The position numbers were made by a program, and so were the translations under genes. Shown piece after piece: positions 1-64,000 of a stretch of DNA of 64,000 nt. Position 1 is the stretch's first letter; each line of letters opens with the position of its first letter. The stretch spans positions 1-64,000 of the forward strand of contig CAMYLA010000027.1 of NCBI GenBank assembly GCA_947259095.1, in the 5' to 3' direction. Under the pieces are notes generated by a model. It saw nothing but the letters and a program-made list of their open reading frames with translations, was not told the origin of the DNA and made no database searches. This stretch comes from an uncultured Acidimicrobiaceae bacterium (lineage in GTDB: Bacteria > Actinomycetota > Acidimicrobiia > Acidimicrobiales > SZUA-35).

Positions 1-1037
1 AGCCGACCGCGGTGCTGACCCCCGGCGAGGTCGACGAGTTCTTCGCCGTGGTTCGCAGCCTGGTCGACCAGGGAAAGTCGATCATCTTCATCACCCACAA
101 GCTGCGAGAGGTGCTGGCCGTTGCCGATCGGATCACGGTGCTGCGCAACGGCAAGATGGCCGGCACCGCCGATCCCAAGACCGCAACCCAGCAATCGTTG
201 GCCAACCTCATGGTCGGGCGCGACGTGGTGTTCCAGGTCGAGAAGGGCCCGTCCCACCCGGTGGACACCGTGATCAGGGTCAGTGGCCTGGGGGTCGACG
301 ACGACCGGGGCGTCCGGATGGTGAACGACCTGTCGCTCGAGGTCAGAGCGGGAGAGATCTTCGGCGTCGCCGGGGTCGAGGGAAACGGCCAACGGGAGCT
401 GGTGGAGGCGGTGACCGGCATGCGGCCGAAAGAGGCCGGCAAGGTGGAGATCCTCGGGGTCGACGCCACCAAGCTGTCACCCCGCAAGATCACCGAGCTC
501 GGCACCGCCCACATCCCCGAGGACCGCAACAAGCACGGCATGGTCGGCCCATACACGATCGCCGACAACCTCGTGCTCAACCGATACTACCAGGCGCCGT
601 TCTCCAAACGGGGGATTCGCAACACCTCGGCCATCGCCAAGGAGGCGGAGCGGTTGGTCGAAGCGTTCGACATCCGGACGCCGGGCATCGACGTACCGAT
701 CGACAACCTGTCCGGCGGCAATCAGCAGAAGGTCATCGTCGCCCGCGAACTGACCGGCGACGTGAAGGCCATCTTCGTGGCCCAGCCAACCAGAGGGCTC
801 GACGTCGGCTCGATCGAGTTCATCCACAACCAGATCATCGCACTGCGCGACGCCGGCGCCGCCGTGCTGCTTGTCTCGGCCGAGCTCGACGAGATCCTTT
901 CGCTGTCGGATCGGATCGGCGTGCTGTATCGAGGTCGACTGGTCGGCACCTTCGACGCGGCGGAAACGACACGGGAGCAGCTCGGCTACCTGATGGCCAC
1001 CGGCGCCTCCCCCGAGACCGAGGAAGTGGCATCGTGA
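1..1037 (+). CDS. Nucleoside/sugar ABC transporter, ATP-binding protein (5' partial)
   Basis: C-terminal part of a duplicated ABC ATPase of the CUT2/BMP nucleoside-uptake type. The reading frame is open to the left edge, where the codons read PTAVLTPGEV, the usual continuation of the first domain's Walker B segment, so the true start lies outside. The end of domain 1 is present, followed by a complete second domain with a GVEGNGQREL Walker A-like loop, the signature LSGGNQQK and the variant Walker B AQPTRGLD typical of this family. It would power import through the two permeases that follow, with which it overlaps by 4 bp. The substrate-binding lipoprotein is not visible and is expected upstream. 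Nucleoside rather than sugar substrate is inferred from permease type and the adjacent salvage genes. Confidence 0.93.
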   Translation, partial: PTAVLTPGEVDEFFAVVRSLVDQGKSIIFITHKLREVLAVADRITVLRNGKMAGTADPKTATQQSLANLMVGRDVVFQVEKGPSHPVDTVIRVSGLGVDDDRGVRMVNDLSLEVRAGEIFGVAGVEGNGQRELVEAVTGMRPKEAGKVEILGVDATKLSPRKITELGTAHIPEDRNKHGMVGPYTIADNLVLNRYYQAPFSKRGIRNTSAIAKEAERLVEAFDIRTPGIDVPIDNLSGGNQQKVIVARELTGDVKAIFVAQPTRGLDVGSIEFIHNQIIALRDAGAAVLLVSAELDEILSLSDRIGVLYRGRLVGTFDAAETTREQLGYLMATGASPETEEVAS

Positions 1038-2110
1038 ACGACAACAACCGTCCCGGTGGCTTCTTCGAAGAGTTCCGGCACAAGGTCCTCGACGCATGGA
1101 GCCTGCAGCCGCTGCTGGTGCCGCTGTACGCCATCATCCTCTCGTTCATCGTTGGCGGGGTGCTCATCGCCATCATCGGGGTCAACCCGTTCGAGGCCTA
1201 CTGGGCCCTCATCCGGGGCATGGTCGGCAGCCCGGACCGCATCGCCGCCTCGATCGCCCGGGCGGTGCCGTTGCTGCTGATCGGGGGGATCACCGCCGCC
1301 TGGGTCGGGACCTGGGCTTTCATGGCCGACACGCCGGGCATCATCGCCGTGCCGATCATCCTGCTGGCGGGCATGCTCGGCGGATTCGTCTGGGGCGGCA
1401 TCCCCGGTGTGCTTCGAGCCAGAACCGGGGCCCACGAGGTCATCAGCACCATCATGTTGAACAGCATCGCCTTGTTCGCCGTGCGGTGGCTCGTGAACTC
1501 AAGGGATCCGGTGATCCTCCGGGACCTCAACGCCAGCGTGCCACGGACCAAGCCGATCGCCGACAGTGCGGTGCTACCGGAATTCGTCGACTCCGAGCCG
1601 AACCTCCACTTCGGGCTGGTGGTGATGATCGCCCTGTGCTTCCTGGTGGCGTTCGTGCTCAACCGGACCACCTTCGGCTTCGAGACCAAGACCGTCGGCA
1701 CCAACCCCCACGCCTCCCACTACGCAGGCATCGGGGTCAACAAGATCATCATCCTGGCCATGGCGCTGTCCGGAGCCTTCGCCGGGCTGGCCGCGGCCAG
1801 CGAGGTATCGGGCACCAACCAATTCTTCCAGCCCGGCACCTTCGCCTTCATCGGCTTCGACGGCATCGCCATCGCCCTACTGGCCAGAGCGAACCCGATC
1901 GCCATCATGCCGGCCGCTCTGCTGTGGGGGGCGTTGCTGTCCGGAGCGCCGCTGATGCAACAGGAGGCCGACGTGTCCATCGATGTGGTCCGTATCATCC
2001 AGTCCCTGGTGTTGCTGTTCGTGGCCGCCGACGCCATCGTCCGCTATCTGTTCCGAATCCGGGGCGACGGCGGTCACCACATGGACACCGTGACCACGGG
2101 GTGGGCGTGA
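1034..2110 (+). CDS. ABC transporter permease (nucleoside/BMP type, YufP-like)
   Basis: A 358-residue inner-membrane permease of the BPD_transp_2 family. It starts with GTG overlapping the stop of the ATPase gene (GTGA). Multiple hydrophobic segments span the protein, and the central GAHEVISTIMLN stretch and the TVGTNPHASHYAGI loop match the conserved cytoplasmic loop that contacts the ATPase. It pairs with the second permease starting at 2110 to form the heteromeric channel. In characterised relatives (YufP, NupP-type) the substrate is a nucleoside; here that is inferred from family and context. Confidence 0.92.
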   Translation: MNDNNRPGGFFEEFRHKVLDAWSLQPLLVPLYAIILSFIVGGVLIAIIGVNPFEAYWALIRGMVGSPDRIAASIARAVPLLLIGGITAAWVGTWAFMADTPGIIAVPIILLAGMLGGFVWGGIPGVLRARTGAHEVISTIMLNSIALFAVRWLVNSRDPVILRDLNASVPRTKPIADSAVLPEFVDSEPNLHFGLVVMIALCFLVAFVLNRTTFGFETKTVGTNPHASHYAGIGVNKIIILAMALSGAFAGLAAASEVSGTNQFFQPGTFAFIGFDGIAIALLARANPIAIMPAALLWGALLSGAPLMQQEADVSIDVVRIIQSLVLLFVAADAIVRYLFRIRGDGGHHMDTVTTGWA

Positions 2111-3471
2111 TGAGCGAGCAGACGATGGACTCGACCGACAACGGCGGCGGCCCGGACGGCACCGAAGAGACCGGGGCCGAACACCTGATGGGCCCGGCAG
2201 ACAACGACCGCCGCCTCGGCCGCCGGCAGATCACCGGGCTCGTGTTCGGCGCCCTGGGGCTGATCCTGATCGCCCTGGTGGCGCCCAACATCAGCGACGC
2301 CACCAACACCTTCGCTTTCGAACCACCACCGGACCCGCTGCAGATCAGCTTCTCGCCTCCGACGGTGGTCACGATCATCGGCGTGTTCTACATCCTGGTC
2401 GCCGCAGTGGCGTTCCTGCCCGAGCGCTTCGACCGCTGGGCCGGCCGGGCCCAGCTGCTGGCCGCGGCGGCCGCCATTCCGCTGATCCTGGTGTTGGCAT
2501 TGGCGCTGTCGGGGACGTCGACGACCAACGTGACCAACCTGTTCGACGAATCGCTGGTACTGGCGACGCCCATCGCCCTCGGGGCCATGACCGGGCTATG
2601 GTGCGAGCGGTCGGGGATCATCAACATCGGGATCGAGGGCATGATGTTGGCCGCGGCCGGTGTGGGCTTCATGTCGTTTGCCGTACTGGGCGCAGCCAGC
2701 AGTACCGGCTGGTTGTGGGTTGCGGTGTTGATCGCCATCGTCACCGGTGGGCTCCTGGCCGCCCTCCACGCGGTGCTCTCGATCAACTTCGGGATCAACC
2801 AGATCGTGTCCGGGGTGGTGATCAACCTGTTCGCCCTCGGCCTCACCGGGTTCCTGCGATCGGAGGTGATCGTGCCCAGCGGCAACAGCAAGGGCATCTC
2901 CACCTCCGAGATCGGCATCCCGCTGCTGGAGGACATCCCGATCGTCGGCCCCACCTTCTTCCAGGGCAAGCCAATCCACTATGCGATGTACGCGGTGGTG
3001 TTCCTGACCTGGCTGGTGATGTTCCGTACCGCCTGGGGCCTGCGGGTCCGGTCCTGCGGCGAGAACCCCCATGCGGCGGAAACCCTCGGTATCAACGTGA
3101 TCAAGATCCGGTACCAGGCGGTCATCCTCGGTGGCTTCATCGCCGGGATCGCCGGGGCCTGGTTCTCGCTGGAATCCCAGTCCGGCTTCGAGGACAACAT
3201 GACCAACTCGGCCGGCTTCATCGCCCTGGCGGCCATGATCTTCGGCAAGTGGACGCCATGGGGTGCCTTCGGTGGTGCCCTGCTGTTCGGCTTTGCCCGG
3301 GCCCTGGGCTCCCGGCTGCAGTTTCTCGGCGTCGAGATCGGCGGGTTCAGCATCCCCAGCGAGTTCTTCCAGAGCCTGCCGTTCCTGGTCACCATCATCG
3401 TTGTCGCCGGCGCCCTTGGCCGCTCGATCGCCCCCGCCGCCGAGGGTCAGCCGTACAGCCCGTCAAAGTAG
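2110..3471 (+). CDS. ABC transporter permease (nucleoside/BMP type, YufQ-like)
   Basis: Second permease, 453 residues. The start is the ATG at 2110, overlapping the TGA of the preceding permease by one base. A hydrophilic N-terminal extension of about 45 residues precedes the membrane segments. Family landmarks are a GLWCERSGIINIGIEGMML segment near the middle and a RSCGENPHAAETLGINV loop, the counterpart of the ATPase-contact loop in the partner permease. The gene closes the importer operon, and the salvage operon begins 45 bp later on the same strand, which suggests supply of nucleosides to it. Confidence 0.92.
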   Translation: MSEQTMDSTDNGGGPDGTEETGAEHLMGPADNDRRLGRRQITGLVFGALGLILIALVAPNISDATNTFAFEPPPDPLQISFSPPTVVTIIGVFYILVAAVAFLPERFDRWAGRAQLLAAAAAIPLILVLALALSGTSTTNVTNLFDESLVLATPIALGAMTGLWCERSGIINIGIEGMMLAAAGVGFMSFAVLGAASSTGWLWVAVLIAIVTGGLLAALHAVLSINFGINQIVSGVVINLFALGLTGFLRSEVIVPSGNSKGISTSEIGIPLLEDIPIVGPTFFQGKPIHYAMYAVVFLTWLVMFRTAWGLRVRSCGENPHAAETLGINVIKIRYQAVILGGFIAGIAGAWFSLESQSGFEDNMTNSAGFIALAAMIFGKWTPWGAFGGALLFGFARALGSRLQFLGVEIGGFSIPSEFFQSLPFLVTIIVVAGALGRSIAPAAEGQPYSPSK

Positions 3472-3503
3472 GCCCGGGCGGGCGACGGCCGTCACGGTTG
3501 CAG

Positions 3504-3509
3504 TAGTCT
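3504..3509 (+). promoter_or_regulatory. Candidate -10 box TAGTCT (leaderless salvage operon)
   Basis: TAGTCT lies 6 nt before the GTG start at 3516, which has no Shine-Dalgarno sequence. Transcription would start at or next to the start codon. Confidence 0.4.
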
Positions 3510-3515
3510 CGCCGG

Positions 3516-4199
3516 GTGTTCGGCCTCATCACCGGAAGCGGCTTCTACGACATCCCCGACCTGGCGGATCGGGGCACCGAGGCGGTCGACACCCCATTCG
3601 GCGGCCCGGTTGCAGTGACAACCGGGACCTGGCGGGGCGGTGACATCTGCTTCATCCCCCGCCATGGATCGCAGCACTCGCTGCCCCCGCACACCATCAA
3701 CTACCGGGCAAACGTCTCGGCACTGAAAGCGGTCGGTGCGGCATCGATCGTCGCCACCGCGGTCAGCGGTGGCATCAACCCGGCCATGACGCCGGGCACC
3801 ATGGTGTTGGTCTCCGATTTCCTCAACTTCACCTCCGGGCGCGATGTCACCTTCTTCGACGGCACGAACCGGCCGATCGTGGCCGCACCCGATGGCCAGG
3901 TCGACCCCGACGGTGTCCCGGCCCGGTCCGAGATGGTAGGGGTGACCCACACCGACATGACCTCGCCCTACGACCCCGAGCTGCGGGCCACCATCCTGCG
4001 AGCGGCCGCCGACGAGTCGGTTCCACTGGTCGACGGTGGGGTCTACTGCACCGCCGACGGGCCCCGGTTCGAGACGCCGGCCGAGATCAACATGATGCGC
4101 ATCGTCGGCGGCGACCTGGTGGGTATGACCGGCTATCCCGTGGTGGCGCTGGCGGTGGAAACGCCGAGCCGCTGTCGGTCGATGACATCGTGGCGTTGA
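3516..4199 (+). CDS. mtnP: 5'-methylthioadenosine phosphorylase family protein, C-terminus lost by deletion/frameshift
   Basis: Purine nucleoside phosphorylase of the MTAP/PNP-2 family: GSGFYDIP phosphate loop, a FIPRHGSQHSLPPHTINYRAN block, and a TADGPRFETPAEINMMR block before GMTGYP. The reaction would be phosphorolysis of 5'-methylthioadenosine (or 5'-deoxyadenosine) to adenine and the ribose-1-phosphate derivative. After VVALAVE at about 4160 the frame runs into unrelated residues and stops at 4199. The expected C-terminal helix is found in another frame (4157-4279). The segment carrying the base-binding residues, roughly 20 residues, is missing. The 227-residue product is shorter than the usual 255-290. 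It is either a real inactivating deletion or a sequence error. Confidence 0.85.
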   Translation: MFGLITGSGFYDIPDLADRGTEAVDTPFGGPVAVTTGTWRGGDICFIPRHGSQHSLPPHTINYRANVSALKAVGAASIVATAVSGGINPAMTPGTMVLVSDFLNFTSGRDVTFFDGTNRPIVAAPDGQVDPDGVPARSEMVGVTHTDMTSPYDPELRATILRAAADESVPLVDGGVYCTADGPRFETPAEINMMRIVGGDLVGMTGYPVVALAVETPSRCRSMTSWR

Positions 4200-4279
4200 T
4201 CGCAACGGTTGCCGAACCGCTCTACCGCTTGATCGGCCGCACCGTCGAGTTGTGCACGACCCCGGACGACCGCTCATGA
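4157..4279 (+). pseudogene. Displaced C-terminal end of the mtnP reading frame
   Basis: Read from 4157, the frame encodes GNAEPLSVDDIVALIATVAE and continues to a TGA at 4277-4279. This is the family's usual C-terminal helix (compare the PLSHEEV motif that follows the base-binding loop). Its stop overlaps the ATG of the next gene (ATGA at 4276), the same coupling used elsewhere in this operon, so this was the original end of the gene. The junction lacks about 20 codons and is out of frame with the upstream part. Confidence 0.75.
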
Positions 4280-4977
4280 GCGACATCGACGCCGCGGCCG
4301 AGCTCATCGAGACCGCCAGAGCGATGGAGGCCAAAGGCATCAACAGCGGCACCTCGGGCAACGTGTCGGTCCGGGTCGACGGTGCGATGCTCATCACCCC
4401 GTCCGGGGTGCCGTACGACGGGCTGGAGCCGGGCGACGTGATCCGCATGGCCTTCGATCGTTCCTGGGCCGCCATCGACCCCGACCGCTCCACCGGTCCG
4501 GCCCGTCGACGGCCGTCGTCGGAGTGGCGCTTCCACCTCGACATCCTCCGGTCTCGCCCCGAGGTCGGTGCCGTGGTCCACGCCCACCCCGTGTCGGCAA
4601 CCGGGCTGTCGGCCCACGGCCGGGGGATCGGCCCGTTCCACTACATGGTGGGCGTCGCCGGCGGCAACGACATCCGCTGTGCCGAGTACGCGACGTTCGG
4701 CACCGAGGAGCTCTCGGTCAACGTGCTGGCGGCCCTGCAAGACCGCAAGGCCTGCCTGCTGGCCCATCACGGCATCCTGACCGTCGGGCCCGACCTGGCA
4801 TCGGCGTTGGCCATTGCGGTCGAGGTGGAGGTGTTGGCGGCCCAGTATCTGGCGGCCCTGGCCATCGGCGAGCCACCGGAGCTGAGCGCCGGACAGATGG
4901 ACGAGGTACTGGCGAAGATGGCCGCCCCAGACGGGTACGGGTCGAGTCCCCAACCGACCACTATCGTCGAGCGATGA
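4276..4977 (+). CDS. Class II aldolase/adducin family protein (MtnB- or Ald2-like)
   Basis: A 233-residue zinc-dependent class II aldolase/dehydratase. Visible motifs: GTSGNVSVR near the N-terminus, TPSGVPYDGLEPGDV, the SSEWRFH glutamate, zinc-binding HAHP, and LLAHHG supplying the later histidine. Between MtnP and MtnA it could be the MtnB dehydratase of methionine salvage, or the aldolase that splits 5-deoxy/5-methylthio-ribulose-1-phosphate into DHAP and an aldehyde. The absence of later methionine-salvage genes favours the aldolase, but sequence alone does not decide. The start at 4276 is set by the ATGA overlap with the old mtnP stop; its own stop overlaps mtnA. Confidence 0.85.
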   Translation: MSDIDAAAELIETARAMEAKGINSGTSGNVSVRVDGAMLITPSGVPYDGLEPGDVIRMAFDRSWAAIDPDRSTGPARRRPSSEWRFHLDILRSRPEVGAVVHAHPVSATGLSAHGRGIGPFHYMVGVAGGNDIRCAEYATFGTEELSVNVLAALQDRKACLLAHHGILTVGPDLASALAIAVEVEVLAAQYLAALAIGEPPELSAGQMDEVLAKMAAPDGYGSSPQPTTIVER

Positions 4978-5987
4978 GAACGCTCGACTGGGTCGACGAT
5001 GGGATCGAGATGATCGACCAGACCAAGCTGCCCCAGAAGACCGAAACCCTCCGAGTGGAGACGGTGGATGATCTGGTGGCGGCCATCAAGCGACTCTCGA
5101 TCCGGGGCGCACCGGCGCTGGGGGTGGCCGGAGCCTATGGGGTCGCCATGGCGGCCAGGCTACACGACCCAGGGGGCGACGCCGATCGATTCGAGGCCGC
5201 CGTCGAACGGATACGCAACGCCAGACCGACCGCGGTCAACCTCGGGGCCATGGTCGATCGGGTGGCCCCCATCGCCAGGGTCGACCCTTCCGCAGCGCTG
5301 GCCGAAGCCCACCGGATCCGCGATGAGGAGTTGGCGGCGTCGGTCGCCATGGGGGAGCGGGGCGCCGACCTGGTCGAGGAGCTGGTCGGCGGGTCTGGCG
5401 CCGATCGAGACGGTGTCCGGGTGATGACGATCTGCAACACCGGCGGTCTGGCCACCGTCGAGCGTGGCACGGCGCTGGCGGTGGTCCAGACGTTGCACGA
5501 GCGGGGCCGCCTGGCCGAGGCGCTGGCGGTTGAAACCCGGCCCCTGCTCCAAGGGGGGCGATTGACCACCTGGGAGTTGCAGCGGATGGGCGCCCCCCAC
5601 CGTTTGCTGGTCGACTCGGCCGGGCCGTTCCTGCTGGCCAGGGGGGCGGCAGACGTGGTGTTGATCGGGGCCGATCGAGTGGCGGCCAACGGCGACACCG
5701 CCAACAAGATCGGCAGTTTCAGCCTGGCCCTTGGGGCGGCAAACGCCGGGGTGCCGTTCGTCGTCGTGGCCCCCGAGTCGACCGTCGACCTGGCCACCGG
5801 CACCGGCGACGACATCGAGATCGAGGACCGCGGCGCCGACGAGGTGGCGTGCGTGCGGGGCGTGCCGATCGCCCCCGAGGGCACCGAGGCCATCAACCCG
5901 GCGTTCGACGTGACCCCGGCGGGACTGATCACCGCGCTGGTGACCGACCGCCGGGTGGTCCGGCTCGACGAGGGGGAGACACCGTGA
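4974..5987 (+). CDS. mtnA: S-methyl-5-thioribose-1-phosphate isomerase
   Basis: A 337-residue member of the eIF2B/MtnA family, converting 5-methylthio(or 5-deoxy)ribose-1-phosphate to the ribulose-1-phosphate. Landmarks are IRGAPALGVAGAYG near residues 42-55, the catalytic-cysteine motif TICNTGGLAT, and the acidic GADRVAANGDTANKIGS near residue 230. Length is normal for the family. The ATG at 4974 overlaps the aldolase stop (ATGA). It acts between the phosphorylase and the class II aldolase in the cytoplasm. Confidence 0.95.
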   Translation: MRTLDWVDDGIEMIDQTKLPQKTETLRVETVDDLVAAIKRLSIRGAPALGVAGAYGVAMAARLHDPGGDADRFEAAVERIRNARPTAVNLGAMVDRVAPIARVDPSAALAEAHRIRDEELAASVAMGERGADLVEELVGGSGADRDGVRVMTICNTGGLATVERGTALAVVQTLHERGRLAEALAVETRPLLQGGRLTTWELQRMGAPHRLLVDSAGPFLLARGAADVVLIGADRVAANGDTANKIGSFSLALGAANAGVPFVVVAPESTVDLATGTGDDIEIEDRGADEVACVRGVPIAPEGTEAINPAFDVTPAGLITALVTDRRVVRLDEGETP

Positions 5988-6070
5988 ACACCGACACCGA
6001 CACCGACACCGACACCGGCGCCGGGCCCCCGAAACCCGGGGCACCGCCGGCGGCGCAGCCGGCCCGATGA
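5984..6070 (+). CDS. Possible 28-residue coupling ORF
   Basis: A GTG at 5984 overlaps the mtnA stop (GTGA) and the ORF ends in a TGA at 6068-6070 overlapping the ATG of the amidohydrolase (ATGA). The product would be a 28-residue Thr/Asp then Pro/Ala-rich peptide. Its first half is encoded by GACACC hexamers. Because every neighbouring junction in this operon is also a 4-bp overlap, translation through this ORF to the next gene is plausible. The peptide itself shows no recognisable function. Confidence 0.4.
   Translation: MNTDTDTDTDTGAGPPKPGAPPAAQPAR
5987..6018 (+). repeat. GACACC hexamer tandem repeat
   Basis: About five imperfect copies of ACCGAC/GACACC encode alternating Thr-Asp in the short ORF between mtnA and the amidohydrolase. 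In-frame length changes could occur here by slippage. Confidence 0.7.
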
Positions 6071-7377
6071 CGCCCGGCCCGCCGGTGATCCGGCTGACCG
6101 CCGACCACATCGTGCCCTGCGAGGGCACCGGCGACATCATCGGCGATGGGGCGATCGACATCGACGCCGGGGGCCGGATCGTCGCCGTAGGACCGGAGGT
6201 CGAACTCGGCCCCGAACCCGAGGTCGCCCATCGGCTCGGCGGCCTGCTGATGCCGGGGTTGATCAACGCCCACGCCCACACCCCGATGACCCTGGTTCGC
6301 TCGGCGGGCGACGGCCTGCCGCTCCAGCAATGGCTCCAGGACGGCGTCTGGCCCCGGGAGGCCAGGATGACCCCCGAAGATGCCTGGTGGGGGATGAGCC
6401 TCGGCTCGGCCGAGATGCTGTTGGCCGGGGTGACGACCAGCTGCGAGATGTACCTGTTCGAGGAGGCCGTCGTCGATGCGGTGAACCACAGTGGCGCCCG
6501 GCTGGTCATCACCCCGGGCGTCATCGCTGCGCTCCTCGCCGACGGCGACGTGGCGGCCAGGATCGAGGAGATCGCCGACTTCCACCGCTCCCATCACCGG
6601 CCGGAGGAACGCATCACCGTGGGGTTCGCCCCCCATTCGGTGTACGACCTCAGCCCCGAACAGTGCGGCGAGATCGCAGCGAGGGCCAAGGCGTCCGACG
6701 CCCTGTTCCACATCCACCTCGAGGAGACCGAAGCCGAGCGGGCGCTGGTCCTCGACCGCCACGGCCGCTCCGCAACCCAGGTCCTGGCCGATGTGGGGGT
6801 GCTGGAGGCCCGGGTCCTGGCGGCTCACGGGGTGTGGCTCGACGAGACCGACCGGCGGCTGCTGGCCGAGGCCGGAGCCGCGGTTGCCCACTGCCCCCAG
6901 TCGAATCTCAAACTCGGTTCGGGCATCGCCCCGGTGGCCGAGCTGCTGGCGGCCGGGGTCCGGGTCGGTGTCGGCACCGACGGGGTGGCCTCGAACGACG
7001 ACCTCGATCTGTGGGAGGAGCTCAAGCTGGCGCCGCTGCTGGCCCGAGGGGTCGGCCGGGATCCTCAGGCCATGGACACGGTCTGCGCCCTCGATCTGGC
7101 AACCCGATCGGCGGCGCAGTCCATCGGCTTGGCCGACGTCGGCCACCTGCGCCCCGGCGCCTGGGCCGACATCATTCGCATCGACACCGACCAGCCGGCG
7201 TTCAGCCCCGGTCTCGATCTGCTGACCCACCTGGTGTTCGCCGGATCGTCCCGTTTCGTCACCGATGTCTGGGTGGCGGGCCGGCGAGTGGTGGACGGCG
7301 GCACGCTGACCTCGGTCGACGTCGGCCGCTGCGTCGATGAGGTGACAAAGCGCGGTCGACGGCTGGCCGGACGCTGA
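6067..7377 (+). CDS. Amidohydrolase: 5'-methylthioadenosine/S-adenosylhomocysteine deaminase family
   Basis: A 436-residue amidohydrolase of the ATZ/TRZ group. Metal ligands are visible: LINAHAHTP (HxH), HIHLEETEAE (His with catalytic Glu), LAAHGVWL (His) and GVGTDGVASNDDLDLWEE (Asp). The HCPQSNLKLGSGIAP stretch is typical of MTA/SAH deaminases, which convert the adenosine moiety to inosine with release of ammonia. Coupled by ATGA to the preceding short ORF, it probably works on the same nucleosides as the rest of the operon. Other amidohydrolase substrates (guanine, chlorinated triazines) cannot be excluded by sequence alone. Confidence 0.87.
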   Translation: MTPGPPVIRLTADHIVPCEGTGDIIGDGAIDIDAGGRIVAVGPEVELGPEPEVAHRLGGLLMPGLINAHAHTPMTLVRSAGDGLPLQQWLQDGVWPREARMTPEDAWWGMSLGSAEMLLAGVTTSCEMYLFEEAVVDAVNHSGARLVITPGVIAALLADGDVAARIEEIADFHRSHHRPEERITVGFAPHSVYDLSPEQCGEIAARAKASDALFHIHLEETEAERALVLDRHGRSATQVLADVGVLEARVLAAHGVWLDETDRRLLAEAGAAVAHCPQSNLKLGSGIAPVAELLAAGVRVGVGTDGVASNDDLDLWEELKLAPLLARGVGRDPQAMDTVCALDLATRSAAQSIGLADVGHLRPGAWADIIRIDTDQPAFSPGLDLLTHLVFAGSSRFVTDVWVAGRRVVDGGTLTSVDVGRCVDEVTKRGRRLAGR

Positions 7378-7518
7378 CCGGCGATCGGGGTGAGGCCCGG
7401 GGTGTCGTCCGGGTCCTCGGGCACATTGCCGCCGACAACCGGCCGTGTCACCATGAGGGAGGTCATCACCAGCTCGCAGGCCACCGGCCGTTGCCGAGCC
7501 CGCAGACCCACACCGACA

Positions 7519-7561
7519 GCTCAGAACACACAGAACACGCCGACAACTCAGAACACACCCA
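7519..7561 (+). repeat. Short direct repeats ahead of the GNAT-CBS gene
   Basis: CTCAGAACACAC occurs twice about 32 bp apart, with a third partial CAGAACAC between, in the short AT-richer leader. This may be an operator or a slippage product; nothing else marks it. Confidence 0.4.
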
Positions 7562-7579
7562 CAGAAAAGGACGCAGCCC

Positions 7580-8461
7580 ATGGTCACGGCACTGGACCCT
7601 CGGACCACCATCGTCACCGAGAGCCGGCCCGGCGATGTTCTTGCGTCGCTCCACGAGTCGGCAGACCCGGAACGGGAGTACCTGTTCGCCGCCCGCGACG
7701 CCGATCCGGGTGACCTGGTGCTGGTGGCGTGGCACGAAGATGCCGCCGTGGGTTACATCGCCACCAGTGACAACGGCGATGACGGGCTGGCGATCTGGGA
7801 GCACCTCGTGGTCCCGGCCCATCGAGCTCTGGGCCTCGGCGAGCGGCTTCTGCTCGAGGCCGTTCGCCGTACCGTGCCGGGATCGGTGGTCGAAATCGAT
7901 CCGCTCGGCGAGCTCGATCGTCAGCGGGTGTTCGACTACTACCGGCGCTTCGGTTTCACCCAGGACACCACCGGTGACCGGATCTGGGCCACCGCAGCGG
8001 GGGTGATGCGGGCCCTTGACGCCCGGATCCCCGGCGCGGAGGGGCGGACCTCGGTCCAGAGCCTGCTCGAGCGCAAGGCGCCGGGGGTCGTGACCATCGA
8101 GCCCAGCGTCACCGTCCGGTCCGCGGTCTCCACCCTGAACGAGCATCACATCGGCGCCGTCGTCGTGTCGTCCGACGGCAGCAGGGTCGAGGGCATCCTC
8201 TCCGAGCGGGACATCCTCCGAGGCCTCGACGGCCATCAGGAGGGCTTTCTCGACCTCCCGGTCGACGAGGTCACCACCACCGATGTGTTGACCTGCACCA
8301 TCGACGATTCGATCGCCTCGGCCATGGACGCCATGACCAGATTACGGGTCCGGCATCTGCCGGTCACCGAGGCCGGCCGTCTTGTCGGCATCATCAGCGT
8401 CGGCGACCTGGTCAGCTACCGGCTGGAGGCCGTGGGATCCCACGACTCGGGCGACGGCTGA
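7580..8461 (+). CDS. GNAT acetyltransferase fused to a CBS-domain pair
   Basis: A 293-residue two-part protein. Residues about 10-140 form a GNAT fold, with the acetyl-CoA loop region LVVPAHRALGLGERLLLEAV and a late YYRRFGF strand-helix typical of GNATs. Residues about 155-285 are a tandem CBS pair (VVVSSDGSRVEGILSERDIL; LPVTEAGRLVGIISVGDLV), which usually binds AMP/ATP or SAM-type ligands. Together they suggest an acetyltransferase gated by adenylate level; the acetyl acceptor is unknown. The ATG at 7580 has an AAGGA ribosome site. It lies after the adenine-releasing salvage operon and faces selD tail to tail. Confidence 0.85.
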   Translation: MVTALDPRTTIVTESRPGDVLASLHESADPEREYLFAARDADPGDLVLVAWHEDAAVGYIATSDNGDDGLAIWEHLVVPAHRALGLGERLLLEAVRRTVPGSVVEIDPLGELDRQRVFDYYRRFGFTQDTTGDRIWATAAGVMRALDARIPGAEGRTSVQSLLERKAPGVVTIEPSVTVRSAVSTLNEHHIGAVVVSSDGSRVEGILSERDILRGLDGHQEGFLDLPVDEVTTTDVLTCTIDDSIASAMDAMTRLRVRHLPVTEAGRLVGIISVGDLVSYRLEAVGSHDSGDG

Positions 8462-8521
8462 CCGGAGGTCGCCGGCTCGCCCTACCGGGGCCGCCGGCCG
8501 CCTGGTTCGCTTCGGCGCGGC

Positions 8522-9550
8522 TCAGCGGAGTTCGAGACGGCCCGAACCCGATCGGGTCGTGCCGACCTCGGCCGCCGTGAGGCCGGCCTCGGTCAGGGCC
8601 CGGAGTGCGGATTCGGCTCGATCGGCGTCGACGCCGAAGATCAGGCCACCCGAGGTTTGGGCGTCGGCCAGCAGCAGCACGTCCAGCTCGGCTGTGCCAC
8701 CCCGGTCCAGTCGGTCCTCGACCGAGCGGAGATTCCGGCGTGAGCCTCCGGGGATGAAACCCTCCTCGGCCAGGGCCCGGACGCCGTCGAGGATCGGAAC
8801 CCTCTCGACGGTGAGGGTGACGTCGATCCGGGACTCGAGCGCGGCCCGGCCGAGATGGCCCAACAGCCCGAAGCCGGTCACGTCGGTGGCGCCGGTTGCG
8901 CCGGCCGCCAGGGCCACCCTGGCGGCCTCGGCGTTCAGCGTTGTCATCGAGGCCACCGCGGTGTCGATCAAACCCTGATCGGCCCGGTCCTGTTTGATGG
9001 CGGTGGAGGCCACGCCGATGCCGAGCGGTTTGGTGAGGATCAGCCGCTGGTCGGCTCGGAAGCCGGCGTTGGTCAACAGCCGGTCCGGGTGGACCTCGCC
9101 CAGGACGGCCAGGCCGAACTTCGGTTCGGGGTCGTCGACGGTGTGGCCCCCACCGATGACGAACCCGCCCTCGGCGGCGATCTCGGCCGCGCCGGCCAGG
9201 ACGTCGCCCAGCAGCTCCGGTGGGAGCTCGTCGTTGTTCCAGCCGACGAGGTTGAGCGCCAGCAGCGGGCGACCACCCATGGCGTAGACGTCCGACACCG
9301 AGTTGGCGGCGGCGATCCGACCCCAGGCCGCAGCGTCGTCGACGATCGGGGTGATGAAATCGGCGGTGAACACCAGCGCCCGGTCCTCATCGAGGCGCCA
9401 CACCGCAGCGTCGTCACCGGTCGAGGTGCCGACCAGCAGCCGCTCGTCTCCGGTGTTGGGTAAACGGCGCAGAACCTGCGCCAGCTCGTCAGGTGCGAGC
9501 TTGCACGCTCAACCGGCTCCGTGGCTGAACTGCGTGAGCCGTCGTACCAT
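8522..9550 (-). CDS. selD: Selenide, water dikinase containing a UGA-encoded selenocysteine
   Basis: SelD makes selenophosphate from selenide and ATP. A conventional reading starts only at about 9403, but in the same frame an ATG at 9550 gives MVRRLTQFSHGAG followed by TGA (9509-9511) and ACKLAPDEL. This is the SelD active-site loop GAG(C/U)xCK, with UGA exactly at the catalytic Cys/Sec residue (position 14), followed by Cys16 and Lys17. The frame then continues through GTSTGDDAAVW and GGGHTVDD to a normal C-terminus, giving 342 residues. A strong GGAGGGAGG ribosome site precedes the ATG. A stem-loop follows the UGA. The 5' region would be missed by standard gene calling. Confidence 0.93.
9483..9501 (-). 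promoter_or_regulatory. Candidate bacterial SECIS hairpin in selD
   Basis: Starting 8 nt after the UGA, AGCTCG (9501-9496) and CGAGCT (9488-9483) form a perfect 6-bp stem around the 7-nt loop CACCTGA. The distance from UGA to loop fits the short bacterial SECIS recognised by SelB. Judged by eye; not folded computationally. Confidence 0.5.
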
Positions 9551-9648
9551 CTCGACCTCCCTCCGACTTCGGCGTCCCAGGACTGAGCAATTGTCTCCGT
9601 GGCCAAGCGTATTGGCTCGACCGTCGGTCAAAGCATGTCCGGTGGCTC

Positions 9649-9654
9649 TATCAT
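9649..9654 (+). promoter_or_regulatory. Candidate -10 box TATCAT
   Basis: TATCAT lies 8 nt before the GTG start at 9663, fitting a leaderless or near-leaderless transcript. Confidence 0.4.
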
Positions 9655-9662
9655 CGGAGTGC

Positions 9663-11672
9663 GTGGCGCGAGACACACTTCTGACCGGATCGCTGGTCCG
9701 TATTCCGTGGGTCGGGCCTCGGGCGGTCTACCGCCTTCAACAGGGCGGTATCGGGTATGGGGTCGAGGATTGGCCCGCGCTGGTGCGAACGGCCAAGCTG
9801 CGACTGCCGGAGGCGGTGAGCGTCGATGTGTTCGACACCTGCATCGTTCGGGATCTGGTGGGAGACGCAGCGGTGGAGCACCTCATCGACCATCGCCGGG
9901 ACCAGACCGAGCCTGCGGCCGGGGTGGACGGGGCCGGTGCGGGCGATGGCAGCGAGACCGCGGCGACGGTCGAGCGTGAACTGTGCCGGCCGGTACCCGG
10001 GGTGGCGCCGGCGCTGGCGGCCATCAGGGGGTTTGGCATCCAGATCGTGTTCCTGTCCGACACCGATCGCTCGTCTGCCCTGTTGGTCGACATCCTGCGA
10101 TCCCACGGGATCTTCGTCGATGGTGACCGGCTTGTCGCCTCCTGCGAGACCGGATCGACCAAGTCGGACGGCGGCCTGTTCGGCCACACGTTCGGCGATC
10201 TGCGGAGCAATGGTGACGGGCCGGTGTGGCACATCGGCAACCATCCTTGGGCCGATGTCGCCATGGCTGCGGCCGGTGGCCTGGAGCCGATGCCGGTCAC
10301 CCGCGCCGACGCCAACCGCTACGAGCTTGCCATGTCCGTCAGGCCGACCAGCTTTGGTCCTGCGGTGGCCGGTGCGGCCAGAAACGCCAGGCTGTCGATC
10401 GAACAGGCCCGCCGATCGGGTGCCATCGACGATCACAGCGCCCGGGTCAGGGCGCTGGGGGCCGACGTCGCCGGTCAGGCCATGGCGGCCTTCGTCCTGT
10501 GGGTGGCAGAGCAGTCCAGATCGCAAGGCATCGAGCACCTGGCGTTCCTGGCCAGGGACGGCGAGTTGCCGCTCGAGGTGGCACGGGCCCTGCCCGCCGA
10601 CCACTGGGACGGGCGTAGCCTGCGCTATCTCCACTGCTCCCGGCTGACCTGGTCCCTGGCCGCCGCTTCGGTACTCGGGGTCGAGCGGTGGCTGCGGGAA
10701 GGCACGACCGACGACGACGCCTTCCTCCACGCAAAGCGGCACGACGTGCCGTTCCAGGCTCTCCTGGCCAGAATCGGGCTCACCACCCGGGACTTGGCAG
10801 GTGAGCAGAATCATCAGCGACTGACCACGCTCGAGCAGGGTCAGGTGCTGCCCCTGGAAGCGGTTGAGGACTGGGAGGCGGTTCTGGCCGACCCGGCGGT
10901 TCGCCAACAGATCGCAGACCGGGCCGACCATCGTCTGAAGCTGATCGTCGACCGGCTGCGGGCCGAGGGCATGCCGGCCGGAAAGTTCGGTCTTGTCGAC
11001 GTCGGCTGGCGGGGCCGACTGGCGTCGCAGGTGTCAGCGGTCCTGACCCAGGTCGTCGGTCAGGAACCGGTGCATTTTCACTTCGGGGGCAAGGACATCC
11101 TGCTCGATGTCGATGCCTACGTGCCGATCAGACGGTTCGCCTTCGACGGCATCTCCGACCCCCACCCGATCGACGAGCCGGTCTCGTGCATCGAGACCCT
11201 GACCGCCTCCGGCAAACCCCGGGTGATCGAGTACCGCCGGAACGCCGAGGGGGAGGTGGAGCTGGTGTTCGATCAGCCGCCCGGGGGGAACGACGGCGAC
11301 CGGGGGGAGCTGTGGGCCGGTGCCCTACGCACCGCCGAGCTCATCCCAGATCGAGCCACCTTCGACCGCTGGGGTCTCGAACCCGATGCCCTCGTGGCCG
11401 AGACGATCGCCGTGCTCGATCACTGGTGGAACCGCCCAACCGCCGACGAGGTGGAGGCCCTCTCCGACCTGACCTTCGAGCACGACGAGGCCGGAACCGC
11501 GCTGCGGCCTCTGGTCACCCCCTATCGACTCTCGGAGCTGAACCGGAACCGTGCCCCGAGCATCAGGCGCCACTGGCCGCAGGGTTCGGCTGCGGCCAGC
11601 GGCCCGCTGATGAGCAATATCGCCCGGCTGGTGCGGAGCAGTCGGGTGTTGCGACGCCGTCTCGGGGGCTGA
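9663..11672 (+). CDS. Large HAD-superfamily hydrolase-like protein (COG5610-like)
   Basis: A 669-residue protein. The N-terminal third carries HAD motifs: VDVFDT (Asp55/Asp59), FLSDTDRS, a lysine in GSTKSDGGLF, and WHIGNHPWADV, where the usual GD pair reads GN. The C-terminal part contains HLAFLARDG and the conserved GLVDVGWRGRLASQ stretch seen in large HAD-like proteins often found near cell-surface polysaccharide genes. No glycosyltransferase is nearby here. Start chosen at GTG 9663, with a TATCAT box upstream. Phosphatase activity is inferred; the substrate is unknown. Confidence 0.75.
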   Translation: MARDTLLTGSLVRIPWVGPRAVYRLQQGGIGYGVEDWPALVRTAKLRLPEAVSVDVFDTCIVRDLVGDAAVEHLIDHRRDQTEPAAGVDGAGAGDGSETAATVERELCRPVPGVAPALAAIRGFGIQIVFLSDTDRSSALLVDILRSHGIFVDGDRLVASCETGSTKSDGGLFGHTFGDLRSNGDGPVWHIGNHPWADVAMAAAGGLEPMPVTRADANRYELAMSVRPTSFGPAVAGAARNARLSIEQARRSGAIDDHSARVRALGADVAGQAMAAFVLWVAEQSRSQGIEHLAFLARDGELPLEVARALPADHWDGRSLRYLHCSRLTWSLAAASVLGVERWLREGTTDDDAFLHAKRHDVPFQALLARIGLTTRDLAGEQNHQRLTTLEQGQVLPLEAVEDWEAVLADPAVRQQIADRADHRLKLIVDRLRAEGMPAGKFGLVDVGWRGRLASQVSAVLTQVVGQEPVHFHFGGKDILLDVDAYVPIRRFAFDGISDPHPIDEPVSCIETLTASGKPRVIEYRRNAEGEVELVFDQPPGGNDGDRGELWAGALRTAELIPDRATFDRWGLEPDALVAETIAVLDHWWNRPTADEVEALSDLTFEHDEAGTALRPLVTPYRLSELNRNRAPSIRRHWPQGSAAASGPLMSNIARLVRSSRVLRRRLGG

Positions 11673-11774
11673 TTCCCCCCGGCGCCGGACTCGGTTGCCA
11701 TCGATGGGCCGGCATGGGGCCGGCCGATCCAGGTTCTGCTGATTGTCGACTCTCGGTTTTGCTTGTCGCCGCAT

Positions 11775-11780
11775 TAAGGT
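11775..11780 (+). promoter_or_regulatory. Candidate -10 box TAAGGT
   Basis: TAAGGT lies 6 nt before the ATG at 11787, which has no Shine-Dalgarno sequence. Confidence 0.4.
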
Positions 11781-11786
11781 TGCGAG

Positions 11787-12449
11787 ATGGTAGAGGCGGT
11801 TCGAGCCGTGAAGCGAGAGCCGCTGGGACTCGTCGATAACAAGACGTTGCACGGCATGACCGAGAACGTGGTGCCGATCGCCATGGCAGTGCTGTTCCTG
11901 CTGTCGCTGGCCCTGGTGGTCGGGCGGGCCGGTTCGCTCCGGTCCTTCTCACAGGACTACGCCGGCTCGGGTGATTTCCTGGTCGAGTCATGCGATGACC
12001 GTCTCGGGCTCGGCGCCGACCAGTGGCAGTGCACCGGCCTCTTTGTCGCCCAGGACGGCTCCGGGGCCGGTGGCGCTGAGCTGATCACGTCCCACGGCGC
12101 CCTGGCCTCCGATCGGCCATACGTCGGGGAACGGCTCCAGGTCTTTCACGCCACCGGTGATGCCTCGGTGGTGTACCCGGTCCGGTATCGGCTGAACGAG
12201 CTGGCCCGGCTGTTCCTCGCGCTTCTGCCGCAGCTGTTGCTGGCGGCTGGAGCGCTGATCTGGCTCGCCGGTTGGTACCTGACCCGCAGACTCGATCCGG
12301 ACGACTTCGTCGCCAGGGATGCCATGCGGCTGCCCCAGCGCTTCTCCTGGCGATCGAGAGGTGTCACCTGGATCTTGTGCGCCCTGGCCCTGCTGGTCAC
12401 CAACTACCTTTTGACCACCAGAATCCTCGGCTCGCTCGACATCGCCTGA
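11787..12449 (+). CDS. Membrane protein of unknown function
   Basis: A 220-residue protein I do not recognise. A hydrophobic segment near residues 28-46 is followed by an extracytoplasmic region of about 100 residues with two cysteines that could form a disulfide (ESCDD, WQCTG). Two further membrane segments lie near residues 135-160 and 190-210, the latter reached through an Arg-rich cytoplasmic linker. It has its own apparent promoter and ends just before the tail-to-tail DUF3179 gene. Confidence 0.7.
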   Translation: MVEAVRAVKREPLGLVDNKTLHGMTENVVPIAMAVLFLLSLALVVGRAGSLRSFSQDYAGSGDFLVESCDDRLGLGADQWQCTGLFVAQDGSGAGGAELITSHGALASDRPYVGERLQVFHATGDASVVYPVRYRLNELARLFLALLPQLLLAAGALIWLAGWYLTRRLDPDDFVARDAMRLPQRFSWRSRGVTWILCALALLVTNYLLTTRILGSLDIA

Positions 12450-12457
12450 CGGTCATC

Positions 12458-12509
12458 GCGGCGGAGCGGGCTCAGCTCGATTGGCGGCGGAGCGGGCTCA
12501 GCTCGATTG
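12458..12509. repeat. 26-bp perfect tandem duplication over a stop codon
   Basis: Two identical copies (12458-12483 and 12484-12509) of GCGGCGGAGCGGGCTCAGCT plus six bases. The second copy contains the stop codon and last codons of the DUF3179 gene; the first lies just beyond it. Confidence 0.9.
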
Positions 12510-13943
12510 GTAGTCGAGCGGCCACACCGCAGTGTCGGGATGGAACTGGCTCCAGGCGAACCAGAAGGCCTGATGGCCGCCTGCGTCCTGCCCGTCTCGG
12601 AAGGCTCGGACGCCGCTGCCGTCGAGTCGGAGCTCGATGCCCTCGATCACGATCGATTCGCCGCCGCTCAATATCCCGGCCGCAGCCTCGACGTGGAAGG
12701 CGATCGGCCTGCCGTCTTCGGTCAGGACCCCCAGGATCGGCTCCTGGACCGGCAGCCGGGGGTCGACGTCGCCGATGGGGAAGATGGGGCCGTTGTCGTC
12801 GCGTCCGCCGAGGGGGTCGAGCTCGTAGCTCCGACCGATGCCGCCGTCCTCGGCGATGATCGTGGTACCGGGGTGCGCCGCCTTCCAATCGCCCCACGTC
12901 GAGGTCACCACCGAGACCTGGTTGAACACGACACCCTCCTCCTGCAACGGGCCGGAGGCGGCATCGCCCTGGAACGTGTCGACGAAGGACCGTGAGTTGC
13001 GTTCGAACATCATCTTGTTGGACCGGATCAGCAGCCCGGAGGTCCGGAAGACCGGGCGCCCGAAGTCCTCGACCAGCGGGGCAGGCAGCTCGTCGGTGAG
13101 GTAGGCCTGAGCCGAACCGCACAGGGTGCAGTACGGCATGCCGATGTCCCGTCCTCCGAGGGTGTCGTTGATCATCTCGTGGACCTCCATGATGTTCTTG
13201 GGGTAGGCCCGGGCCTCATCGCCGATCACCACCCCGAACACCAGCGCGTCGTCGGGGTACCAGCCCCCTTGGGCGGCGGAGGTGACGGCCGGATCGTCGA
13301 GGGCGGGGATGCAGCGGCAGTCCGCGTCGGAGCCGAATTCCCGGTCGTCGATGCCGACGCCGCCCCAGCTGACGTGACGCCAATCGATGTCGGCGTCGTC
13401 GGTGAACAGCTCGACCCACTTCGGCTCGATCCGACCGTAGAGGTTTCGCTTGAAATCGAGGTACTGGTCTTCGGGGACCGGCAGGTCCCAGGCGATCAGC
13501 TGGTCGGTGGTGGCGCCCCATGGGTTGAGCGGGTCGAGTTCCAACCCCGGCAGCAGGTTCTGGGCCGCACCGACCAACGCCTGGTTCGATGCGCCGCTGG
13601 CAACGAACCGCAACAGGTCGGCCACCACCCAGCCCAACCGGGCGTCGTCGCTGGCTCCGAGGTCGGTGATCTGGGCCACCGGCGACGCCTCCACCACCAG
13701 CGACTCGATGATCTGGTCGATGGTGGTGACGGTCTCCTCCGGCCAGGGGCCGTCCGGCACGTCGGGTGCGGGGCCGAAGTCACGGGGTTGGCCGGCTTCG
13801 ATGGTCTCGAGGTCGACCGCCGGGGCGCTGTCGGCGGACGAACCGGCCGGCGTCTCGTCGTCGCCGGTGACCACCACCAGGATCACCGAGGCGATGATGG
13901 CCACCGCCGCCACCGGTACGAGAAACCGCAGTTTGGGACCCAT
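12498..13943 (-). CDS. DUF3179 domain-containing exported protein
   Basis: A 481-residue protein. A basic N-terminus and hydrophobic segment (residues about 5-27) form a signal or membrane anchor, followed by an acidic linker. The C-terminal half matches DUF3179: ARAYPKNIMEVHEMINDTLGG, then PYCTLCGSAQAY with a CxxC pair, then FRTSGLLIRSNKMMFER. The biochemical role of this family is not established; the CxxC suggests metal or redox chemistry, which is inference. A TACGGT hexamer lies 9 nt before the ATG. Its 3' end lies in a 26-bp tandem duplication. Confidence 0.85.
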   Translation of the reverse strand: MGPKLRFLVPVAAVAIIASVILVVVTGDDETPAGSSADSAPAVDLETIEAGQPRDFGPAPDVPDGPWPEETVTTIDQIIESLVVEASPVAQITDLGASDDARLGWVVADLLRFVASGASNQALVGAAQNLLPGLELDPLNPWGATTDQLIAWDLPVPEDQYLDFKRNLYGRIEPKWVELFTDDADIDWRHVSWGGVGIDDREFGSDADCRCIPALDDPAVTSAAQGGWYPDDALVFGVVIGDEARAYPKNIMEVHEMINDTLGGRDIGMPYCTLCGSAQAYLTDELPAPLVEDFGRPVFRTSGLLIRSNKMMFERNSRSFVDTFQGDAASGPLQEEGVVFNQVSVVTSTWGDWKAAHPGTTIIAEDGGIGRSYELDPLGGRDDNGPIFPIGDVDPRLPVQEPILGVLTEDGRPIAFHVEAAAGILSGGESIVIEGIELRLDGSGVRAFRDGQDAGGHQAFWFAWSQFHPDTAVWPLDYQSS

Positions 13944-14071
13944 GGATGTCGAACCGTACCGGGGGCCCTGGTATTTCGGCGGTCGACCGATTCGGTGTTC
14001 CCCAATCGTTCACCACCTCGGTCGAAGCGACCGGCCGAGGTGCGGTTTCGCCGGATTGGCGGTGGGATCGT

Positions 14072-14077
14072 TATCCT
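14072..14077 (+). promoter_or_regulatory. Candidate -10 box TATCCT
   Basis: TATCCT lies 6 nt before the ATG at 14084; there is no ribosome-binding sequence. Confidence 0.45.
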
Positions 14078-14083
14078 CCGGCC

Positions 14084-15634
14084 ATGGAATCGTTGATCTA
14101 TCGAAGCCCGATCGCCGATCAGGAAATCCCAGACGTCCCCATCACCGAGCATGTGTTGCGTCTGGCCGACCGGCTCGCCGATCGGCCGGCATTGATCGAC
14201 GGGGTCACCGGGGCCAGCTTCACCTTCGGGGCGTTGCGCGACGCCATCCACCGTCTGGCCGGGGGTCTCACCGAGCGGGGTTTCGGCGCCGGCGCCACCG
14301 TGGGCATCATGGCCCCCAACGTTCCGGAATACGCCATCGTCTTCCACGGCGTGGCCGTGGCCGGGGGGACGGTCACCACCATCAACCCGACCTATGGGGC
14401 AGAGGAGGTGCGGTTCCAGCTCAACGACAGCGGGGCCACGCTGCTGGTCACCATGCCGGAGTTCGTCGAGACCGCCAAGGCCGCCGCCACCGACACCTCG
14501 GTCACCGAGATCGTCGTCATCGGCGAGGCCGAGGGGTTCGATTCGATCGACGATCTCTACGGCGCGTGGATCGACCAGGCACCGGTCGTGCCGTCGGACC
14601 AGGTCGTGGTACTGCCGTACTCCTCGGGTACCACCGGGCTCCCCAAGGGGGTCATGCTGACCCACCGCAACCTGGTGGCCAACATCGTGCAGAGTTCGCC
14701 GGTGCTGCAATACCAGGAGAACGAGGTGGCGTTGGCGGTCCTGCCGTTCTTCCACATCTACGGGATGCAGGTTCTGATGAACGGCCTGTTGGCCGAAGGG
14801 GTCACGGTGGTGACCATGCCCCGATTCGACATGGAGAAGGGCCTGGAGCTGATCGAGACCTACAAGGTCACCCAGTTCTTCGCCGTGCCACCGATCGTGC
14901 TCGGGCTGGCGAAGCACCCCGCGGTCGACCGCTTCGATCTGTCCTCGTTGCGCAAGATCTTCTCCGGCGCCGCCCCGCTTGGCGGTGAGCTGGCCGAGGA
15001 GGCCGCCAACCGGGTCGGCTGCCCCATCGTGCAGGGCTACGGCATGACCGAATTGAGCCCGGTCAGCCACGCCACGGCCGGAGCCGACTTCAAGTCCGGG
15101 TCGAGTGGGGTCACCGTGCCAAACACCGAGTGCCGGCTCGTCGATGCGCTCGGCGGTGACGTGGCGGCCGGCGAGGAGGGCGAGCTGTGGGTCCGTGGGC
15201 CCCAGGTGATGACCGGCTATCTCAACAACGACGAGGCCACCCGGGAGACCATCGACGGCGACGGCTGGCTCCATACCGGCGATGTCGCCCGCATCGATGC
15301 CGACGGGCACCTGTTCATCGTCGACAGGGTCAAGGAGCTGATCAAGTACAAGGGTTTCCAGGTTCCTCCGGCCGAACTCGAGGCGTTGATCGTGACCCAT
15401 CCCGCCGTGGCCGACGTGGCCGTGATCGGGGTCAACGATCTCGAAGCCGGCGAGCTGCCGAAGGCGTTCGTCGTACTGAAGCCGGGGGAGTCGGCCACCG
15501 CCGCCGAACTCCAGGAGTTCGTCGCCGGCCACGTGGCAAGCTACAAGCAGATCCGCATCGTCGAGTTCACCGACGAGATCCCCAAGTCGGCGTCTGGCAA
15601 GATCCTGCGCCGCTTCCTGCGGGACCAGAGCTGA
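14084..15634 (+). CDS. AMP-dependent acyl-CoA synthetase (4-coumarate-CoA ligase-like)
   Basis: A 516-residue ANL-superfamily adenylate-forming ligase. Motifs in order: P-loop YSSGTTGLPKGVMLTH near residues 184-199, FHIYG, GYGMTELSPVSH, then GWLHTGDVARIDADGHLFIVDR and the hinge KELIKYKGFQVPPAELE, ending with catalytic Lys in PKSASGKILRR. It activates a carboxylic acid to its acyl-CoA through an acyl-AMP; by overall resemblance an aryl-propenoate or medium-chain acid is likely, but the specificity is not readable. The GMC oxidoreductase gene follows by 43 bp and may be co-transcribed. Confidence 0.92.
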   Translation: MESLIYRSPIADQEIPDVPITEHVLRLADRLADRPALIDGVTGASFTFGALRDAIHRLAGGLTERGFGAGATVGIMAPNVPEYAIVFHGVAVAGGTVTTINPTYGAEEVRFQLNDSGATLLVTMPEFVETAKAAATDTSVTEIVVIGEAEGFDSIDDLYGAWIDQAPVVPSDQVVVLPYSSGTTGLPKGVMLTHRNLVANIVQSSPVLQYQENEVALAVLPFFHIYGMQVLMNGLLAEGVTVVTMPRFDMEKGLELIETYKVTQFFAVPPIVLGLAKHPAVDRFDLSSLRKIFSGAAPLGGELAEEAANRVGCPIVQGYGMTELSPVSHATAGADFKSGSSGVTVPNTECRLVDALGGDVAAGEEGELWVRGPQVMTGYLNNDEATRETIDGDGWLHTGDVARIDADGHLFIVDRVKELIKYKGFQVPPAELEALIVTHPAVADVAVIGVNDLEAGELPKAFVVLKPGESATAAELQEFVAGHVASYKQIRIVEFTDEIPKSASGKILRRFLRDQS

Positions 15635-15677
15635 TCGACGTCGTCGCCGATCGCCCGGCGTCGGCCGATGCCGACCC

Positions 15678-17264
15678 GTGGAACGCCCTCCGGTGACCGC
15701 CGGGCGGTGGGATGCGGTGGTGGTCGGCGGGGGAGCGGCCGGCTGCGTGGTGGCGGCCAGGCTGGGGGCCGGCGGCCGGGAGGTGCTGCTGATCGAGGCC
15801 GGGCCCGGCGAGCCGAGACCGTCTGCGGCGGCCGGACTCGACATCATCGCCGCCGCCGAGTTGGCGGACCGGCAGTGGGCGGGCCTGGAGGTCCGCCACC
15901 AACCGGAGGGGCAACGTCATCGGTACCGCCAGGGGTACGGCCTCGGCGGGGGCACGATGATCAACGCCTTGCTGCTGTCGCCGGGCGACCGGGATGACTA
16001 CCGGCGTTGGGCTCAGGTCCATCGCTGCGCCGGTTGGGGGCCACAGGACATGGATCCGTGGCTGTCGGCGGTCGCCGACCGCTACCCCGGCCGGCCGTTG
16101 CCACCGCGGTCGCTGTCGCAGGCGTTCGAGTCCGCCGCGGCCGCCGCCGGTCACGCAGTCGGCGGGTCGTCGATGGACCAGGACCGCCTCGGCGTGCTGG
16201 CGACCCGCCTGGCGGTGGACGGTGACCGACGCCGCACTGCGGTCGACGCCTACCTCGGTTCGAGCGACGGGCGGCCGGCGGCGGCCGGGGTCTCGATCCT
16301 CACCGGCCGGGCGGTGCGACGGGTGATCGCCTCCGACGACCGGGTCACCGGCGTGGAGCTTGCCGATGGTGAGACGATCGATTCACCACTGGTGGTCCTG
16401 TGCGCCGGCGCCATTGCCACCCCGGCGCTGCTGCTGTCCTCGGGCATCGGCGGCCGTTCGGTCGGCCAGAGGCTGAAGGACCACCCGTCCTTTGCGTTCA
16501 CCGTTGCGCTCCGGTCCGGCGACGCCGAGGCCCCCGGCGGGGCCCAGGCCCAGCAGCGGCTGGTCTCCCGGCTGCTGCGCTGGTCTTCCGGTCCGGAGGA
16601 GCGTGGCGACCTGCAGGCGTTCGTCATCGATCGTGTCGACGACGGGGCGGCCGAGGACCCGGCCCTCCGCAGACGCCATCGGACGGCCGGCGAGGGGGCT
16701 GCGGGGCCGATGGGGGTGGTCGTCGTCGGCTTGATGCGGGTGTCGTCCACCGGTTCGGTGTCGGTCGACCGTCAGTCGGTCGCCACGACATCGGGTAGCA
16801 CGACATCGGCCGTCGCGGCTTCGCCCGCCCTCGACGTCGTGACCGGCGTGCTCGGCTCGGTCGACGATCGGCGCCGGCTGCGATCCGCGGTGCGCCATAT
16901 CGGCCGGCTCCTGCGCAGCCGGCCGATGGAGTCGCTGGTCGGCGCGATCCACATCGACGACGCCGGCACCCCGGCCGCCGCCATCGACACGATGACCGAA
17001 GTCGAGCTCGATCGGTGGTTGGTCGGCCACCCCGGGCCGTACAGCCACCCGGCCGGCAGTTGCGCCATGGGCCCGTCGAGCGACCGACGGTCGGTGGTGG
17101 CCTGCGAACCGGCGTCGGCCGGCCGGGTCCTCGGGTGCCGCGGCCTGTACCTGGCCGACGCCTCGATCCTGCCCGACCTGGTGCAGGGGGGCCTGCAGGT
17201 CCCGGTCATGGCGGTGGCCGAACGGGTGGCGGCCGGGATCCTCGCCGACGCCGGGCGACCCTGA
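15678..17264 (+). CDS. GMC-family FAD-dependent oxidoreductase
   Basis: A 528-residue flavoprotein. The N-terminus has the dinucleotide-binding GGGAAGCVVAARL, then GYGLGGGTMINALLLSPGDRDDYRRW typical of GMC enzymes, then LCAGAIATPALLLSSGIG. The C-terminal region keeps HPAGSCAMG with the catalytic histidine, but the usual second His/Asn region (NTNxP) reads GGLQVP. These enzymes oxidise alcohols such as choline or long-chain alcohols to aldehydes. Its position after an acyl-CoA ligase suggests an alcohol-to-acid-to-CoA route, which is inference. The start is GTG 15678; GTG 15693 is equally possible. Confidence 0.87.
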   Translation: MERPPVTAGRWDAVVVGGGAAGCVVAARLGAGGREVLLIEAGPGEPRPSAAAGLDIIAAAELADRQWAGLEVRHQPEGQRHRYRQGYGLGGGTMINALLLSPGDRDDYRRWAQVHRCAGWGPQDMDPWLSAVADRYPGRPLPPRSLSQAFESAAAAAGHAVGGSSMDQDRLGVLATRLAVDGDRRRTAVDAYLGSSDGRPAAAGVSILTGRAVRRVIASDDRVTGVELADGETIDSPLVVLCAGAIATPALLLSSGIGGRSVGQRLKDHPSFAFTVALRSGDAEAPGGAQAQQRLVSRLLRWSSGPEERGDLQAFVIDRVDDGAAEDPALRRRHRTAGEGAAGPMGVVVVGLMRVSSTGSVSVDRQSVATTSGSTTSAVAASPALDVVTGVLGSVDDRRRLRSAVRHIGRLLRSRPMESLVGAIHIDDAGTPAAAIDTMTEVELDRWLVGHPGPYSHPAGSCAMGPSSDRRSVVACEPASAGRVLGCRGLYLADASILPDLVQGGLQVPVMAVAERVAAGILADAGRP

Positions 17265-17294
17265 TCACCGCCGACGCCGGCCGACCCTGATCAC
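17243..17294. repeat. 26-bp tandem duplication over the GMC gene stop codon
   Basis: 17243-17268 and 17269-17294 match at 25 of 26 positions (mismatch at 17255/17281). The first copy contains the stop TGA at 17262-17264. Confidence 0.85.
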
Positions 17295-17361
17295 CTGCGG
17301 ACCGGTCAACCGATCGAACCGACCCGGACACTCCCGTGGCCCGGTCGCCGTTCACCGCCGG

Positions 17362-17856
17362 TCACTGCCTGACCGGCGGCCCCGCTCGTCCGTCGCAGCC
17401 CCGGCAGACCCCCAACAGGTCGACCCGGTGATGTAAACCACGAAAGCGGTGGTTGGCCGCACCTTGCGCCAGTGATCGCTCGAGGGCGGCCTCGACCGTA
17501 GCGTCGAGTGTGACATCGATGATGATCCCGCACTGCTCACAGATCAGGTGGTGGTGGTGTTGGCCGGTGATGGCCTCGGTCAGCTCGAACCGTCCATGGT
17601 CGTCGGAGGTGACGATGCGGTGGACCACGCCAACCTCCTCGAGAACGACGAGGTTGCGGTAGGTCGAACTCTGGGCCAGCCCCTGACCGGCGTTCAGCAA
17701 CTCGGCGATCGTGGCCGGCCCGGGCAGGATCAGCAGCGCCTCCACCACCGCCCGGCGGTTGGCGGTGTAGCGCTGGCCGACCGCCGCCAATTTGGTGGCC
17801 GCCAACTGGTGTACGTTGCTGGCGATCAACTGGGTGGTCGGTCTGGGGTTGGTCAC
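17362..17856 (-). CDS. Fur-family metal-responsive transcriptional regulator
   Basis: A 164-residue regulator. A winged-helix region (GQRYTANRRAVVEALL, then SSTYRNLVVLEEVGVVHRI) precedes the HHHHLICEQCGIIIDV metal/Zn motif and a second Cys pair near the end (CRGCDG). Length and motifs fit Fur/Zur; whether it senses iron, zinc or peroxide cannot be told. The frame is open much further upstream, but the GTG at 17856, with GGAG about 8 nt before it, gives a family-typical start. It is transcribed away from the Bax-inhibitor-like gene, with 355 bp between. Confidence 0.9.
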   Translation of the reverse strand: MTNPRPTTQLIASNVHQLAATKLAAVGQRYTANRRAVVEALLILPGPATIAELLNAGQGLAQSSTYRNLVVLEEVGVVHRIVTSDDHGRFELTEAITGQHHHHLICEQCGIIIDVTLDATVEAALERSLAQGAANHRFRGLHHRVDLLGVCRGCDGRAGPPVRQ

Positions 17857-18211
17857 TCGTTCGCTCTCCGCTCGGTTCGCTCCGGCCACCGTAGCGCGTC
17901 GGCCCGATGCCGGGAATCGGTAGGAACGGGCATGGTCGCCAACCGGGTCCGGGTTCGGATCGTCGGCGAGGGGTACCGCCCTGGAGCATCGCCGACGGCT
18001 GGCGGCCGCACGACGAGAACGGGTGTCGAAGCCGGAAAAGGCGAGTCGCCGGGCCGAACGGGAATAGGCGATCGATCCATGACGTTTTCCCACCTGACGC
18101 CGCATCTGCGGCTTCTTACGAGAGGATGGGAGCAGGCGCTCCCGGTCGATTCCCGGAATCGTCTCGAAGTAATAGCCGAGCCAACCAACCTCCAGGGAGG
18201 TCCGCACGTCA
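17857..18211. other. Divergent intergenic region, Fur gene / BI-1 gene
   Basis: No gene is supported in these 355 bp. The only structures seen are a small GCCGC-ATCT-GCGGC hairpin near 18099-18112 and the GGGAGG ribosome site for the gene at 18212. Regulatory signals for both neighbours must lie here. Confidence 0.5.
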
Positions 18212-18922
18212 ATGGCTTATCCCCAACCGACGATGACCCCGGTCATCAATGCCGACGAGGAAACCAGATCACGGTTCCTGGTCAAGGTCTACCAACATCT
18301 CGCTCTGGCGGTGCTGGCCTTCATCGCCATCGAAACGGTTTTCTTCACCGTCGGTATCGCCGAGGGTATCTACAACTTCCTGGCGTCGACCGGGGGCGTG
18401 GCCTGGCTGCTGATTCTCGGCGGTTTCACGATCGTCAACATGATCGCCTCCCGTTCGGCCCATCAGCTCGGCAACACCGGTGCCCAATACGGCGCCCTGT
18501 TCGCCATGTCGGCCGCCGAAGCGCTCATTTTCGCCCCGTTCCTGTACTACGTGTTCAGGATCGCCCCCACCGACGGCACCACCAGCGTGGCTTCGGCCGC
18601 CATCGTGACCCTGGTCGGATTCGCCGCCCTCACGGTGGTGGCGATGACCACCCGGAAGGACCTTTCGTTCCTTCGGCCCCTGATCATGTGGGGTGCCATC
18701 GTGGCCATCGGCCTGATCATCGCCGCCGTCGTCTTCGGATTCCAGCTCGGTGCGGTGTTCTCGGTGGCCATGATCGGCCTGGCCGGGGCATCGATTCTGT
18801 ACCAGACCCAGACCATCGTCCGGAAATATCCGGAATGGGCCTATGTCGGTGCTGCCGTCAGCCTGTTCGGGTCGTTGATGATGATGTTCTGGTACGTCCT
18901 GCAGCTGTTCACCCGGCGCTGA
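18212..18922 (+). CDS. Bax inhibitor-1 (BI-1/YccA) family membrane protein
   Basis: A 236-residue protein. After a short polar N-terminus (residues 1-22) it is almost entirely hydrophobic, with about seven membrane segments, including TAASA/GAQYG-type glycine-rich turns and a closing LFGSLMMMFWYVLQLF. This is the BI-1 (UPF0005/TMBIM) pattern, a family associated with ion (calcium) leak or with FtsH regulation (YccA). ATG 18212 has GGGAGG about 10 nt upstream. A strong terminator follows. Confidence 0.88.
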   Translation: MAYPQPTMTPVINADEETRSRFLVKVYQHLALAVLAFIAIETVFFTVGIAEGIYNFLASTGGVAWLLILGGFTIVNMIASRSAHQLGNTGAQYGALFAMSAAEALIFAPFLYYVFRIAPTDGTTSVASAAIVTLVGFAALTVVAMTTRKDLSFLRPLIMWGAIVAIGLIIAAVVFGFQLGAVFSVAMIGLAGASILYQTQTIVRKYPEWAYVGAAVSLFGSLMMMFWYVLQLFTRR

Positions 18923-18973
18923 CCCGTTGGCCGGCGGCCCCTGTCGCCCGGCCCGTCAACCCAACCGGTTCTG

Positions 18974-19009
18974 CGAAACCCCGCTCCATCACACCGGAGC
19001 GGGGTTTCG
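18974..19009 (+). terminator. Strong intrinsic terminator hairpin
   Basis: A perfect 14-bp inverted repeat, CGAAACCCCGCTCC / GGAGCGGGGTTTCG, with an 8-nt loop (ATCACACC), located 51 bp after the BI-1 stop. No long T-run follows, but the ascending arm itself contains TTT. Confidence 0.8.
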
Positions 19010-19166
19010 AATATGTTGCAGATTTGTATCACTTCGGGTAGTGTCACCCACGTCCGCATCCCGCCTGCGACACCCGCACATCATGAAGGCCCGCCGGCCG
19101 TAGCCCCCGTTCGAAGCACCTGCTTCGAACGGTTCGATCGGTGTGCCGCGTTTGTTCAGGGGATCC

Positions 19167-19860
19167 GTGGCACCAGAAGAACCAACGAACCTCAGGTTGT
19201 CGAGAGTTGTCGACCCCGAGGCCGCCCGGCCGCTCACCGGCTCGGCATCTGCTCCGACTTCGACTCCGGCACCTGCTCCAACTCCGGCTCCGGCTCCGAG
19301 GTCCATTCTCGACTCCGGACGCCGATATGGCCAACCACCAAACGCCATGGCAGCGCCGGCCGGCCTCATCACCGAGCGCGCCGCCGGCGACGAGATCGGC
19401 CCCCACCGCGACATTGCGGTTGGGCCGATGCGAAGCCGCTCCCGAACCTACGTTGCGCTGGCCGCCGTGATTGCCGCCCTGACGGTTTCGGTGACGGCAG
19501 TCGTCGTCATCGGCGGGAACGACAGCGCCCAGACACCCCCGTCGGAGGGCGCGGTCGCCCGGGTCGTGGCCGGCGGGCCGGAGGCACCGGCAACGGCTGA
19601 CGCCCCTGGCGCCGAGCAGCCTCCGGTCGGCTTGTTCGCCGGCGGGCCGGACCGGGGCGACCGCGCTGGTGGGTCTCCCTCGTCCTCGGCGGCTCCGTCG
19701 ACAGCTGCGGCCGATCCGACGTCGTCGGCCACCGCAACCTCCTCGTCGTCATCGTTCTCGTCTTTGTCGTCTCCGTCCTCATCGCTGCCGTCCTCGTCGT
19801 CGTCGAAGCCGGGCCTGAGCCCGACCAACTCGACGGTCCGCCCCGGTTCCGGTCCCGGAA
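19167..19860 (+). pseudogene. N-terminal anchor part of a frame-broken GH16 gene
   Basis: From GTG 19167 (AGGGGA ribosome site 19158-19163) the frame encodes a Pro/Ala/Thr-rich cytoplasmic segment, a membrane segment (YVALAAVIAALTVSVTAVVVIG) and a long Ser/Pro-rich stretch. This looks like the export and anchor region of the GH16 enzyme that follows, but the enzyme lies one frame away. The frame stays open to 20582, yet past about 19860 its sequence is no longer linker-like, whereas the GH16 frame is linker-like from 19819. The crossover therefore lies around 19819-19860. The end coordinate is approximate. Confidence 0.6.
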
Positions 19861-20121
19861 CCGCTGGCCTCGGGGCCGGGCTCCGCGACGGCGGCGTCTC
19901 CAACATCGAAGGCGACGGTCGGACCACGTTCGACACGATCGACACCGTCGTCGGCCCGCCGGACAACCTCGTCCTCGGCCCGTCCCTCATCTGCGACGTC
20001 GGCACAGCGTCGTGCAACACCGACCACCACAACCAGGTCGAGCGCCACCTCGGTTGCGGCAGGGGGAGCGGACCCGACGCCGAGCCCGCCGGCGGCAGCC
20101 GCCAAGAAGCCGACCTCGGCC

Positions 20122-20226
20122 CCGACCACCTCGACAACCAGGCCGACCACCTCGACAACCAGGCCGACCACCCCGACAACCAGACCGACCACCTCGACAA
20201 CCAGGCCGACGACACCGACAACCAGG
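20122..20226 (+). repeat. 21-bp tandem repeats encoding TTSTTRP linker
   Basis: Five adjacent 21-bp units (CCGACCACCTCGACAACCAG plus G, with a few substitutions in units 3 and 5) and a partial sixth. In the GH16 frame they encode repeated Thr/Pro linker residues. Unit number probably varies between strains. Confidence 0.85.
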
Positions 20227-20301
20227 CCGACGACACCGACCACGACGGCGACCACCAGGCCGACCACGGCACCCGCGGGGCCGAGTGGATCGCCGGGTCA
20301 G

Positions 20302-21030
20302 GTGCTGTGGCAGGACGACTTCAACTCGTTGAACACCTCGACCTGGAAGCTGGAGCACTCCACCTACGGCGACGGGAACAACGAACTGCAGTGCTACCGG
20401 CCGGAGAACGTCTCGGTTTCCGGTGGCAAGTTGATCCTGCGAGCGGTCACCGAGACCTACACCTGCCCCAACGGATCGACCCGCCAGGTCACCTCCGGGA
20501 TGGTGCGGAGTCGGGGTGTCACCTTCTCCCCGGGCCAGGCCATCGAGTTCCGGGTCAAGTTGAACCCGGCCGATGCCAATGATCAGGGTGGGCTCTGGCC
20601 CGCAGTGTGGGCGTCCGGTTGGGCCGGGGGCGGCTGGCCACGGGGTGGGGAGATGGACTGGTTGGAGGTGATGACGGCGGAGAACCCCAGGCGGGCCATG
20701 TTCAGCATGCACTACGCCGATCCCGGCGGCTCCCACGCCCTTCGGAACAAGGGTGTCATCGGGTCCGGCAACTTCAGCGACGACTGGCATGTCGTCCGGT
20801 TCGACTACGGCCGCAACGGCCGGTTGACCTGGTACCTCGATGGGGTCCAGGCGTTTCGGGTCGACGGCGTCGCCACCCTGCAGGGATTTCCGGCCCCGTT
20901 CGATCAGACGGTGGGCGAGATCAAGATCAACCTGGCACTCGGCGGCCGGCCCGGCCCCCTCTCACCCCGAGCGGTTGGATCGAGCGGCGCATCGTTCGAG
21001 ATGGACTACATCCGGATCATTCAGCTCTGA
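20302..21030 (+). CDS. Glycoside hydrolase family 16 catalytic domain (beta-glucanase-like)
   Basis: Residues beginning VLWQDDFNSLNTSTW form a complete GH16 domain: NNELQCYRPENVSVSGGKLILRA, then the catalytic EMDWLE (ExDxxE, nucleophile and acid/base glutamates), and HYADPGG and WHVVRFDY strands. Such enzymes cut beta-1,3 or mixed-linkage glucans outside the cell. The same frame is open leftward to 19819 and encodes a Thr/Pro-rich linker with TTSTTRP repeats, but contains no start codon there. Export would need the membrane segment in the other frame. The coordinates give only the first possible start, which would lack a signal peptide. Confidence 0.8.
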   Translation: MLWQDDFNSLNTSTWKLEHSTYGDGNNELQCYRPENVSVSGGKLILRAVTETYTCPNGSTRQVTSGMVRSRGVTFSPGQAIEFRVKLNPADANDQGGLWPAVWASGWAGGGWPRGGEMDWLEVMTAENPRRAMFSMHYADPGGSHALRNKGVIGSGNFSDDWHVVRFDYGRNGRLTWYLDGVQAFRVDGVATLQGFPAPFDQTVGEIKINLALGGRPGPLSPRAVGSSGASFEMDYIRIIQL

Positions 21031-21194
21031 CGTGGGTGCGATCATTGGCACGGTCCCGTGATCGCACCGGCCCGTCACGGCACCATGACCGGCAACCCTG
21101 CGAGAACAACGCGACAACACTGTCCAAGCTACTAAGCTCGCCGAGGTGTGCGCTCTCCGGCCGGAATCGGTCAGAACCCGGAAGGATGCCTGAG

Positions 21195-22151
21195 GTGAAC
21201 CGGCTGTTCGACTGGACGTGGCTACCGCTGCTGTTGTTTTCGTGTATCGGGGCCGGGCTGGCCTCGGTCTTCTGGTGGTGGAGACGGCGGGTCGCCGACG
21301 CCGAATATCACCGCCACCGCCTGATGGCCGAGGCCGAGTCGGACAGGCTCCGGCTCCGGGTCAGCTCGCTCAGAGCGGCCGAGACCCGGGCCGAGGACCT
21401 CCAGATCGAGTTGCAGAAGACCCAGGCCGACGCCGCCCGATTGCCGGCATTGGTTTCGGAGGTGAAAGCACTGCGGGCCCGGGCCGAGACCATCCCCGAT
21501 CTCGAGCGCGAGCTCGACACCATCCGGGAAGGGGCCGTCGAGGCCAAGGTCATGGAGTCGCAGCTGGCGGCCCTGCGGACCGAGGCCTCTCGAACCATCG
21601 ACCTGGAGTCGGAGATCCTCTCGCTCAGAGCCAGGCTGGACCGGGCCGCCGAGTTGGAGTCGCGGTTGGCCGCGGCCGAGGGGAAGGCGGCCAGGGTGGC
21701 GGAGCTGGAGTCGCAGCTGGCTGCGGCCGAGCGCCGGGCCGGAACCGTCGAGGGTCGGGCGGCCGGCGCCGATGCGAAGGGCTCGAGGTCGAGCCCGGCG
21801 GCCGACGCCGCATCGCATCGCAACGTCGACCCGATCGACGGCGCACCTCCGCCGGCGGAGCCATCCACGCTGGACAGCGCGGCGCCAGAGCACCGCGACG
21901 ATCTGCAGGCGGTGAGTGGGATAGGCCCGGTGGCCGAGAAGACCCTGAACTCGTTGGGTATCCGGACCTGGGAGCAACTGGCGGCCCTCACCCCGCAGGA
22001 TGCGATCCGGGTCGACGAGGCCATCGGCTCGTTCCCGGGCCGGATCGAGCGCGACCAGTGGATTGGCCAGGCCGCCGACCTCGTTCGCCGGTTCCCACTC
22101 CGGGACCCCTACGACCGCCCTGATCGCAAGGCGCTCCGAGGCGGGAGCTGA
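21195..22151 (+). CDS. Membrane-anchored coiled-coil protein with C-terminal helix-hairpin-helix domain
   Basis: About 318 residues. A membrane segment (WLPLLLFSCIGAGLASVFWWW) lies at the N-terminus, followed by a long heptad-rich coiled coil with repeated LESxLAAAExxA units (about residues 45-190), a low-complexity spacer, and a C-terminal DLQAVSGIGPVAEKTLNSLGI segment with the GIGP helix-hairpin-helix found in DNA-binding and ribosomal-fusion proteins. GTG 21195 is preferred because AAGG lies 9 nt upstream; the ATG at 21186 sits directly against it. The function is unknown. The architecture suggests tethering DNA or a protein partner to the membrane. Confidence 0.75.
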   Translation: MNRLFDWTWLPLLLFSCIGAGLASVFWWWRRRVADAEYHRHRLMAEAESDRLRLRVSSLRAAETRAEDLQIELQKTQADAARLPALVSEVKALRARAETIPDLERELDTIREGAVEAKVMESQLAALRTEASRTIDLESEILSLRARLDRAAELESRLAAAEGKAARVAELESQLAAAERRAGTVEGRAAGADAKGSRSSPAADAASHRNVDPIDGAPPPAEPSTLDSAAPEHRDDLQAVSGIGPVAEKTLNSLGIRTWEQLAALTPQDAIRVDEAIGSFPGRIERDQWIGQAADLVRRFPLRDPYDRPDRKALRGGS

Positions 22152-22210
22152 AGGCGACCGTTCCGGCCACCCGGGCCGCGCCCGATACGGGGGCCAACGA
22201 CCGCCCCCGA

Positions 22211-22216
22211 TAGATT
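22211..22216 (+). promoter_or_regulatory. Candidate -10 box TAGATT
   Basis: TAGATT lies 8 nt before the ATG at 22225; no Shine-Dalgarno sequence is present. Confidence 0.4.
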
Positions 22217-22224
22217 GCCTGCTG

Positions 22225-23670
22225 ATGACTCCCGAAGAGTTCCGTAGCGCCGGCCACCAGTTGATCGACTGGATCGCCGACTACCGCACCGATCTCGACC
22301 GGGGACCGGTGCTGGCCACGACCGAACCGGGCCAGGTCTCGCAGGCCTTTCCCTCAATCCCTCCGACCGAGGTTCGCACGATGTCGGAGGTGATCGCCGA
22401 CGTGGAACGATCGGTGGTGCCGGGCCTCACCCAGGTACAACACCCGATGCACTTCGGCTGGTTCCCGTCGAACGCTTCGCTGGCCTCGGTCCTGGGCGAC
22501 ATGGCATCGTCCGGCCTCGGAGGCCTCGGCATCTCGTGGGAGAGCTGCCCCGCCCTCACCGAGGTCGAAGAGGTGGTCTGCGATTGGATGCGTCAACTGA
22601 CCGGCCTGTCCGAGCATTGGTCCGGCACGATCCAGGACACCGCATCGACCGCCTGCCTGGTGGCACTGCTGAGTGCAAGGGAACGGGCGACCGGGCACAG
22701 CCAGTCCGCAGGCGGACTGGCTGCCGTCGATCATCCGCCGGTGGTCTACACCACCGACCAGGCTCATTCCTCGGTTCGAAAGGCCGCACTGCTTGCCGGC
22801 TACGGGGCCGACAACCTCCGCTCGGTCCCGGTCGATCCCGACACCTACGCCATGGACCCGGCTGCCCTCCAGCGGGCGATCGAGGCCGACCTGGCAGACA
22901 ACCGGCAGCCGGCGGCGGTCGTGGTGTCGATCGGAACCACCGGGGTGACCGCCTTCGATCCGCTGGCCGATATCGTGGCCGTCGCCGCCGAGCACGCAGT
23001 CTGGGTCCACGTCGATGCGGCGATGGCCGGCACCGCAATGCTGCTTCCGGAGTGCCGGCACCTGTGGACCGGCGTGGAGCAGGCGGATTCGTTGACCTGG
23101 AATCCCCACAAGTGGATGGGCACCATCCTCGACACATCGCTGTACTACGTGCGGGATGTGGAGCATCTGGTGCGGGTGATGTCGACCAACCCCAGCTATC
23201 TGCGGTCCGACAGCGACGGCGAGGTGACGCAGTATCGGGACTGGGGGCTGCCCCTCGGCCGTCGCTTCCGGGCCTTGAAGCTGTGGTTCCATCTCGAACT
23301 GGACGGGATCGAGGCCATCCGGGAACGGATCCGGCGGGACCTGGAGAACGCCCGGTGGCTGGCGGAACAGATCGAGGCGGCGCCGGAGTGGCGGGTCCTG
23401 GCACCGGTCCGGCTGCAGACGATCTGCGTCAGGCACGTCCCCCGCCTGGCCGGGGCGGAGTTGGCCGGGGAGGAACTCGACCGGCACACCCTGGCCTGGG
23501 TTGGCTCGATCAACCGGTCCGGCGCCGCCTACCTGACCCCCTCCATCCTCGATGGGCGGTGGATGGTCAGGGTCTCGATCGGCGTCGAGGGAACCGAGCG
23601 GAGCCATGTCGAGGAGCTGTGGTCGATCATGCGGTCCGCAGCCGCTGGCGACGTCGTGGGCTCCCGATGA
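22225..23670 (+). CDS. Pyridoxal-phosphate-dependent group II amino acid decarboxylase
   Basis: A 481-residue enzyme of the aromatic-L-amino-acid/tyrosine/tryptophan decarboxylase family. Visible are HPMHFGWFPSNAS near residues 73-84, TDQAHSSVRKA (His181 stacking on PLP), HVDAAMAG (Asp264) and the Schiff-base lysine in NPHKW (Lys296). It would release carbon dioxide from an aromatic amino acid such as Trp, Phe or Tyr; the exact substrate is not readable. Its stop overlaps the start of the Cof-like phosphatase (ATGA). Confidence 0.92.
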   Translation: MTPEEFRSAGHQLIDWIADYRTDLDRGPVLATTEPGQVSQAFPSIPPTEVRTMSEVIADVERSVVPGLTQVQHPMHFGWFPSNASLASVLGDMASSGLGGLGISWESCPALTEVEEVVCDWMRQLTGLSEHWSGTIQDTASTACLVALLSARERATGHSQSAGGLAAVDHPPVVYTTDQAHSSVRKAALLAGYGADNLRSVPVDPDTYAMDPAALQRAIEADLADNRQPAAVVVSIGTTGVTAFDPLADIVAVAAEHAVWVHVDAAMAGTAMLLPECRHLWTGVEQADSLTWNPHKWMGTILDTSLYYVRDVEHLVRVMSTNPSYLRSDSDGEVTQYRDWGLPLGRRFRALKLWFHLELDGIEAIRERIRRDLENARWLAEQIEAAPEWRVLAPVRLQTICVRHVPRLAGAELAGEELDRHTLAWVGSINRSGAAYLTPSILDGRWMVRVSIGVEGTERSHVEELWSIMRSAAAGDVVGSR

Positions 23671-24521
23671 CCGGCGCCGAGTCGGGGGTTTGGCCCGGGG
23701 TCGAGGCCGGGCCGATCCGGATGATCGCCCCCGATATCGACGGCACGATGCTCCGCAGCGACGGCTCGCTGTCGGCCGCGGTCAAGGACGCACTGCACCG
23801 TGCGGCGTCGGCCGGGATCCACGTCGTTCCGGCCACCGGACGGCCGGTGTTGATAGCCGAGGACGTGATCGATGCCCTGGACCTGCCCCAGTACTGGGTA
23901 TTCGCCAACGGCGCCATCACCCGCCACCTCGGCCGGGACGAGTTGATCCGGGGGTTCTGGATGGACGTGGCGTTGACCAGGCGACTCGTGCGTTCGTTGC
24001 GGCGCAAGCTCCCCGGTGCCGGGTTCGCCCTGGAGTTCGAGAAGACCGTCGCCTTCGAGCACGGCTTCGAACAGGTGGTCCCGACCGTCCCCTCGGTCCC
24101 GCCGACCGACGACGTGTTGTCGGCCTTCATCGACGGGGAGTGGCGGGGTGGCAGGGTCCAGAAGGTGCTGGTCTACGACCTGTCGCTCGACCTCGATCAG
24201 CTCTACCGGGACGTGTCGATTGCGGTCGGCGACGAAGCCGTCGCCAGCTACTCCGGTCTGCCCTTCATCGAGCTGGCCGCGGGCGAGGTGACGAAGGCCA
24301 CCGCCCTCCGCCTGCTGGCCGACGATCTGGGAATCGACCGCCGGGAGGTGGCCTGTTTCGGCGACAACCACAACGACCTGCCGATGCTGCAATGGGCCGG
24401 GTGGAGCTACGCCATGGAAAACGGCACCGACGACGCCAAGGCCGCGGCCGACGAGGTCATCGACCACAATGACCGCGACGGGCTGGCCTCCAAAATCCAT
24501 CAGTTGCTCGACGATCGATGA
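23667..24521 (+). CDS. HAD-superfamily IIB (Cof-type) phosphatase
   Basis: A 284-residue HAD hydrolase. Motif I is APDIDGTML near residue 25, motif II PATGRP, and motif IV GDNHNDLPML. The cap inserted between motifs II and III is the IIB type found in Cof and sugar-phosphate phosphatases (YidA, Cof). The likely role is dephosphorylating a sugar phosphate, PLP or FMN-like molecule in the cytoplasm. Translational coupling to a PLP enzyme makes a PLP-linked substrate an attractive but unproven idea. Confidence 0.88.
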   Translation: MTGAESGVWPGVEAGPIRMIAPDIDGTMLRSDGSLSAAVKDALHRAASAGIHVVPATGRPVLIAEDVIDALDLPQYWVFANGAITRHLGRDELIRGFWMDVALTRRLVRSLRRKLPGAGFALEFEKTVAFEHGFEQVVPTVPSVPPTDDVLSAFIDGEWRGGRVQKVLVYDLSLDLDQLYRDVSIAVGDEAVASYSGLPFIELAAGEVTKATALRLLADDLGIDRREVACFGDNHNDLPMLQWAGWSYAMENGTDDAKAAADEVIDHNDRDGLASKIHQLLDDR

Positions 24522-24561
24522 GACCGGGCCGATCCCGGCGTCGACCGCAGTCCGGTCCGGC

Positions 24562-25383
24562 TCAGTCGACCTGGCGACCGAGGGCGGTGGCGATGGCACC
24601 GATACCGGCCACGCCGTTCATGAGGCCCCGATGCGACGCTTTGACCTCGATGGTGAAGGCGGCCGCCTCGATCGATGTCCGCCAGTCGACGAAGCCGTCG
24701 GACTTGGAGAAGATCGACACGAAATCGACCTCGGAGGGGAAGCGGGCGTAGCGGTCCTGGTCGACGGCGTGCTCCCGGTCGAGGAAGACCTCGCCGAAGG
24801 CGCCCGCCCGCCATGACTTGTCCAAGACCTCGGCCGGGACCTTCACCGCTGCGAACCCGGGGTACTTGACCAACAGCGGCGCCCCGACCGCAATGATCTG
24901 CGCCACCTTCTCCGGGTGGCGAACGGCCAGGATCCTGGCGAACTGGCCACCACGGCTGTGTCCGATGATGGTGACCGGTCGACCGGTCAGGCGGAACAGG
25001 CGGTCGAGATCGGCCTCGGCCGCGGCAACGCCGACATAGGCCGGACCGGAGTTGCGGCCCACCGAAGCGGCCTCGGCTCCCCATCCGGCCGAGGACATGA
25101 CGCGCAGCAACGACTGAAAACTCCCCGGTCCGGCCAGGAACCCGGGGATGATGAGCATCGGGCGGGATCGGCCTTCCGGCACGCCGTCGCCGGTCCACAG
25201 CGGCGATCGCCGCAGCCTTCGCAGCTCGTAGGGTCTGCGGGCCTCGAGGACCATCGGCCGCCCGAACCATCCGGCCAGTCCCGACAACGGCGTGTGTCGA
25301 CCGGCTGGCTGCCTCTCGATGGCAACGGTCGACGACGGCCGGGACGCGGCCGGTCTTTTTGTCACCTCAATCTCCGCGGCCAT
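24562..25383 (-). CDS. Alpha/beta hydrolase (esterase/lipase-like)
   Basis: A 273-residue hydrolase. PMLIIPGFLAGPGSF forms the oxyanion-side strand-turn, GHSRGGQFA carries the nucleophile serine in GxSxG, and a His near the end (KASHRGLMNG) completes the presumed triad. No signal peptide is obvious. The substrate is unknown. The ATG at 25383 has GGAGG just upstream, tighter than ideal; an upstream in-frame start at 25422 has none. It is divergent from tdk. Confidence 0.82.
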   Translation of the reverse strand: MAAEIEVTKRPAASRPSSTVAIERQPAGRHTPLSGLAGWFGRPMVLEARRPYELRRLRRSPLWTGDGVPEGRSRPMLIIPGFLAGPGSFQSLLRVMSSAGWGAEAASVGRNSGPAYVGVAAAEADLDRLFRLTGRPVTIIGHSRGGQFARILAVRHPEKVAQIIAVGAPLLVKYPGFAAVKVPAEVLDKSWRAGAFGEVFLDREHAVDQDRYARFPSEVDFVSIFSKSDGFVDWRTSIEAAAFTIEVKASHRGLMNGVAGIGAIATALGRQVD

Positions 25384-25467
25384 TTCCTCCACAGTACCGC
25401 CAACGGCCCCGAGGGGCTGCATGGGGCGTCGTCGCCGGTCCGGCCGTCATCGGGGCGAGAATCTCGA

Positions 25468-25473
25468 TAGCTT
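25468..25473 (+). promoter_or_regulatory. Candidate -10 box TAGCTT
   Basis: TAGCTT lies 6 nt before the tdk ATG at 25480, with no ribosome site between. Confidence 0.45.
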
Positions 25474-25479
25474 CGAGCG

Positions 25480-26151
25480 ATGGCCGAGTTGCGTTTCTTC
25501 TTTGGCACCATGGGGTCCGGCAAGTCCACCCAGGCGCTCCAGATCCGTCACAACCTGACGAAGAGCGGTCTGGCCTGCATGCTGTTGACCCAGCTCGATC
25601 GCCGCCAGGGTTCGGTGTCGAGCCGGCTCGGTGTCTCGGCGGAGGCCACGGTGATAGACGGCTCGGTCGACGTTCACCGCCTCGTTGCCCAGGAGCACGC
25701 CGATCGCCAGGGTGTCCATGCGGTGATCTGCGACGAGGCCCAGTTCTACCAGCCCGGGCAGATCGACCAGCTGGCCCGGGTTGTCGACGAGCTCGACATC
25801 GAAGTGTACGCCTTCGGTCTGCTGACCTCGTTCCAGGGGCTGTTGTTCCCCGGGAGCCGGCGGCTGATGGAGGTGGCCGACCGTCGGTCAGAGCTCCAGG
25901 TCGAGGCTCGATGCTGGTGCGGGCTCCGGGCCACCCACAACGCCCGCCTGGTCAACGGCCGTCAGGTCTACGAAGGCGACCTCAAGGTCGTCGGCGACAC
26001 CACCGGCGGCGAGACCGCAGCCGATTCCGCTGTCGGGCCGGCGGCGCCGGCGCCGACGGTGACCTACGACCTGCGCTGTCGGAGGCACTGGCTGGCGGGG
26101 CGGGTCGAGGGTAACCAGGACTCGTTGTTCGACGACCTTCCCGCCCTCTGA
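25480..26151 (+). CDS. tdk: Thymidine kinase
   Basis: A 223-residue type II thymidine kinase, which phosphorylates thymidine with ATP. The Walker A loop is GTMGSGKST (residues 9-17). VICDEAQFYQ carries the catalytic glutamate, and FGLLTSFQG the usual thymidine-pocket strand. C-terminal cysteines (CWC and CRRH) are the zinc-binding remnant; a Pro/Ala-rich insertion of about 25 residues separates them, longer than in most homologues. It salvages thymidine, consistent with other nucleoside genes in the window. Confidence 0.95.
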   Translation: MAELRFFFGTMGSGKSTQALQIRHNLTKSGLACMLLTQLDRRQGSVSSRLGVSAEATVIDGSVDVHRLVAQEHADRQGVHAVICDEAQFYQPGQIDQLARVVDELDIEVYAFGLLTSFQGLLFPGSRRLMEVADRRSELQVEARCWCGLRATHNARLVNGRQVYEGDLKVVGDTTGGETAADSAVGPAAPAPTVTYDLRCRRHWLAGRVEGNQDSLFDDLPAL

Positions 26152-26394
26152 ATCCCACTGCTGAAGCCGGTCAGCAGCCGTCCGGGTGGGCCGGATTTTT
26201 GGTTGCAATTCGGACCAGGGGTCCGGCCGACCTATAAACGTAGGGGAATCTTGCTTGTTGGCAACACCGGGCATCCAGGTCGTCTTATGATTGTCAACAT
26301 CCAGTGGTCATGTGGTGGGTCCTTGACTAAACTCCCCCAAGGAACCACAACCATTGGTAATCCGAGCGGCTCAACCCAAAGGCGGAGCGAACCC

Positions 26395-26844
26395 ATGGAA
26401 ATCAGCCAGTTGGCAATCGGTGTCGTCATAGGAATTCTTGTCGGCGCCGTCCTCCTGTGGCTTCTGGATCGTCGCCACCAGAAGGTCATCAAGAAACTGG
26501 TTGAGAGTCGGCGCAAGATCGAACGGCAGCGAACCCAGGCGGTCAACGATCTGTTCGCCCTTCGGGCCGAGGTCGAGGACGGCAGCTATCAGCACGCACC
26601 GGAGCCTCAGACGTCGTCCACAGCCTCCGATCCTCGCATGATCGCCGAGATGGCCAACCTGCGAAGCCTGATCGCCAGGGCCGACGGGGCGCTGACGTCG
26701 GCCCGCCGCAAGCGGGATCAGCATGAGGCCGAGATCGCCCGCCTCCGGTCGATGTTGGAGGAGACGCACGGCGAGAACGTGATCAACTTCCGCCCGCCTG
26801 ATCGTCCCGGCGGCACGCTGAAGAACGAGAATCTGGCTCTCTGA
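26395..26844 (+). CDS. Small membrane-anchored coiled-coil protein
   Basis: A 149-residue protein I do not recognise. A hydrophobic segment at residues about 4-24 (IGVVIGILVGAVLLWLL) is followed by a basic, heptad-like helix (about 27-60), a short Ser/Thr/Pro spacer and a second coiled coil (about 82-125). ATG 26395 has a GGAG-type ribosome site. It precedes a ParA-like ATPase by 124 bp; a link in cell organisation is possible, but nothing in the sequence proves it. Confidence 0.7.
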   Translation: MEISQLAIGVVIGILVGAVLLWLLDRRHQKVIKKLVESRRKIERQRTQAVNDLFALRAEVEDGSYQHAPEPQTSSTASDPRMIAEMANLRSLIARADGALTSARRKRDQHEAEIARLRSMLEETHGENVINFRPPDRPGGTLKNENLAL

Positions 26845-26968
26845 GCGGCGTTTTTCGGCGGCGGCGGCCTTCGCCCTGCCAACCACGAGGTGGGTCGCGG
26901 CGCGTCCGGGAACGGTTCGCGTACAGTGATCGGGTCAATCCCATCGATTCGACCAACAGGGGGACTTC

Positions 26969-27745
26969 ATGACCAGCACCGTCGCCGTGCTCAACCAGAA
27001 GGGCGGGGTCGGCAAGACCACCGTGACGTTGGGCCTGGCCTCTGCTGCGTGGGCCGCCGGCCTGAAGACCCTGGTCGTCGATCTCGACGCCCAGGCCAAC
27101 GCCACCTGGGCGCTCGGCGTTGATCCGTCGCTCGACTATTTCGGCACCGGCGACGCCATGAAGTCGAACCGAGCCGGCTCTGCGGCCGACATGGTGGTAA
27201 AAACCGGCTGGGGTCAGGACCTGTGGATCCTGCCCGCAGCGGGCGACCTCACCGAACGGGATGCCGATACCCGCCGGGAGACGAGCGTCAAACGCCTGTC
27301 CCGGTCGTTGGAGGGCGTCAGCGAGGACTATGACCTGGTGCTCGTCGACTGTGCTCCGTCGCTGGGGTTGAACACCTCGAACGGCTTGGCCGCGGCCAAG
27401 GGTGCGCTGCTGGTGGTCGAGCCGACCGTGTTCGGCCTCAGGGGGGTGGGCCCGGTGCTCGATCTGGTGGAAGACGTCTGGAGCACCGACAACCGCGATC
27501 TGGAGCTGGCCGGCGTCGTGCTCAACCGGGTGCCGGCGGTCTCGGCCGACGCCAGGGATCGAATCGTCGAGCTCAACAAGATGGTCGGCAGCCGCTCGGT
27601 CTGGAAACCGACCATCCCTCACCGGGTGATCGTGAACACCGCCCACAACGAGCGGGCTCCGCTGCACGCCTTCGGCAGCCAGTCGAGGGAGCTGACCGAC
27701 ATCTTCGACACCCTGCTCCGCAAGCTTCGCCGCACCATCGACTGA
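26969..27745 (+). CDS. ParA/Soj-family ATPase
   Basis: A 258-residue deviant-Walker ATPase. NQKGGVGKTTV at residues 9-19 has the signature second lysine, DLDAQAN follows, and VLVDCAPSLGLNTSNGL is the switch II region. Such ATPases position chromosomes, plasmids or protein clusters. No ParB gene or parS-like repeat is visible next to it, so it is probably a cargo-positioning orphan ParA rather than the chromosome partition pair. A strong AGGGGGA ribosome site precedes the ATG. Confidence 0.9.
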   Translation: MTSTVAVLNQKGGVGKTTVTLGLASAAWAAGLKTLVVDLDAQANATWALGVDPSLDYFGTGDAMKSNRAGSAADMVVKTGWGQDLWILPAAGDLTERDADTRRETSVKRLSRSLEGVSEDYDLVLVDCAPSLGLNTSNGLAAAKGALLVVEPTVFGLRGVGPVLDLVEDVWSTDNRDLELAGVVLNRVPAVSADARDRIVELNKMVGSRSVWKPTIPHRVIVNTAHNERAPLHAFGSQSRELTDIFDTLLRKLRRTID

Positions 27746-27856
27746 TCGGGCCCGGGGTCGGCCGCGGCCCACCACATTTCTCGCGACCACCGCTACTCCA
27801 CTAGGTTTTGGGACAGCCCCCATCGCCGGATGGGGAAAGGCGAAGGGAATGGGCCG

Positions 27857-29584
27857 ATGGCGAGTCACGACCTGGTCATCCGAAACGGCACGCTGATCGA
27901 CGGTTCGGGCCGGCCGGCGGCGAGCGGTGACATTGCGGTCAGCGATGGCACGATCAGCGAGGTCGGCTCGGTCGACGGCGTGGGTGCCCGTGAGGTCGAC
28001 GCCGATGGCCACATCGTCGCCCCGGGCTTTGTCGACATCCATACCCACTATGACGGCCAGGCCACCTGGGACCGCCAGCTGGCCCCGTCGAGCTGGCACG
28101 GCGTCACGACGGTGGTGATGGGGAACTGCGGGGTCGGTTTCGCCCCGGTCCGAGCCGACAATCGAGAACGGCTGATCCAGCTGATGGAGGGGGTGGAGGA
28201 CATCCCCGGCGCCGCGCTCCATGAAGGCCTGCCCTGGGAATGGGAGAGCTATCCCGAATACCTCGACTATCTCGACGGCCTGCCCCGGGACATCGACCTC
28301 GGCAGCCAGGTTCCCCACGGTGCGCTCCGCCTGCACGTGATGGGGGAGCGGGGCGCCACCCAGGAACCGGCCGAACCGGCCGACATAGCCGACATGGCAG
28401 AACTGGCCCGCCAGGCGGTGGAGGCCGGGGCCTTGGGCTTCACCACCTCCCGGACCCTCAACCATCGGACCAGCCTGGGTGAGTACACCCCGACGCTCAA
28501 GGCCGAACAGGACGAACTGGTGGGGATCGCCCAGGGTCTCGGGGCGGCGGGCAAGGGAGTGCTCCAGGTGGTGAGCGACTTCATCGACATGGATCACGAA
28601 TTCGAGATCCTCCAGTCGATGGCGGCCCGGTCCGGTCGGCCGATTTCGATCTCGGTGGCCCAGGCGTTCAAACGCCGCGACGACTGGCGGATCCACCTCG
28701 ATCGGTTCGCCAAATCGACGGCAAACGGTGTCCAGATGCGGGGCCAGGTCGGCGCCCGTGCGGTCGGCCTGTTGCTTGGCCTGCAGGGCACCCTCAGCCC
28801 GTTCATGACCAGCGAGCTCTACCGGGACCTTGCCGAGCTGTCGTTGGCCGAGCGGGTTGCCAGAATGCGCCGGCCCGAGGTCAGGGCGACCATCGTGGCG
28901 CAGTCCACCGTCGATCGTTCGGCTGCCCTCATCGGAGCCAAGCTGATCAACAAGTACGAGATGATGTACCTGCTCGGTGATCCGCCGCAGTACGAGCCCG
29001 ATCCCACCGATTCGGTGGCGGCCACCGCCGAGCGCCAGGCCATCGATCCGGCCGAGCTGGCGTACGACCTGCTGCTGCGGGACGAGGGCCGCGGCTTCCT
29101 CTACATGCCGACGCTCAACTTCGCCGACGGCAACCTCGACGTTGTCCGCGAGCAGCTGTTACATCCGGCCTCCGTGCCCGGCCTGTCCGACGGTGGGGCC
29201 CATGTCGGCACGATCTGCGACGTCAGCTTCCCGTCGACCCTGCTCCAGTGGTGGGGTCGGGACCGGCCCCACGGGCGGATCCCGCTGGAGACGCTGTTCG
29301 CCAAGCAGTGCCGGGCAACCGCCGAAACCGTCGGCCTGCTCGACCGCGGTCTGCTGGCCCCCGGTCACAAGGCCGACATCAACATCATCGACTTCGACAA
29401 CCTGCGTCTCCACGCCCCCGAGATGCACTTCGATCTCCCGGCCGGCGGCAAGCGGCTGCTGCAGCGGGTCGACGGGTACCGCCATACGTTCGTCTCCGGA
29501 ACCGAGGTGATGGCGGACGGCGAGTCGACCGGTGAGACCCCGGGCCGGCTGGTCAGAGGGGCCCGGAGCCCGATGCCGGCCTGA
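27857..29584 (+). CDS. N-acyl-D-amino-acid deacylase-type amidohydrolase
   Basis: A 575-residue metal-dependent amidohydrolase of the D-aminoacylase family. [17 protein letters not shown] opens the N-terminal beta-sandwich, [11 protein letters not shown] gives the HxH ligands, [13 protein letters not shown] matches the family's Cys/Asn loop, and [10 protein letters not shown] supplies the catalytic aspartate. It hydrolyses N-acyl-D-amino acids or related amides; the true substrate is unknown. Start at ATG 27857, with AAGGGA upstream, gives the family-typical N-terminus. Confidence 0.88.
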
Positions 29585-29609
29585 GCAGGGAGGGTCGCGG
29601 TCGTCTCCC

Positions 29610-29636
29610 GGCCGCCATCCGAAGCGGTCGTTTTTT
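29610..29636 (+). terminator. Intrinsic terminator after the amidohydrolase
   Basis: GGCCGC / GCGGTC (6 bp with one G-U) around an 8-nt loop, followed by G and six T residues. Confidence 0.6.
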
Positions 29637-29693
29637 CGACAACCTGGGCCGATGGCAACAAAAGTCGTGCGATTGCGGCCATGCTTGTGGACC

Positions 29694-31043
29694 GTGCACA
29701 TCGTAATCATCGGAGCCGGCGAGGTCGGCGGCTATCTGGCCGAGCGACTGCGGGGCGAAGGGCTGGACGTCGTCGTTGTCGAGAGCGATCCGGCCAGGGC
29801 CGCCGCCGTCGGCAACGACCTCGACGTCCAGGTCATCAACGGCAGCGGTTCGAACCCGTCGGTCCTGATCGAGGCCGGGATCGGCCGGGCCGGCCTGCTG
29901 GCCGCGGTGACCGAGAACGACGAGGTCAACCTGATCGCCTCGCTCCTGGCAAAACAACACGGGGTCGGCACCACCGTGGTCCGGGTCGAGACCGAGGCAA
30001 TGCGAGGCAAGGATGCAGCCGCACTCCTGGCTGCGGTCGGGGCCGACGTCGTGGTCGATCCCGATGCCGAGACCGCGGATGAGATCCTGGAGCTGGTCCA
30101 CACCACCGGTGCCGACGAGGTCTACCCGATGGCAAACGGCGAGCTGGTCGTCCTGGGGGCGTTCGTCTCCGAGGTGGCGCCGCTGGCCAACCGCAGCCTG
30201 GAGGAGATCGGCCGATCACTTGGCGAGGAATGGGACTTCCTGTTCGGGGCCATCACCCGCAACGGCGACACGGTGATCCCCCGTGGTGATCAGATGTTGC
30301 TGCCCGGCGACCACGTGCGGGTCCTCAGCCGAGCGTCGGCCCAGAGCGATCTGCTCCGGCTGCTCGGCGTTGCCAACACCAGGGCCAGGCGGGTCATGGT
30401 CCTCGGCGGCGGTGCGGTCGGCTCACGGGTTGCCGGGAAGCTGGAGCGCGAGGGGGTGGAGGTCGTGCTGATCGAACGCGATGATCGGCGGGCCAAGGAT
30501 CTGGCCGAGGCCTTCCACCGGACCATGGTGGTCAAGGGCGATGTCACCGACACCGAGCTGTTACTGGAGGAGTCGGTTGGTGACATGGACGCGGTGGTGG
30601 CGGCCACCGGTGAGGATGCGTCGAACGTCTTGGCCTGTGCCTTCGCCATCGCCGAGGGGGCGAAGTTCACCGTTGCGGTCCTCCATCGCCTGGCGCTGCT
30701 GCCCCTGGTCCGGAGTTTCGGGATCGACGCCGCACTCAGCCCCCGTACCGCATCGGCCAACTCGGTGCTGCGCGCCGTGAGGGGCGACACCGCAGCGGTC
30801 ACCACCTTCCTCGAGGGCGACTCCGAGGTCGACGAGTTGGAGATCTTGCCCGGGAGTCGGGCCGACGGTGCCACGGTGGCCGATCTGCCGCTGCCGAAGA
30901 ACATCCTGATCGGTGCGGTTGTCCGGACCGGTCAGGATGCGCAGATCGTCAGGGGCCGAACCGAACTGCTCGCCGGCGACCACATCATCGTTTTCGGGCG
31001 CCCCGACGCCCTGGCCGCAGTGCGACCGGTCTTCCGATCGTGA
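29694..31043 (+). CDS. trkA: Trk potassium uptake system, NAD-binding regulatory subunit
   Basis: A 449-residue peripheral protein with two RCK modules. HIVIIGAGEVGGYLA at the N-terminus and VMVLGGGAVGSRVA near the middle are the two Rossmann GxGxxG loops, each followed by a TrkA-C-type domain. It gates the TrkH channel in response to nucleotides. GTG 29694 gives the family-typical start; ATG 29652 would add 14 residues. Its stop overlaps the trkH start (GTGA). Confidence 0.93.
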   Translation: MHIVIIGAGEVGGYLAERLRGEGLDVVVVESDPARAAAVGNDLDVQVINGSGSNPSVLIEAGIGRAGLLAAVTENDEVNLIASLLAKQHGVGTTVVRVETEAMRGKDAAALLAAVGADVVVDPDAETADEILELVHTTGADEVYPMANGELVVLGAFVSEVAPLANRSLEEIGRSLGEEWDFLFGAITRNGDTVIPRGDQMLLPGDHVRVLSRASAQSDLLRLLGVANTRARRVMVLGGGAVGSRVAGKLEREGVEVVLIERDDRRAKDLAEAFHRTMVVKGDVTDTELLLEESVGDMDAVVAATGEDASNVLACAFAIAEGAKFTVAVLHRLALLPLVRSFGIDAALSPRTASANSVLRAVRGDTAAVTTFLEGDSEVDELEILPGSRADGATVADLPLPKNILIGAVVRTGQDAQIVRGRTELLAGDHIIVFGRPDALAAVRPVFRS

Positions 31044-32581
31044 GTGAACAACCGCTGGTCCGGCCCCGTCATCCCAGCCTGCTGCTCCATCTCACCGGGT
31101 TGACACTGGCGTTCTGCGGTGCCGGGATGCTTCTGTCGGCCGGGGTCGAGTTCATGACCGGTCACACCGACGATTGGCTCTCGCTGCTGCTCGTCGGCAC
31201 GGTGGCCACCGGTCTCGGGGTGTTCGCCTGGTGGACCACGATGGTGCCCCGCCGGATCCCGCTGCTCGACGTGTTCGCCACGGTGGCCACCGCCTGGCTC
31301 GTGATGTCGGCGGTCGGTGCCCTTCCCTACATCTTCACCGGCACCTTGACCGATCTCGACCTGGCGCTGTTCGAGTCGGTGTCGGGGTTCACCACCACCG
31401 GCGCCACCGTGCTGATGGCGGGGGACGACCCGACTCGGTACGCCGCATCGGACGGCATCCTGTTCTGGCGGGCCATCACCCAGTGGATCGGGGGCATGGG
31501 CGTCATCGCCCTCGTCATCGCCGTCCTGCCGTCGGTGGGCAGCTGGGGCATGGGCATGATGGCCGCCGAGGCCCCGGGGCCGACCGGCGAGCGGCTCACC
31601 CCCCGGGTGCGGTCCACCGCCCGCCGGTTGTGGGGCGTCTACCTCGGTTTCACCGTCGTCCTCACCGCGGCCTACTTCCTGGCGGGCATGAATCTGTACG
31701 GTGCGGTCACCCACAGCTTCACGACGGTGTCGACCGGGGGGTTCTCCCCGTACACCGCCTCGATGGCCCATTTCGATTCCGATCTCATCGAGTGGATCGC
31801 AATCATCGCCATGTTCCTGGCCGGGACCAGCTTTCCCATGCTGTACCGGGTGTTGAAGGGCAAGCCGGGCCCGCTGCTGCACTCGGTCGAGTTCCGAACC
31901 TACTGTGCGGTCGTCATCACCGCCTCGGTGATCATCTTCTTCACCGCCGACCCCGACGCCAGGAACTACGACGGCTTCCGGGATTCGTTGTTCATGGTGG
32001 TGGCGGTCAGTTCGACAACCGGCTACGCCACGGTCGATTTCGTCGGCCAGTGGACCGATGCGGCCAAGACGATCCTGTTGATCCTGATGCCGCTTGGCGC
32101 AATGGCCGGCTCGACCGCAGGCGGGGTCAAGATGATCCGTATCCTGGCCGTGGCCAGTTTCGCCCACCGGGCCACGCTGGGGCAGCTCCATCAGCGGCTG
32201 ATCCGCCCGGTCCGGATCGGGTCGAGCGTGCTCGACGATCATGTGGCCAACCAGGTCGTCGGCCATCTCGTCCTGTCGTTGGCGGCGTTCGGCGGCGGCA
32301 GCGTGCTCATTGCATTGACCGGCACCGACATGGTCACCGCCTTCTCGGCTTCGGCCACCAGTTTCGGCAATGTCGGTCCCGGCCTGGGGGAGATCGGCGG
32401 CGACTTCCTGGCCATACCGCCCTTTGGTCGGCTGGTGGCGATCGTCAACATGCTGCTCGGTCGATTGGAGATCTATCCCATCCTGCTCGCCCTGGTGAAG
32501 CTCCCGATCCCCAGGATCCGGCCGACGATGGCCCGGCTGTCACGCCAGCTCGGCGAGGTCGTCACCACCCAGCGCACGTGA
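31040..32581 (+). CDS. trkH: Trk potassium uptake system membrane subunit
   Basis: A 513-residue integral membrane protein. The four selectivity-filter loops are visible: SGFTTTGATV, STGGFSPYT, SSTTGYATVDF and SFGNVGPGL, each preceded by a pore helix. They form the pseudo-fourfold K+ pathway of the TrkH/KtrB family. The GTG at 31040 overlaps the trkA stop, ensuring co-translation of gate and channel. Confidence 0.94.
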   Translation: MSEQPLVRPRHPSLLLHLTGLTLAFCGAGMLLSAGVEFMTGHTDDWLSLLLVGTVATGLGVFAWWTTMVPRRIPLLDVFATVATAWLVMSAVGALPYIFTGTLTDLDLALFESVSGFTTTGATVLMAGDDPTRYAASDGILFWRAITQWIGGMGVIALVIAVLPSVGSWGMGMMAAEAPGPTGERLTPRVRSTARRLWGVYLGFTVVLTAAYFLAGMNLYGAVTHSFTTVSTGGFSPYTASMAHFDSDLIEWIAIIAMFLAGTSFPMLYRVLKGKPGPLLHSVEFRTYCAVVITASVIIFFTADPDARNYDGFRDSLFMVVAVSSTTGYATVDFVGQWTDAAKTILLILMPLGAMAGSTAGGVKMIRILAVASFAHRATLGQLHQRLIRPVRIGSSVLDDHVANQVVGHLVLSLAAFGGGSVLIALTGTDMVTAFSASATSFGNVGPGLGEIGGDFLAIPPFGRLVAIVNMLLGRLEIYPILLALVKLPIPRIRPTMARLSRQLGEVVTTQRT

Positions 32582-32626
32582 CCGCCGCCCCCGTCGTATC
32601 ACCTGGCCGTCGCCTCGGGCACGAAC

Positions 32627-32632
32627 TACCTT
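32627..32632 (+). promoter_or_regulatory. Candidate -10 box TACCTT
   Basis: TACCTT lies 6 nt before the ATG at 32639; no Shine-Dalgarno sequence. Confidence 0.4.
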
Positions 32633-32638
32633 TGCCCA

Positions 32639-33424
32639 ATGCGTGAGAACACACTGAAGTCGGCATGGCATGACGGGCAACCGACCTTGGGCCTGTGGCT
32701 GGCGAACGCCGATCCGGTGGCGGTAGAGCAACTGGGAGCGGTCGGCTACGACTACCTGTGCCTCGACCTGCAGCACGGTCTCATCGACTATGCCGACGTG
32801 GTCCCGGCCCTCCAGGCCCAGCAGCGATCGTCGTCGATCCCGATCGCCCGGGCTCCGTGGAACGAGCCCGGCATCATCGGCAAGTTGCTCGACGCCGGGG
32901 TGATGGGTGTCATCATCCCCATGGTGAACACGGTGGCCGAAGCCGAGCAGGCGGTGGCGGCCTGCCGCTATGCCCCGATGGGCTCCCGCAGCTTCGGCCC
33001 GACCAGGGCCGCCTCGGCGCTGGGGCCCGACTACTACGGCGACGCCAACGCCACCATCGCCTGTATCCCGATGATCGAGACGGTCACCGCCCTGGAGAAT
33101 CTTGACGACATCGCCAAGGTGCCGGGCATAGATGCGATCTACGTCGGCCCGGCCGATCTCGGCATCAGCCTCGGTCTCGGTCCCGGATCCGACAATGCCG
33201 ACCCGTCGTTCCAGGAGGCGCTGAGCCACATCCTGTCGGCCTGCGAGGCAAACGGTCTGGCCCCGGGGATCCACTCGGTGCCCGGCCTGGTGCAGACCCG
33301 GCTGGAGCAGGGGTTCAAGATGGTGACCGTCACCTCCGACCTCGGGGCGGTGACCGACGGGGCCCGAAGCGCCCTGACCGTCGCCAGGGGTGAAGGATCC
33401 GGTACCGGCGGCTCGATGTACTGA
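32639..33424 (+). CDS. HpcH/HpaI-family aldolase
   Basis: A 261-residue metal-dependent class II pyruvate aldolase. LGLWLANADPVAVEQLG opens the barrel, DLQHGLIDY supplies the base-region His, IPMIETVTALEN carries a metal-ligand Glu and YVGPADLGISLG the Asp. Family members cleave 4-hydroxy-2-oxo acids (HpaI, GarL) to pyruvate and an aldehyde; the precise substrate is unclear. No aromatic-catabolism genes flank it. Confidence 0.88.
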   Translation: MRENTLKSAWHDGQPTLGLWLANADPVAVEQLGAVGYDYLCLDLQHGLIDYADVVPALQAQQRSSSIPIARAPWNEPGIIGKLLDAGVMGVIIPMVNTVAEAEQAVAACRYAPMGSRSFGPTRAASALGPDYYGDANATIACIPMIETVTALENLDDIAKVPGIDAIYVGPADLGISLGLGPGSDNADPSFQEALSHILSACEANGLAPGIHSVPGLVQTRLEQGFKMVTVTSDLGAVTDGARSALTVARGEGSGTGGSMY

Positions 33425-33446
33425 GCGGTGCCACTGGCCCCTGGCA

Positions 33447-34130
33447 TCAAGCCTGGAGCTCGGCCAGTGGGGGGAGGGCCCAGTCGATCGGTTCCCGACC
33501 GGCTTCGGTCAGGATCCTGTTGATGGTGGAGAACGGGCGGGAACCGAAGAACCCACGGTGGGCCGACAGTGGCGACGGGTGGGGGGCGCTGATGATGTGA
33601 TGCCGATCGGTGTCGATCAGATCCTTCTTCCTTCCCGCCGCGGCCCCCCACAGCACGAAGACGACCGGTTCCCGCTTGGCCGACACCGCCCGGATGACCT
33701 CGTCGGTGAAGGTCTCCCAGCCCTTCTTCTGGTGGGAGGCGGCCTGGCGGGCCCGCACCGTCAGGGTGGTGTTCAACAACAGCACACCCTGATCGGCCCA
33801 GTGGGACAGGTTCCCGTGGTCCGGTTTCGGGATCCCGAGGTCGTGCTCCAATTCGGTGAAGATGTTGACCAGTGACGGCGGCGGGGCCACCCCGGGGCGG
33901 ACCGAGAAACAGAGACCGTGAGCCTGGCCCGGGCCGTGGTACGGATCCTGACCGAGAATCAGCACCTTCACCGACCGGTAGGAGGTCATGTGGAGGGCGG
34001 CAAAAACCTCATCGTGGGGCGGGAAGACCTGATGGTTGGAGCGCTCGGCATGAACGTACTGCTGCAAGTCGCCCCAGTACGGCTTCGAGAACTCGGTCCG
34101 GAGGATCGGATTCCAGTCGGTGTCAGCCAC
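33447..34130 (-). CDS. ung: Uracil-DNA glycosylase (family 1)
   Basis: A 227-residue base-excision repair enzyme that removes uracil from DNA. The catalytic motif GQDPYHGPGQAHGL (Asp62) and HPSPLSAHRGF (catalytic His) are both intact, and VLLLNTTLTVR lies between. GTG 34130 has GGTGA 4 nt upstream and aligns with the normal N-terminus; upstream in-frame starts add unrelated residues. It is divergent from the GH3 gene. Confidence 0.93.
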   Translation of the reverse strand: MADTDWNPILRTEFSKPYWGDLQQYVHAERSNHQVFPPHDEVFAALHMTSYRSVKVLILGQDPYHGPGQAHGLCFSVRPGVAPPPSLVNIFTELEHDLGIPKPDHGNLSHWADQGVLLLNTTLTVRARQAASHQKKGWETFTDEVIRAVSAKREPVVFVLWGAAAGRKKDLIDTDRHHIISAPHPSPLSAHRGFFGSRPFSTINRILTEAGREPIDWALPPLAELQA

Positions 34131-34192
34131 AATTTCACCGATCCTAGGCAACTTTCTGGTCGGATTGTCCGCCGGTCCGGCGAAACAGATCA

Positions 34193-34198
34193 TACGCT
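34193..34198 (+). promoter_or_regulatory. Candidate -10 box TACGCT
   Basis: TACGCT lies 6 nt before the second of two tandem GTG codons (34202, 34205). This favours GTG 34205 as the start of the GH3 gene. Confidence 0.4.
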
Positions 34199-34204
34199 CG
34201 GGTG

Positions 34205-35596
34205 GTGCATCGGCATCGTCTTGGGCCCCCATTCCCACCCGGCCTGCCGCCCGACCCAGCCCGCGCCGGTGGCCTCGGTTTCGAGCCGGCTCGCTCGGCG
34301 CCCTGGCGACTCCGAGCCCGGTCCGGCCCGGTCCGGTCGATGGCGGTGGTGCTGTTGCTGGGGTTTGCCGCCATGACCGCCGCATGCTCCGAGCAGACCG
34401 GCGCCTCCGCCGAAGGCAGCGTCGCCGGCCCCACCGACACTCCCACCGACACCCTCGTCGTCGCCGAGACCGAAGACGGAGCCACCGGCGAGACCGGGGA
34501 CACCGCCGAGGTCGAATCGGAGCCACCGGTCGACCGGGTGGCGCAGGTCATGGCCACGATGACCACCGAGCAGAAGATCGGCCAGTTGTTGATGCCGATG
34601 GTGTTCGGCACCGGCGACGACGTCACACCGGCCGAGCGCAGGCTCAATCTGGACGCCCACGGCTATGCCACGCCGAGCGAGATCGTTGCCGAATACCAAC
34701 TCGGCGGTGTGATCTACCTCCAGTCCAACATCGACTCGGCCCCTCAGGTCAAGAGCTTTTCACGCCGCCTTCAGCAGGAGGCGGCCGACAGCTCCGGGAT
34801 CGGGCTGCTGGTGGCCATCGATCAGGAGGGCGGTCGGGTCAGCCGGCTGAGCGACGAGGTGTCCCTCTTTCCTCCGGCGTTGGACCTGGCCGGGGATCCG
34901 AGGCTGATCCAGGAGGCGAGCTACGTCACCGGCCAGCAGGTGCAGCAGCAGGGGATCAACGTGGTCCTCGCCCCGGTGGCCGACGTGGTCGAGACCGAGT
35001 CCACGAGCTTCATCGGGAACCGGTCCTTCGGTGGCGACCCTGAGGCGGTGGCGACCATGGTGTCGGCCGCGGTGGCCGGGTTGCAGCAGTCGGGGGTTGC
35101 GGCCGCGGTCAAGCACTGGCCGGGCCACGGTGCCACCAGCGTCGACAGCCACAGCAGCCTGCCGACGGTGGACGTGGACCGCGACCTGTGGGAGAGCAGG
35201 GAACGGGTGCCCTTCGCCGCCGCCATAGAGCAGGAAGTGTCGATCGTGTTGGTCGGGCATCTGGCCATGCCGAGACTCGATCCCTCGGCCCAACCGGCAA
35301 CGATCTCGGCCACCCTGGTCGACGAGTTGCTGCGCGACGAGCTGGGTTTCGAAGGGGTGGTCATGAGCGACGCCCTCAACATGGGCGCGGTCGGTGACAT
35401 TCCCGGTGGTGAGCTCGAGGTCGGCTCCGTCCTGGCCGGCGTGGACATCGTGCTGATACCGCCCAGCCTGAGCGATGCCTCTGCCGCCCTGACCGCAGCG
35501 GTGGCCGACGGCAGGATCAGCGAAAAACGGCTCGACGCTTCGGTGGCCCGGATTCTGCAGCTCAAACAGAACCTGGGCCTGCTCTCGGTGCGGTAG
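34205..35596 (+). CDS. Glycoside hydrolase family 3 beta-N-acetylhexosaminidase-like lipoprotein
   Basis: About 463 residues. An Arg-rich N-terminus leads into a hydrophobic segment ending MTAAC, a plausible though non-ideal lipobox, then an acidic Thr-rich linker. The catalytic domain has AIDQEGGRVSRL and KHWPGHGATSVDSHSSLP, the NagZ hallmark carrying the mobile catalytic Asp-His, and VVMSDALNMGAV with the nucleophile Asp. It probably trims muropeptide or chitin-derived N-acetylglucosamine on the cell surface. Start chosen by the upstream -10 box. The gene ends in a direct repeat. Confidence 0.87.
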   Translation: MHRHRLGPPFPPGLPPDPARAGGLGFEPARSAPWRLRARSGPVRSMAVVLLLGFAAMTAACSEQTGASAEGSVAGPTDTPTDTLVVAETEDGATGETGDTAEVESEPPVDRVAQVMATMTTEQKIGQLLMPMVFGTGDDVTPAERRLNLDAHGYATPSEIVAEYQLGGVIYLQSNIDSAPQVKSFSRRLQQEAADSSGIGLLVAIDQEGGRVSRLSDEVSLFPPALDLAGDPRLIQEASYVTGQQVQQQGINVVLAPVADVVETESTSFIGNRSFGGDPEAVATMVSAAVAGLQQSGVAAAVKHWPGHGATSVDSHSSLPTVDVDRDLWESRERVPFAAAIEQEVSIVLVGHLAMPRLDPSAQPATISATLVDELLRDELGFEGVVMSDALNMGAVGDIPGGELEVGSVLAGVDIVLIPPSLSDASAALTAAVADGRISEKRLDASVARILQLKQNLGLLSVR

Positions 35597-35638
35597 GCCC
35601 CGGCTGTGTTCCGGGCCGGTGCGGTAGGCCCCGGCTGT
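35586..35638. repeat. 22-bp direct repeat straddling the GH3 stop codon
   Basis: CGGTGCGGTAGGCCCCGGCT plus GT occurs at 35586-35607 and 35617-35638 (period 31 bp). The first copy contains the TAG stop at 35594-35596. Confidence 0.9.
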
Positions 35639-35640
35639 CT

Positions 35641-36087
35641 TCAACCGAGGAACGGGGCCGGGATCGACCCGCCGGCCATCCGGATCAGCCACACCAGCGC
35701 CAGCACCGCCACATTGCCGGCCAGGAGGGGCCGTGCCGCCGATGACATGCGCCGCCGCAGGTCGGCGGAACCCCACCGCCACAGCGCACTCAGGGCCGCA
35801 GCCTGCGCCAGCGCCATGATCGTGTATGGGTGTTGGGCCCAGGCGCCTGCGACGTCGCCCCGCAGCAGCCGCCCACCGGAACGGGTCAGGCCACAGCCGG
35901 GGCAGAAGCCACCGGTGCAACGGCGGATCGGACACAACACGGGTCCCTCGTCGGCTGCCATGGCTGCGACGGCCGCCATGGCGGCGAAGACCACCGTGAG
36001 AACGAGCCCGAGGCCGAATCGACCGTTGGCGACCGGTCCGGCGGGGGCTCGGCCGGCGGTCTGGAGATCGCCGCTGGTGGGTGTCAT
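35641..36087 (-). CDS. DUF2752 membrane protein
   Basis: A 148-residue protein with the DUF2752 signature CPIRRCTGGFCPGCGLTRSGGRLLRGD, containing paired cysteines at the membrane surface, between hydrophobic segments (about residues 28-47, 95-112 and 125-145). The family's function is unknown. ATG 36087 is preferred over an in-frame TTG at 36096; TACCCT lies 8 nt upstream, suggesting a leaderless message. Confidence 0.85.
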   Translation of the reverse strand: MTPTSGDLQTAGRAPAGPVANGRFGLGLVLTVVFAAMAAVAAMAADEGPVLCPIRRCTGGFCPGCGLTRSGGRLLRGDVAGAWAQHPYTIMALAQAAALSALWRWGSADLRRRMSSAARPLLAGNVAVLALVWLIRMAGGSIPAPFLG

Positions 36088-36147
36088 CGAGGCCAAGGGT
36101 AGTCAGCCGGGGGCTGCGGTGGCCTGTTTCCCGGAGCCGGGGTGGCC

Positions 36148-36765
36148 TCAGCCGCCGGGAGCTCCGCCCTCGCCGCCATCGCCGAGGGTGCTGGCAGTGG
36201 GGGAGGAGCCGGTGGTCGACACCGAGGTGGACGTCGTCTGGGCCGTCGTGGTGGGCGCCAGGGAGGTGCTGGTGGTGCTGGAAGGCGTCGTCGTGCTGGA
36301 GCTGGTGGTGGTGGACGGCGGGGAGGTCGAGCTCGTGGTCGTGCTCTCGGCGATGGTGGCCAGGGTCGACGGGGCGGCGGTGGCCGTGGTCGTCGGCTTC
36401 TGGGTGGTTGTCGATTCGGGGGAGCTGGTACTCGTCGTCTCGCCATCGCCGGTCGGCGGCCCGGACCCGTCTCCACCTGGCGCCAACGACGGATCACCAC
36501 CGAACTCGGGAGGTGCGGGCACGATCCGGCCACGACTGTCGCGCGACGTCGGTGCATCGATGTCGCGTCGCAACGACGTCGGGGACTCGGGCTCGTTGTC
36601 GGAGAAGCCGACGGCCGGAATGCCCGATGCGGGTGGGTCCATTCGGACGTTGACGGCCTTCAGCGCCAGTGGCGCCGCGACTGCAGCCGCCGTCACCGTT
36701 GAAAGCGACAGGGCAAGCAAGAACCGGCCGCGACCGGTTGGCTTTCTTGGATGCTCCAAGTACAT
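36148..36765 (-). CDS. Thr/Ser-rich exported protein of unknown function
   Basis: About 205 residues. A basic start (EHPRKPTGRGR) and hydrophobic segment (FLLALSLSTVTAAAVAAPLAL) form a signal peptide with a plausible AxA cleavage site. A middle region of charged and Pro residues follows, then about 100 residues of almost pure Thr/Ser/Pro. The tail resembles a wall-spanning or glycosylated linker with nothing attached. Start at ATG 36765 rather than TTG 36771. Nothing identifies a function. Confidence 0.6.
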   Translation of the reverse strand: MYLEHPRKPTGRGRFLLALSLSTVTAAAVAAPLALKAVNVRMDPPASGIPAVGFSDNEPESPTSLRRDIDAPTSRDSRGRIVPAPPEFGGDPSLAPGGDGSGPPTGDGETTSTSSPESTTTQKPTTTATAAPSTLATIAESTTTSSTSPPSTTTSSSTTTPSSTTSTSLAPTTTAQTTSTSVSTTGSSPTASTLGDGGEGGAPGG

Positions 36766-37037
36766 CTGCAATCCGACCTAAGGGGCTAACTACGCGGATA
36801 GTGGTTTCTTCAGTTTCTAGCCGAAATTTGTCCGGTCCCGCCTCTTGCGGGATAGATAGCCCACATTTTGACTTTGTGGTTTCCACCGACTTCTGGAAAA
36901 TCGGACACGATCGTGGACCGAGACGGCCCGAATCGAACAGCTGGGGGTTCGAAACCCTCTGAAACAGTGCGATTTCACGCTGAGACATCCTTGACCACGG
37001 AGTGCGGTTTCCGCCTGGCCGGAACGGCCGGCAACCG
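36766..37037. other. AT-richer intergenic region
   Basis: 272 bp between the exported protein and the M20 peptidase stop, noticeably lower in GC than its surroundings. It must hold the promoter for the exported-protein gene. A GGGTTCGAAACCC near-palindrome lies near 36948-36960. No gene or clear terminator is seen. Confidence 0.4.
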
Positions 37038-38213
37038 TCATCGGTCGGCCGTGGTCAGCCACGTTCGATAGACGGCGTGGGCCCGATCGAGCTCGGCCAC
37101 CTCGACCCACTCGACGGCCTGGTGGGCCTGGTCGATCGACCCCGGCCCGAATACCACCAGGTGATCGACCACCTCACCGTAGGCCAGGGCGTTGCTGCCG
37201 TAGGTCGCCAGTTCGGGGCTCGACCCGGCGATCGTGGCCAGTCCCTTGATCAGGTCCGAATCCGGGTCCTGATAGAACGCACCACTGGCCCGGCCGTTGA
37301 CCAGTTCCACGGTGGCCTCGAGAGGTGCCGCCGCCGCCTTTGCCACCGCGGCAAGCTCGTCGAAGATCCGGTAGGGGTCCTCGCCCGGCGCCACCCGGCG
37401 GCCGGCGTACAACCGGCACTCGTCGGGAATGATGTTGCGGGCTCGACCGCCACCGATCTCGGTCACGCTCAGCGTGCCGGTCCCCATCGCCGTCGACGGC
37501 TCCTGCGCCACCAGCTTCTCGTGCTCCTGGTGGAGGGCCAGCACCACCCGGGCGGCGGCGGTGATGGCGTTGGCGCCGAGGTGGGGCTTGGAGGAGTGGG
37601 CGGCGTGACCGTGGACGGTGATCTCCATCCCCATGCCCCCCTTGTGGCCGTGCACCGGGGCGCACATGGTCGGTTCCGCCACGACGAGGGAGTCGAGGCG
37701 GCGCCCGGCGTCGGTCAACCAGTCCTTGAACCGGTGGGCCCCCGGCAGGCCCCCGAACTCCTCGCCGACCGTGCCGACCAGCAGCAGCGACGCATCGAGA
37801 TCCGCCTCCCCGTTTGCGACATCATCCAGCAGACCCAGGAGCACGGCCAAGGTGGCTTTGGTATCGACACTGCCCCGGCCGTAGACCCGGCCGTCCTCGA
37901 TCCGCCCGTCGAACGGATCGCCTTCCATGTGCTCCACGCCGACGGTGTCGAGGTGGACGTCGACCGCCACCAGCCGATCGCTGCTCCCCTGGAAGCTGGC
38001 GTACACGTTCGGTCGCCCGGGCTCCACTTCGTCGACGGTGACTGCGGCCCCCAAACCCTCGGTGCGGCTTGCCAGCCACTCGGCCACGGCCTGCTCGCCG
38101 CCCGGTCCGGACCGCTCCCCGGCATGACCGGGATTCACACTGTTGATGGCCACGAGCTCCGACAGAAGCTCTGCCCGGCGGCGGGACGATTCGGAGGGAG
38201 ATGCGCTCGACAT
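37038..38213 (-). CDS. M20-family metallopeptidase (ArgE/DapE-like)
   Basis: A 391-residue zinc peptidase/deacylase. VDVHLDTVGV gives the first metal His and catalytic Asp, GRGSVDTKATLA the bridging Asp, and VGTVGEEFGG the catalytic Glu pair. A dimerisation lid follows HGHAAHSSKPHLG. Members deacylate acetylornithine or succinyl-diaminopimelate or cleave dipeptides; which one is not clear, and no arginine or lysine genes are adjacent. TAGTGT lies 6 nt before the ATG. Confidence 0.9.
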   Translation of the reverse strand: MSSASPSESSRRRAELLSELVAINSVNPGHAGERSGPGGEQAVAEWLASRTEGLGAAVTVDEVEPGRPNVYASFQGSSDRLVAVDVHLDTVGVEHMEGDPFDGRIEDGRVYGRGSVDTKATLAVLLGLLDDVANGEADLDASLLLVGTVGEEFGGLPGAHRFKDWLTDAGRRLDSLVVAEPTMCAPVHGHKGGMGMEITVHGHAAHSSKPHLGANAITAAARVVLALHQEHEKLVAQEPSTAMGTGTLSVTEIGGGRARNIIPDECRLYAGRRVAPGEDPYRIFDELAAVAKAAAAPLEATVELVNGRASGAFYQDPDSDLIKGLATIAGSSPELATYGSNALAYGEVVDHLVVFGPGSIDQAHQAVEWVEVAELDRAHAVYRTWLTTADR

Positions 38214-38219
38214 GGACCA

Positions 38220-38225
38220 ACACTA
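38220..38225 (-). promoter_or_regulatory. Candidate -10 box TAGTGT
   Basis: On the minus strand TAGTGT lies 6 nt before the ATG of the M20 gene, consistent with a leaderless message. Confidence 0.4.
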
Positions 38226-38297
38226 GAGGGGTCGCTACCACCGAGAAAGTCCCGCCCGGCGGCCGAGACCAGCGACCGGCTAGGATTCCTACCGGCA

Positions 38298-38903
38298 ATG
38301 GACAAACGAGCATGGCGTGACATCGCCCGGCAACGCCGGAGTCGGATGGCGATCGAGGGTCGTGCGGCCGGGCCGACCGCCGATTCGTTGTCGCACTGCC
38401 GAGCTCTCGAACGATTCCTCGCCGAGGCGGTGGCCGACGGTCTTCGGGTCGTGGTGTACGACGCCATGGCCGGCGAGGTGGACCTCGGCCCGTTGGTCGA
38501 CCGCCACCCCGATCCGGCCGCTCGATTCGCCTTGACCCGAACGCCTTCGAGGGGACACGAGCTCACCGTCCACCCCTGGGGCGTGCCCCTCGAGCACCAT
38601 CGATACGGCTATCGCCAACCGGCCGCCGGGGCGGTGGTGGCACCGGATGCGTCGATCGGTGCGATGCTGGTCCCGGGACTGGCCTTCGATCGTCACGGCA
38701 CGAGGCTGGGCCACGGCATGGGCTACTACGACCGGCTGCTCGGTCGTTTCTCCGCCGAGGTGCTGTTCATCGGGATCACCGGCGGGTTCGTGGTGGAGGC
38801 CCTCCCGGCCGATCGTCACGACGTGGCCATGACCCACCTGGCCACCGCAGCGGGGGTCCATGCCGTTCCGCTGGACGACGCTGTCTTCGCCTCGCTGGGC
38901 TGA
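38298..38903 (+). CDS. 5-formyltetrahydrofolate cyclo-ligase family protein
   Basis: A 201-residue enzyme that converts 5-formyl-THF to 5,10-methenyl-THF with ATP. The signature GHGMGYYDRLLGRF, corresponding to GxGxGYYD, is present, preceded by LVPGLAFDRHGTRLG. The N-terminal ALERFLAEAV region fits the ATP-binding part. Length is normal. ATG 38298 was chosen as the first start giving the family's basic N-terminus (MDKRAWRDIARQRR). Confidence 0.9.
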   Translation: MDKRAWRDIARQRRSRMAIEGRAAGPTADSLSHCRALERFLAEAVADGLRVVVYDAMAGEVDLGPLVDRHPDPAARFALTRTPSRGHELTVHPWGVPLEHHRYGYRQPAAGAVVAPDASIGAMLVPGLAFDRHGTRLGHGMGYYDRLLGRFSAEVLFIGITGGFVVEALPADRHDVAMTHLATAAGVHAVPLDDAVFASLG

Positions 38904-38941
38904 CGGTCAGCTCGGCTCGGTTGGCGGCACCACCTGGCCGC

Positions 38942-39742
38942 TCAGCGACCCTCGAAGGCGGGCTGGCGGCGCTGGCCCATGGCGGCAACGCCCTCTTTCC
39001 AATCCGCGGTGTTGCGGAGGCGATCCTGTTCCTCGCGTTCACGATCGGTGGCGGCCCGAATGGCCGCCGGCAGATGACCCCGCATCGTCTCACGGATCGA
39101 TGCCACCGCCAGGGGGGCCGATCCTGCGATCTCGGTGGCCCATTCCGTGGCCACGAGGCGGATGTCGTCGTCCTGGTCGGCCAGCCGATCGAGCAGCCCC
39201 AGTTCTGCTGCTTCGGTGCCCTTGATCCGCTTGCCGGTGTAGAGCAGGTCCAGTGCGTGTTGTTGACCGACGATGGCCGGCAAGGTCACCGTCAGTCCGA
39301 AGCCTTGGTGGAAACCGAGCCGGGCGAAGTTGGCGGTCATCCGGGTGCCGGGGCCTCCGACCCGGAAGTCGGCCATGCAGGCCAGCCCGAGCCCCCCGCC
39401 CACCGATGCTCCCTGGACCGCTGCCACCACCGGGGTGTTGGCCGCAAACAGCCGCACCGCTTCGTCGTAGATGTGGCGGGGTGGGCCGTCGGCGTCGGCA
39501 TCGACCCGTTCGGAGGTGAGCTTGGGGTCCTTGTCGTCCAGGGCGGCACCGGCACAGAAGTTCTTGCCCTGGCTGCCAAGCACGATGCAGCGGGCATCGG
39601 TGTCGGCCTCCACCGCCTCGAAGGCGTCGGCCAGTGAGCCGAGCATGGAGAGACTGAAGAAATTATGGGGTGGTGTCTGGACCTCCACGGTTGCCACGTG
39701 GTTCTGGTCGACTTCGACGGAAACAACTCCGAATTGAGGCAT
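38942..39742 (-). CDS. Enoyl-CoA hydratase/isomerase family protein
   Basis: A 266-residue crotonase-fold protein. FCAGAALD and GASVGGGLGLACMADFRV provide the two oxyanion-hole strands. The usual catalytic Glu pair is not obvious: the position after ADFRV region reads ARLGFHQGFG, so activity other than simple hydration is possible. It probably acts in fatty-acid or aromatic acid breakdown. TAAGGT (39749-39754) lies 6 nt before the ATG. Confidence 0.88.
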   Translation of the reverse strand: MPQFGVVSVEVDQNHVATVEVQTPPHNFFSLSMLGSLADAFEAVEADTDARCIVLGSQGKNFCAGAALDDKDPKLTSERVDADADGPPRHIYDEAVRLFAANTPVVAAVQGASVGGGLGLACMADFRVGGPGTRMTANFARLGFHQGFGLTVTLPAIVGQQHALDLLYTGKRIKGTEAAELGLLDRLADQDDDIRLVATEWATEIAGSAPLAVASIRETMRGHLPAAIRAATDREREEQDRLRNTADWKEGVAAMGQRRQPAFEGR

Positions 39743-39748
39743 GGCCCG

Positions 39749-39754
39749 ACCTTA
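39749..39754 (-). promoter_or_regulatory. Candidate -10 box TAAGGT
   Basis: Minus-strand TAAGGT lies 6 nt upstream of the enoyl-CoA hydratase ATG; the same hexamer and spacing occur before the gene at 11787. Confidence 0.4.
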
Positions 39755-39802
39755 CGTCAGGCCGGCGTCGCAGAAAAATGGGCGTCTCGGGCCCTGGGCC
39801 GC

Positions 39803-40264
39803 TCAGCGCTGGGCCGCAGCCAGGGTGCTCAGGGCCTGGGCGCCGTAGCCGGCCGGGTCGGTCACCTCGTCGGCGGCGGCGATCTTGCGATCGGGGTCGA
39901 TCAGGTAGGCGATCCGCTTCGGGTAGTCGGCGAACTTCTCGGCCGGGTCCCGCAGAACCTGGTAGGCGGCCCCCACCGCCTTGTCCTGGTCGCTGAGCAA
40001 CGGGAACGGGAAGTTGTGCTCGTCCTTGAACGACTTGTTGTCGGCCGGTGTGTCGAACGAGATGCCGACGACCTGACAGCCGGCGTCTGTGAACTGCTGA
40101 GCCTGATCACGCAGGCTCTGTCCCTGCAGCGTTCAACCGGGGGTGCCGGCCTTGGGGTACCACCACAGCAGCGTCCAGCCGCCGTCCTGGTCCGACAGGG
40201 TGAACGGTTGCCCGTCCTGGTCGTTCACGGTGAAATCGGGAGCTTCGCTTCCTACGTCCAGCAT
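39803..40264 (-). CDS. Peroxiredoxin (BCP/AhpC-TSA type) with UGA-encoded selenocysteine at the peroxidatic site
   Basis: ATG 40264 opens MLDVGSEAPDFTVNDQDG, a typical peroxiredoxin start. The active-site loop reads WWYPKAGTPG, then TGA (40133-40135), then TLQGQSLRDQAQQF. In ordinary homologues the residue after TPG is the peroxidatic cysteine (TPGCT). The same frame continues uninterrupted through VVGISFDTPADNKSFKDEHNFPFPLLSD to a normal C-terminus, 153 residues in all with Sec44. No Cys lies five residues after Sec, so the BCP-type resolving Cys is absent; Cys63 could serve. AAAGG precedes the ATG. Standard gene calling splits or truncates it. Confidence 0.93.
40108..40131 (-). promoter_or_regulatory. 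Candidate bacterial SECIS hairpin in the peroxiredoxin gene
   Basis: Right after the UGA, CGC-(U)-GCAGG pairs with CCUGCGUG (8 bp, one G-U, single bulged U at 40128) around the 7-nt loop GACAGAG. The bulged U five pairs below the loop resembles the feature SelB needs in known bacterial SECIS elements. Judged by eye. Confidence 0.55.
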
Positions 40265-40380
40265 TGCCGACCTTTCTGTTGCATCGGAACGATGACCTCG
40301 CCGTCCCGTTTCGTTCGTCCGGCAAGGGTATCGCTCGGCCACAGGTTGGCCGCGACCCCGAAACCGGCGAAGATGGTCCC

Positions 40381-40635
40381 ATGTCCGATTTGGAAACGCT
40401 GCCGGTGGTCGATCCGATCGTCGATCCCACGCTGGATGATCCGATCCTTGATGACGGGGACCACGAACGGTTCGCCCACTACGTGCGAAAGAGCAAGATC
40501 CTGCCCAGCGCCATCGACGGCACTGCGGTCAGGGCGTTGTGCGGCAAGAAGTGGGTACCGAACCGAGACCCGAAGAAGTTCCCGGTCTGTCCGGAGTGCA
40601 AGGACATCTACAACAACCTGCGCGATCCCAAGTAG
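40381..40635 (+). CDS. DUF3039 protein
   Basis: An 84-residue protein with HYVRKSKILPSAIDGT, ALCGKKWVPNRDPKKFPVCP and ECKDIY. The three cysteines form a probable zinc-binding site (C...CPEC). DUF3039 is a small family characteristic of actinobacteria; function unknown. ATG 40381 removes a shadow extension. Confidence 0.88.
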   Translation: MSDLETLPVVDPIVDPTLDDPILDDGDHERFAHYVRKSKILPSAIDGTAVRALCGKKWVPNRDPKKFPVCPECKDIYNNLRDPK

Positions 40636-40653
40636 GGCGGCCGGTCGGCCACG

Positions 40654-41616
40654 ATGGTTCGTCTCCTGGTCGATTGCGACCCCGGCCACGACGATGCGGT
40701 GGCGCTGGTCGTCGCCTCCCATTTCGGCGAGCTGGTCGGCATCACCACCGTCGGTGGCAACGCCCCACTGGCCGATGTCACCACCAACGCCCTGTTGACC
40801 TGCCAGCTGTTCGGGATCGATGTCGATGTCCACGTCGGCGCCGAGCGGCCCCTGGTGGCCCCACCCCGCCACGCCCCGGAGGTCCACGGCGTCAGTGGGT
40901 TCGAGGGTCCGGCCCTGCCCCCGCTGGCCAGGGCCGCCGCATCGACCGAGGCGGTCGAGTACCTGATCGAGACGATCCGGTCCGAGGAGGGCCTGTGGCT
41001 GGTTCCCATCGGCCCGCTGACCAACGTGGCCCTGGCCTTCCGGCAGGCCCCCGATCTCCCGTCCCGGCTGGCGGGGGTCAGTTTCATGGGGGGTTCGGCC
41101 GGTGCCGGCAACCACACCGCGGTCGGGGAGTTCAACATGCTGGTCGATCCGGAAGCGGGGTCGGTGGTGCTCGGCTCGGGGGCCAGGCTCCACATGGCGG
41201 GCCTCGATCTGACCCGCCAGTTCGTGATCGACGATGCTCTGGCGGCCGACGTGCGGGCCATCGGCGGCCCGGGCCCGGTGGCGATCGCCGACCTGATGGT
41301 CAGCTACCTCGACCAGTTGGAGCGCCTCGGTGGACCGCGGCTCGGCGGCCTCCACGACCCCTGTGCGGTGCTGGCGGTGACCCACCCCGAGGTGGTGGCA
41401 TCGCAGGCCCGCCACGTGTCGGTCGAGCTGACCGGTTCCATCACCCGCGGGATGACGGTGGTCGACCGCCGCTCGGCCCGGACCTCCGAGCCGAACGTGT
41501 TCCACGGTCACACCCTCGACCACCCGATGGCCAGGAGCCTGGTCCTGGAGGCGCTGGCCGCCGCCTCCGGCCGGTCCGATGGCCGGTCCGACCCCGGCGA
41601 CGGAGTGGTCCGGTGA
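40654..41616 (+). CDS. Inosine-uridine preferring nucleoside hydrolase
   Basis: A 320-residue N-ribohydrolase. The N-terminal DCDPGHDDAVAL is the calcium and ribose-binding motif; GNAPLADVTTNAL, GPLTNVALAF and a late HDPCAVLAV (catalytic-region His and Asp) follow. It splits nucleosides to free base and ribose. The ribokinase start overlaps its stop (GTGA), so released ribose would be captured immediately. Confidence 0.93.
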   Translation: MVRLLVDCDPGHDDAVALVVASHFGELVGITTVGGNAPLADVTTNALLTCQLFGIDVDVHVGAERPLVAPPRHAPEVHGVSGFEGPALPPLARAAASTEAVEYLIETIRSEEGLWLVPIGPLTNVALAFRQAPDLPSRLAGVSFMGGSAGAGNHTAVGEFNMLVDPEAGSVVLGSGARLHMAGLDLTRQFVIDDALAADVRAIGGPGPVAIADLMVSYLDQLERLGGPRLGGLHDPCAVLAVTHPEVVASQARHVSVELTGSITRGMTVVDRRSARTSEPNVFHGHTLDHPMARSLVLEALAAASGRSDGRSDPGDGVVR

Positions 41617-42533
41617 GCTCGCCGATCGTCCCCGAGGTAGTGGTCGTCGGCAGCATCAACCTCGATCTCTCGGTGCTGGTGGCGAGGTTCCCCGAGGCCG
41701 GTGAAACGGTGATCGGCCACGACGTCGTCCGGGGAGGCGGTGGCAAGGGAGCCAACCAGGCGGTGGCTGCGGCCAGGCTGGGCCGACGGGTCTCGATGCT
41801 CGGAGCGGTCGGCGATGACGATGCCGGTCCGCTGCTGCTTCGCCTGCTCGTCGACGAGGGCATCGACGTGGCCGCCGTGGCGTCGATCGGTGGTGGCTCC
41901 AGCGGTCTGGCGGTGATCGAGGTCGATCGACAGGGTGAGAACCGGATCGTCGTGATCTCCGGCGCCAACGCCGAGCTCACCCCGGACGACCTCGAGTCGG
42001 CCGGTCCGGCCCTGGCCGAGGCCCCCGTCGTGCTGGCCCAATTGGAGATTCCGACCGAGGTGGTTCTGGCCCTTGCCGGGCGGCCCCGCCGGGGTCGGCT
42101 GGTGCTCAACCCGGCACCGGCATCGCCGGGCATCGAGTTCGGTGGGATCGACATCCTGGTGCCGAACCGTGGCGAACTGGCCGCCATGGCCGGCTGCCAA
42201 CCGGCCACGACCGTCGACGAGGTCGTGGATCAGGTCCGCCAGCTCGGTCGAGAACTGGAGGCTGCGGTGGTGACCCTGGGCGGCGAGGGAGCGGTGGTGG
42301 TCGACGGACTGCGATCGGGTTCGACCGCCGTGGAGGCGATCCCTGCGGTGGCGGTCGAGGTGGTCGACACCACCGCGGCCGGAGATGCGTTCTGCGGCGG
42401 CTTGGCCGATGCCCTGTGCCTCGGGGCGGCGCTTCCGGAGGCGGCCCGATGGGCCACGAGGGTGGCGGCGGCCACCGTCACCAGGCGAGGGGCCCAGCGC
42501 TCACTCCCGGCTCGATCCGACGTTCTGCGATAG
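41613..42533 (+). CDS. rbsK: Ribokinase
   Basis: A 306-residue PfkB-family sugar kinase. VVVGSINLDLSVLVARFPEAGETV and GGGGKGANQAVAAARLG form the ribose-binding N-terminus; VDTTAAGDAFCGGLADAL holds the anion hole and catalytic base Asp. It phosphorylates ribose to ribose-5-phosphate. GTG 41613 overlaps the nucleoside hydrolase stop, tying the two steps together. Confidence 0.92.
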   Translation: MSSPIVPEVVVVGSINLDLSVLVARFPEAGETVIGHDVVRGGGGKGANQAVAAARLGRRVSMLGAVGDDDAGPLLLRLLVDEGIDVAAVASIGGGSSGLAVIEVDRQGENRIVVISGANAELTPDDLESAGPALAEAPVVLAQLEIPTEVVLALAGRPRRGRLVLNPAPASPGIEFGGIDILVPNRGELAAMAGCQPATTVDEVVDQVRQLGRELEAAVVTLGGEGAVVVDGLRSGSTAVEAIPAVAVEVVDTTAAGDAFCGGLADALCLGAALPEAARWATRVAAATVTRRGAQRSLPARSDVLR

Positions 42534-42574
42534 TCGCCATCCCGCCATGTGGTCGGGCTCCAACCGGGCCGAGG

Positions 42575-43663
42575 CTACGAGGTTGGCATCGGGCTTGCGC
42601 CGCCGCCATCGGGATCGGGCGCCGGTGCGTCGGTGGGGGCGCCCGGGTCGTCGTCGGCGAAACCGTTCGGGTGTTTCGACTGCCAGTTCCAGGAGTCGGC
42701 CAGCATCACGTCGAGGCTCCGGTCGGCTCGCCACTCGAGGTTCCGGTTGGCCTTGGAGGGGTCGGCCAACGACGTTGCGATGTCCCCGTCCCTGCGGCCG
42801 ATCACCTCGAACGGGATCGGCCGGCCGCTGACGTTCTCGGTCGTCTTGATGATCTCGAACACCGACGCCCCCGTCCCGGTGCCGAGGTTGAACACGTCGC
42901 AGCCCGGCTCGAGATGATCGAGTGCTGCCAGGTGACCCATGGCCAGGTCGACGACATGGATGTAGTCCCGGACCCCGGTGCCGTCGGCGGTGTTCCAGTC
43001 GTCGCCGTAGACCTGCACCTGGTCCCGGCGGCCCACTGCGACCTGCATCACGTACGGAACCAGATTGTTGGGGATGCCCCGGGGATCCTCGCCGATCCGA
43101 CCGCTGGGATGGGCACCGACCGGGTTGAAGTACCGGAGCAGGCTGATGCGCCACCGATCGTCGGCGGCGGCGACATCTCGGCAGATGTCCTCGATCATCA
43201 GCTTGGTCCGTCCATAGGGATTGGTCGGCTGGAGCTTGGCGTCCTCGGGGATCGGCAGGAGGTCCGGATCCCCGTAGACGGTTGCCGACGAGGAGAAGAC
43301 CAGATCCCACACATGGTTGGCCTCCATCTGCTCCAACAGGTTGATGGTCGAGATCAGGTTGGTGCGGTAGTAGCCGAGCGGTTCGGCCACCGACTCGCCG
43401 ACCGCCTTCAGCCCGGCGAAGTGGATCACCGAGCTGATGGCGTGTTGCCCGAAGACCTCGCCGAGGGCTTCGTTGTCGACGAGATCCACCTCGTGGAAGT
43501 CGACCTCGGCCCGTGCCAGCTCCCCGATCCGTTCCACGGCCCGTCGGGAGCTGTTGGCCAGGTTGTCGACGATCACCACCCGGTGACCTCGTTCGGCCAG
43601 GGCGATGGCGGTGTGGCTCCCGATGTAGCCGGCGCCGCCGGTCACGAGGATTGTCTCTTGCAT
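42575..43663 (-). CDS. galE: UDP-glucose 4-epimerase
   Basis: A 362-residue short-chain-type epimerase. TGGAGYIGSHTA binds NAD; SSSATVYG provides the catalytic Ser/Thr; PYGRTKLMIED the Tyr-x-x-x-Lys; and RYFNPVGAHPSGRIGEDPRG the substrate loop. It interconverts UDP-glucose and UDP-galactose for wall or exopolysaccharide sugars. The C-terminus has an extra Asp/Pro-rich tail of about 25 residues. GAGGGGA precedes the ATG, and three 19-bp repeats lie just upstream. Confidence 0.95.
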   Translation of the reverse strand: MQETILVTGGAGYIGSHTAIALAERGHRVVIVDNLANSSRRAVERIGELARAEVDFHEVDLVDNEALGEVFGQHAISSVIHFAGLKAVGESVAEPLGYYRTNLISTINLLEQMEANHVWDLVFSSSATVYGDPDLLPIPEDAKLQPTNPYGRTKLMIEDICRDVAAADDRWRISLLRYFNPVGAHPSGRIGEDPRGIPNNLVPYVMQVAVGRRDQVQVYGDDWNTADGTGVRDYIHVVDLAMGHLAALDHLEPGCDVFNLGTGTGASVFEIIKTTENVSGRPIPFEVIGRRDGDIATSLADPSKANRNLEWRADRSLDVMLADSWNWQSKHPNGFADDDPGAPTDAPAPDPDGGGASPMPTS

Positions 43664-43682
43664 GGTTCCCCTCTCGGCGACG

Positions 43683-43739
43683 GCCGATCACGGTGAGGAG
43701 TGCCGAACACGGTGAAGACTGCCAGTCGCGGTGAAACGT
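43683..43739. repeat. Three 19-bp direct repeats in the galE upstream region
   Basis: Units at 43683-43701, 43702-43720 and 43721-43739 share the pattern GCC-N4-CRCGGTGA-N5. They begin 20 bp upstream of the galE start codon in the 322-bp divergent region, a suitable place for regulator binding. The rest of 43740-43985 shows no gene. Confidence 0.7.
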
Positions 43740-43985
43740 GGTGGTGGTGCCGAAGCGGTTGGTGGCAGACCGGGAGACGGCCGCTGCCCCCGCAAGCCCG
43801 GTCTGCTCCCACTGTAGAACCTCGGTCGGCGGGTTCGGGTGCTTCTCCTGGCGGCCCCGGCCAGCGGAGATCGGCCGGTGGTGGCGGTCGCCGCAATGGC
43901 GACGATGGCAGCGAAGCGAACGGCTCTCGGTCTAAACTCGCCTCGTCCCGATGGCAGCGAGTATTTCGTGGGGGAGGCTTTCCGG

Positions 43986-44561
43986 GTGAGCGATGGTCAG
44001 ATGGATGCAGGCTGGTATTACGCCCAGGGAGATCCGGGGGGAACCCAGCGTTACTGGGATGGCACCCAGTGGGTCGGTGCTCCCCAGCCGGCAGGGGGGC
44101 CTGCGGGCGGCGCGGTCACCGTGGCCGGCGGAGGCGTTCCGGCCGAGTGGGTTCAGCGATTCGTCGCCTGGCTGATCAACGCCGCCATCGCCTTCGCTCT
44201 CGTCGTCGCACTGGCGATCGTGATCTCGGTGGGCTTTCTCATCAACGACGGTCTCGGCGTCGTGCTCATCGTGCTGGCCGGCATCGGCCATTTGAGCTTC
44301 CTGATCTGGAACCACATCATCCGCCAGGGTCGGACCGGCCAGTCACTGGGCAAGACCCAGCAGAACATCAAGTTGGTCCGGGACGACACCGGCCAGCCGG
44401 TCGGCGCCGGCATGGCACTGGCCCGGTACCTCATCGCCTCCCTGCTCTCGTCAGCGACCTGCGGCATCTACGGCATCGCCGATGTGCTGTGGCCGTTGTG
44501 GGACGTCCAGAAGAAGCGCCTGACCGACAAGATCCTCAACCTCAGCGTGATCGAGGCCTGA
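43986..44561 (+). CDS. DUF2510-RDD family membrane protein
   Basis: A 191-residue protein. An N-terminal DUF2510-type motif (GWYYAQGDPGGTQRYWDGTQWVG, one copy) is followed by an RDD domain with membrane segments near residues 62-82, 92-108 and 142-162; the RDD Arg-Asp signature is loosely retained (RQGRTGQSLGK). Function is unknown; some RDD proteins are proposed ion or sodium exchangers. GTG 43986 has GGGAGG upstream. The next gene is a paralogue. Confidence 0.82.
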   Translation: MSDGQMDAGWYYAQGDPGGTQRYWDGTQWVGAPQPAGGPAGGAVTVAGGGVPAEWVQRFVAWLINAAIAFALVVALAIVISVGFLINDGLGVVLIVLAGIGHLSFLIWNHIIRQGRTGQSLGKTQQNIKLVRDDTGQPVGAGMALARYLIASLLSSATCGIYGIADVLWPLWDVQKKRLTDKILNLSVIEA

Positions 44562-44696
44562 TCTTGCCGGTCCTGAGCCGTCGACCGGTTGACCAGGTCC
44601 TGCCGCGATACCATTGCGGGGCCGGAAACCTGCGCCGTGCCACTGGTTCACCGAATCGATCGATACGTCCCGACTACACCGTGAGGTAGCTGTTCA

Positions 44697-45302
44697 ATGT
44701 CCGATGCACCCCAAACCCAACCTCCGGGCTGGTACTACGCCCAGGGAGATCCGCCCGGTACTCAGCGGTACTGGGATGGTTCCAGTTGGCAGGGTGGCCC
44801 CCAGCCGGTTCCCGGTGCCGCTGCGGCCGGTGTGGCCGACACGGTGGCCGGCGGCACCTTGGCCGAGCCGGTCAAGAGGATCTTGGGCGGCCTGATCGAC
44901 GGGATCATCTGGTTCGCCATCTCCGGCCTGGTCCCGGCGCTGATCGGCGGCGGCCCACTCAACGACGGAGCCAGCTTTGCACTGGCCTTGCTGCTGTCGA
45001 TCGTGACCGGGGCCATCGTCGTGGCCTACGAGGTGCTCATGGTCGGTTACCGAGGCGCAACCCTTGGCATGCAGGCCTTGGGTCTCAAGGTGGTCAACGA
45101 GGACGGCTCCGCCGCCGATATCAACACCGGTCTGCGGCGGATGTACCTGTACATCGCGTTCATCTTCATCGGGCTCATCCCGATCCTCGGCGGGCTGGCC
45201 TTCCTCGGTGTGGCCGTCGCCGGCCTGGTGATGCTGTTCACCGACCCCAAGCGCCAGACTCCGTGGGACAAGGTCGGGAAGACCTTGGTCGTGGAGGCCT
45301 AG
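44697..45302 (+). CDS. DUF2510-RDD family membrane protein (paralogue)
   Basis: A 201-residue paralogue of the preceding gene with the same order: DUF2510 motif (GWYYAQGDPPGTQRYWDG) then RDD. The motif KRILGGLIDGIIW keeps the Asp of RDD, and YRGATLGMQALGLKVV is the typical second half. Three membrane segments are visible. A tandem duplication is the likely origin. The stop is close to the small membrane gene at 45307, suggesting an operon. Confidence 0.83.
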   Translation: MSDAPQTQPPGWYYAQGDPPGTQRYWDGSSWQGGPQPVPGAAAAGVADTVAGGTLAEPVKRILGGLIDGIIWFAISGLVPALIGGGPLNDGASFALALLLSIVTGAIVVAYEVLMVGYRGATLGMQALGLKVVNEDGSAADINTGLRRMYLYIAFIFIGLIPILGGLAFLGVAVAGLVMLFTDPKRQTPWDKVGKTLVVEA

Positions 45303-45306
45303 AACG

Positions 45307-45501
45307 ATGGTGAGGCGAAAGGGCACCAGCCGGGTCAGCGGTCCCCAGTCGTCGACCAATGACGGCGGCGGGCCCGGTCCGGCCGCCCCCAGCTTTCCCA
45401 GCCTTCGTGAGCGCCGGCCGGTGGTGTACTGGGTGGTCATCGTGGCCGTGGTGGCCATGGTTCTGAGCACCGTTGCGTCATTTGTGAGCGCACTGGTCTG
45501 A
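45307..45501 (+). CDS. Small single-pass membrane protein
   Basis: A 64-residue protein with a basic, Gly/Pro-rich N-terminus and one membrane segment at about residues 40-62 (VVYWVVIVAVVAMVLSTVASF). It follows the RDD gene by 4 bp. I do not recognise it; the N-in, C-out arrangement is inferred from charge. Confidence 0.6.
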   Translation: MVRRKGTSRVSGPQSSTNDGGGPGPAAPSFPSLRERRPVVYWVVIVAVVAMVLSTVASFVSALV

Positions 45502-45604
45502 CGACCTACCCGCTGAGAGTGCGATTGCCGGTTTTTTACGCCATCATTGAGTTGGAGCAGTCTGTCGGGTCTCAGCCCGGCCGATTCGGGTGTCGAGGAG
45601 ATTG

Positions 45605-46087
45605 ATGTCGAGTTTCAAATCCGGTGATCGTGTCGTGTACCCCCATCACGGGGCCGCGGTGATCCAGCGCACCGAAACAAGGGAGCACAACGGGAAGAAG
45701 ACGAAGTACTTTGTCTTGCAGGCGGTCCACGACAACCTGACCGTCCGCGTCCCGGTCGAGATGGCCGATGAGGTCGGCATGCGTCTGCCCATCAGCCAGG
45801 AGGACGTCGAGGATCTTTTTGTGCTGCTCGGCAAGCGGGATGTCCGCGAACCGGCCAACTGGAGTCGGCGATTCAAGAACCACCAGGAGAAGCTTCGTTC
45901 CGGCGATGTCTACCAGGTGGCCGAGGTCGTGCGGAACCTCCGGCTGCGAGAGAAGGCCAAGGGCCTCTCCGCCGGCGAGAAGACGATGTACAACAAGGCC
46001 CGCAAGGTCCTGGTGTCGGAGTTGTCGTTCGCGCTGAACGTCAGCGAGGAAGATGCCATGGATCAGGTCGAGGAACAGCTGGTCTGA
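45605..46087 (+). CDS. CarD-family transcriptional regulator
   Basis: A 160-residue protein. The N-terminal FKSGDRVVYPHHGAAVIQ starts the RNA-polymerase-interacting Tudor-like domain; the C-terminal region (RLREKAKGLSAGEKTMYNKARKVLVSEL) is the helical DNA-binding part. CarD stabilises the promoter open complex at rRNA and other promoters in actinobacteria. ATG 45605 with GAGGAG upstream is preferred over the in-frame start at 45590. Confidence 0.94.
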   Translation: MSSFKSGDRVVYPHHGAAVIQRTETREHNGKKTKYFVLQAVHDNLTVRVPVEMADEVGMRLPISQEDVEDLFVLLGKRDVREPANWSRRFKNHQEKLRSGDVYQVAEVVRNLRLREKAKGLSAGEKTMYNKARKVLVSELSFALNVSEEDAMDQVEEQLV

Positions 46088-46123
46088 GGATCGGTGGCCC
46101 GGCCGACAGGTGGCCGAGCTCCT

Positions 46124-46966
46124 TCACAGGCCCAACAGCGCGAACATCGCCTGCGGTATCTCGTCGATCCCGGCCGCCAGCATCGATGCCCGCTCGACGT
46201 TGACGGCATCGAATCGCCGGTCGGCCCAGTGGTCCCACGGGCCGGGGGCGATGCCATCCGGTCGTCCGCCGGCCTCGACACATGCGGTGAGGTAGCCGAC
46301 CAGATCGGCGACGTCGGCCGCTCCGCCCGGCGAGCCGTGCCCGGGGACCACCGTCGACCCCAGCTCGAGCAGGCCGTCGAGGCTCTCGATCCAGGACACC
46401 GGGTTGGCGTCGTACAGCAGGGGGGTCACACCGAAGCCGGCCAGGGCGCCGGCGAACACCACACCGGCCGCTTCCAGCCGCATGACGAGGTTGAGGCCCG
46501 ACTCGCCCGGCAGGGGGATCACCTGGGCCGCTGCGGTCAGCCCCGCCGCTTCCGACACGGTATGGGTGACCGGCCTGGTGGTGAAGTCGTCGGGATAGGA
46601 GGCGGCGAAATCGGGCAGCAGCCGACGGAAGGCCAAGGGGTTCGGGGGCGCATCGAGCTGGTCGCTGGTCACCTCGGTGCCGTAGAACGCCGCCGCCCAG
46701 AACGGCCGACCGCCGCCGCTGAACGGGATCCGACTCGAACTGAGGACGACCCGCTTGATCGGGAGGGCCAGTTCGGCGGTCAATCCCAAGATCTCCTGGC
46801 GGACCCGGTACCCCCGATCCGGCGTCGCCGTGGTGTCGAAGACGGTGAGGCCGTCGGCATCGATCACCAGCCCGACGTTGGCGTGGCCGAAGCCCTTGAT
46901 CGGATCGATGTAGGCGAAAATGCCCTGGCCGAGCTCAACGAGGTTCATGTCCATTGCCGAATGCAT
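46124..46966 (-). CDS. Metallo-beta-lactamase-fold protein lacking the metal ligands
   Basis: A 280-residue protein with the MBL-fold layout: FGHANVGLVIDADGLTVFDT, then a strand where HxHxDH should be but which reads VVLSSSRIPFSGG, later FAGALAG where the metal Asp (FxGD) is usual, and finally VVPGHGSPGG with its histidine. Four of the conserved ligands are therefore replaced, so hydrolase activity is unlikely as seen; a binding or structural role is more plausible. Start at ATG 46966 is uncertain (also 46954, 46948). It is divergent from the acyl-CoA dehydrogenase. Confidence 0.8.
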   Translation of the reverse strand: MHSAMDMNLVELGQGIFAYIDPIKGFGHANVGLVIDADGLTVFDTTATPDRGYRVRQEILGLTAELALPIKRVVLSSSRIPFSGGGRPFWAAAFYGTEVTSDQLDAPPNPLAFRRLLPDFAASYPDDFTTRPVTHTVSEAAGLTAAAQVIPLPGESGLNLVMRLEAAGVVFAGALAGFGVTPLLYDANPVSWIESLDGLLELGSTVVPGHGSPGGAADVADLVGYLTACVEAGGRPDGIAPGPWDHWADRRFDAVNVERASMLAAGIDEIPQAMFALLGL

Positions 46967-47147
46967 GGTAGTGGCCGGCCACCCGATCGCTGAGACCGTC
47001 GGGCCCGGTCACGGCACGAGCATGTGTCTGTGTCCGGGCGAAAGTAGAATTGGTGTCGTCGGTATATCGATGACATGCCAATGACCACACAATGGCCGAG
47101 CGGAGCCGGATCGAACGCCCGGCCGACGACAGCGAAGGTGGAAGCCA

Positions 47148-48929
47148 GTGACCGAGTACGCACCCCCGATCGACGACGTCCAGTTCGTTCTCGACCATGT
47201 CGTCGGGTTGCAGGACCTGCTGGCCGCCGATCGTTTCGAAGGAATCGACCGGGACACGATCGCCATGGTGGTGGCCGAGGTCGGTCGATTCATGGCCGAG
47301 GTGGTGGCGCCCACCAACCGGGAGGGCGATCAGATCGGCTCGAGCCTGACCGAGGACGGCGGCGTCAAGACGCCGGACGGATTCGGCCCGGCCTACCGGC
47401 AGTACGTGGCGTCGGGCTTCGGCGCCGTGCCGTTCGATCCCGAGTACGGAGGCGGGGGCTTCCCATGGACGGTCGCCATCGCCATCCAGGAGTTCCTGAC
47501 CAGCGCCAACATGGCGTTCTCGCTCTGCCCGCTTTTGACTCAGGGGGCGATCGAGGCCCTCGAACATCACGGATCGCCGGAGCAGCAGGCGATGTACCTG
47601 CCGAAGATGTTGACCGGCGAGTGGACCGGGACCATGAATCTCACCGAGCCCCAGGCCGGGTCCGATGTCGGGGCCCTCACCACCAAGGCCGAACCGGTCG
47701 GCGACGGCTCCTACCGGATCACCGGCCAGAAGATCTACATCACCTACGGCGATCACGATCTGGCGGAAAACATCGTGCACCTCGTGCTGGCCCGTACCCC
47801 GGGCGCAGCTCCGGGAACCAAGGGCATTTCGATGTTCCTGGTGCCGAAGTACTTCGTGAACGACGACGGTTCGCTCGGTGAGCGCAATGACGTGACCTGC
47901 GTGTCGGTCGAGCACAAGCTCGGCATCCACGGCAGCCCGACCTGCGTGTTGAGCTACGGCGACGACGGCGGAGCCATCGGTTGGCTGATCGGTGGCGAGG
48001 GCCGGGGCATGCGGAACATGTTCACCATGATGAACAACGCCCGGTTGTCGGTCGGGCTCCAGGGTCTCTCGCTGTCCGAGCGGGCCTACCAGCAGGCGTT
48101 GGCCTACGCCCAGGAGCGGTTGCAGGGTACGGCGATCGGTGCCGATCCCGGCACCTCGAGCCCCATCATCGACCACCCCGACGTCCGTCGGATGCTGATG
48201 ACCCAGCGGGCCTGGATCGACGCCATGCGCTGCCTGATCTACGAGAACGCGGCGGCGCTGGACCGCACCGCAAACGGCGGCCCTGACGCCGAGGCGGCCC
48301 GGGAATGGGCCGAACTGCTGATCCCCCTGTCCAAGAGCCTCTGTACCGATCTCGGCAGCGAGATGGCCTCGCTGGCGGTCCAGATCCACGGCGGCATGGG
48401 CTACGTCGAGGAGACCGGCGTGGCCCAGCACTACCGCGACGTCCGGATCGCCCCCATCTACGAGGGCACCAACGGGATTCAGGCCGCCGATCTGGTCGGC
48501 CGGAAGCTGCCGATGCGGGGTGGCGCAGTGGTGACCGAGCAGCTCGACCGGATCGAGGAGCGGGCCAAGCTGCTGTCGGCCGACCTCGAACTGGCCCGCT
48601 TCGGCGATCGGTTGTCGGAGGCCGTTGCCGCCACCCGGCGGGCCACCGAATGGCTCCTGACCAGGGGCGCCTCGTCGCCGGCCGACGCGCTGGCCGGTTC
48701 GGCGCCGTATCTGCGCATGCTGGGCACGGTCGTCTGCGGCGGGCTGATGGCCAAAGCGGCGCTGGCGGCAGCGGAACAAACCGACGACCCCGAGGGGTTC
48801 TATCGTGCGAAAGTGATCTCGGCGAAGTTCTTCGGCGAGCAGCTTCTGCCCGGCGCAGCTGCGCTGGAGGGCCCGGCAACCGCCGGGGCGGACGACCTGT
48901 TCGCCCTCAGCCCCTCCCAACTTGGTTAG
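47148..48929 (+). CDS. Acyl-CoA dehydrogenase (DmdC-like, extended C-terminus)
   Basis: A 593-residue flavoenzyme. MNLTEPQAGSDVGAL and GISMFLVPKYF mark the FAD/substrate face; MGYVEETGVAQHYRDVRIAPIYEGTNGIQ contains the catalytic-base Glu region. The extra C-terminal domain of about 130 residues puts it in the subgroup that includes 3-methylmercaptopropionyl-CoA dehydrogenase (DmdC) rather than short-chain enzymes. The substrate is not certain. GTG 47148 has a GGAAG ribosome site. Confidence 0.9.
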   Translation: MTEYAPPIDDVQFVLDHVVGLQDLLAADRFEGIDRDTIAMVVAEVGRFMAEVVAPTNREGDQIGSSLTEDGGVKTPDGFGPAYRQYVASGFGAVPFDPEYGGGGFPWTVAIAIQEFLTSANMAFSLCPLLTQGAIEALEHHGSPEQQAMYLPKMLTGEWTGTMNLTEPQAGSDVGALTTKAEPVGDGSYRITGQKIYITYGDHDLAENIVHLVLARTPGAAPGTKGISMFLVPKYFVNDDGSLGERNDVTCVSVEHKLGIHGSPTCVLSYGDDGGAIGWLIGGEGRGMRNMFTMMNNARLSVGLQGLSLSERAYQQALAYAQERLQGTAIGADPGTSSPIIDHPDVRRMLMTQRAWIDAMRCLIYENAAALDRTANGGPDAEAAREWAELLIPLSKSLCTDLGSEMASLAVQIHGGMGYVEETGVAQHYRDVRIAPIYEGTNGIQAADLVGRKLPMRGGAVVTEQLDRIEERAKLLSADLELARFGDRLSEAVAATRRATEWLLTRGASSPADALAGSAPYLRMLGTVVCGGLMAKAALAAAEQTDDPEGFYRAKVISAKFFGEQLLPGAAALEGPATAGADDLFALSPSQLG

Positions 48930-48936
48930 GTAACGA

Positions 48937-49926
48937 GTGCTCGTCTCCCCGGTCATCACCGCCACCGTCGGCGCAGGTTTCAACGTCTTGGGCTCCATCC
49001 CCAGCCCATCGTCCAATCAGCTCGAGATCGGCCCCCTCACGCTCAACTACTACGGCCTGTGCATTGGGCTCGGTGTGTTGGTGGCCGTGTACATCGCCCA
49101 GCGGCGGTGGGCGGCCCGCGGTGGTCATCCCGACGACATCGCCTCCATCGCAACCTGGGCCGTGCCGGCCGGGCTCATCGGCGCCCGCGTCTACCACGTC
49201 ATCACCGACTGGCGACCGATCGACTCGTGGCTGAAGGTCTGGGAGGGTGGACTGGGTATCCCCGGCGGGCTCGTGGCCGGGGTCTCGGTCGGCTATTGGG
49301 CGGCCAGGCGTCGCAACCTCGACCTGGGCAACGTGATCGATGCGGTGGTGCCGGCGATCCCGGTGGCTCAGGCCATCGGCCGTCTCGGGAACTGGTTCAA
49401 TCAGGAGATCTACGGCCGGCCGACCGACCTGCCGTGGGCGGTGGAGATCGACCCGGAGCATCGGCCGGTCGAGTTCGCCGACTCGGCCACCTTCCACCCC
49501 GCCTTCCTCTACGAGGCGACCTGGAACCTCGCCCTGGCGGCGTTCCTGGTCTGGATCGACCGCACCGGCAAGCTCCGCAAGGGCATGATCCTGCCGGTCT
49601 ACGTCGCCGGTTACGGCATCGGTCGGTTCGTGGTGGAGTCGGTCCGCATCGACCCGGCAACGCTGATCCTCGGCGTTCGAGTCAATCACTGGGTCAGCGG
49701 TGCCGCCGTGGTGCTGTCGGCATTGGCGTTGCTGTTGCTGTACAAGAAGGCCGGACCGTCGTACTGGGCCGATGCGCCGCAGGCCGATGGCGCCGGCCGG
49801 TCCGCCGAAGACGAGCCATCCGACGAAGCAACTTCCGACAAGACACCGTCCGACAAGGCACCGCCCGGCAGCGAAACGGACGAGAGCGAGCCGGCAGAGG
49901 ACGAGTCGAAGGTCCCTCTGGACTGA
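48937..49926 (+). CDS. lgt: Prolipoprotein diacylglyceryl transferase
   Basis: A 329-residue polytopic membrane enzyme that adds diacylglycerol to the lipobox cysteine of lipoproteins. The Lgt signature GRLGNWFNQEIYGRPTDLPW and HPAFLYEATWN are intact, with the HPAFLYE His/Glu and essential Arg visible. An acidic, Thr/Ser/Lys-rich tail of about 55 residues extends beyond the last membrane helix. GTG 48937 follows the acyl-CoA dehydrogenase stop by 7 bp. Confidence 0.95.
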   Translation: MLVSPVITATVGAGFNVLGSIPSPSSNQLEIGPLTLNYYGLCIGLGVLVAVYIAQRRWAARGGHPDDIASIATWAVPAGLIGARVYHVITDWRPIDSWLKVWEGGLGIPGGLVAGVSVGYWAARRRNLDLGNVIDAVVPAIPVAQAIGRLGNWFNQEIYGRPTDLPWAVEIDPEHRPVEFADSATFHPAFLYEATWNLALAAFLVWIDRTGKLRKGMILPVYVAGYGIGRFVVESVRIDPATLILGVRVNHWVSGAAVVLSALALLLLYKKAGPSYWADAPQADGAGRSAEDEPSDEATSDKTPSDKAPPGSETDESEPAEDESKVPLD

Positions 49927-49956
49927 GGCGGGCCGTCGCTCGCTTCGGCGGCGCGT

Positions 49957-51315
49957 TCAGGGGGCCGAGGTGTTCACCGTGGCCCGCTTGATGTCGAGTC
50001 CCAGCTCCCGAAAGTTCTCGATCGGCCGGTTGTAGCCTCGGTCGAGGTGGTGGGTGCCGGTGATGGTGGTGGTTCCCTCCGCGGCTGCGGCGGCCAGCAC
50101 GTAGGCGAAGCCACCGCGGATGTCCGGCACCACCACGTCGGTGCCGACCAGCTGGGTTCGTCCCCGAACCACGACCGAGCATGGTGTCGACGAACCGACG
50201 AACCGGCCTTTGATGCTGCCAAGAGGGGTGTTGTACTGCTGGATCTGGGCCCCCATCTTGTTCAGGGCCGGGACGTAGGTGAAGCGGTTCTCGTAGACGG
50301 TCTCGTACATGACCGACAACCCCTGACACTGGGTGAACAGGGCCACCATCGGCGACTGCCAGTCGGTCATGAACCCGGGGTGGGTGTCGGTCTCCACCGT
50401 TGCCGGGCTGAGGCGCTTGGCCCTGGCCGAAATGGTGGTGTCTGTGATCTCGAATTCGGCGCCCATCCGGGACAGCGTGGAGATGGCGGTGACCAGCCGG
50501 TCCTGGCTGCAGCCCCGCACGGTGACCTCGCCGCCGGTGATGAGCCCGGCCACGAGGTAGGAGAAGGCCTCGATCCGGTCGCCTTTGAGGTGGTTGACCG
50601 CTCCGGAGAGCTCGGACACGCCGTCGATGATGAACCGGCGGTTGGGTTGCATCTCGATGCGAGCCCCCATGCGCTGGAGGAAGAGGGCCAGCTCGATGAC
50701 CTCGGGCTCCAGTGCCGCCCCGTCGAGCACGGTCCGCCCCTCGGCCATGGTGGCGGTGAGCAGCACCGTCTCGGTTGCGCCGACCGACGGGTATGGCAGT
50801 TCGATGTGCGCTCCCCGGAGCCCGCCGGCCTTGGCCTCCAGCCCCTCGGCGGTGATCTCGATCTCGGCCCCCATCTTCTCCAACGCATCGACGTGGAAGT
50901 TGAGCGGGCGGGAGCCGATGTCGTCGCCCCCGACGAGGGGGATGAACACCTCGCCGACCCTGTGGAGCAGCGGACCGACCATGAGGATCGGGATCCGGTT
51001 CATGCCGCTGAAGGTCATGGGGACCCTGCTGCTCGACAGCGGCCGGGGGTCCACCACGGCGTCGCCGTTCGACCGGTCGATCTCGCACCCCAGCGCTTCG
51101 AGCATGCTGATGGTGATGTCGACATCGCCGATGTCGGGGCAATTGGTGATGGTCGAAGGCGAGTTGCCGAGCAGCGAGGCCACGAGATGCTTGGTCACCG
51201 CATTCTTGGAACCCCTGACCGCAACATCGCCGACCAGCGGTCCGGTGGGGTTGACGATCCATGCCTCGGTCTGTGCCTCGGTCTGTGTCGACCCGACGTT
51301 CTCCTGGTTTGTCAC
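49957..51315 (-). CDS. murA: UDP-N-acetylglucosamine 1-carboxyvinyltransferase with Asp in the catalytic Cys position
   Basis: A 452-residue enzyme of the EPSP/MurA family that starts peptidoglycan precursor synthesis. GSKNAVTKHL keeps the Lys-Asn pair; the loop that normally reads GGCxIGxRPVDLH here reads GGDDIGSRPLNFH, so Asp131 replaces the fosfomycin-target cysteine. The usual RAS/P motif is altered to SGMNRIPI. It is therefore predicted to be intrinsically fosfomycin-tolerant, as in mycobacteria and chlamydiae. GTG 51315 overlaps the stop of the upstream serine hydrolase gene (51312-51314), so the two are translationally coupled. Confidence 0.9.
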   Translation of the reverse strand: MTNQENVGSTQTEAQTEAWIVNPTGPLVGDVAVRGSKNAVTKHLVASLLGNSPSTITNCPDIGDVDITISMLEALGCEIDRSNGDAVVDPRPLSSSRVPMTFSGMNRIPILMVGPLLHRVGEVFIPLVGGDDIGSRPLNFHVDALEKMGAEIEITAEGLEAKAGGLRGAHIELPYPSVGATETVLLTATMAEGRTVLDGAALEPEVIELALFLQRMGARIEMQPNRRFIIDGVSELSGAVNHLKGDRIEAFSYLVAGLITGGEVTVRGCSQDRLVTAISTLSRMGAEFEITDTTISARAKRLSPATVETDTHPGFMTDWQSPMVALFTQCQGLSVMYETVYENRFTYVPALNKMGAQIQQYNTPLGSIKGRFVGSSTPCSVVVRGRTQLVGTDVVVPDIRGGFAYVLAAAAAEGTTTITGTHHLDRGYNRPIENFRELGLDIKRATVNTSAP

Positions 51316-52178
51316 GGGTCCAATGTAGTTTGGGCGACCTCGGTTCGTGGGTCACCGAGGAGATCGGCGGCCTCTTTCAGCACGGCATCGCTGAGCGCCG
51401 GCCAGGCATCGGCGGCCCAGGGGCCGAACGCCCGGTCGGTCAGGGCGGTACAGAACACCCCAGCCACCGGATCGAACCAGAAAAAGGTGCCGGTCCGGCC
51501 GAAATGGCCGAAGGTCTCCGGCGAATTGAGGGATCCGGTCCAGTGGGGCTGCTTGGCGCCCTTGATCTCGAAACCGAGCCCCCAGGTGTTGGGTGTCTGG
51601 CGTCCGAAGCCGGGAAGGACCCCGGTGAGCTGGGGAAACACCGGGTTCAGGGCTGCGGTGAGGGTGTCGGGGGAGAGCAACGTCGGGTTGGCCAGCTCTG
51701 CGCCAAGCCGCAGCAGATCGGCAACGGTACTGGTTGCGCCGTGGGCCGGTGAGCCGTCGAGCCCGGTGTCGGCCATGCCGAGCGGGTCCAGGATCGCCTC
51801 CCGCAGGTAGGTGGCCATGTCGATGTCGGTCGCCTGCTCCAGCGCTCGGCCCAGCAGCTCGAAGCCGTGGTTCGAGTAGATCCTGCGGGTGGCCAAGCGG
51901 CTCAGGGTTGCGTTCTCGGTGTTCTCCGGGGCCAGGCCGGAGCTGTGCGACAGCAGATGGGCCACGGTTGAATCGGGCGGTCCCACCGGCTGCTCGAGGG
52001 CCAGCGAACCCTCTTCGATCGCCACCAGGACCGCCAGCGCAACCAGCGGTTTCGTGACCGAGGCCAGAGGGAACACTTGGTCGGTCGGTCCCCTGCTTGT
52101 CGGTGCATCGTCGCCTTGACGCCATCCGGCAGCTACGGTAGCAACCGGCCAGGATTCGATGAGGTCCAGCGCACTCAT
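51312..52178 (-). CDS. Serine hydrolase (class C beta-lactamase/PBP-like)
   Basis: A 288-residue SxxK enzyme: Ser40-Val-Thr-Lys43 nucleophile motif (PLASVTKP), Tyr101-Ser-Asn103 (YSNHG) and a late HFGRTGTF in place of the KTG-type box. No signal peptide is visible. Such proteins act as esterases, D-aminopeptidases or penicillin-binding-like enzymes. Coupling to murA suggests, but does not show, a link to cell-wall metabolism. ATG 52178, with TACCGT 6 nt upstream, is the chosen start; the frame is open to 52286. Confidence 0.87.
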   Translation of the reverse strand: MSALDLIESWPVATVAAGWRQGDDAPTSRGPTDQVFPLASVTKPLVALAVLVAIEEGSLALEQPVGPPDSTVAHLLSHSSGLAPENTENATLSRLATRRIYSNHGFELLGRALEQATDIDMATYLREAILDPLGMADTGLDGSPAHGATSTVADLLRLGAELANPTLLSPDTLTAALNPVFPQLTGVLPGFGRQTPNTWGLGFEIKGAKQPHWTGSLNSPETFGHFGRTGTFFWFDPVAGVFCTALTDRAFGPWAADAWPALSDAVLKEAADLLGDPRTEVAQTTLDP

Positions 52179-52184
52179 GACGCC

Positions 52185-52190
52185 ACGGTA
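52185..52190 (-). promoter_or_regulatory. Candidate -10 box TACCGT
   Basis: On the minus strand TACCGT lies 6 nt before the serine hydrolase ATG; it would drive the serine hydrolase-murA pair. Confidence 0.4.
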
Positions 52191-52270
52191 GTCGTAGCCA
52201 GGTTGAAACCATGCTCGTGGGAAGCCCCGCGGCTCGGTACCCTCATAGACAATCTCTCTAGGACAGGTAC

Positions 52271-53623
52271 ATGTCCAACACAACAACGTCCAACAATGTC
52301 CCCGGCATCAAAGATGCTGTCCCCGGCATCAAAGATGCTGTCCCCGGCATCAAAGATGCTGCCACCGGTGTCTCAGATGCTGCCGCCAGCGTCCCGGATC
52401 CCGCATCGGGCACGAACGACACCACGAACATCAAAGAGATCGAAGAGACGGCAGGCCAGACCTTGACTACAACATTCGCTGAGTTGGGCGTCGACCAGGA
52501 GTTGGTCGACGTTCTGACGGGGAAGGGTATCGTCGAGGCCTTCCCCATCCAAGAGCTCACCATCGCAGATGCCCTCAAGGGCAAAGACGTCTGCGGCAAG
52601 GCCCAGACCGGGTCCGGCAAGACGTTGGCCTTCGGGCTGCCCACGGTGCAACGGATCCATGCTTCGGCCAGGGGCCACGTCGACGGCCTCATCCTGGTGC
52701 CCACCCGCGAGTTGGCAACCCAGGTGTTCGAGGAGTTGCAGCCGCTGGCCGAGGCCAAGGGGCTGCGAGCCCTCGCCGTTTACGGCGGCGCCGACATCGA
52801 GAAACAGATCAGCAGCCTCAAGCGGGGCATCGAGCTGATCGTCGCCACGCCCGGTCGGATGATCGACCTGCTGGATCGTGGGGCGGTGTCGGTGGCGTCG
52901 GTCGGTCACGTGGTGATCGACGAGGCGGACCGGATGGCCGATATGGGTTTCCTGCCGCAGGTCGAATGGATCCTTCGCCGTATCGAGGGCGAGCACCAGA
53001 CCCTTCTGTTCTCCGCCACCCTCGACGGTGCGGTCGACTCGCTGGTCACCCGCTACCAGAATCAGCCGGTGCGCCACGAAGTCGAGGCCAAGGAGGTCAC
53101 CGTCGAGCAGATGGCCCACCGCTTCATCACGGTCCACGAGATGGATCGTAAGAAGGTGGTTGCGGCGATCGTGGCCGGCGCGGGCAGGACGATGGTGTTC
53201 TGCAACACCAAGCGGGCCTGCGACCGGTTGGCCGGCGATCTGGAGAAGCTGAATGTGGCGGCCCAGCCGATCCACGGTGATCTCCGTCAGCGGCAACGGG
53301 AGAAGGCGTTGAAGCAGTTCACCGATGGTGAGCTCCAAGCGCTGGTGGCCACCGATGTGGCGGCCCGGGGCATCCACGTCGACAACGTCGACGTCGTGAT
53401 CCACTACGACCCACCGGACGACCACAAGACCTACCTCCACCGATCCGGGCGGACCGCCAGAGCCGGTGGTTCGGGGGTTGCGGTCACGCTCGTGCTGTGG
53501 AACCAGGAGCTCGAGGTCAAGCGCATCCAGAAGCGGTTGGCCCTCGACATCCCGATCGTGGAGATGTTCTCAAACGATCCTCGGTTGGCCGACCTCCCAG
53601 GTTGGGATCCGTCGGCCGAGTAG
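52271..53623 (+). CDS. DEAD-box RNA helicase
   Basis: A 450-residue ATP-dependent RNA helicase. Motifs: Q-motif FPIQELTI, Walker A AQTGSGKT, PTRELA, TPGR, DEAD (VIDEADRMADMGF), SAT, VFCNTKRACDRLA, HGDLRQRQRE, DVAARGIHVDNVDVVIHYDPP, and HRSGRTARAG. It lacks the long C-terminal extension of DeaD/CsdA. The N-terminus carries three exact VPGIKDA heptapeptides from a 21-bp tandem repeat before the conserved core. It probably remodels RNA or ribosomal precursors. Confidence 0.95.
   Translation: MSNTTTSNNVPGIKDAVPGIKDAVPGIKDAATGVSDAAASVPDPASGTNDTTNIKEIEETAGQTLTTTFAELGVDQELVDVLTGKGIVEAFPIQELTIADALKGKDVCGKAQTGSGKTLAFGLPTVQRIHASARGHVDGLILVPTRELATQVFEELQPLAEAKGLRALAVYGGADIEKQISSLKRGIELIVATPGRMIDLLDRGAVSVASVGHVVIDEADRMADMGFLPQVEWILRRIEGEHQTLLFSATLDGAVDSLVTRYQNQPVRHEVEAKEVTVEQMAHRFITVHEMDRKKVVAAIVAGAGRTMVFCNTKRACDRLAGDLEKLNVAAQPIHGDLRQRQREKALKQFTDGELQALVATDVAARGIHVDNVDVVIHYDPPDDHKTYLHRSGRTARAGGSGVAVTLVLWNQELEVKRIQKRLALDIPIVEMFSNDPRLADLPGWDPSAE
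52298..52360 (+). repeat. Three perfect 21-bp tandem repeats (VPGIKDA) in the helicase gene
   Basis: Units at 52298-52318, 52319-52339 and 52340-52360, each encoding VPGIKDA. They lie in the poorly conserved N-terminal tail, so copy number can change without shifting the frame. Confidence 0.95.
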
Positions 53624-53656
53624 GCCACGTCCACCTCGAACCCGGGCCCGGCCCAT

Positions 53657-55480
53657 TTGCCGATCACCAGCCACGCCGAGGCTCTGGCCACTCGATCGTG
53701 GGCCCGGCGCCTGGTTGATGCCAACGACCATCTGAGCCCGTTGACGGTCGTGGCCGAGGTCGTCGCCGCGGTCGCCCACACCATCGGCGGTCGGCGTCTC
53801 GCCTCCCGCTACGGAGTCGGCGATCCGCCGCTCCTGGCCTGGCCTGTCGAAGGCCCGCCGGGAGGTTTCGGCAACGTCTGGCTGCCCGGCGTGGTCCACG
53901 AGCAGGCGGTGTCGGCCGAGGACCGCAGCGCCAGGGGGGCCTGGTACACGCCGCAGTCGGTCGTCCGGGGGCTGGTGGGTCTGGCAACCGCCGACGGGGT
54001 GACACCCTCGTTCGCCGCAGACCCGACCTGCGGTGGAGGATCGTTTCTACTGGCCGCGCTCGACCGGATGGTGGAACTCGGCCTGCCACCCCAAGATGCC
54101 GTGGGACGGGTGGCTGGACTGGACATCGATGGGGGAGCGGCCCGGGTCAGCCGATGGTCGGTCGTGCTGTGGGCCGAGGCCAACGGCGTGGCCATGACCG
54201 AGGCAGATGTCGACGTGACCGTGGGTGACGCGCTGACCGGCTACCCGGCCCATTGGCCGACCCCGGTGCTGCTGATCGGCAACCCACCGTTCGCAACCCC
54301 GCTGCGGACCGGTGCGATACCCGACGGCATCGAAACCTTCCGCCAGGGCCGGGAACCGTTGCTTGGTCCCTATGCCGATCTGGCGGCCATGCACCTCCTG
54401 GGAGCGGTGGAGAAATCGGGGCCCGGATCGACGGTTGCCCTGGTCCAACCCCAATCCGTGCTGTCCGGTCGCGACACGGCGGGGCTGCGGGCACACTGCG
54501 ACGAGGTGGCCCCGATTCACGGGTTGTGGGCCGCTCGGGAGGCCGTGTTCGACGCCGGCGTCCGAGCCTGTGCGGTGGTGCTCCGGCCCGGCGGGCCGCC
54601 GGCGGACTCCGTCGATTTGGCCTCGGGGCCGGAGGTCACCCGGGCCGGGGCCGAACCGTATCGATCAGGTTCGTGGGCCGGTTTCGCAGCCCGGGCCTTG
54701 GGCGCACCGCCGCTGCCGGGCGGGCTCAATGCGATCGATCGCCGTTCGGACCGCACCACACGAATCGGTGCGTTGGCGACCGCAACCGCCGGCTTCCGCG
54801 ACGAGTACTACGGGTTGGTGGCGGCCTGCGACGAGTGGGAGGGACCGGTCGGGCAGGAGCCGAATCGCCTCATCACCGTGGGTGCGGTCGAACCGCTGGC
54901 GGTGAAGTGGGGGTCGGGGCAGACCACCTTCGGTCGCCGCAAGTGGTCGACCCCGTGGATCCACACCGACGCACTGGAGCCGAAGGTCCGGGCCTGGACC
55001 GACCGCCAACTGCAGCCCAAGGTCGTGCTGGCAACCCAGTCCCGGATCCTCGAACCGGTGGTCGACCTGGCGGGAAACATGATCCCCGCCACGCCGCTGA
55101 TCGCAGTTCACGCCGACGCCGAAGATCTGGCGTCGATCGCCGCAGTACTGCTGGCCCCACCGGTGGTTGCGTGGGCCTGGCAAAAGTGGTTCGGGGCCGC
55201 GCTGGCCGTCGATGCGCTCAAACTGGCGGCCCGCCAGGTTCTGCAACTGCCGTTGCCCGAGGATCGCCGGGCCTGGGATCGAGCGTCGGCGCTGGTCGCC
55301 GACCACGAGGGGAGCGTCGGTACCGATCCGATCGAAGCCGGCTGGGCGTTGGCCGTCGAGGTGGCGGCGATCATGAATCGGGCCTACGGGGCGGACGACG
55401 CAGTATGGCAATGGTGGCTGGAGCGGGCAGGACGATCGGGTCGACGAGGCCCGTACCGGCTGCGTCAAAGAGAATCGTAG
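53657..55480 (+). CDS. Solitary N6-adenine DNA methyltransferase-like protein
   Basis: A 607-residue protein. Residues 93-100 (RGAWYTPQ) match the TP-x entry of N6 methylases, motif I is ADPTCGGGSF (121-130), and the catalytic motif IV is GNPPF (208-212). The C-terminal half resembles a TaqI-type target-recognition region. No endonuclease, helicase or specificity gene is adjacent (helicase upstream, metX downstream), so it is either an orphan regulatory methylase or part of a phage-defence system whose partner lies elsewhere. The first start is TTG 53657; the true start is uncertain. Confidence 0.82.
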   Translation: MPITSHAEALATRSWARRLVDANDHLSPLTVVAEVVAAVAHTIGGRRLASRYGVGDPPLLAWPVEGPPGGFGNVWLPGVVHEQAVSAEDRSARGAWYTPQSVVRGLVGLATADGVTPSFAADPTCGGGSFLLAALDRMVELGLPPQDAVGRVAGLDIDGGAARVSRWSVVLWAEANGVAMTEADVDVTVGDALTGYPAHWPTPVLLIGNPPFATPLRTGAIPDGIETFRQGREPLLGPYADLAAMHLLGAVEKSGPGSTVALVQPQSVLSGRDTAGLRAHCDEVAPIHGLWAAREAVFDAGVRACAVVLRPGGPPADSVDLASGPEVTRAGAEPYRSGSWAGFAARALGAPPLPGGLNAIDRRSDRTTRIGALATATAGFRDEYYGLVAACDEWEGPVGQEPNRLITVGAVEPLAVKWGSGQTTFGRRKWSTPWIHTDALEPKVRAWTDRQLQPKVVLATQSRILEPVVDLAGNMIPATPLIAVHADAEDLASIAAVLLAPPVVAWAWQKWFGAALAVDALKLAARQVLQLPLPEDRRAWDRASALVADHEGSVGTDPIEAGWALAVEVAAIMNRAYGADDAVWQWWLERAGRSGRRGPYRLRQRES

Positions 55481-55502
55481 CGTGGCCGCCGAGCACGGTG
55501 TG

Positions 55503-55508
55503 TAGGCT
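55503..55508 (+). promoter_or_regulatory. Candidate -10 box TAGGCT
   Basis: TAGGCT lies 6 nt before the metX GTG at 55515; no ribosome site is present. Confidence 0.45.
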
Positions 55509-55514
55509 CTGAGC

Positions 55515-56708
55515 GTGTTCCCCTTACGTCGAGAGCAGCCGGAAATCGAGCTGGACATACCGGCGTCTGGTGGCTGGCGGCCAGGTGATCCTCCGGCGTG
55601 GCGCAAGTTCATGACGGTGTGCGACGCTCGCTGTTTCGCCCTCGAAGGCGGGGGCGTGCTCGAGGAGATCACCCTGGCCTACGAAACCTGGGGCACCCTC
55701 GACGCCAGTGCATCCAATGCCATCCTGGTCTGTCACGCCCTCACCGGCGACGCCCACGCCGCCGGCCCGTCCGGAGCCGGCCAGCGAACCGACGGCTGGT
55801 GGAACGACATGATCGGTCCCGGCCTGGCGCTCGACACCGACCGCTACTTCATCGTCTGCGTGAATGCGCTCGGCGGCTGCCAGGGCACCACCGGACCGAT
55901 GTCGATCCACCCCGCCGACGGGCGACCGTACGGGGCCCGGTTCCCGGTGGTCTCCACCCGGGACATCGTGCGAACCCAGGCGTTGCTGGCCGACGGTCTG
56001 GGTATCGATCGCTGGCTGTCCGTGGTCGGCGGTTCGATGGGTGGCATGCAGGTCCTCGAGTGGGCGGTCATGTATCCGGATCGTCTGGTGTCGCTGGCCA
56101 GCATCGCATCCTCGGCATCGTCCAGCCCGCTGCAGATCGGGTGGAGTGAGGTCGGGCGGCTGGCCATCATCCAGGATCCGAAGTGGAACGGCGGCGACTA
56201 CTACGACGCCGCCCCTGGTGAGGGCCCCCATCAGGGGCTCATGCTGGCCAGACGAATCGCTCAGATCCACTACCGCAGCGACAAGTCGCTGGCCGACCGT
56301 TTCGGTCGCAGCACGGTGGACCGGCTCGACACCTTCGGCCTGTGGGACCGATTCCAGGTTGAGAGCTACCTGGACTACCACGGGCAGAAGTTGGCTCGCC
56401 GGTTCGACGCCAACAGCTATCTGGTGCTGAACAAGGTCATGGATCTCCACGATGTCGGCCGGGGTCGAGATGGCAGCGCGGCCGCCCTGGCCAGGGTCAA
56501 GGTTCCGTCGCTGGTCGTCTCGATCGACTCCGACACGCTCTACACCCCGCGTCAGCAGCGAGAACTGGTCGATGATCTCCGAGTGGGTGGAGCCGATGTT
56601 CGCTACGAGACCATCCACTCCGATCATGGCCATGATGGTTTTCTGATCGAATTCGAGCAGCTGAATCCGGTGCTCGATCGGTTCCTGTCGGAGCAGGCGA
56701 AGTCGTAG
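55515..56708 (+). CDS. metX: Homoserine O-acetyltransferase
   Basis: A 397-residue alpha/beta-hydrolase-type acyltransferase that activates homoserine for methionine synthesis. The nucleophile elbow is VVGGSMGGMQVLEW (Ser174), with CHALTGDAHAAG and NALGGCQGTTGPMS earlier. The triad partners are SIDSDTLY (Asp) and DHGHDGFL (His). The N-terminus includes the family's typical substrate-binding segment. Length is normal. Acetyl rather than succinyl donor is inferred from the family. Confidence 0.93.
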   Translation: MFPLRREQPEIELDIPASGGWRPGDPPAWRKFMTVCDARCFALEGGGVLEEITLAYETWGTLDASASNAILVCHALTGDAHAAGPSGAGQRTDGWWNDMIGPGLALDTDRYFIVCVNALGGCQGTTGPMSIHPADGRPYGARFPVVSTRDIVRTQALLADGLGIDRWLSVVGGSMGGMQVLEWAVMYPDRLVSLASIASSASSSPLQIGWSEVGRLAIIQDPKWNGGDYYDAAPGEGPHQGLMLARRIAQIHYRSDKSLADRFGRSTVDRLDTFGLWDRFQVESYLDYHGQKLARRFDANSYLVLNKVMDLHDVGRGRDGSAAALARVKVPSLVVSIDSDTLYTPRQQRELVDDLRVGGADVRYETIHSDHGHDGFLIEFEQLNPVLDRFLSEQAKS

Positions 56709-56715
56709 CGAACGA

Positions 56716-56771
56716 ACCGGGCATGGCAGGTGGCATCGAGCTCACTCGGCGCTGTCGTCGCCCGGTTTTTT
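56716..56771 (+). terminator. Possible terminator after metX
   Basis: ACCGGGC (56716-56722) and GCCCGGT (56760-56766) are perfectly complementary with a 37-nt loop, and a run of T residues (56766-56771) follows. The large loop lowers confidence. Confidence 0.4.
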
Positions 56772-56787
56772 CGGGAAGGGGTTGGTG

Positions 56788-57570
56788 ATGCCCGAAGGCG
56801 TCGAGATCGAGATGTACCGGCTGCACGCCGAACAGGTCATCGGGGAGACCGTGGCGTCGGTTCACGGGCCGGACCGGTGGTTCCTCAAGAACGGAACCAC
56901 CGAGGTCGAGTTGGTGGCTGCGGCCGTCGGTACCACGGTGACCGCAGCCCGTCGCCGGGGCAAACTGCTGCTGCTCGATCTGTCGAGCGGCGACACGCTC
57001 GGTCTGCGGTTCGGGATGACCGGCCGTTTGATTGTCGGCGACGACGCCGCCATCGCCTATCTCGAGTACTCCTCGCAACGAAACGACCCGGCCTGGGACC
57101 GGTACTGGATGGTGTTCGAGTCCGGGGTCGAACTGCGGATTCGGGATCCCCGTCGGCTGGGGGGAGTCGAACTCAACCCTGACGAGGAGCGACTGGGGAT
57201 CGACGCGTTCCTCATCACCCTCGGCCAGCTCAAGGACCGGGTGCTGGTGGGCAAGATGCCGCTCAAGGCCAGGCTGCTCGATCAGCAACGCATTGCCGGC
57301 GTCGGCAATCTGATCGCAGATGAGACGCTGTGGCGGGCCGGACTGGACCCGGCCCGGGCTGCCGATTCGCTTGATCAGAACGAGGCTCGCCGGCTCCATC
57401 GCCACCTGCGGCGTGTGCTTGGGGACTTCATGACCGACGGCGGTTCTCACACCGGCAGGCTGCAACCGGCGCGGGTCCGGGGTGGCCATTGCCCCCGAGA
57501 CGGCGCCGAACTGCTCCGACGGGAGGTCGGAGGTCGCACCACCTACTCCTGCCCCCGGCACCAGGTATAG
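56788..57570 (+). CDS. Fpg/Nei-family DNA glycosylase
   Basis: A 260-residue base-excision enzyme. The mature N-terminus is Pro2 (MPEGVEIE), the Schiff-base nucleophile, with Glu3; RRRGKLLLL carries the H2TH-region lysine and GVGNLIADETLWRAGLDP the helix-two-turn-helix. At the C-terminus the zinc finger is incomplete: CPRD replaces the first CxxC and CPRH the second. It likely removes oxidised bases. ATG 56788 has AAGGGG 7 nt upstream; TTG and GTG codons just before it are unlikely starts, because Pro2 must follow the initiator. Confidence 0.88.
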   Translation: MPEGVEIEMYRLHAEQVIGETVASVHGPDRWFLKNGTTEVELVAAAVGTTVTAARRRGKLLLLDLSSGDTLGLRFGMTGRLIVGDDAAIAYLEYSSQRNDPAWDRYWMVFESGVELRIRDPRRLGGVELNPDEERLGIDAFLITLGQLKDRVLVGKMPLKARLLDQQRIAGVGNLIADETLWRAGLDPARAADSLDQNEARRLHRHLRRVLGDFMTDGGSHTGRLQPARVRGGHCPRDGAELLRREVGGRTTYSCPRHQV

Positions 57571-57571
57571 T
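57566..57571 (+). promoter_or_regulatory. Candidate -10 box TATAGT
   Basis: TATAGT lies 8 nt before the GTG at 57580 and overlaps the end of the glycosylase gene. Confidence 0.45.
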
Positions 57572-57579
57572 CCGTCGTA

Positions 57580-58305
57580 GTGTTCGTCCTGGTTCTAGCC
57601 GCCGAGGCCGACGAGACACGCCAGGCCATCACGTTCCTGATCGTGTGCCTTGTCGGCATTGCCGTGATGCTGAGTGCGCTGACGGCCTGGTACTGGCACC
57701 ACACCTCGCCCAAGCGGCAGCCCGCGGCTGCGCCCGGTCTGGTCGTCGATCCCCAGGATGATCCGGCCGTTGGTCCGTCCGATCCCCAACCCCCGCCGCC
57801 TCTCGTCGGTGCCGCACCGATCGAGGGCTCGTCAGTACCGGCGGCAGTATCGGCGGCCGGCGGCGAGGCGGCTGAACCCGAGTTGGTCATCGCCTCGGTC
57901 GAGGCCGAGACGGTCGGTCGATCGGCCACCGTCGTCGGTCCGTCCCGAGGGTCGATCGAGGCACCGGAGCGCGCCGCCGCGCTGGCGGCGATGTCGGCCG
58001 GCGGCATCGAGGGGCTGGATCGTCGGGCCGACCGGGCCGGAGCACCGCCGGTCGCGCCATCCTCGGTTGGCAATGGGAGAGCAACGGAAGGCGGTCGGGC
58101 TGCTGGATCGACACACGGTTCCGGCGGACGACGTGGGCAACCGGCTCCGGTCGGTCGTGGCCCCGGCCGGCCACCGGGTGACGGCCCCGCAGATCGTGAC
58201 GAGCCGGTCGAAGCTCGCCGGGCGCAAGACCGCGAAGCCGACGTGCTGAGCGACGAGGACTGGGCAGCGGTGATGAAGTCGGCGTTCGACAAGATGTACC
58301 AGTAG
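57580..58305 (+). CDS. Membrane-anchored low-complexity protein, unknown function
   Basis: A 241-residue protein. A membrane segment lies at about residues 17-42 (ITFLIVCLVGIAVMLSALTAWYW). Next come about 170 residues of Pro/Ala/Gly-rich sequence with charged patches, and a small conserved-looking acidic C-terminus (LSDEDWAAVMKSAFDKMYQ). I do not recognise the family. Confidence 0.6.
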   Translation: MFVLVLAAEADETRQAITFLIVCLVGIAVMLSALTAWYWHHTSPKRQPAAAPGLVVDPQDDPAVGPSDPQPPPPLVGAAPIEGSSVPAAVSAAGGEAAEPELVIASVEAETVGRSATVVGPSRGSIEAPERAAALAAMSAGGIEGLDRRADRAGAPPVAPSSVGNGRATEGGRAAGSTHGSGGRRGQPAPVGRGPGRPPGDGPADRDEPVEARRAQDREADVLSDEDWAAVMKSAFDKMYQ

Positions 58306-58416
58306 CAGGGCGCCGGCTGTGTTCGTCCGGTGGGCCGGCCGGCGTTCGTCGGCCGCCGTTCCCTTGCCCAATCGCAATCCGGTTCGACAATGCGATGCGC
58401 TGTGGTGGGAGGCGGG

Positions 58417-58422
58417 TATAGT
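58417..58422 (+). promoter_or_regulatory. Candidate -10 box of tRNA-Gly
   Basis: TATAGT lies 16 nt before the tRNA 5' end. No convincing -35 is seen. Confidence 0.45.
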
Positions 58423-58438
58423 TGGTCCCGCACATCTT

Positions 58439-58514
58439 GCGGACGTAGCTCAGCTGGTAGAGCATCACCTTGCCAAGGTGAGGGTCGCGGGTTCAAATCT
58501 CGTCGTCCGCTCCA
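58439..58514 (+). tRNA. tRNA-Gly (anticodon GCC), with encoded CCA
   Basis: The acceptor stem GCGGACG pairs with CGTCCGC. The anticodon arm TCACC-TTGCCAA-GGTGA shows GCC. The T arm carries GGTTCAAAT. The discriminator T is at 58511, and CCA (58512-58514) is encoded. A tyrosine integrase gene follows directly, so its 3' half is a probable attachment site. Confidence 0.95.
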
Positions 58515-58525
58515 TAGAGTCCCTG

Positions 58526-58559
58526 GTCAGCGGCCCATTCGGGCCGCTGACGGCGTTTT
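58526..58559 (+). terminator. Intrinsic terminator after tRNA-Gly
   Basis: A perfect 11-bp stem, GTCAGCGGCCC / GGGCCGCTGAC, with loop ATTC, followed by GGCGTTTT. Confidence 0.85.
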
Positions 58560-58622
58560 GGGTTGCTCATCATGCCCATGGTTTGTCCATCAACTCAGCG
58601 GCGGGTCTGCCGATGGTGGGGT

Positions 58623-59753
58623 ATGTCGGGTTCGATGCGTCAACGTTCAGCCGGTTCGTGGGGGCTCAGAGTGTATGTGGGCCTCGATACCGACACCGGC
58701 CGGCGTCGGTATCGGTCGAAGACGGTTCGGGGGAACCGAGCGGAGGCGGAGCGGGAGTTGGTGGCCTTTGTCGAGCGGGTTGGTCGCGATCGTTCGGTTG
58801 GTGGTCGGGCGACGGTGGGGGAGTTGTTGGAGCGGTGGTTCGCGCTGGCGTCGTTGTCGTGGGCTCCGACCACGATCCGTCAGACCCGTTCGGTCGTGGA
58901 CCGTCACCTCTGTCCTCATATCGGTGGGGTTCTGGTGGGGGAGTTGGCCACCGCCGACATCGACGCGCTCTACGCCAAACTGCTTACTGGGTCCGGTGAC
59001 GCCAAGGCGTTGAGTGGGGGCACGGTCCAGCGGGTGCACGTTGTGCTTCGTTCGGCGTTGGCCCAAGCGGTCCGCTGGGAGTGGATTTGGGACAACCCCG
59101 CCGCGCATGCAGCCCGGATCGTCGCCCCCAGTCGGGAACCGGACCCGCCGTCGGTTGACGAGCTGGCGGTGCTGCTGGATCATCTGGAGTGCCGGGACCC
59201 GGCCCTGCACGCGTTCGTGATGGTGGCGGCCACGACCGGGGCCCGCCGGGCTCAGGTCCTCGGGCTGCGGTGGCGCAACATCAACTTCGACGCCGCGACG
59301 GTGTCGTTCACCGGCGGGTGGGTTGATGGCCCGAACGGGCCGGTGTTGACCGAGACCAAGACGAAACGCCACCATCTCGTCGAACTCGACACCGACACGG
59401 TCGCGGTCCTAGCCGCCCACCGGAGCGGCAACGAGAACCCGGGTCGGGACCGGTTCGTCTTCAGCTCAACGGCAGACGGTGCAACGGCGTGGAAGCCGAA
59501 CTGGGTGACCAAAGCGTTCCGCCGTGCGCTGCGGGACGCTGGGCTGCGGCCATTCCGACTGCACGACCTACGGCATTTCATGGCGACCGCGATGCTCGAG
59601 CGCGGCGTGCCAGTGGCCACTGTCTCTGGCCGCCTCGACCACCGGCGCACCTCGACGACGCTCAACTACTACGCCCATGCCACCCCGAGGGGTGACCGGG
59701 CCGCAGCCGAAACCCTCCGCCAAGTCCTCGACCAAGCTCGCCAGGAACCTTGA
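58623..59753 (+). CDS. Tyrosine recombinase / integrase
   Basis: About 376 residues. The N-terminus (GSWGLRVYVGLDTDTGRRRYRSKTV) is the AP2-like arm-binding region of phage and ICE integrases, then a SAM-like core-binding region. The catalytic set is visible: Arg in ATTGARRAQVLGLRW, Lys region in TETKTKRHHLVEL, HDLRH, and the tyrosine in LDHRRTSTTLNYYAH. The start at 58623 (or 58635) fits the family better than the longer frame from 58563. Lying 112 bp after tRNA-Gly, it probably belongs to an element inserted into that tRNA. Confidence 0.9.
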   Translation: MSGSMRQRSAGSWGLRVYVGLDTDTGRRRYRSKTVRGNRAEAERELVAFVERVGRDRSVGGRATVGELLERWFALASLSWAPTTIRQTRSVVDRHLCPHIGGVLVGELATADIDALYAKLLTGSGDAKALSGGTVQRVHVVLRSALAQAVRWEWIWDNPAAHAARIVAPSREPDPPSVDELAVLLDHLECRDPALHAFVMVAATTGARRAQVLGLRWRNINFDAATVSFTGGWVDGPNGPVLTETKTKRHHLVELDTDTVAVLAAHRSGNENPGRDRFVFSSTADGATAWKPNWVTKAFRRALRDAGLRPFRLHDLRHFMATAMLERGVPVATVSGRLDHRRTSTTLNYYAHATPRGDRAAAETLRQVLDQARQEP

Positions 59754-60343
59754 CTGACTCGACTGTTCCCCCGATCACCTGGGCTGCCGCAGGTCATGGT
59801 CGTTTTCGCGCGCGTTCCCGCAACCGGCCCACTCGCTCCACCATGACGGCGACCGACTTTCCAATCGGTGATCGGTGGAGGGATCGGGGCCTGCGATAGA
59901 CACGAACCGGCCAGTCACCGGGGATCCCGTGGAGCTCGGTCCGAGTAGGTGCGTCGCGACGTTGTCGGGCCAGCGGGTTCGACGCGGCCACTGGCGGCCT
60001 CCAGCCGTTCTCTCATTTCCGGGCCCAGCCGCGCCAGATGTCTGCGAGTCGCGTTCGTAGTCCGAAACCGTGCCGCATTCTGGTCGCTCAGGATCGAGTC
60101 CGCCAGGGCCTCAGGATCGATGGTGGTAGCGGTTCGGTCGTCCATTTCAACCAACGCTCATCGCTCGCTGAGCGGTCTCGTTTCCGAGCACACGGAGCAC
60201 GGCAGTTCGCCGGTCCTGTTGTGCTCCGTGAGTGCCTCGAATTGTGAGTGCTTGCTCTTGCAGTCGGGCAAGATGGGCCGTGTGATCGCCAGCAGGCTCG
60301 ACGTTGTCGGGAGTCCTGAGCCTGGGCTCGTTTCGGGATTGTT
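59754..60343. other. 590-bp region without a confident gene
   Basis: The best open frame is on the minus strand, 59915-60145 (ATG 60145), about 76 residues with no recognised motif and no good ribosome site. It could be a remnant of the inserted element. Other frames here are short and overlap each other. No attachment-site copy of the tRNA end was found. Confidence 0.4.
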
Positions 60344-60685
60344 CTAGCTCCAGGTCCCGGCCGGGGAGGTGGTCCACTTGAGGCCCCACTTGAAGAGAGC
60401 TTTGAGGACGGGCTCGAAGTCCCTGGCCGCCTCCGTCGGGTGGTATTCATAGCGTGGGGGATGCTCGTTGTACTGGCGACGTTCGAGGAGGCCCTTGTCG
60501 ATGAGGTGCTTGAGGCGGCTGTTGAGCACGGTCGGAGCGATGCCGAGATCATCTTGGATGTCGTCGAATCGGGTCAGTCCGAGCATGACGATGTCTCGCA
60601 GGATGAGCGGGGTCCACCACTCACCAACGACTTCGAGGGACTGTGCCATCGGACAGTCCATGTCCTCGAAGCTCTTGTGTCTCAT
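60344..60685 (-). CDS. HxlR-family transcriptional regulator
   Basis: A 113-residue winged-helix regulator. DCPMAQSLEVVGEWWTPLILRDI includes the conserved N-terminal cysteine of the HxlR family, and FDDIQDDLGIAPTVLNSRLKHLIDKGLLERR is the recognition helix and wing. The C-terminal Trp/Lys-rich tail is family-like. Its gene lies downstream of the MFS gene on the same strand, which it may regulate. TACGCT lies 6 nt before the ATG. Confidence 0.9.
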   Translation of the reverse strand: MRHKSFEDMDCPMAQSLEVVGEWWTPLILRDIVMLGLTRFDDIQDDLGIAPTVLNSRLKHLIDKGLLERRQYNEHPPRYEYHPTEAARDFEPVLKALFKWGLKWTTSPAGTWS

Positions 60686-60691
60686 GGATCG

Positions 60692-60697
60692 AGCGTA
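60692..60697 (-). promoter_or_regulatory. Candidate -10 box TACGCT
   Basis: Minus-strand TACGCT lies 6 nt before the HxlR ATG; the same hexamer and spacing occur before the GH3 gene. Confidence 0.4.
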
Positions 60698-60724
60698 CCA
60701 GGGCGGTGACTAGCGTCACCAGAG

Positions 60725-62146
60725 TTACTGTGCACGTCCGGCCTCAGCCGGCCGTCGTGTGGGCAGCCGGGTGGCAACCAGGCTGGCCAAGGCGGCGACG
60801 GTTCCGAGATAGACGAACGCCCGCCTAAATGCCGCGAGTTCGATATCGCTGCCGGCGCTGCTCCCCAGTATGGCCACGAGGACGGCGAGGCCGATCGCTC
60901 CCGCCAGCTGGCGAGCGGTTTGGTTGACGGCGCCGGCCACGCTGTAGTTCTCCCGATCGACCTCCGACACTGCAGCACCGGCCAGGATCGCCGGGCCGGC
61001 GCCGATGCCGCAACCAAGGAGCAGCAGACCAGGCAGGAGATCGACGAGGTAGCTCGGATTCTGGCCGGCCCGGAGGAAGAGCCAGAGCGCTCCGCAGGCG
61101 AATAGGAGTGTGCCCGGAACGGCGATGGTGCGGAAGCCGAACCGGTCGGCAAGGCGGCCGGAGATGTTGGCTGAGATGGTGGCCGCGACCGGCAGCGTGC
61201 TGATGGCGAAACCAGCCCGGCCCGTGGAGTAGCCCGCGACTTCGGTGAGATACAGAACCATCGCCAGAATGACGGGGAAGAACCCGAGCCCGAACAGGAA
61301 AAGGGAGAAGGACGCTATCCGGAACGACGAGACCGCGATAACAGCCCGTGGGACGATCGGGTCGGGGTGGCGGGCTACCCGCAGCGCCACGATGAGCGTG
61401 GCCAGGACGCCGGTGCCGAACAACGCAAGCACCGGGATCGACGTCCACCCCCAGTCGCCACCCTGGACGATGGCGAAGGCTAGGCCACCTGCCGCAACGC
61501 CTACGAGGGCTGACCCCAGAGGATCGGGAGGCCGGGCCTCGGGATCCCGAGCGCTTTCGGTGAGAACACGCAGCCCCCACACCAGGGCGATCGCCCCCAT
61601 GGGGGGAACGAGGGCATAGGCCCAGCGCCAGGAGCCGGCCTCGATCAGAATGCCCCCGAGGATGGGGCCGACGACCGAGGACAGGGCCAACGTCGAGCTC
61701 CAGATGGCCACGGCGCTGGCCCGTCGCTCGAGAGGGAACGCGGCGATGGCCAAGCCGACCGAAGCCGGGGTCATCATGGCCGCACCCAGGCCTTGCGCAC
61801 CGCGCGCCGCGATCAGCAGCGGCAGGGATGGGGCCACGGCGGCGAAGGCCGCGCCCGCAGCGAGGCAGACGATCCCGATGTTGAGCATCCTGAGTCGTCC
61901 GAACCGGTCGGCCCATCGACCGGCGACGATCAGCATCGCGGCGTAGGCCACCAGGTAGAAGGTCAGCACCCATGACAGGTCTGCGGTGCTGGCGTTGGCG
62001 AACTCGCGCTGCATGTCGGGCACGGCCACGTTGGTGATGGACAGATCGAGCCCGACGACGAAGTTGGTCAGCGAAGTGGCACCAAGAACCTTCCATGCCG
62101 CTCGATCAACTGTTGCACCTGCGTCTTGTTGACTAACTTGTGTCAC
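60725..62146 (-). CDS. MFS transporter, DHA2/EmrB-like drug exporter
   Basis: A 473-residue membrane protein with about 14 predicted segments. GLDLSITNVAVPDMQREF is the DHA2 motif D1, GRWADRFGRLRML the MFS motif A, and VVGPILGGILIEAGSWRWAYAL motif C of proton-coupled drug antiporters. Export of antibiotics or dyes is likely; the substrate is unknown. GTG 62146 has GGTGG 4-5 nt upstream plus TACGGT 7 nt before it, making it preferable to GTG 62155. It is divergent from the SRPBCC gene. Confidence 0.9.
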   Translation of the reverse strand: MTQVSQQDAGATVDRAAWKVLGATSLTNFVVGLDLSITNVAVPDMQREFANASTADLSWVLTFYLVAYAAMLIVAGRWADRFGRLRMLNIGIVCLAAGAAFAAVAPSLPLLIAARGAQGLGAAMMTPASVGLAIAAFPLERRASAVAIWSSTLALSSVVGPILGGILIEAGSWRWAYALVPPMGAIALVWGLRVLTESARDPEARPPDPLGSALVGVAAGGLAFAIVQGGDWGWTSIPVLALFGTGVLATLIVALRVARHPDPIVPRAVIAVSSFRIASFSLFLFGLGFFPVILAMVLYLTEVAGYSTGRAGFAISTLPVAATISANISGRLADRFGFRTIAVPGTLLFACGALWLFLRAGQNPSYLVDLLPGLLLLGCGIGAGPAILAGAAVSEVDRENYSVAGAVNQTARQLAGAIGLAVLVAILGSSAGSDIELAAFRRAFVYLGTVAALASLVATRLPTRRPAEAGRAQ

Positions 62147-62227
62147 GATAGCCACCGTACTGCGGCGACTACTATGACGCTAGTCTGTGGTCGAAGGCGG
62201 ACGAAACCGAGAACGAGGAGATATGAC

Positions 62228-62671
62228 ATGGTCGAGACTGCAGGCACCGCGAGCGTTGAGATCGAGGCGAGTCCGGACTCGGTGTACGAGGTCCTCACCG
62301 ACCTCTCCCGCATCAGCGAGCTCAGTCCCGAATGCTACAAAGCCGAGTGGGAAGATGGCGCGACCGCCGCGAGTGTTGGCGCCAAGTTTCGGGGCTACAA
62401 CCGCAACGGCGGGAACGAGTGGGACGCTGGCTGTGTCGTCGTTGCCGCTACACCAGGGGAGGAGTGGGCCTTTGAGGTGCCCGCTGACGACGGGCGGAGC
62501 ACCGTCTGGCGCTATGAGATCCAGCCGACAGCGTCCGGCTGCCGGGTCACGGAAAGCTTCGACTCGCCGATCCTCGACGCTGAATTCTTCCAGAAGGTCA
62601 ACCGGCACGATCTGCTTCTGAAAAACATCGCTCGGACGCTCGACAACCTCAAAACGGTCGCCGAAGCCTAG
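62228..62671 (+). CDS. SRPBCC (START/polyketide-cyclase-like) family protein
   Basis: A 147-residue helix-grip protein: VEIEASPDSVYEVLTDLSRISELSPEC opens the fold and FEVPADDGRSTVWRYEIQPT plus GCRVTESFD form the strands around the ligand cavity. Members bind hydrophobic ligands or act as cyclases. ATG 62228 has GAGGAG upstream. It is divergent from the exporter, so a shared ligand or stress theme is possible. Confidence 0.85.
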   Translation: MVETAGTASVEIEASPDSVYEVLTDLSRISELSPECYKAEWEDGATAASVGAKFRGYNRNGGNEWDAGCVVVAATPGEEWAFEVPADDGRSTVWRYEIQPTASGCRVTESFDSPILDAEFFQKVNRHDLLLKNIARTLDNLKTVAEA

Positions 62672-62879
62672 GAGACACAGGGAGCGGTACGAGTCGGGCG
62701 GGCCTTGCCGCCTCAAGCCGCCCACCGAGCCCACGACCGCAAAGGCCGGTGGGGACGACGAGCTTCGGCTCATTGGGCTTTCAGCACCTGAATGAGACAC
62801 GCCGTCAGATACATCAAGTTCAGATCGGCACGTTCATGTTGTGCGCACAGATAGACCCCCTACACACAAGGAGCGATCG

Positions 62880-63320
62880 ATGTCGACCGACAACACACCG
62901 ACCCAGGCACAGATTGCGAAGCTGCAGTCGCTGCCCATGGCCGCCCCGATTGCGGCACTGAACCTGTTCAAGCTGAACGAGCGTGCCAAGTACCGGCCCG
63001 AGGATCCAGAGTTCGGTACGCCTGACGCAGATGTCAGCGGCCAAGAGGCCTTTGAGCGCTACCGGACCGAGGCCGGAGCGAAGCTCACAAGCCTTGGAGG
63101 CCGGACGGTGTTTGCAGCGAGTGTCGACCAGATCATGATCGGGCCCGACGCGCTCGACTTCGACCTTGCCGCAGTCATGTACTTCCCGACTCGGTCGGCG
63201 TTCGTGGCGATGCTGTCCGACCCCGACTTTCAGTCGAGCTCTCGACACCGCTACGCAGCGCTTGCGCGGCACAGCATGTTGCACATCGCAGGCGACCCCT
63301 TCATTGACATAGCCAACTAG
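62880..63320 (+). CDS. DUF1330-like protein
   Basis: A 146-residue soluble protein. PIAALNLFKLNERAKYRPED and YRTEAGAKLTSLGGRTVFAAS with a later MYFPTRSAFVAMLSDPDFQ match the ferredoxin-like dimeric alpha/beta-barrel arrangement of DUF1330 proteins. Function unknown. AAGGAG lies 7-8 nt before ATG 62880. Confidence 0.8.
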   Translation: MSTDNTPTQAQIAKLQSLPMAAPIAALNLFKLNERAKYRPEDPEFGTPDADVSGQEAFERYRTEAGAKLTSLGGRTVFAASVDQIMIGPDALDFDLAAVMYFPTRSAFVAMLSDPDFQSSSRHRYAALARHSMLHIAGDPFIDIAN

Positions 63321-63471
63321 CTACGTTGCAGCCCAGCGACTTGGTCCACTCGGCCGGAAACACAAACTCGTCGGGTCCACCAACCCGGACCCCATCTTCG
63401 GCGATCTGAACCACCACCGGGCTAGTTTCGGTTGCGACTCTGCCGCAATTCCGCCAGCGTCGCGGCCACGG

Positions 63472-63942
63472 TTAGCCGAGCTCGCCTGCAAGCTCGAGCA
63501 GTGAGTCGATGGTCACGGGCGCGATGAGGTTGCGGTCGTCGTCGAGTATTTCGAACATCCGGCCGGATGGCTCGAACATCGCAAACAGAACAAGCGAGCC
63601 GTCGGGGCCGCCGCGCTCCATATGCAGATCGCCGCCGGGGCTGGTTCGGTAGTCGCCAGCCGGGCGAACGTCGTGCTCGATCTCCTGGCCTTTCTCGTCG
63701 AGGTCGATGACGTGGTGTTCTCCTTCGAGGACGAGCGTCGTCGTAGCCCCGATGTGGCGATGGAAGTGGCAGAAGGAGTTCGGAGCCCATCGGATGAGCA
63801 GGTCCAATCGCCCGAAGTCCTGCTGGTAGCCGAGCACCGCGAAGTCATAGTCGATCGGGTAGCTGAACCGTGGGTCGGGCGGATTATGCACCCACAGGAG
63901 CTCGCTGCTGTCTAAACAGGTATGGAGGTTCACTGCTGTCAT
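63472..63942 (-). CDS. Cupin-domain protein
   Basis: A 156-residue protein. CHFHRHIGATTTLVLEGEHHVID is the first cupin motif (three metal histidines and a later Glu region), and SPGGDLHMERGGPDG with the next histidine is the second. This may be a dioxygenase-like or sensor protein; the substrate is unknown. GGGAG precedes the ATG. Confidence 0.85.
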   Translation of the reverse strand: MTAVNLHTCLDSSELLWVHNPPDPRFSYPIDYDFAVLGYQQDFGRLDLLIRWAPNSFCHFHRHIGATTTLVLEGEHHVIDLDEKGQEIEHDVRPAGDYRTSPGGDLHMERGGPDGSLVLFAMFEPSGRMFEILDDDRNLIAPVTIDSLLELAGELG

Positions 63943-63962
63943 TGTCTGACTCCCGCGGCGGC

Positions 63963-64000
63963 TTAGGGGTTGCGGCCGACGAAGGCGATCAGCCGGTCCT
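63963..64000 (-). CDS. 3' end of a gene cut by the window edge
   Basis: The frame ends DRLIAFVGRNP then TAA (63963-63965). It lies 20 bp upstream of the cupin gene on the same strand, so probably in one operon. Too little is present to name it. Confidence 0.35.
   Translation of the reverse strand, partial: DRLIAFVGRNP

Follow-up and report, generated by a model that had tools for sequence, protein, structure and literature searches.

A probable selenocysteine-containing BCP/PrxQ-like peroxiredoxin with a predicted SECIS hairpin in an uncultured Acidimicrobiaceae bacterium

Peroxiredoxins that carry selenocysteine (Sec) at the active site are an established selenoprotein family. A 2005 survey reported them among Sargasso Sea data, with 43 sequences under COG1225 (PMC1088965). 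The family was listed in 2006 (PMC1794560), counted at 91 proteins in 78 organisms in 2016 (PMC5029168) and included in a 2026 review (PMC13188914). Members share a TxxU motif with the peroxidatic Sec and the PF00578/COG1225 domain. AhpE of Mycobacterium tuberculosis (1xxu, 4x0x) is a one-Cys peroxiredoxin, reduced by mycoredoxin-1 and mycothiol according to PMC4360819. The BCP/PrxQ enzymes, among them Bcp1, BcpB and the PrxQ of X. campestris, use a cysteine in a TPGxT active site. In atypical 2-Cys PrxQ proteins the resolving cysteine lies at Cp+5 or in helix 3. PrxU (NF040737, peroxi_PrxU) is presumably also a Sec form of peroxiredoxin.

Here we analyzed a stretch of 64,000 nucleotides (the window) on contig C27 of a draft Acidimicrobiaceae assembly, which comprises 229 contigs and is flagged as 7.1% contaminated. 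The initial annotation had placed a peroxiredoxin with UGA at the peroxidatic site in the interval 39803-40264. That interval is right, and the gene lies on the minus strand, which had been left unstated. Its ATG start is at 40264-40262 and its stop codon, a TGA at 39805-39803, is included in the interval. Translation of the minus strand gives MLDVGSEAPDF...YPKAGTPGUTLQG..., 153 residues in all, and then TGA; the plus strand gives a different sequence. The AAAGG ahead of the start codon is, by its sequence, probably the ribosome binding site of the gene. Feature coordinates are collected in Table 1.

Table 1. Features of the window discussed in the text, with the basis for each
Feature	Position	Strand	Basis
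Sec-peroxiredoxin gene (BCP/PrxQ-like, 153 aa)	39803-40264	minus	Translation with TGA as U; Pfam AhpC-TSA; fold
In-frame UGA, read as Sec, residue 44 (T41-P-G-U44)	40133-40135	minus	Same-site TGA in relatives
Predicted bacterial SECIS hairpin; 7-bp stem GAGCCUG/CAGGCUC, loop CGUGAU (40111-40106)	40099-40118	minus	Covariation; synonymous shuffles; energy; spacing
Hairpin with bulged U	40108-40131	minus	Can fold, -9.6 kcal/mol; overlaps the SECIS hairpin, which lies further 3'
Cys63 codon, the only other Cys of the peroxiredoxin	40076-40078	minus	Translation
Probable ribosome binding site AAAGG	40271-40275	minus	6 nt before ATG, read by eye
DUF3039 gene, divergent	40381-40635	plus	Pfam DUF3039, 102.4 bits; start codon chosen by eye
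Enoyl-CoA hydratase/isomerase gene, downstream on the same strand	38942-39742	minus	Pfam ECH_1, 148.1 bits
selD domain with in-frame TGA 9511-9509 (SHGAGUACK)	8618-9541	minus	TIGR00476, 361.2 bits; 1 TGA inside; translation

The protein matches Pfam AhpC-TSA at 124.3 bits over residues 4-130 (cut-off 26) and Redoxin at 71.5 bits. The AhpC-TSA match spans residues 4-130, so the reading frame is unbroken before and after the UGA, as had been claimed. Together with the PF00578 domain, the published motif PxxxTxxU is present as P37-KAG-T41-PG-U44. In an alignment of 81 sequences in which Sec and Cys alike are written as C, T41 and site 44 are invariant and P37 is nearly so. The TPGU of the protein aligns with the TPGC of PDB homologues and of Cys relatives, which bears out the earlier proposal that UGA occupies a BCP-type peroxidatic site.

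By sequence, the protein's top hits in the PDB are AhpC/TSA and BCP proteins (5enu, E 4e-20). An AlphaFold2 model built from the 81 sequences has a mean pLDDT of 97.9 and resembles most closely Bcp1 of Sulfolobus (3drn, TM 0.90, 31% identity) and BcpB of M. tuberculosis (5epf, TM 0.89, 34%). AhpE ranks lower (1xxu, TM 0.88, 32% identity). It shares the fold but uses Cys, and its sequence match (1e-11) is weaker than that of the best BCPs (4e-20). No NCBIfam model exceeds its cut-off among the 10 families listed by the profile search; the best, NF006960 (thioredoxin-dependent thiol peroxidase), scores 96.4 bits against a cut-off of 140. The PrxU model matches at 54.6 bits, far under its 270-bit cut-off, and its profile is longer (233 positions). 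In both predicted fold and sequence the protein appears closest to the BCP/PrxQ subfamily, from whose described members it differs in having Sec for Cys.

The same codon recurs in relatives. A six-frame search of 148 genomes, this one included, gave a match in 148/148, and the best 50 loci were read. TGA stands exactly at the codon 44 site in 46 of these 50, distributed by hand count over 43 genomes. Three others have a Cys codon (L060, L071 and L072) and one has Ser TCA (L066). Named genomes were scanned as well and yielded 378 relatives, of which the best 80 comprise 78 TGA and 2 TGC loci. The two sets overlap, with 37 identical proteins common to both. By title, 48 of the best 80 are from Acidimicrobiia, 74 from Actinomycetota and 3 from Myxococcota (titled Deltaproteobacteria). 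The part of the peroxiredoxin downstream of the UGA remains conserved in relatives.

A selA match was found in 42 of the 43 genomes with a TGA peroxiredoxin versus 56 of 105 other genomes (Fisher p 2e-8, a statistic that ignores relatedness). Among the 42, one match (G034) is a fragment only, at 48 bits, and another (G002) falls just under the cut-off. The single genome with a TGA gene and no selA match (G100) is 78% complete and in 750 contigs. With the same TGA in 46 of the best 50 loci, the UGA at site 44 is not there by chance. Among viral contigs, 62 stretches fit a peptide pattern and none encodes a relative of the peroxiredoxin.

The gene's neighbors were compared in the loci of the same best 80 of 378 relatives. 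In 25 of the 80, the opposite strand carries a DUF3039 match, in some cases more than 1 kb away. An enoyl-CoA hydratase/isomerase match is present in 10 of the 80, eight of them directly downstream at 57% identity or more.

The predicted SECIS of the gene is the hairpin at 40118-40099, which lies 21 nt after the UGA and has a folding energy of -10.5 kcal/mol. PMC13188914 gives as rules for bacterial SECIS elements a loop of 3-9 nt, a stem of 4-16 bp, G in loop positions 1-2, a spacing of 16-37 nt and an energy of -7.5 or lower. With a loop of 6, a stem of 7 and G at the second loop position, the hairpin conforms to every one of these published values. Held to a fixed register, 81.1% of its cells pair versus 77.4% in shuffles, and its covariation score is 0.251 versus 0.192 +/- 0.015 (0/500 shuffles as high in each case). 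Every slid version of the hairpin is lower in both measures. In this register, two of five covariation measures are not above shuffles, namely pairs changed on both sides (3) and further pair types (9).

A count in one fixed register makes the stem look weaker than it is, since the 3' arm is displaced by one base from subclade to subclade, with loops of 5, 6 or 7 nt. Pairing was therefore also counted with three registers, and the same freedom was given to synonymous-codon shuffles. Counted this way, 308 of 322 stem cells pair in 46 loci, against 230.9 +/- 6.3 (maximum 246) in 500 shuffles. Twelve Cys homologues without the hairpin pair in 51 of 84 cells versus 49.2 expected. The main clade described below has 88 distinct Sec members. 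Across these, 582 of 616 stem cells pair; all seven pairs form in 68 members, at least six in 81 and fewer than six in 7. Those with fewer than six include three loci titled Deltaproteobacteria (2, 3 and 4 pairs) and L157 (4 pairs), although all keep CGTGA. The Arg codon in the loop is CGT in 88/88, a codon used for 61 of the 676 Arg residues encoded elsewhere in the same genes (9%) and that stands at this position in 1 of 14 non-Sec rows. Fold energy in a single 27-nt window is weaker evidence, with a mean z of -1.75 in the 46 loci (48% at p <= 0.05) and -0.73 in the 12 Cys homologues.

A different hairpin, with a bulged U, had been noted after the UGA in the initial annotation, with no coordinates given. 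Taken as 40131-40108, it can indeed fold but does not covary: 69.8% of its cells pair in 46 relatives versus 69.6% in shuffles, 229 of 500 of which are as high.

Sec machinery in the genome had been set beforehand as a test, and it was found. SelA (404 bits) and SelB (275 bits) are adjacent on contig C168, tRNA-Sec is on C99 (64.8 bits, over the gathering score, anticodon tca, that is UCA), and one SelD shares contig C27 with the peroxiredoxin gene. The best match of each of these four is over its curated cut-off; the contigs other than C27 that hold selA/selB and tRNA-Sec could be foreign. The SelD of the window (selenophosphate synthetase) is probably itself a selenoprotein, in agreement with an earlier claim that the peroxiredoxin is the second selenoprotein in the window, where we presume SelD to be the other. 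A further SelD, also with an in-frame TGA, is at C83:1757-2680 (L012). Having two SelD genes could be due to contamination of the assembly (7.1%), or the genome may truly hold a second copy. The hairpin loop is GGUUC in the window SelD and CGUGU in the further one. Among 31 SelD loci examined, 23 were recognized as Sec forms by motif; in these, 137 of 138 stem cells pair and GU occupies loop positions 2-3 in 23/23.

Other genes of the assembly also contain an in-frame TGA. A mycoredoxin/glutaredoxin-like gene (L210/L212, C11:190092-190334, plus strand) has it at the first active-site Cys (WRPGUPHC). It matches TIGR02200 at 54.4 bits, below the cut-off of 89.5, and a search of 61 genomes gave some match to it in 42. 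Eight of 20 loci were read: the TGA is at the same place in three other genomes (L213, L214 and L215), and L216-L219 have Cys. No GU-loop hairpin was among the best six for L210 in a search without loop-G and spacing filters. A second Sec-peroxiredoxin family is represented by L093 (C20:33089-33520, minus strand), with TPGUT or TSGUT followed by ES, and in relatives by L078, L080 and L084-L090. This family lacks the CGUGA hairpin, and L093 gave none in the filtered hairpin search. Over 11 loci (the relatives plus L076 and L081, not L093) there is a fold signal near +72 to +104 after the UGA, with a mean z of about -2. This position is beyond the usual 16-37 nt, and the family possibly uses a different SECIS class.

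Three further genes, L095 (C68), L096 (C4) and L097 (C38), are Prx-like or thioredoxin-like with an in-frame TGA (HULPC, WUPPC and WUPKC, respectively). Their hairpin loops are GGUCA, GGUCG and GGUCG. Unless contamination explains them, they would point to an actinobacterial genome rich in selenoproteins. The hairpin search in these other UGA genes required G in loop positions 1-2 and a spacing of 16-37 nt, so that only the U after the G is free evidence. A SelB favoring [N]GU loops would fit most, though not all, of the UGA genes of the genome.

In a quick tree of 113 proteins, built without bootstrap, the window protein falls in a main clade of 91 rows (SH-aLRT 98), mostly Acidimicrobiia by title. 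All members are Sec forms except L185 (TGC), L198 (TGC) and L066 (Ser). Mapping Sec, Cys and other as states onto the full tree takes a minimum of five changes, and Cys63 takes a minimum of seven. L198, the G025 locus, stands among Sec forms with TGC, a Cys at +5 and 4 of 7 stem pairs, in a genome without a selA match; by sequence this looks like a Sec-to-Cys change with loss of the Sec trait, although L198 and L066 are long rows joined in the tree and their placement is unsure. At the peroxidatic site L066 (G017:C39) carries Ser (EPGS). It forms 3 of the 7 hairpin pairs even though selA is present in its genome, and it is perhaps a non-peroxidase descendant.

We read the gene as encoding a Sec-containing BCP/PrxQ peroxiredoxin in which SelB reads the 40118-40099 hairpin and Sec44 is peroxidatic and is reduced by an external thiol, as a 1-Sec enzyme; from the sequence evidence we put the probability of this reading at roughly 0.86. 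SelB carrying Sec-tRNA(UCA) would bind the hairpin downstream of the UGA through its CGUGAU loop, and the ribosome would insert Sec at residue 44 instead of the peroxidatic Cys, a step that the comparison with relatives supports. The selenolate of Sec44 would then attack a hydroperoxide to form a selenenic acid, as the peroxiredoxin fold and the PxxxTxxU motif suggest. As happens in 1-Cys peroxiredoxins, a thiol from outside the protein would reduce the oxidized Sec44, with mycothiol/mycoredoxin or thioredoxin as candidate reductants. Cys63, where present, may modulate or protect, and would not be a general resolving residue.

Could the UGA be an artifact, or simply a stop? TGA is one base from TGC and TGT, and in a draft of 229 contigs a Cys codon might have been misread, or might have mutated in a pseudogene. 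This is extremely improbable given that the same codon stands in 46 of the 50 best loci, in frames that continue beyond it and beside a covarying hairpin. A true stop, or the reading of UGA as another amino acid, would leave a truncated or non-Sec protein. Since the peroxiredoxin gene itself ends with TGA, this genome probably uses UGA as a stop too, and Sec insertion in general competes with termination. Yet this UGA falls exactly at the catalytic Cys site, the coding region downstream of it is conserved, a hairpin lies beside it and the Sec machinery is present; moreover, in L198, from a genome that gave no selA match, the codon is TGC and just 4 of the 7 pairs form. Termination or a different amino acid is accordingly very unlikely.

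The remaining alternative concerns how Sec44 is recycled. Position +5, which we take to be the PrxQ resolving position, is Q in the window protein and is Cys in only 1 of the 88 distinct clade members (not Cys in 87), unlike in BCP/PrxQ, and the protein does not by its sequence qualify as an atypical 2-Cys PrxQ. With the usual resolving Cys at +5 gone, oxidized Sec44 would be reduced by an external thiol. Alternatively, Sec44 and Cys63 could form an intramolecular selenenylsulfide that thioredoxin reduces. The initial annotation had named Cys63 the only obvious resolving thiol; it is the sole other Cys in the protein, and it is kept in all three members of the group (support 99) that holds the window protein. 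Its role as a resolving thiol fares less well, since position +19 is Cys in 37 of 88 distinct members and Ala in 38. Cys63 is thus missing in 51, 40 have no other Cys at all, and Ala occupies the position in the close members L044-L046. The model places residue 44 in the opening turn of helix 42-53; helix 55-60 comes next, and strand 63-69 starts with residue 63, so a direct Sec44-Cys63 bond would seem to need unfolding. Such a bond is unlikely in the window protein, as is a general resolving role for Cys63 in the clade; its absence in 51 of 88, together with the modeled positions of residues 44 and 63, favors a 1-Sec cycle with an external thiol.

Mycothiol/mycoredoxin as the partner in this 1-Sec cycle is a guess. 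The genome has an MshC-like match of 423.5 bits (cut-off 485.1) and a mycoredoxin-like match of 82.2 bits (cut-off 89.5). Neither is specific, because the same searches match 14/14 and 11/14 control genomes, respectively, with one over the cut-off in each case. A further idea is that the peroxiredoxin is recycled by mycothiol and the Sec-containing mycoredoxin-like protein on C11 (WRPGUPHC), as an all-selenium version of the AhpE/mycoredoxin-1 relay. This is quite improbable: the TGA in the mycoredoxin-like gene is found in 4 genomes only, the gene has no simple GU-loop hairpin and the MshC match is below its cut-off.

The Sec peroxiredoxin with TxxU is thus already published as a family, of which the window gene, on its sequence, is a further member; the initial annotation had likewise noted that BCP-type forms are known. 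Compared with that family by motif and domain, the window protein may stand out by its place in a 91-row clade with its own CGUGA-loop SECIS. In the open literature, outside of which lie most subscription papers, we found none that brings together selenocysteine, peroxiredoxin and Acidimicrobiia. One paper listed there, on a sponge metagenome, combines selenocysteine with Acidimicrobiales.

What is added here is the clade, a well-supported SECIS and the missing resolving thiol. The Sec-peroxiredoxins of this clade occur across the order to which the window's genome belongs, and the covariation in their SECIS is unusually clean. Ordinary gene callers would probably cut the genes of this clade at the UGA. 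The L198/G025 member shows an apparent Sec-to-Cys change, has Cys at +5 and lacks the hairpin; it would serve as a natural experiment for learning what Sec replaces.
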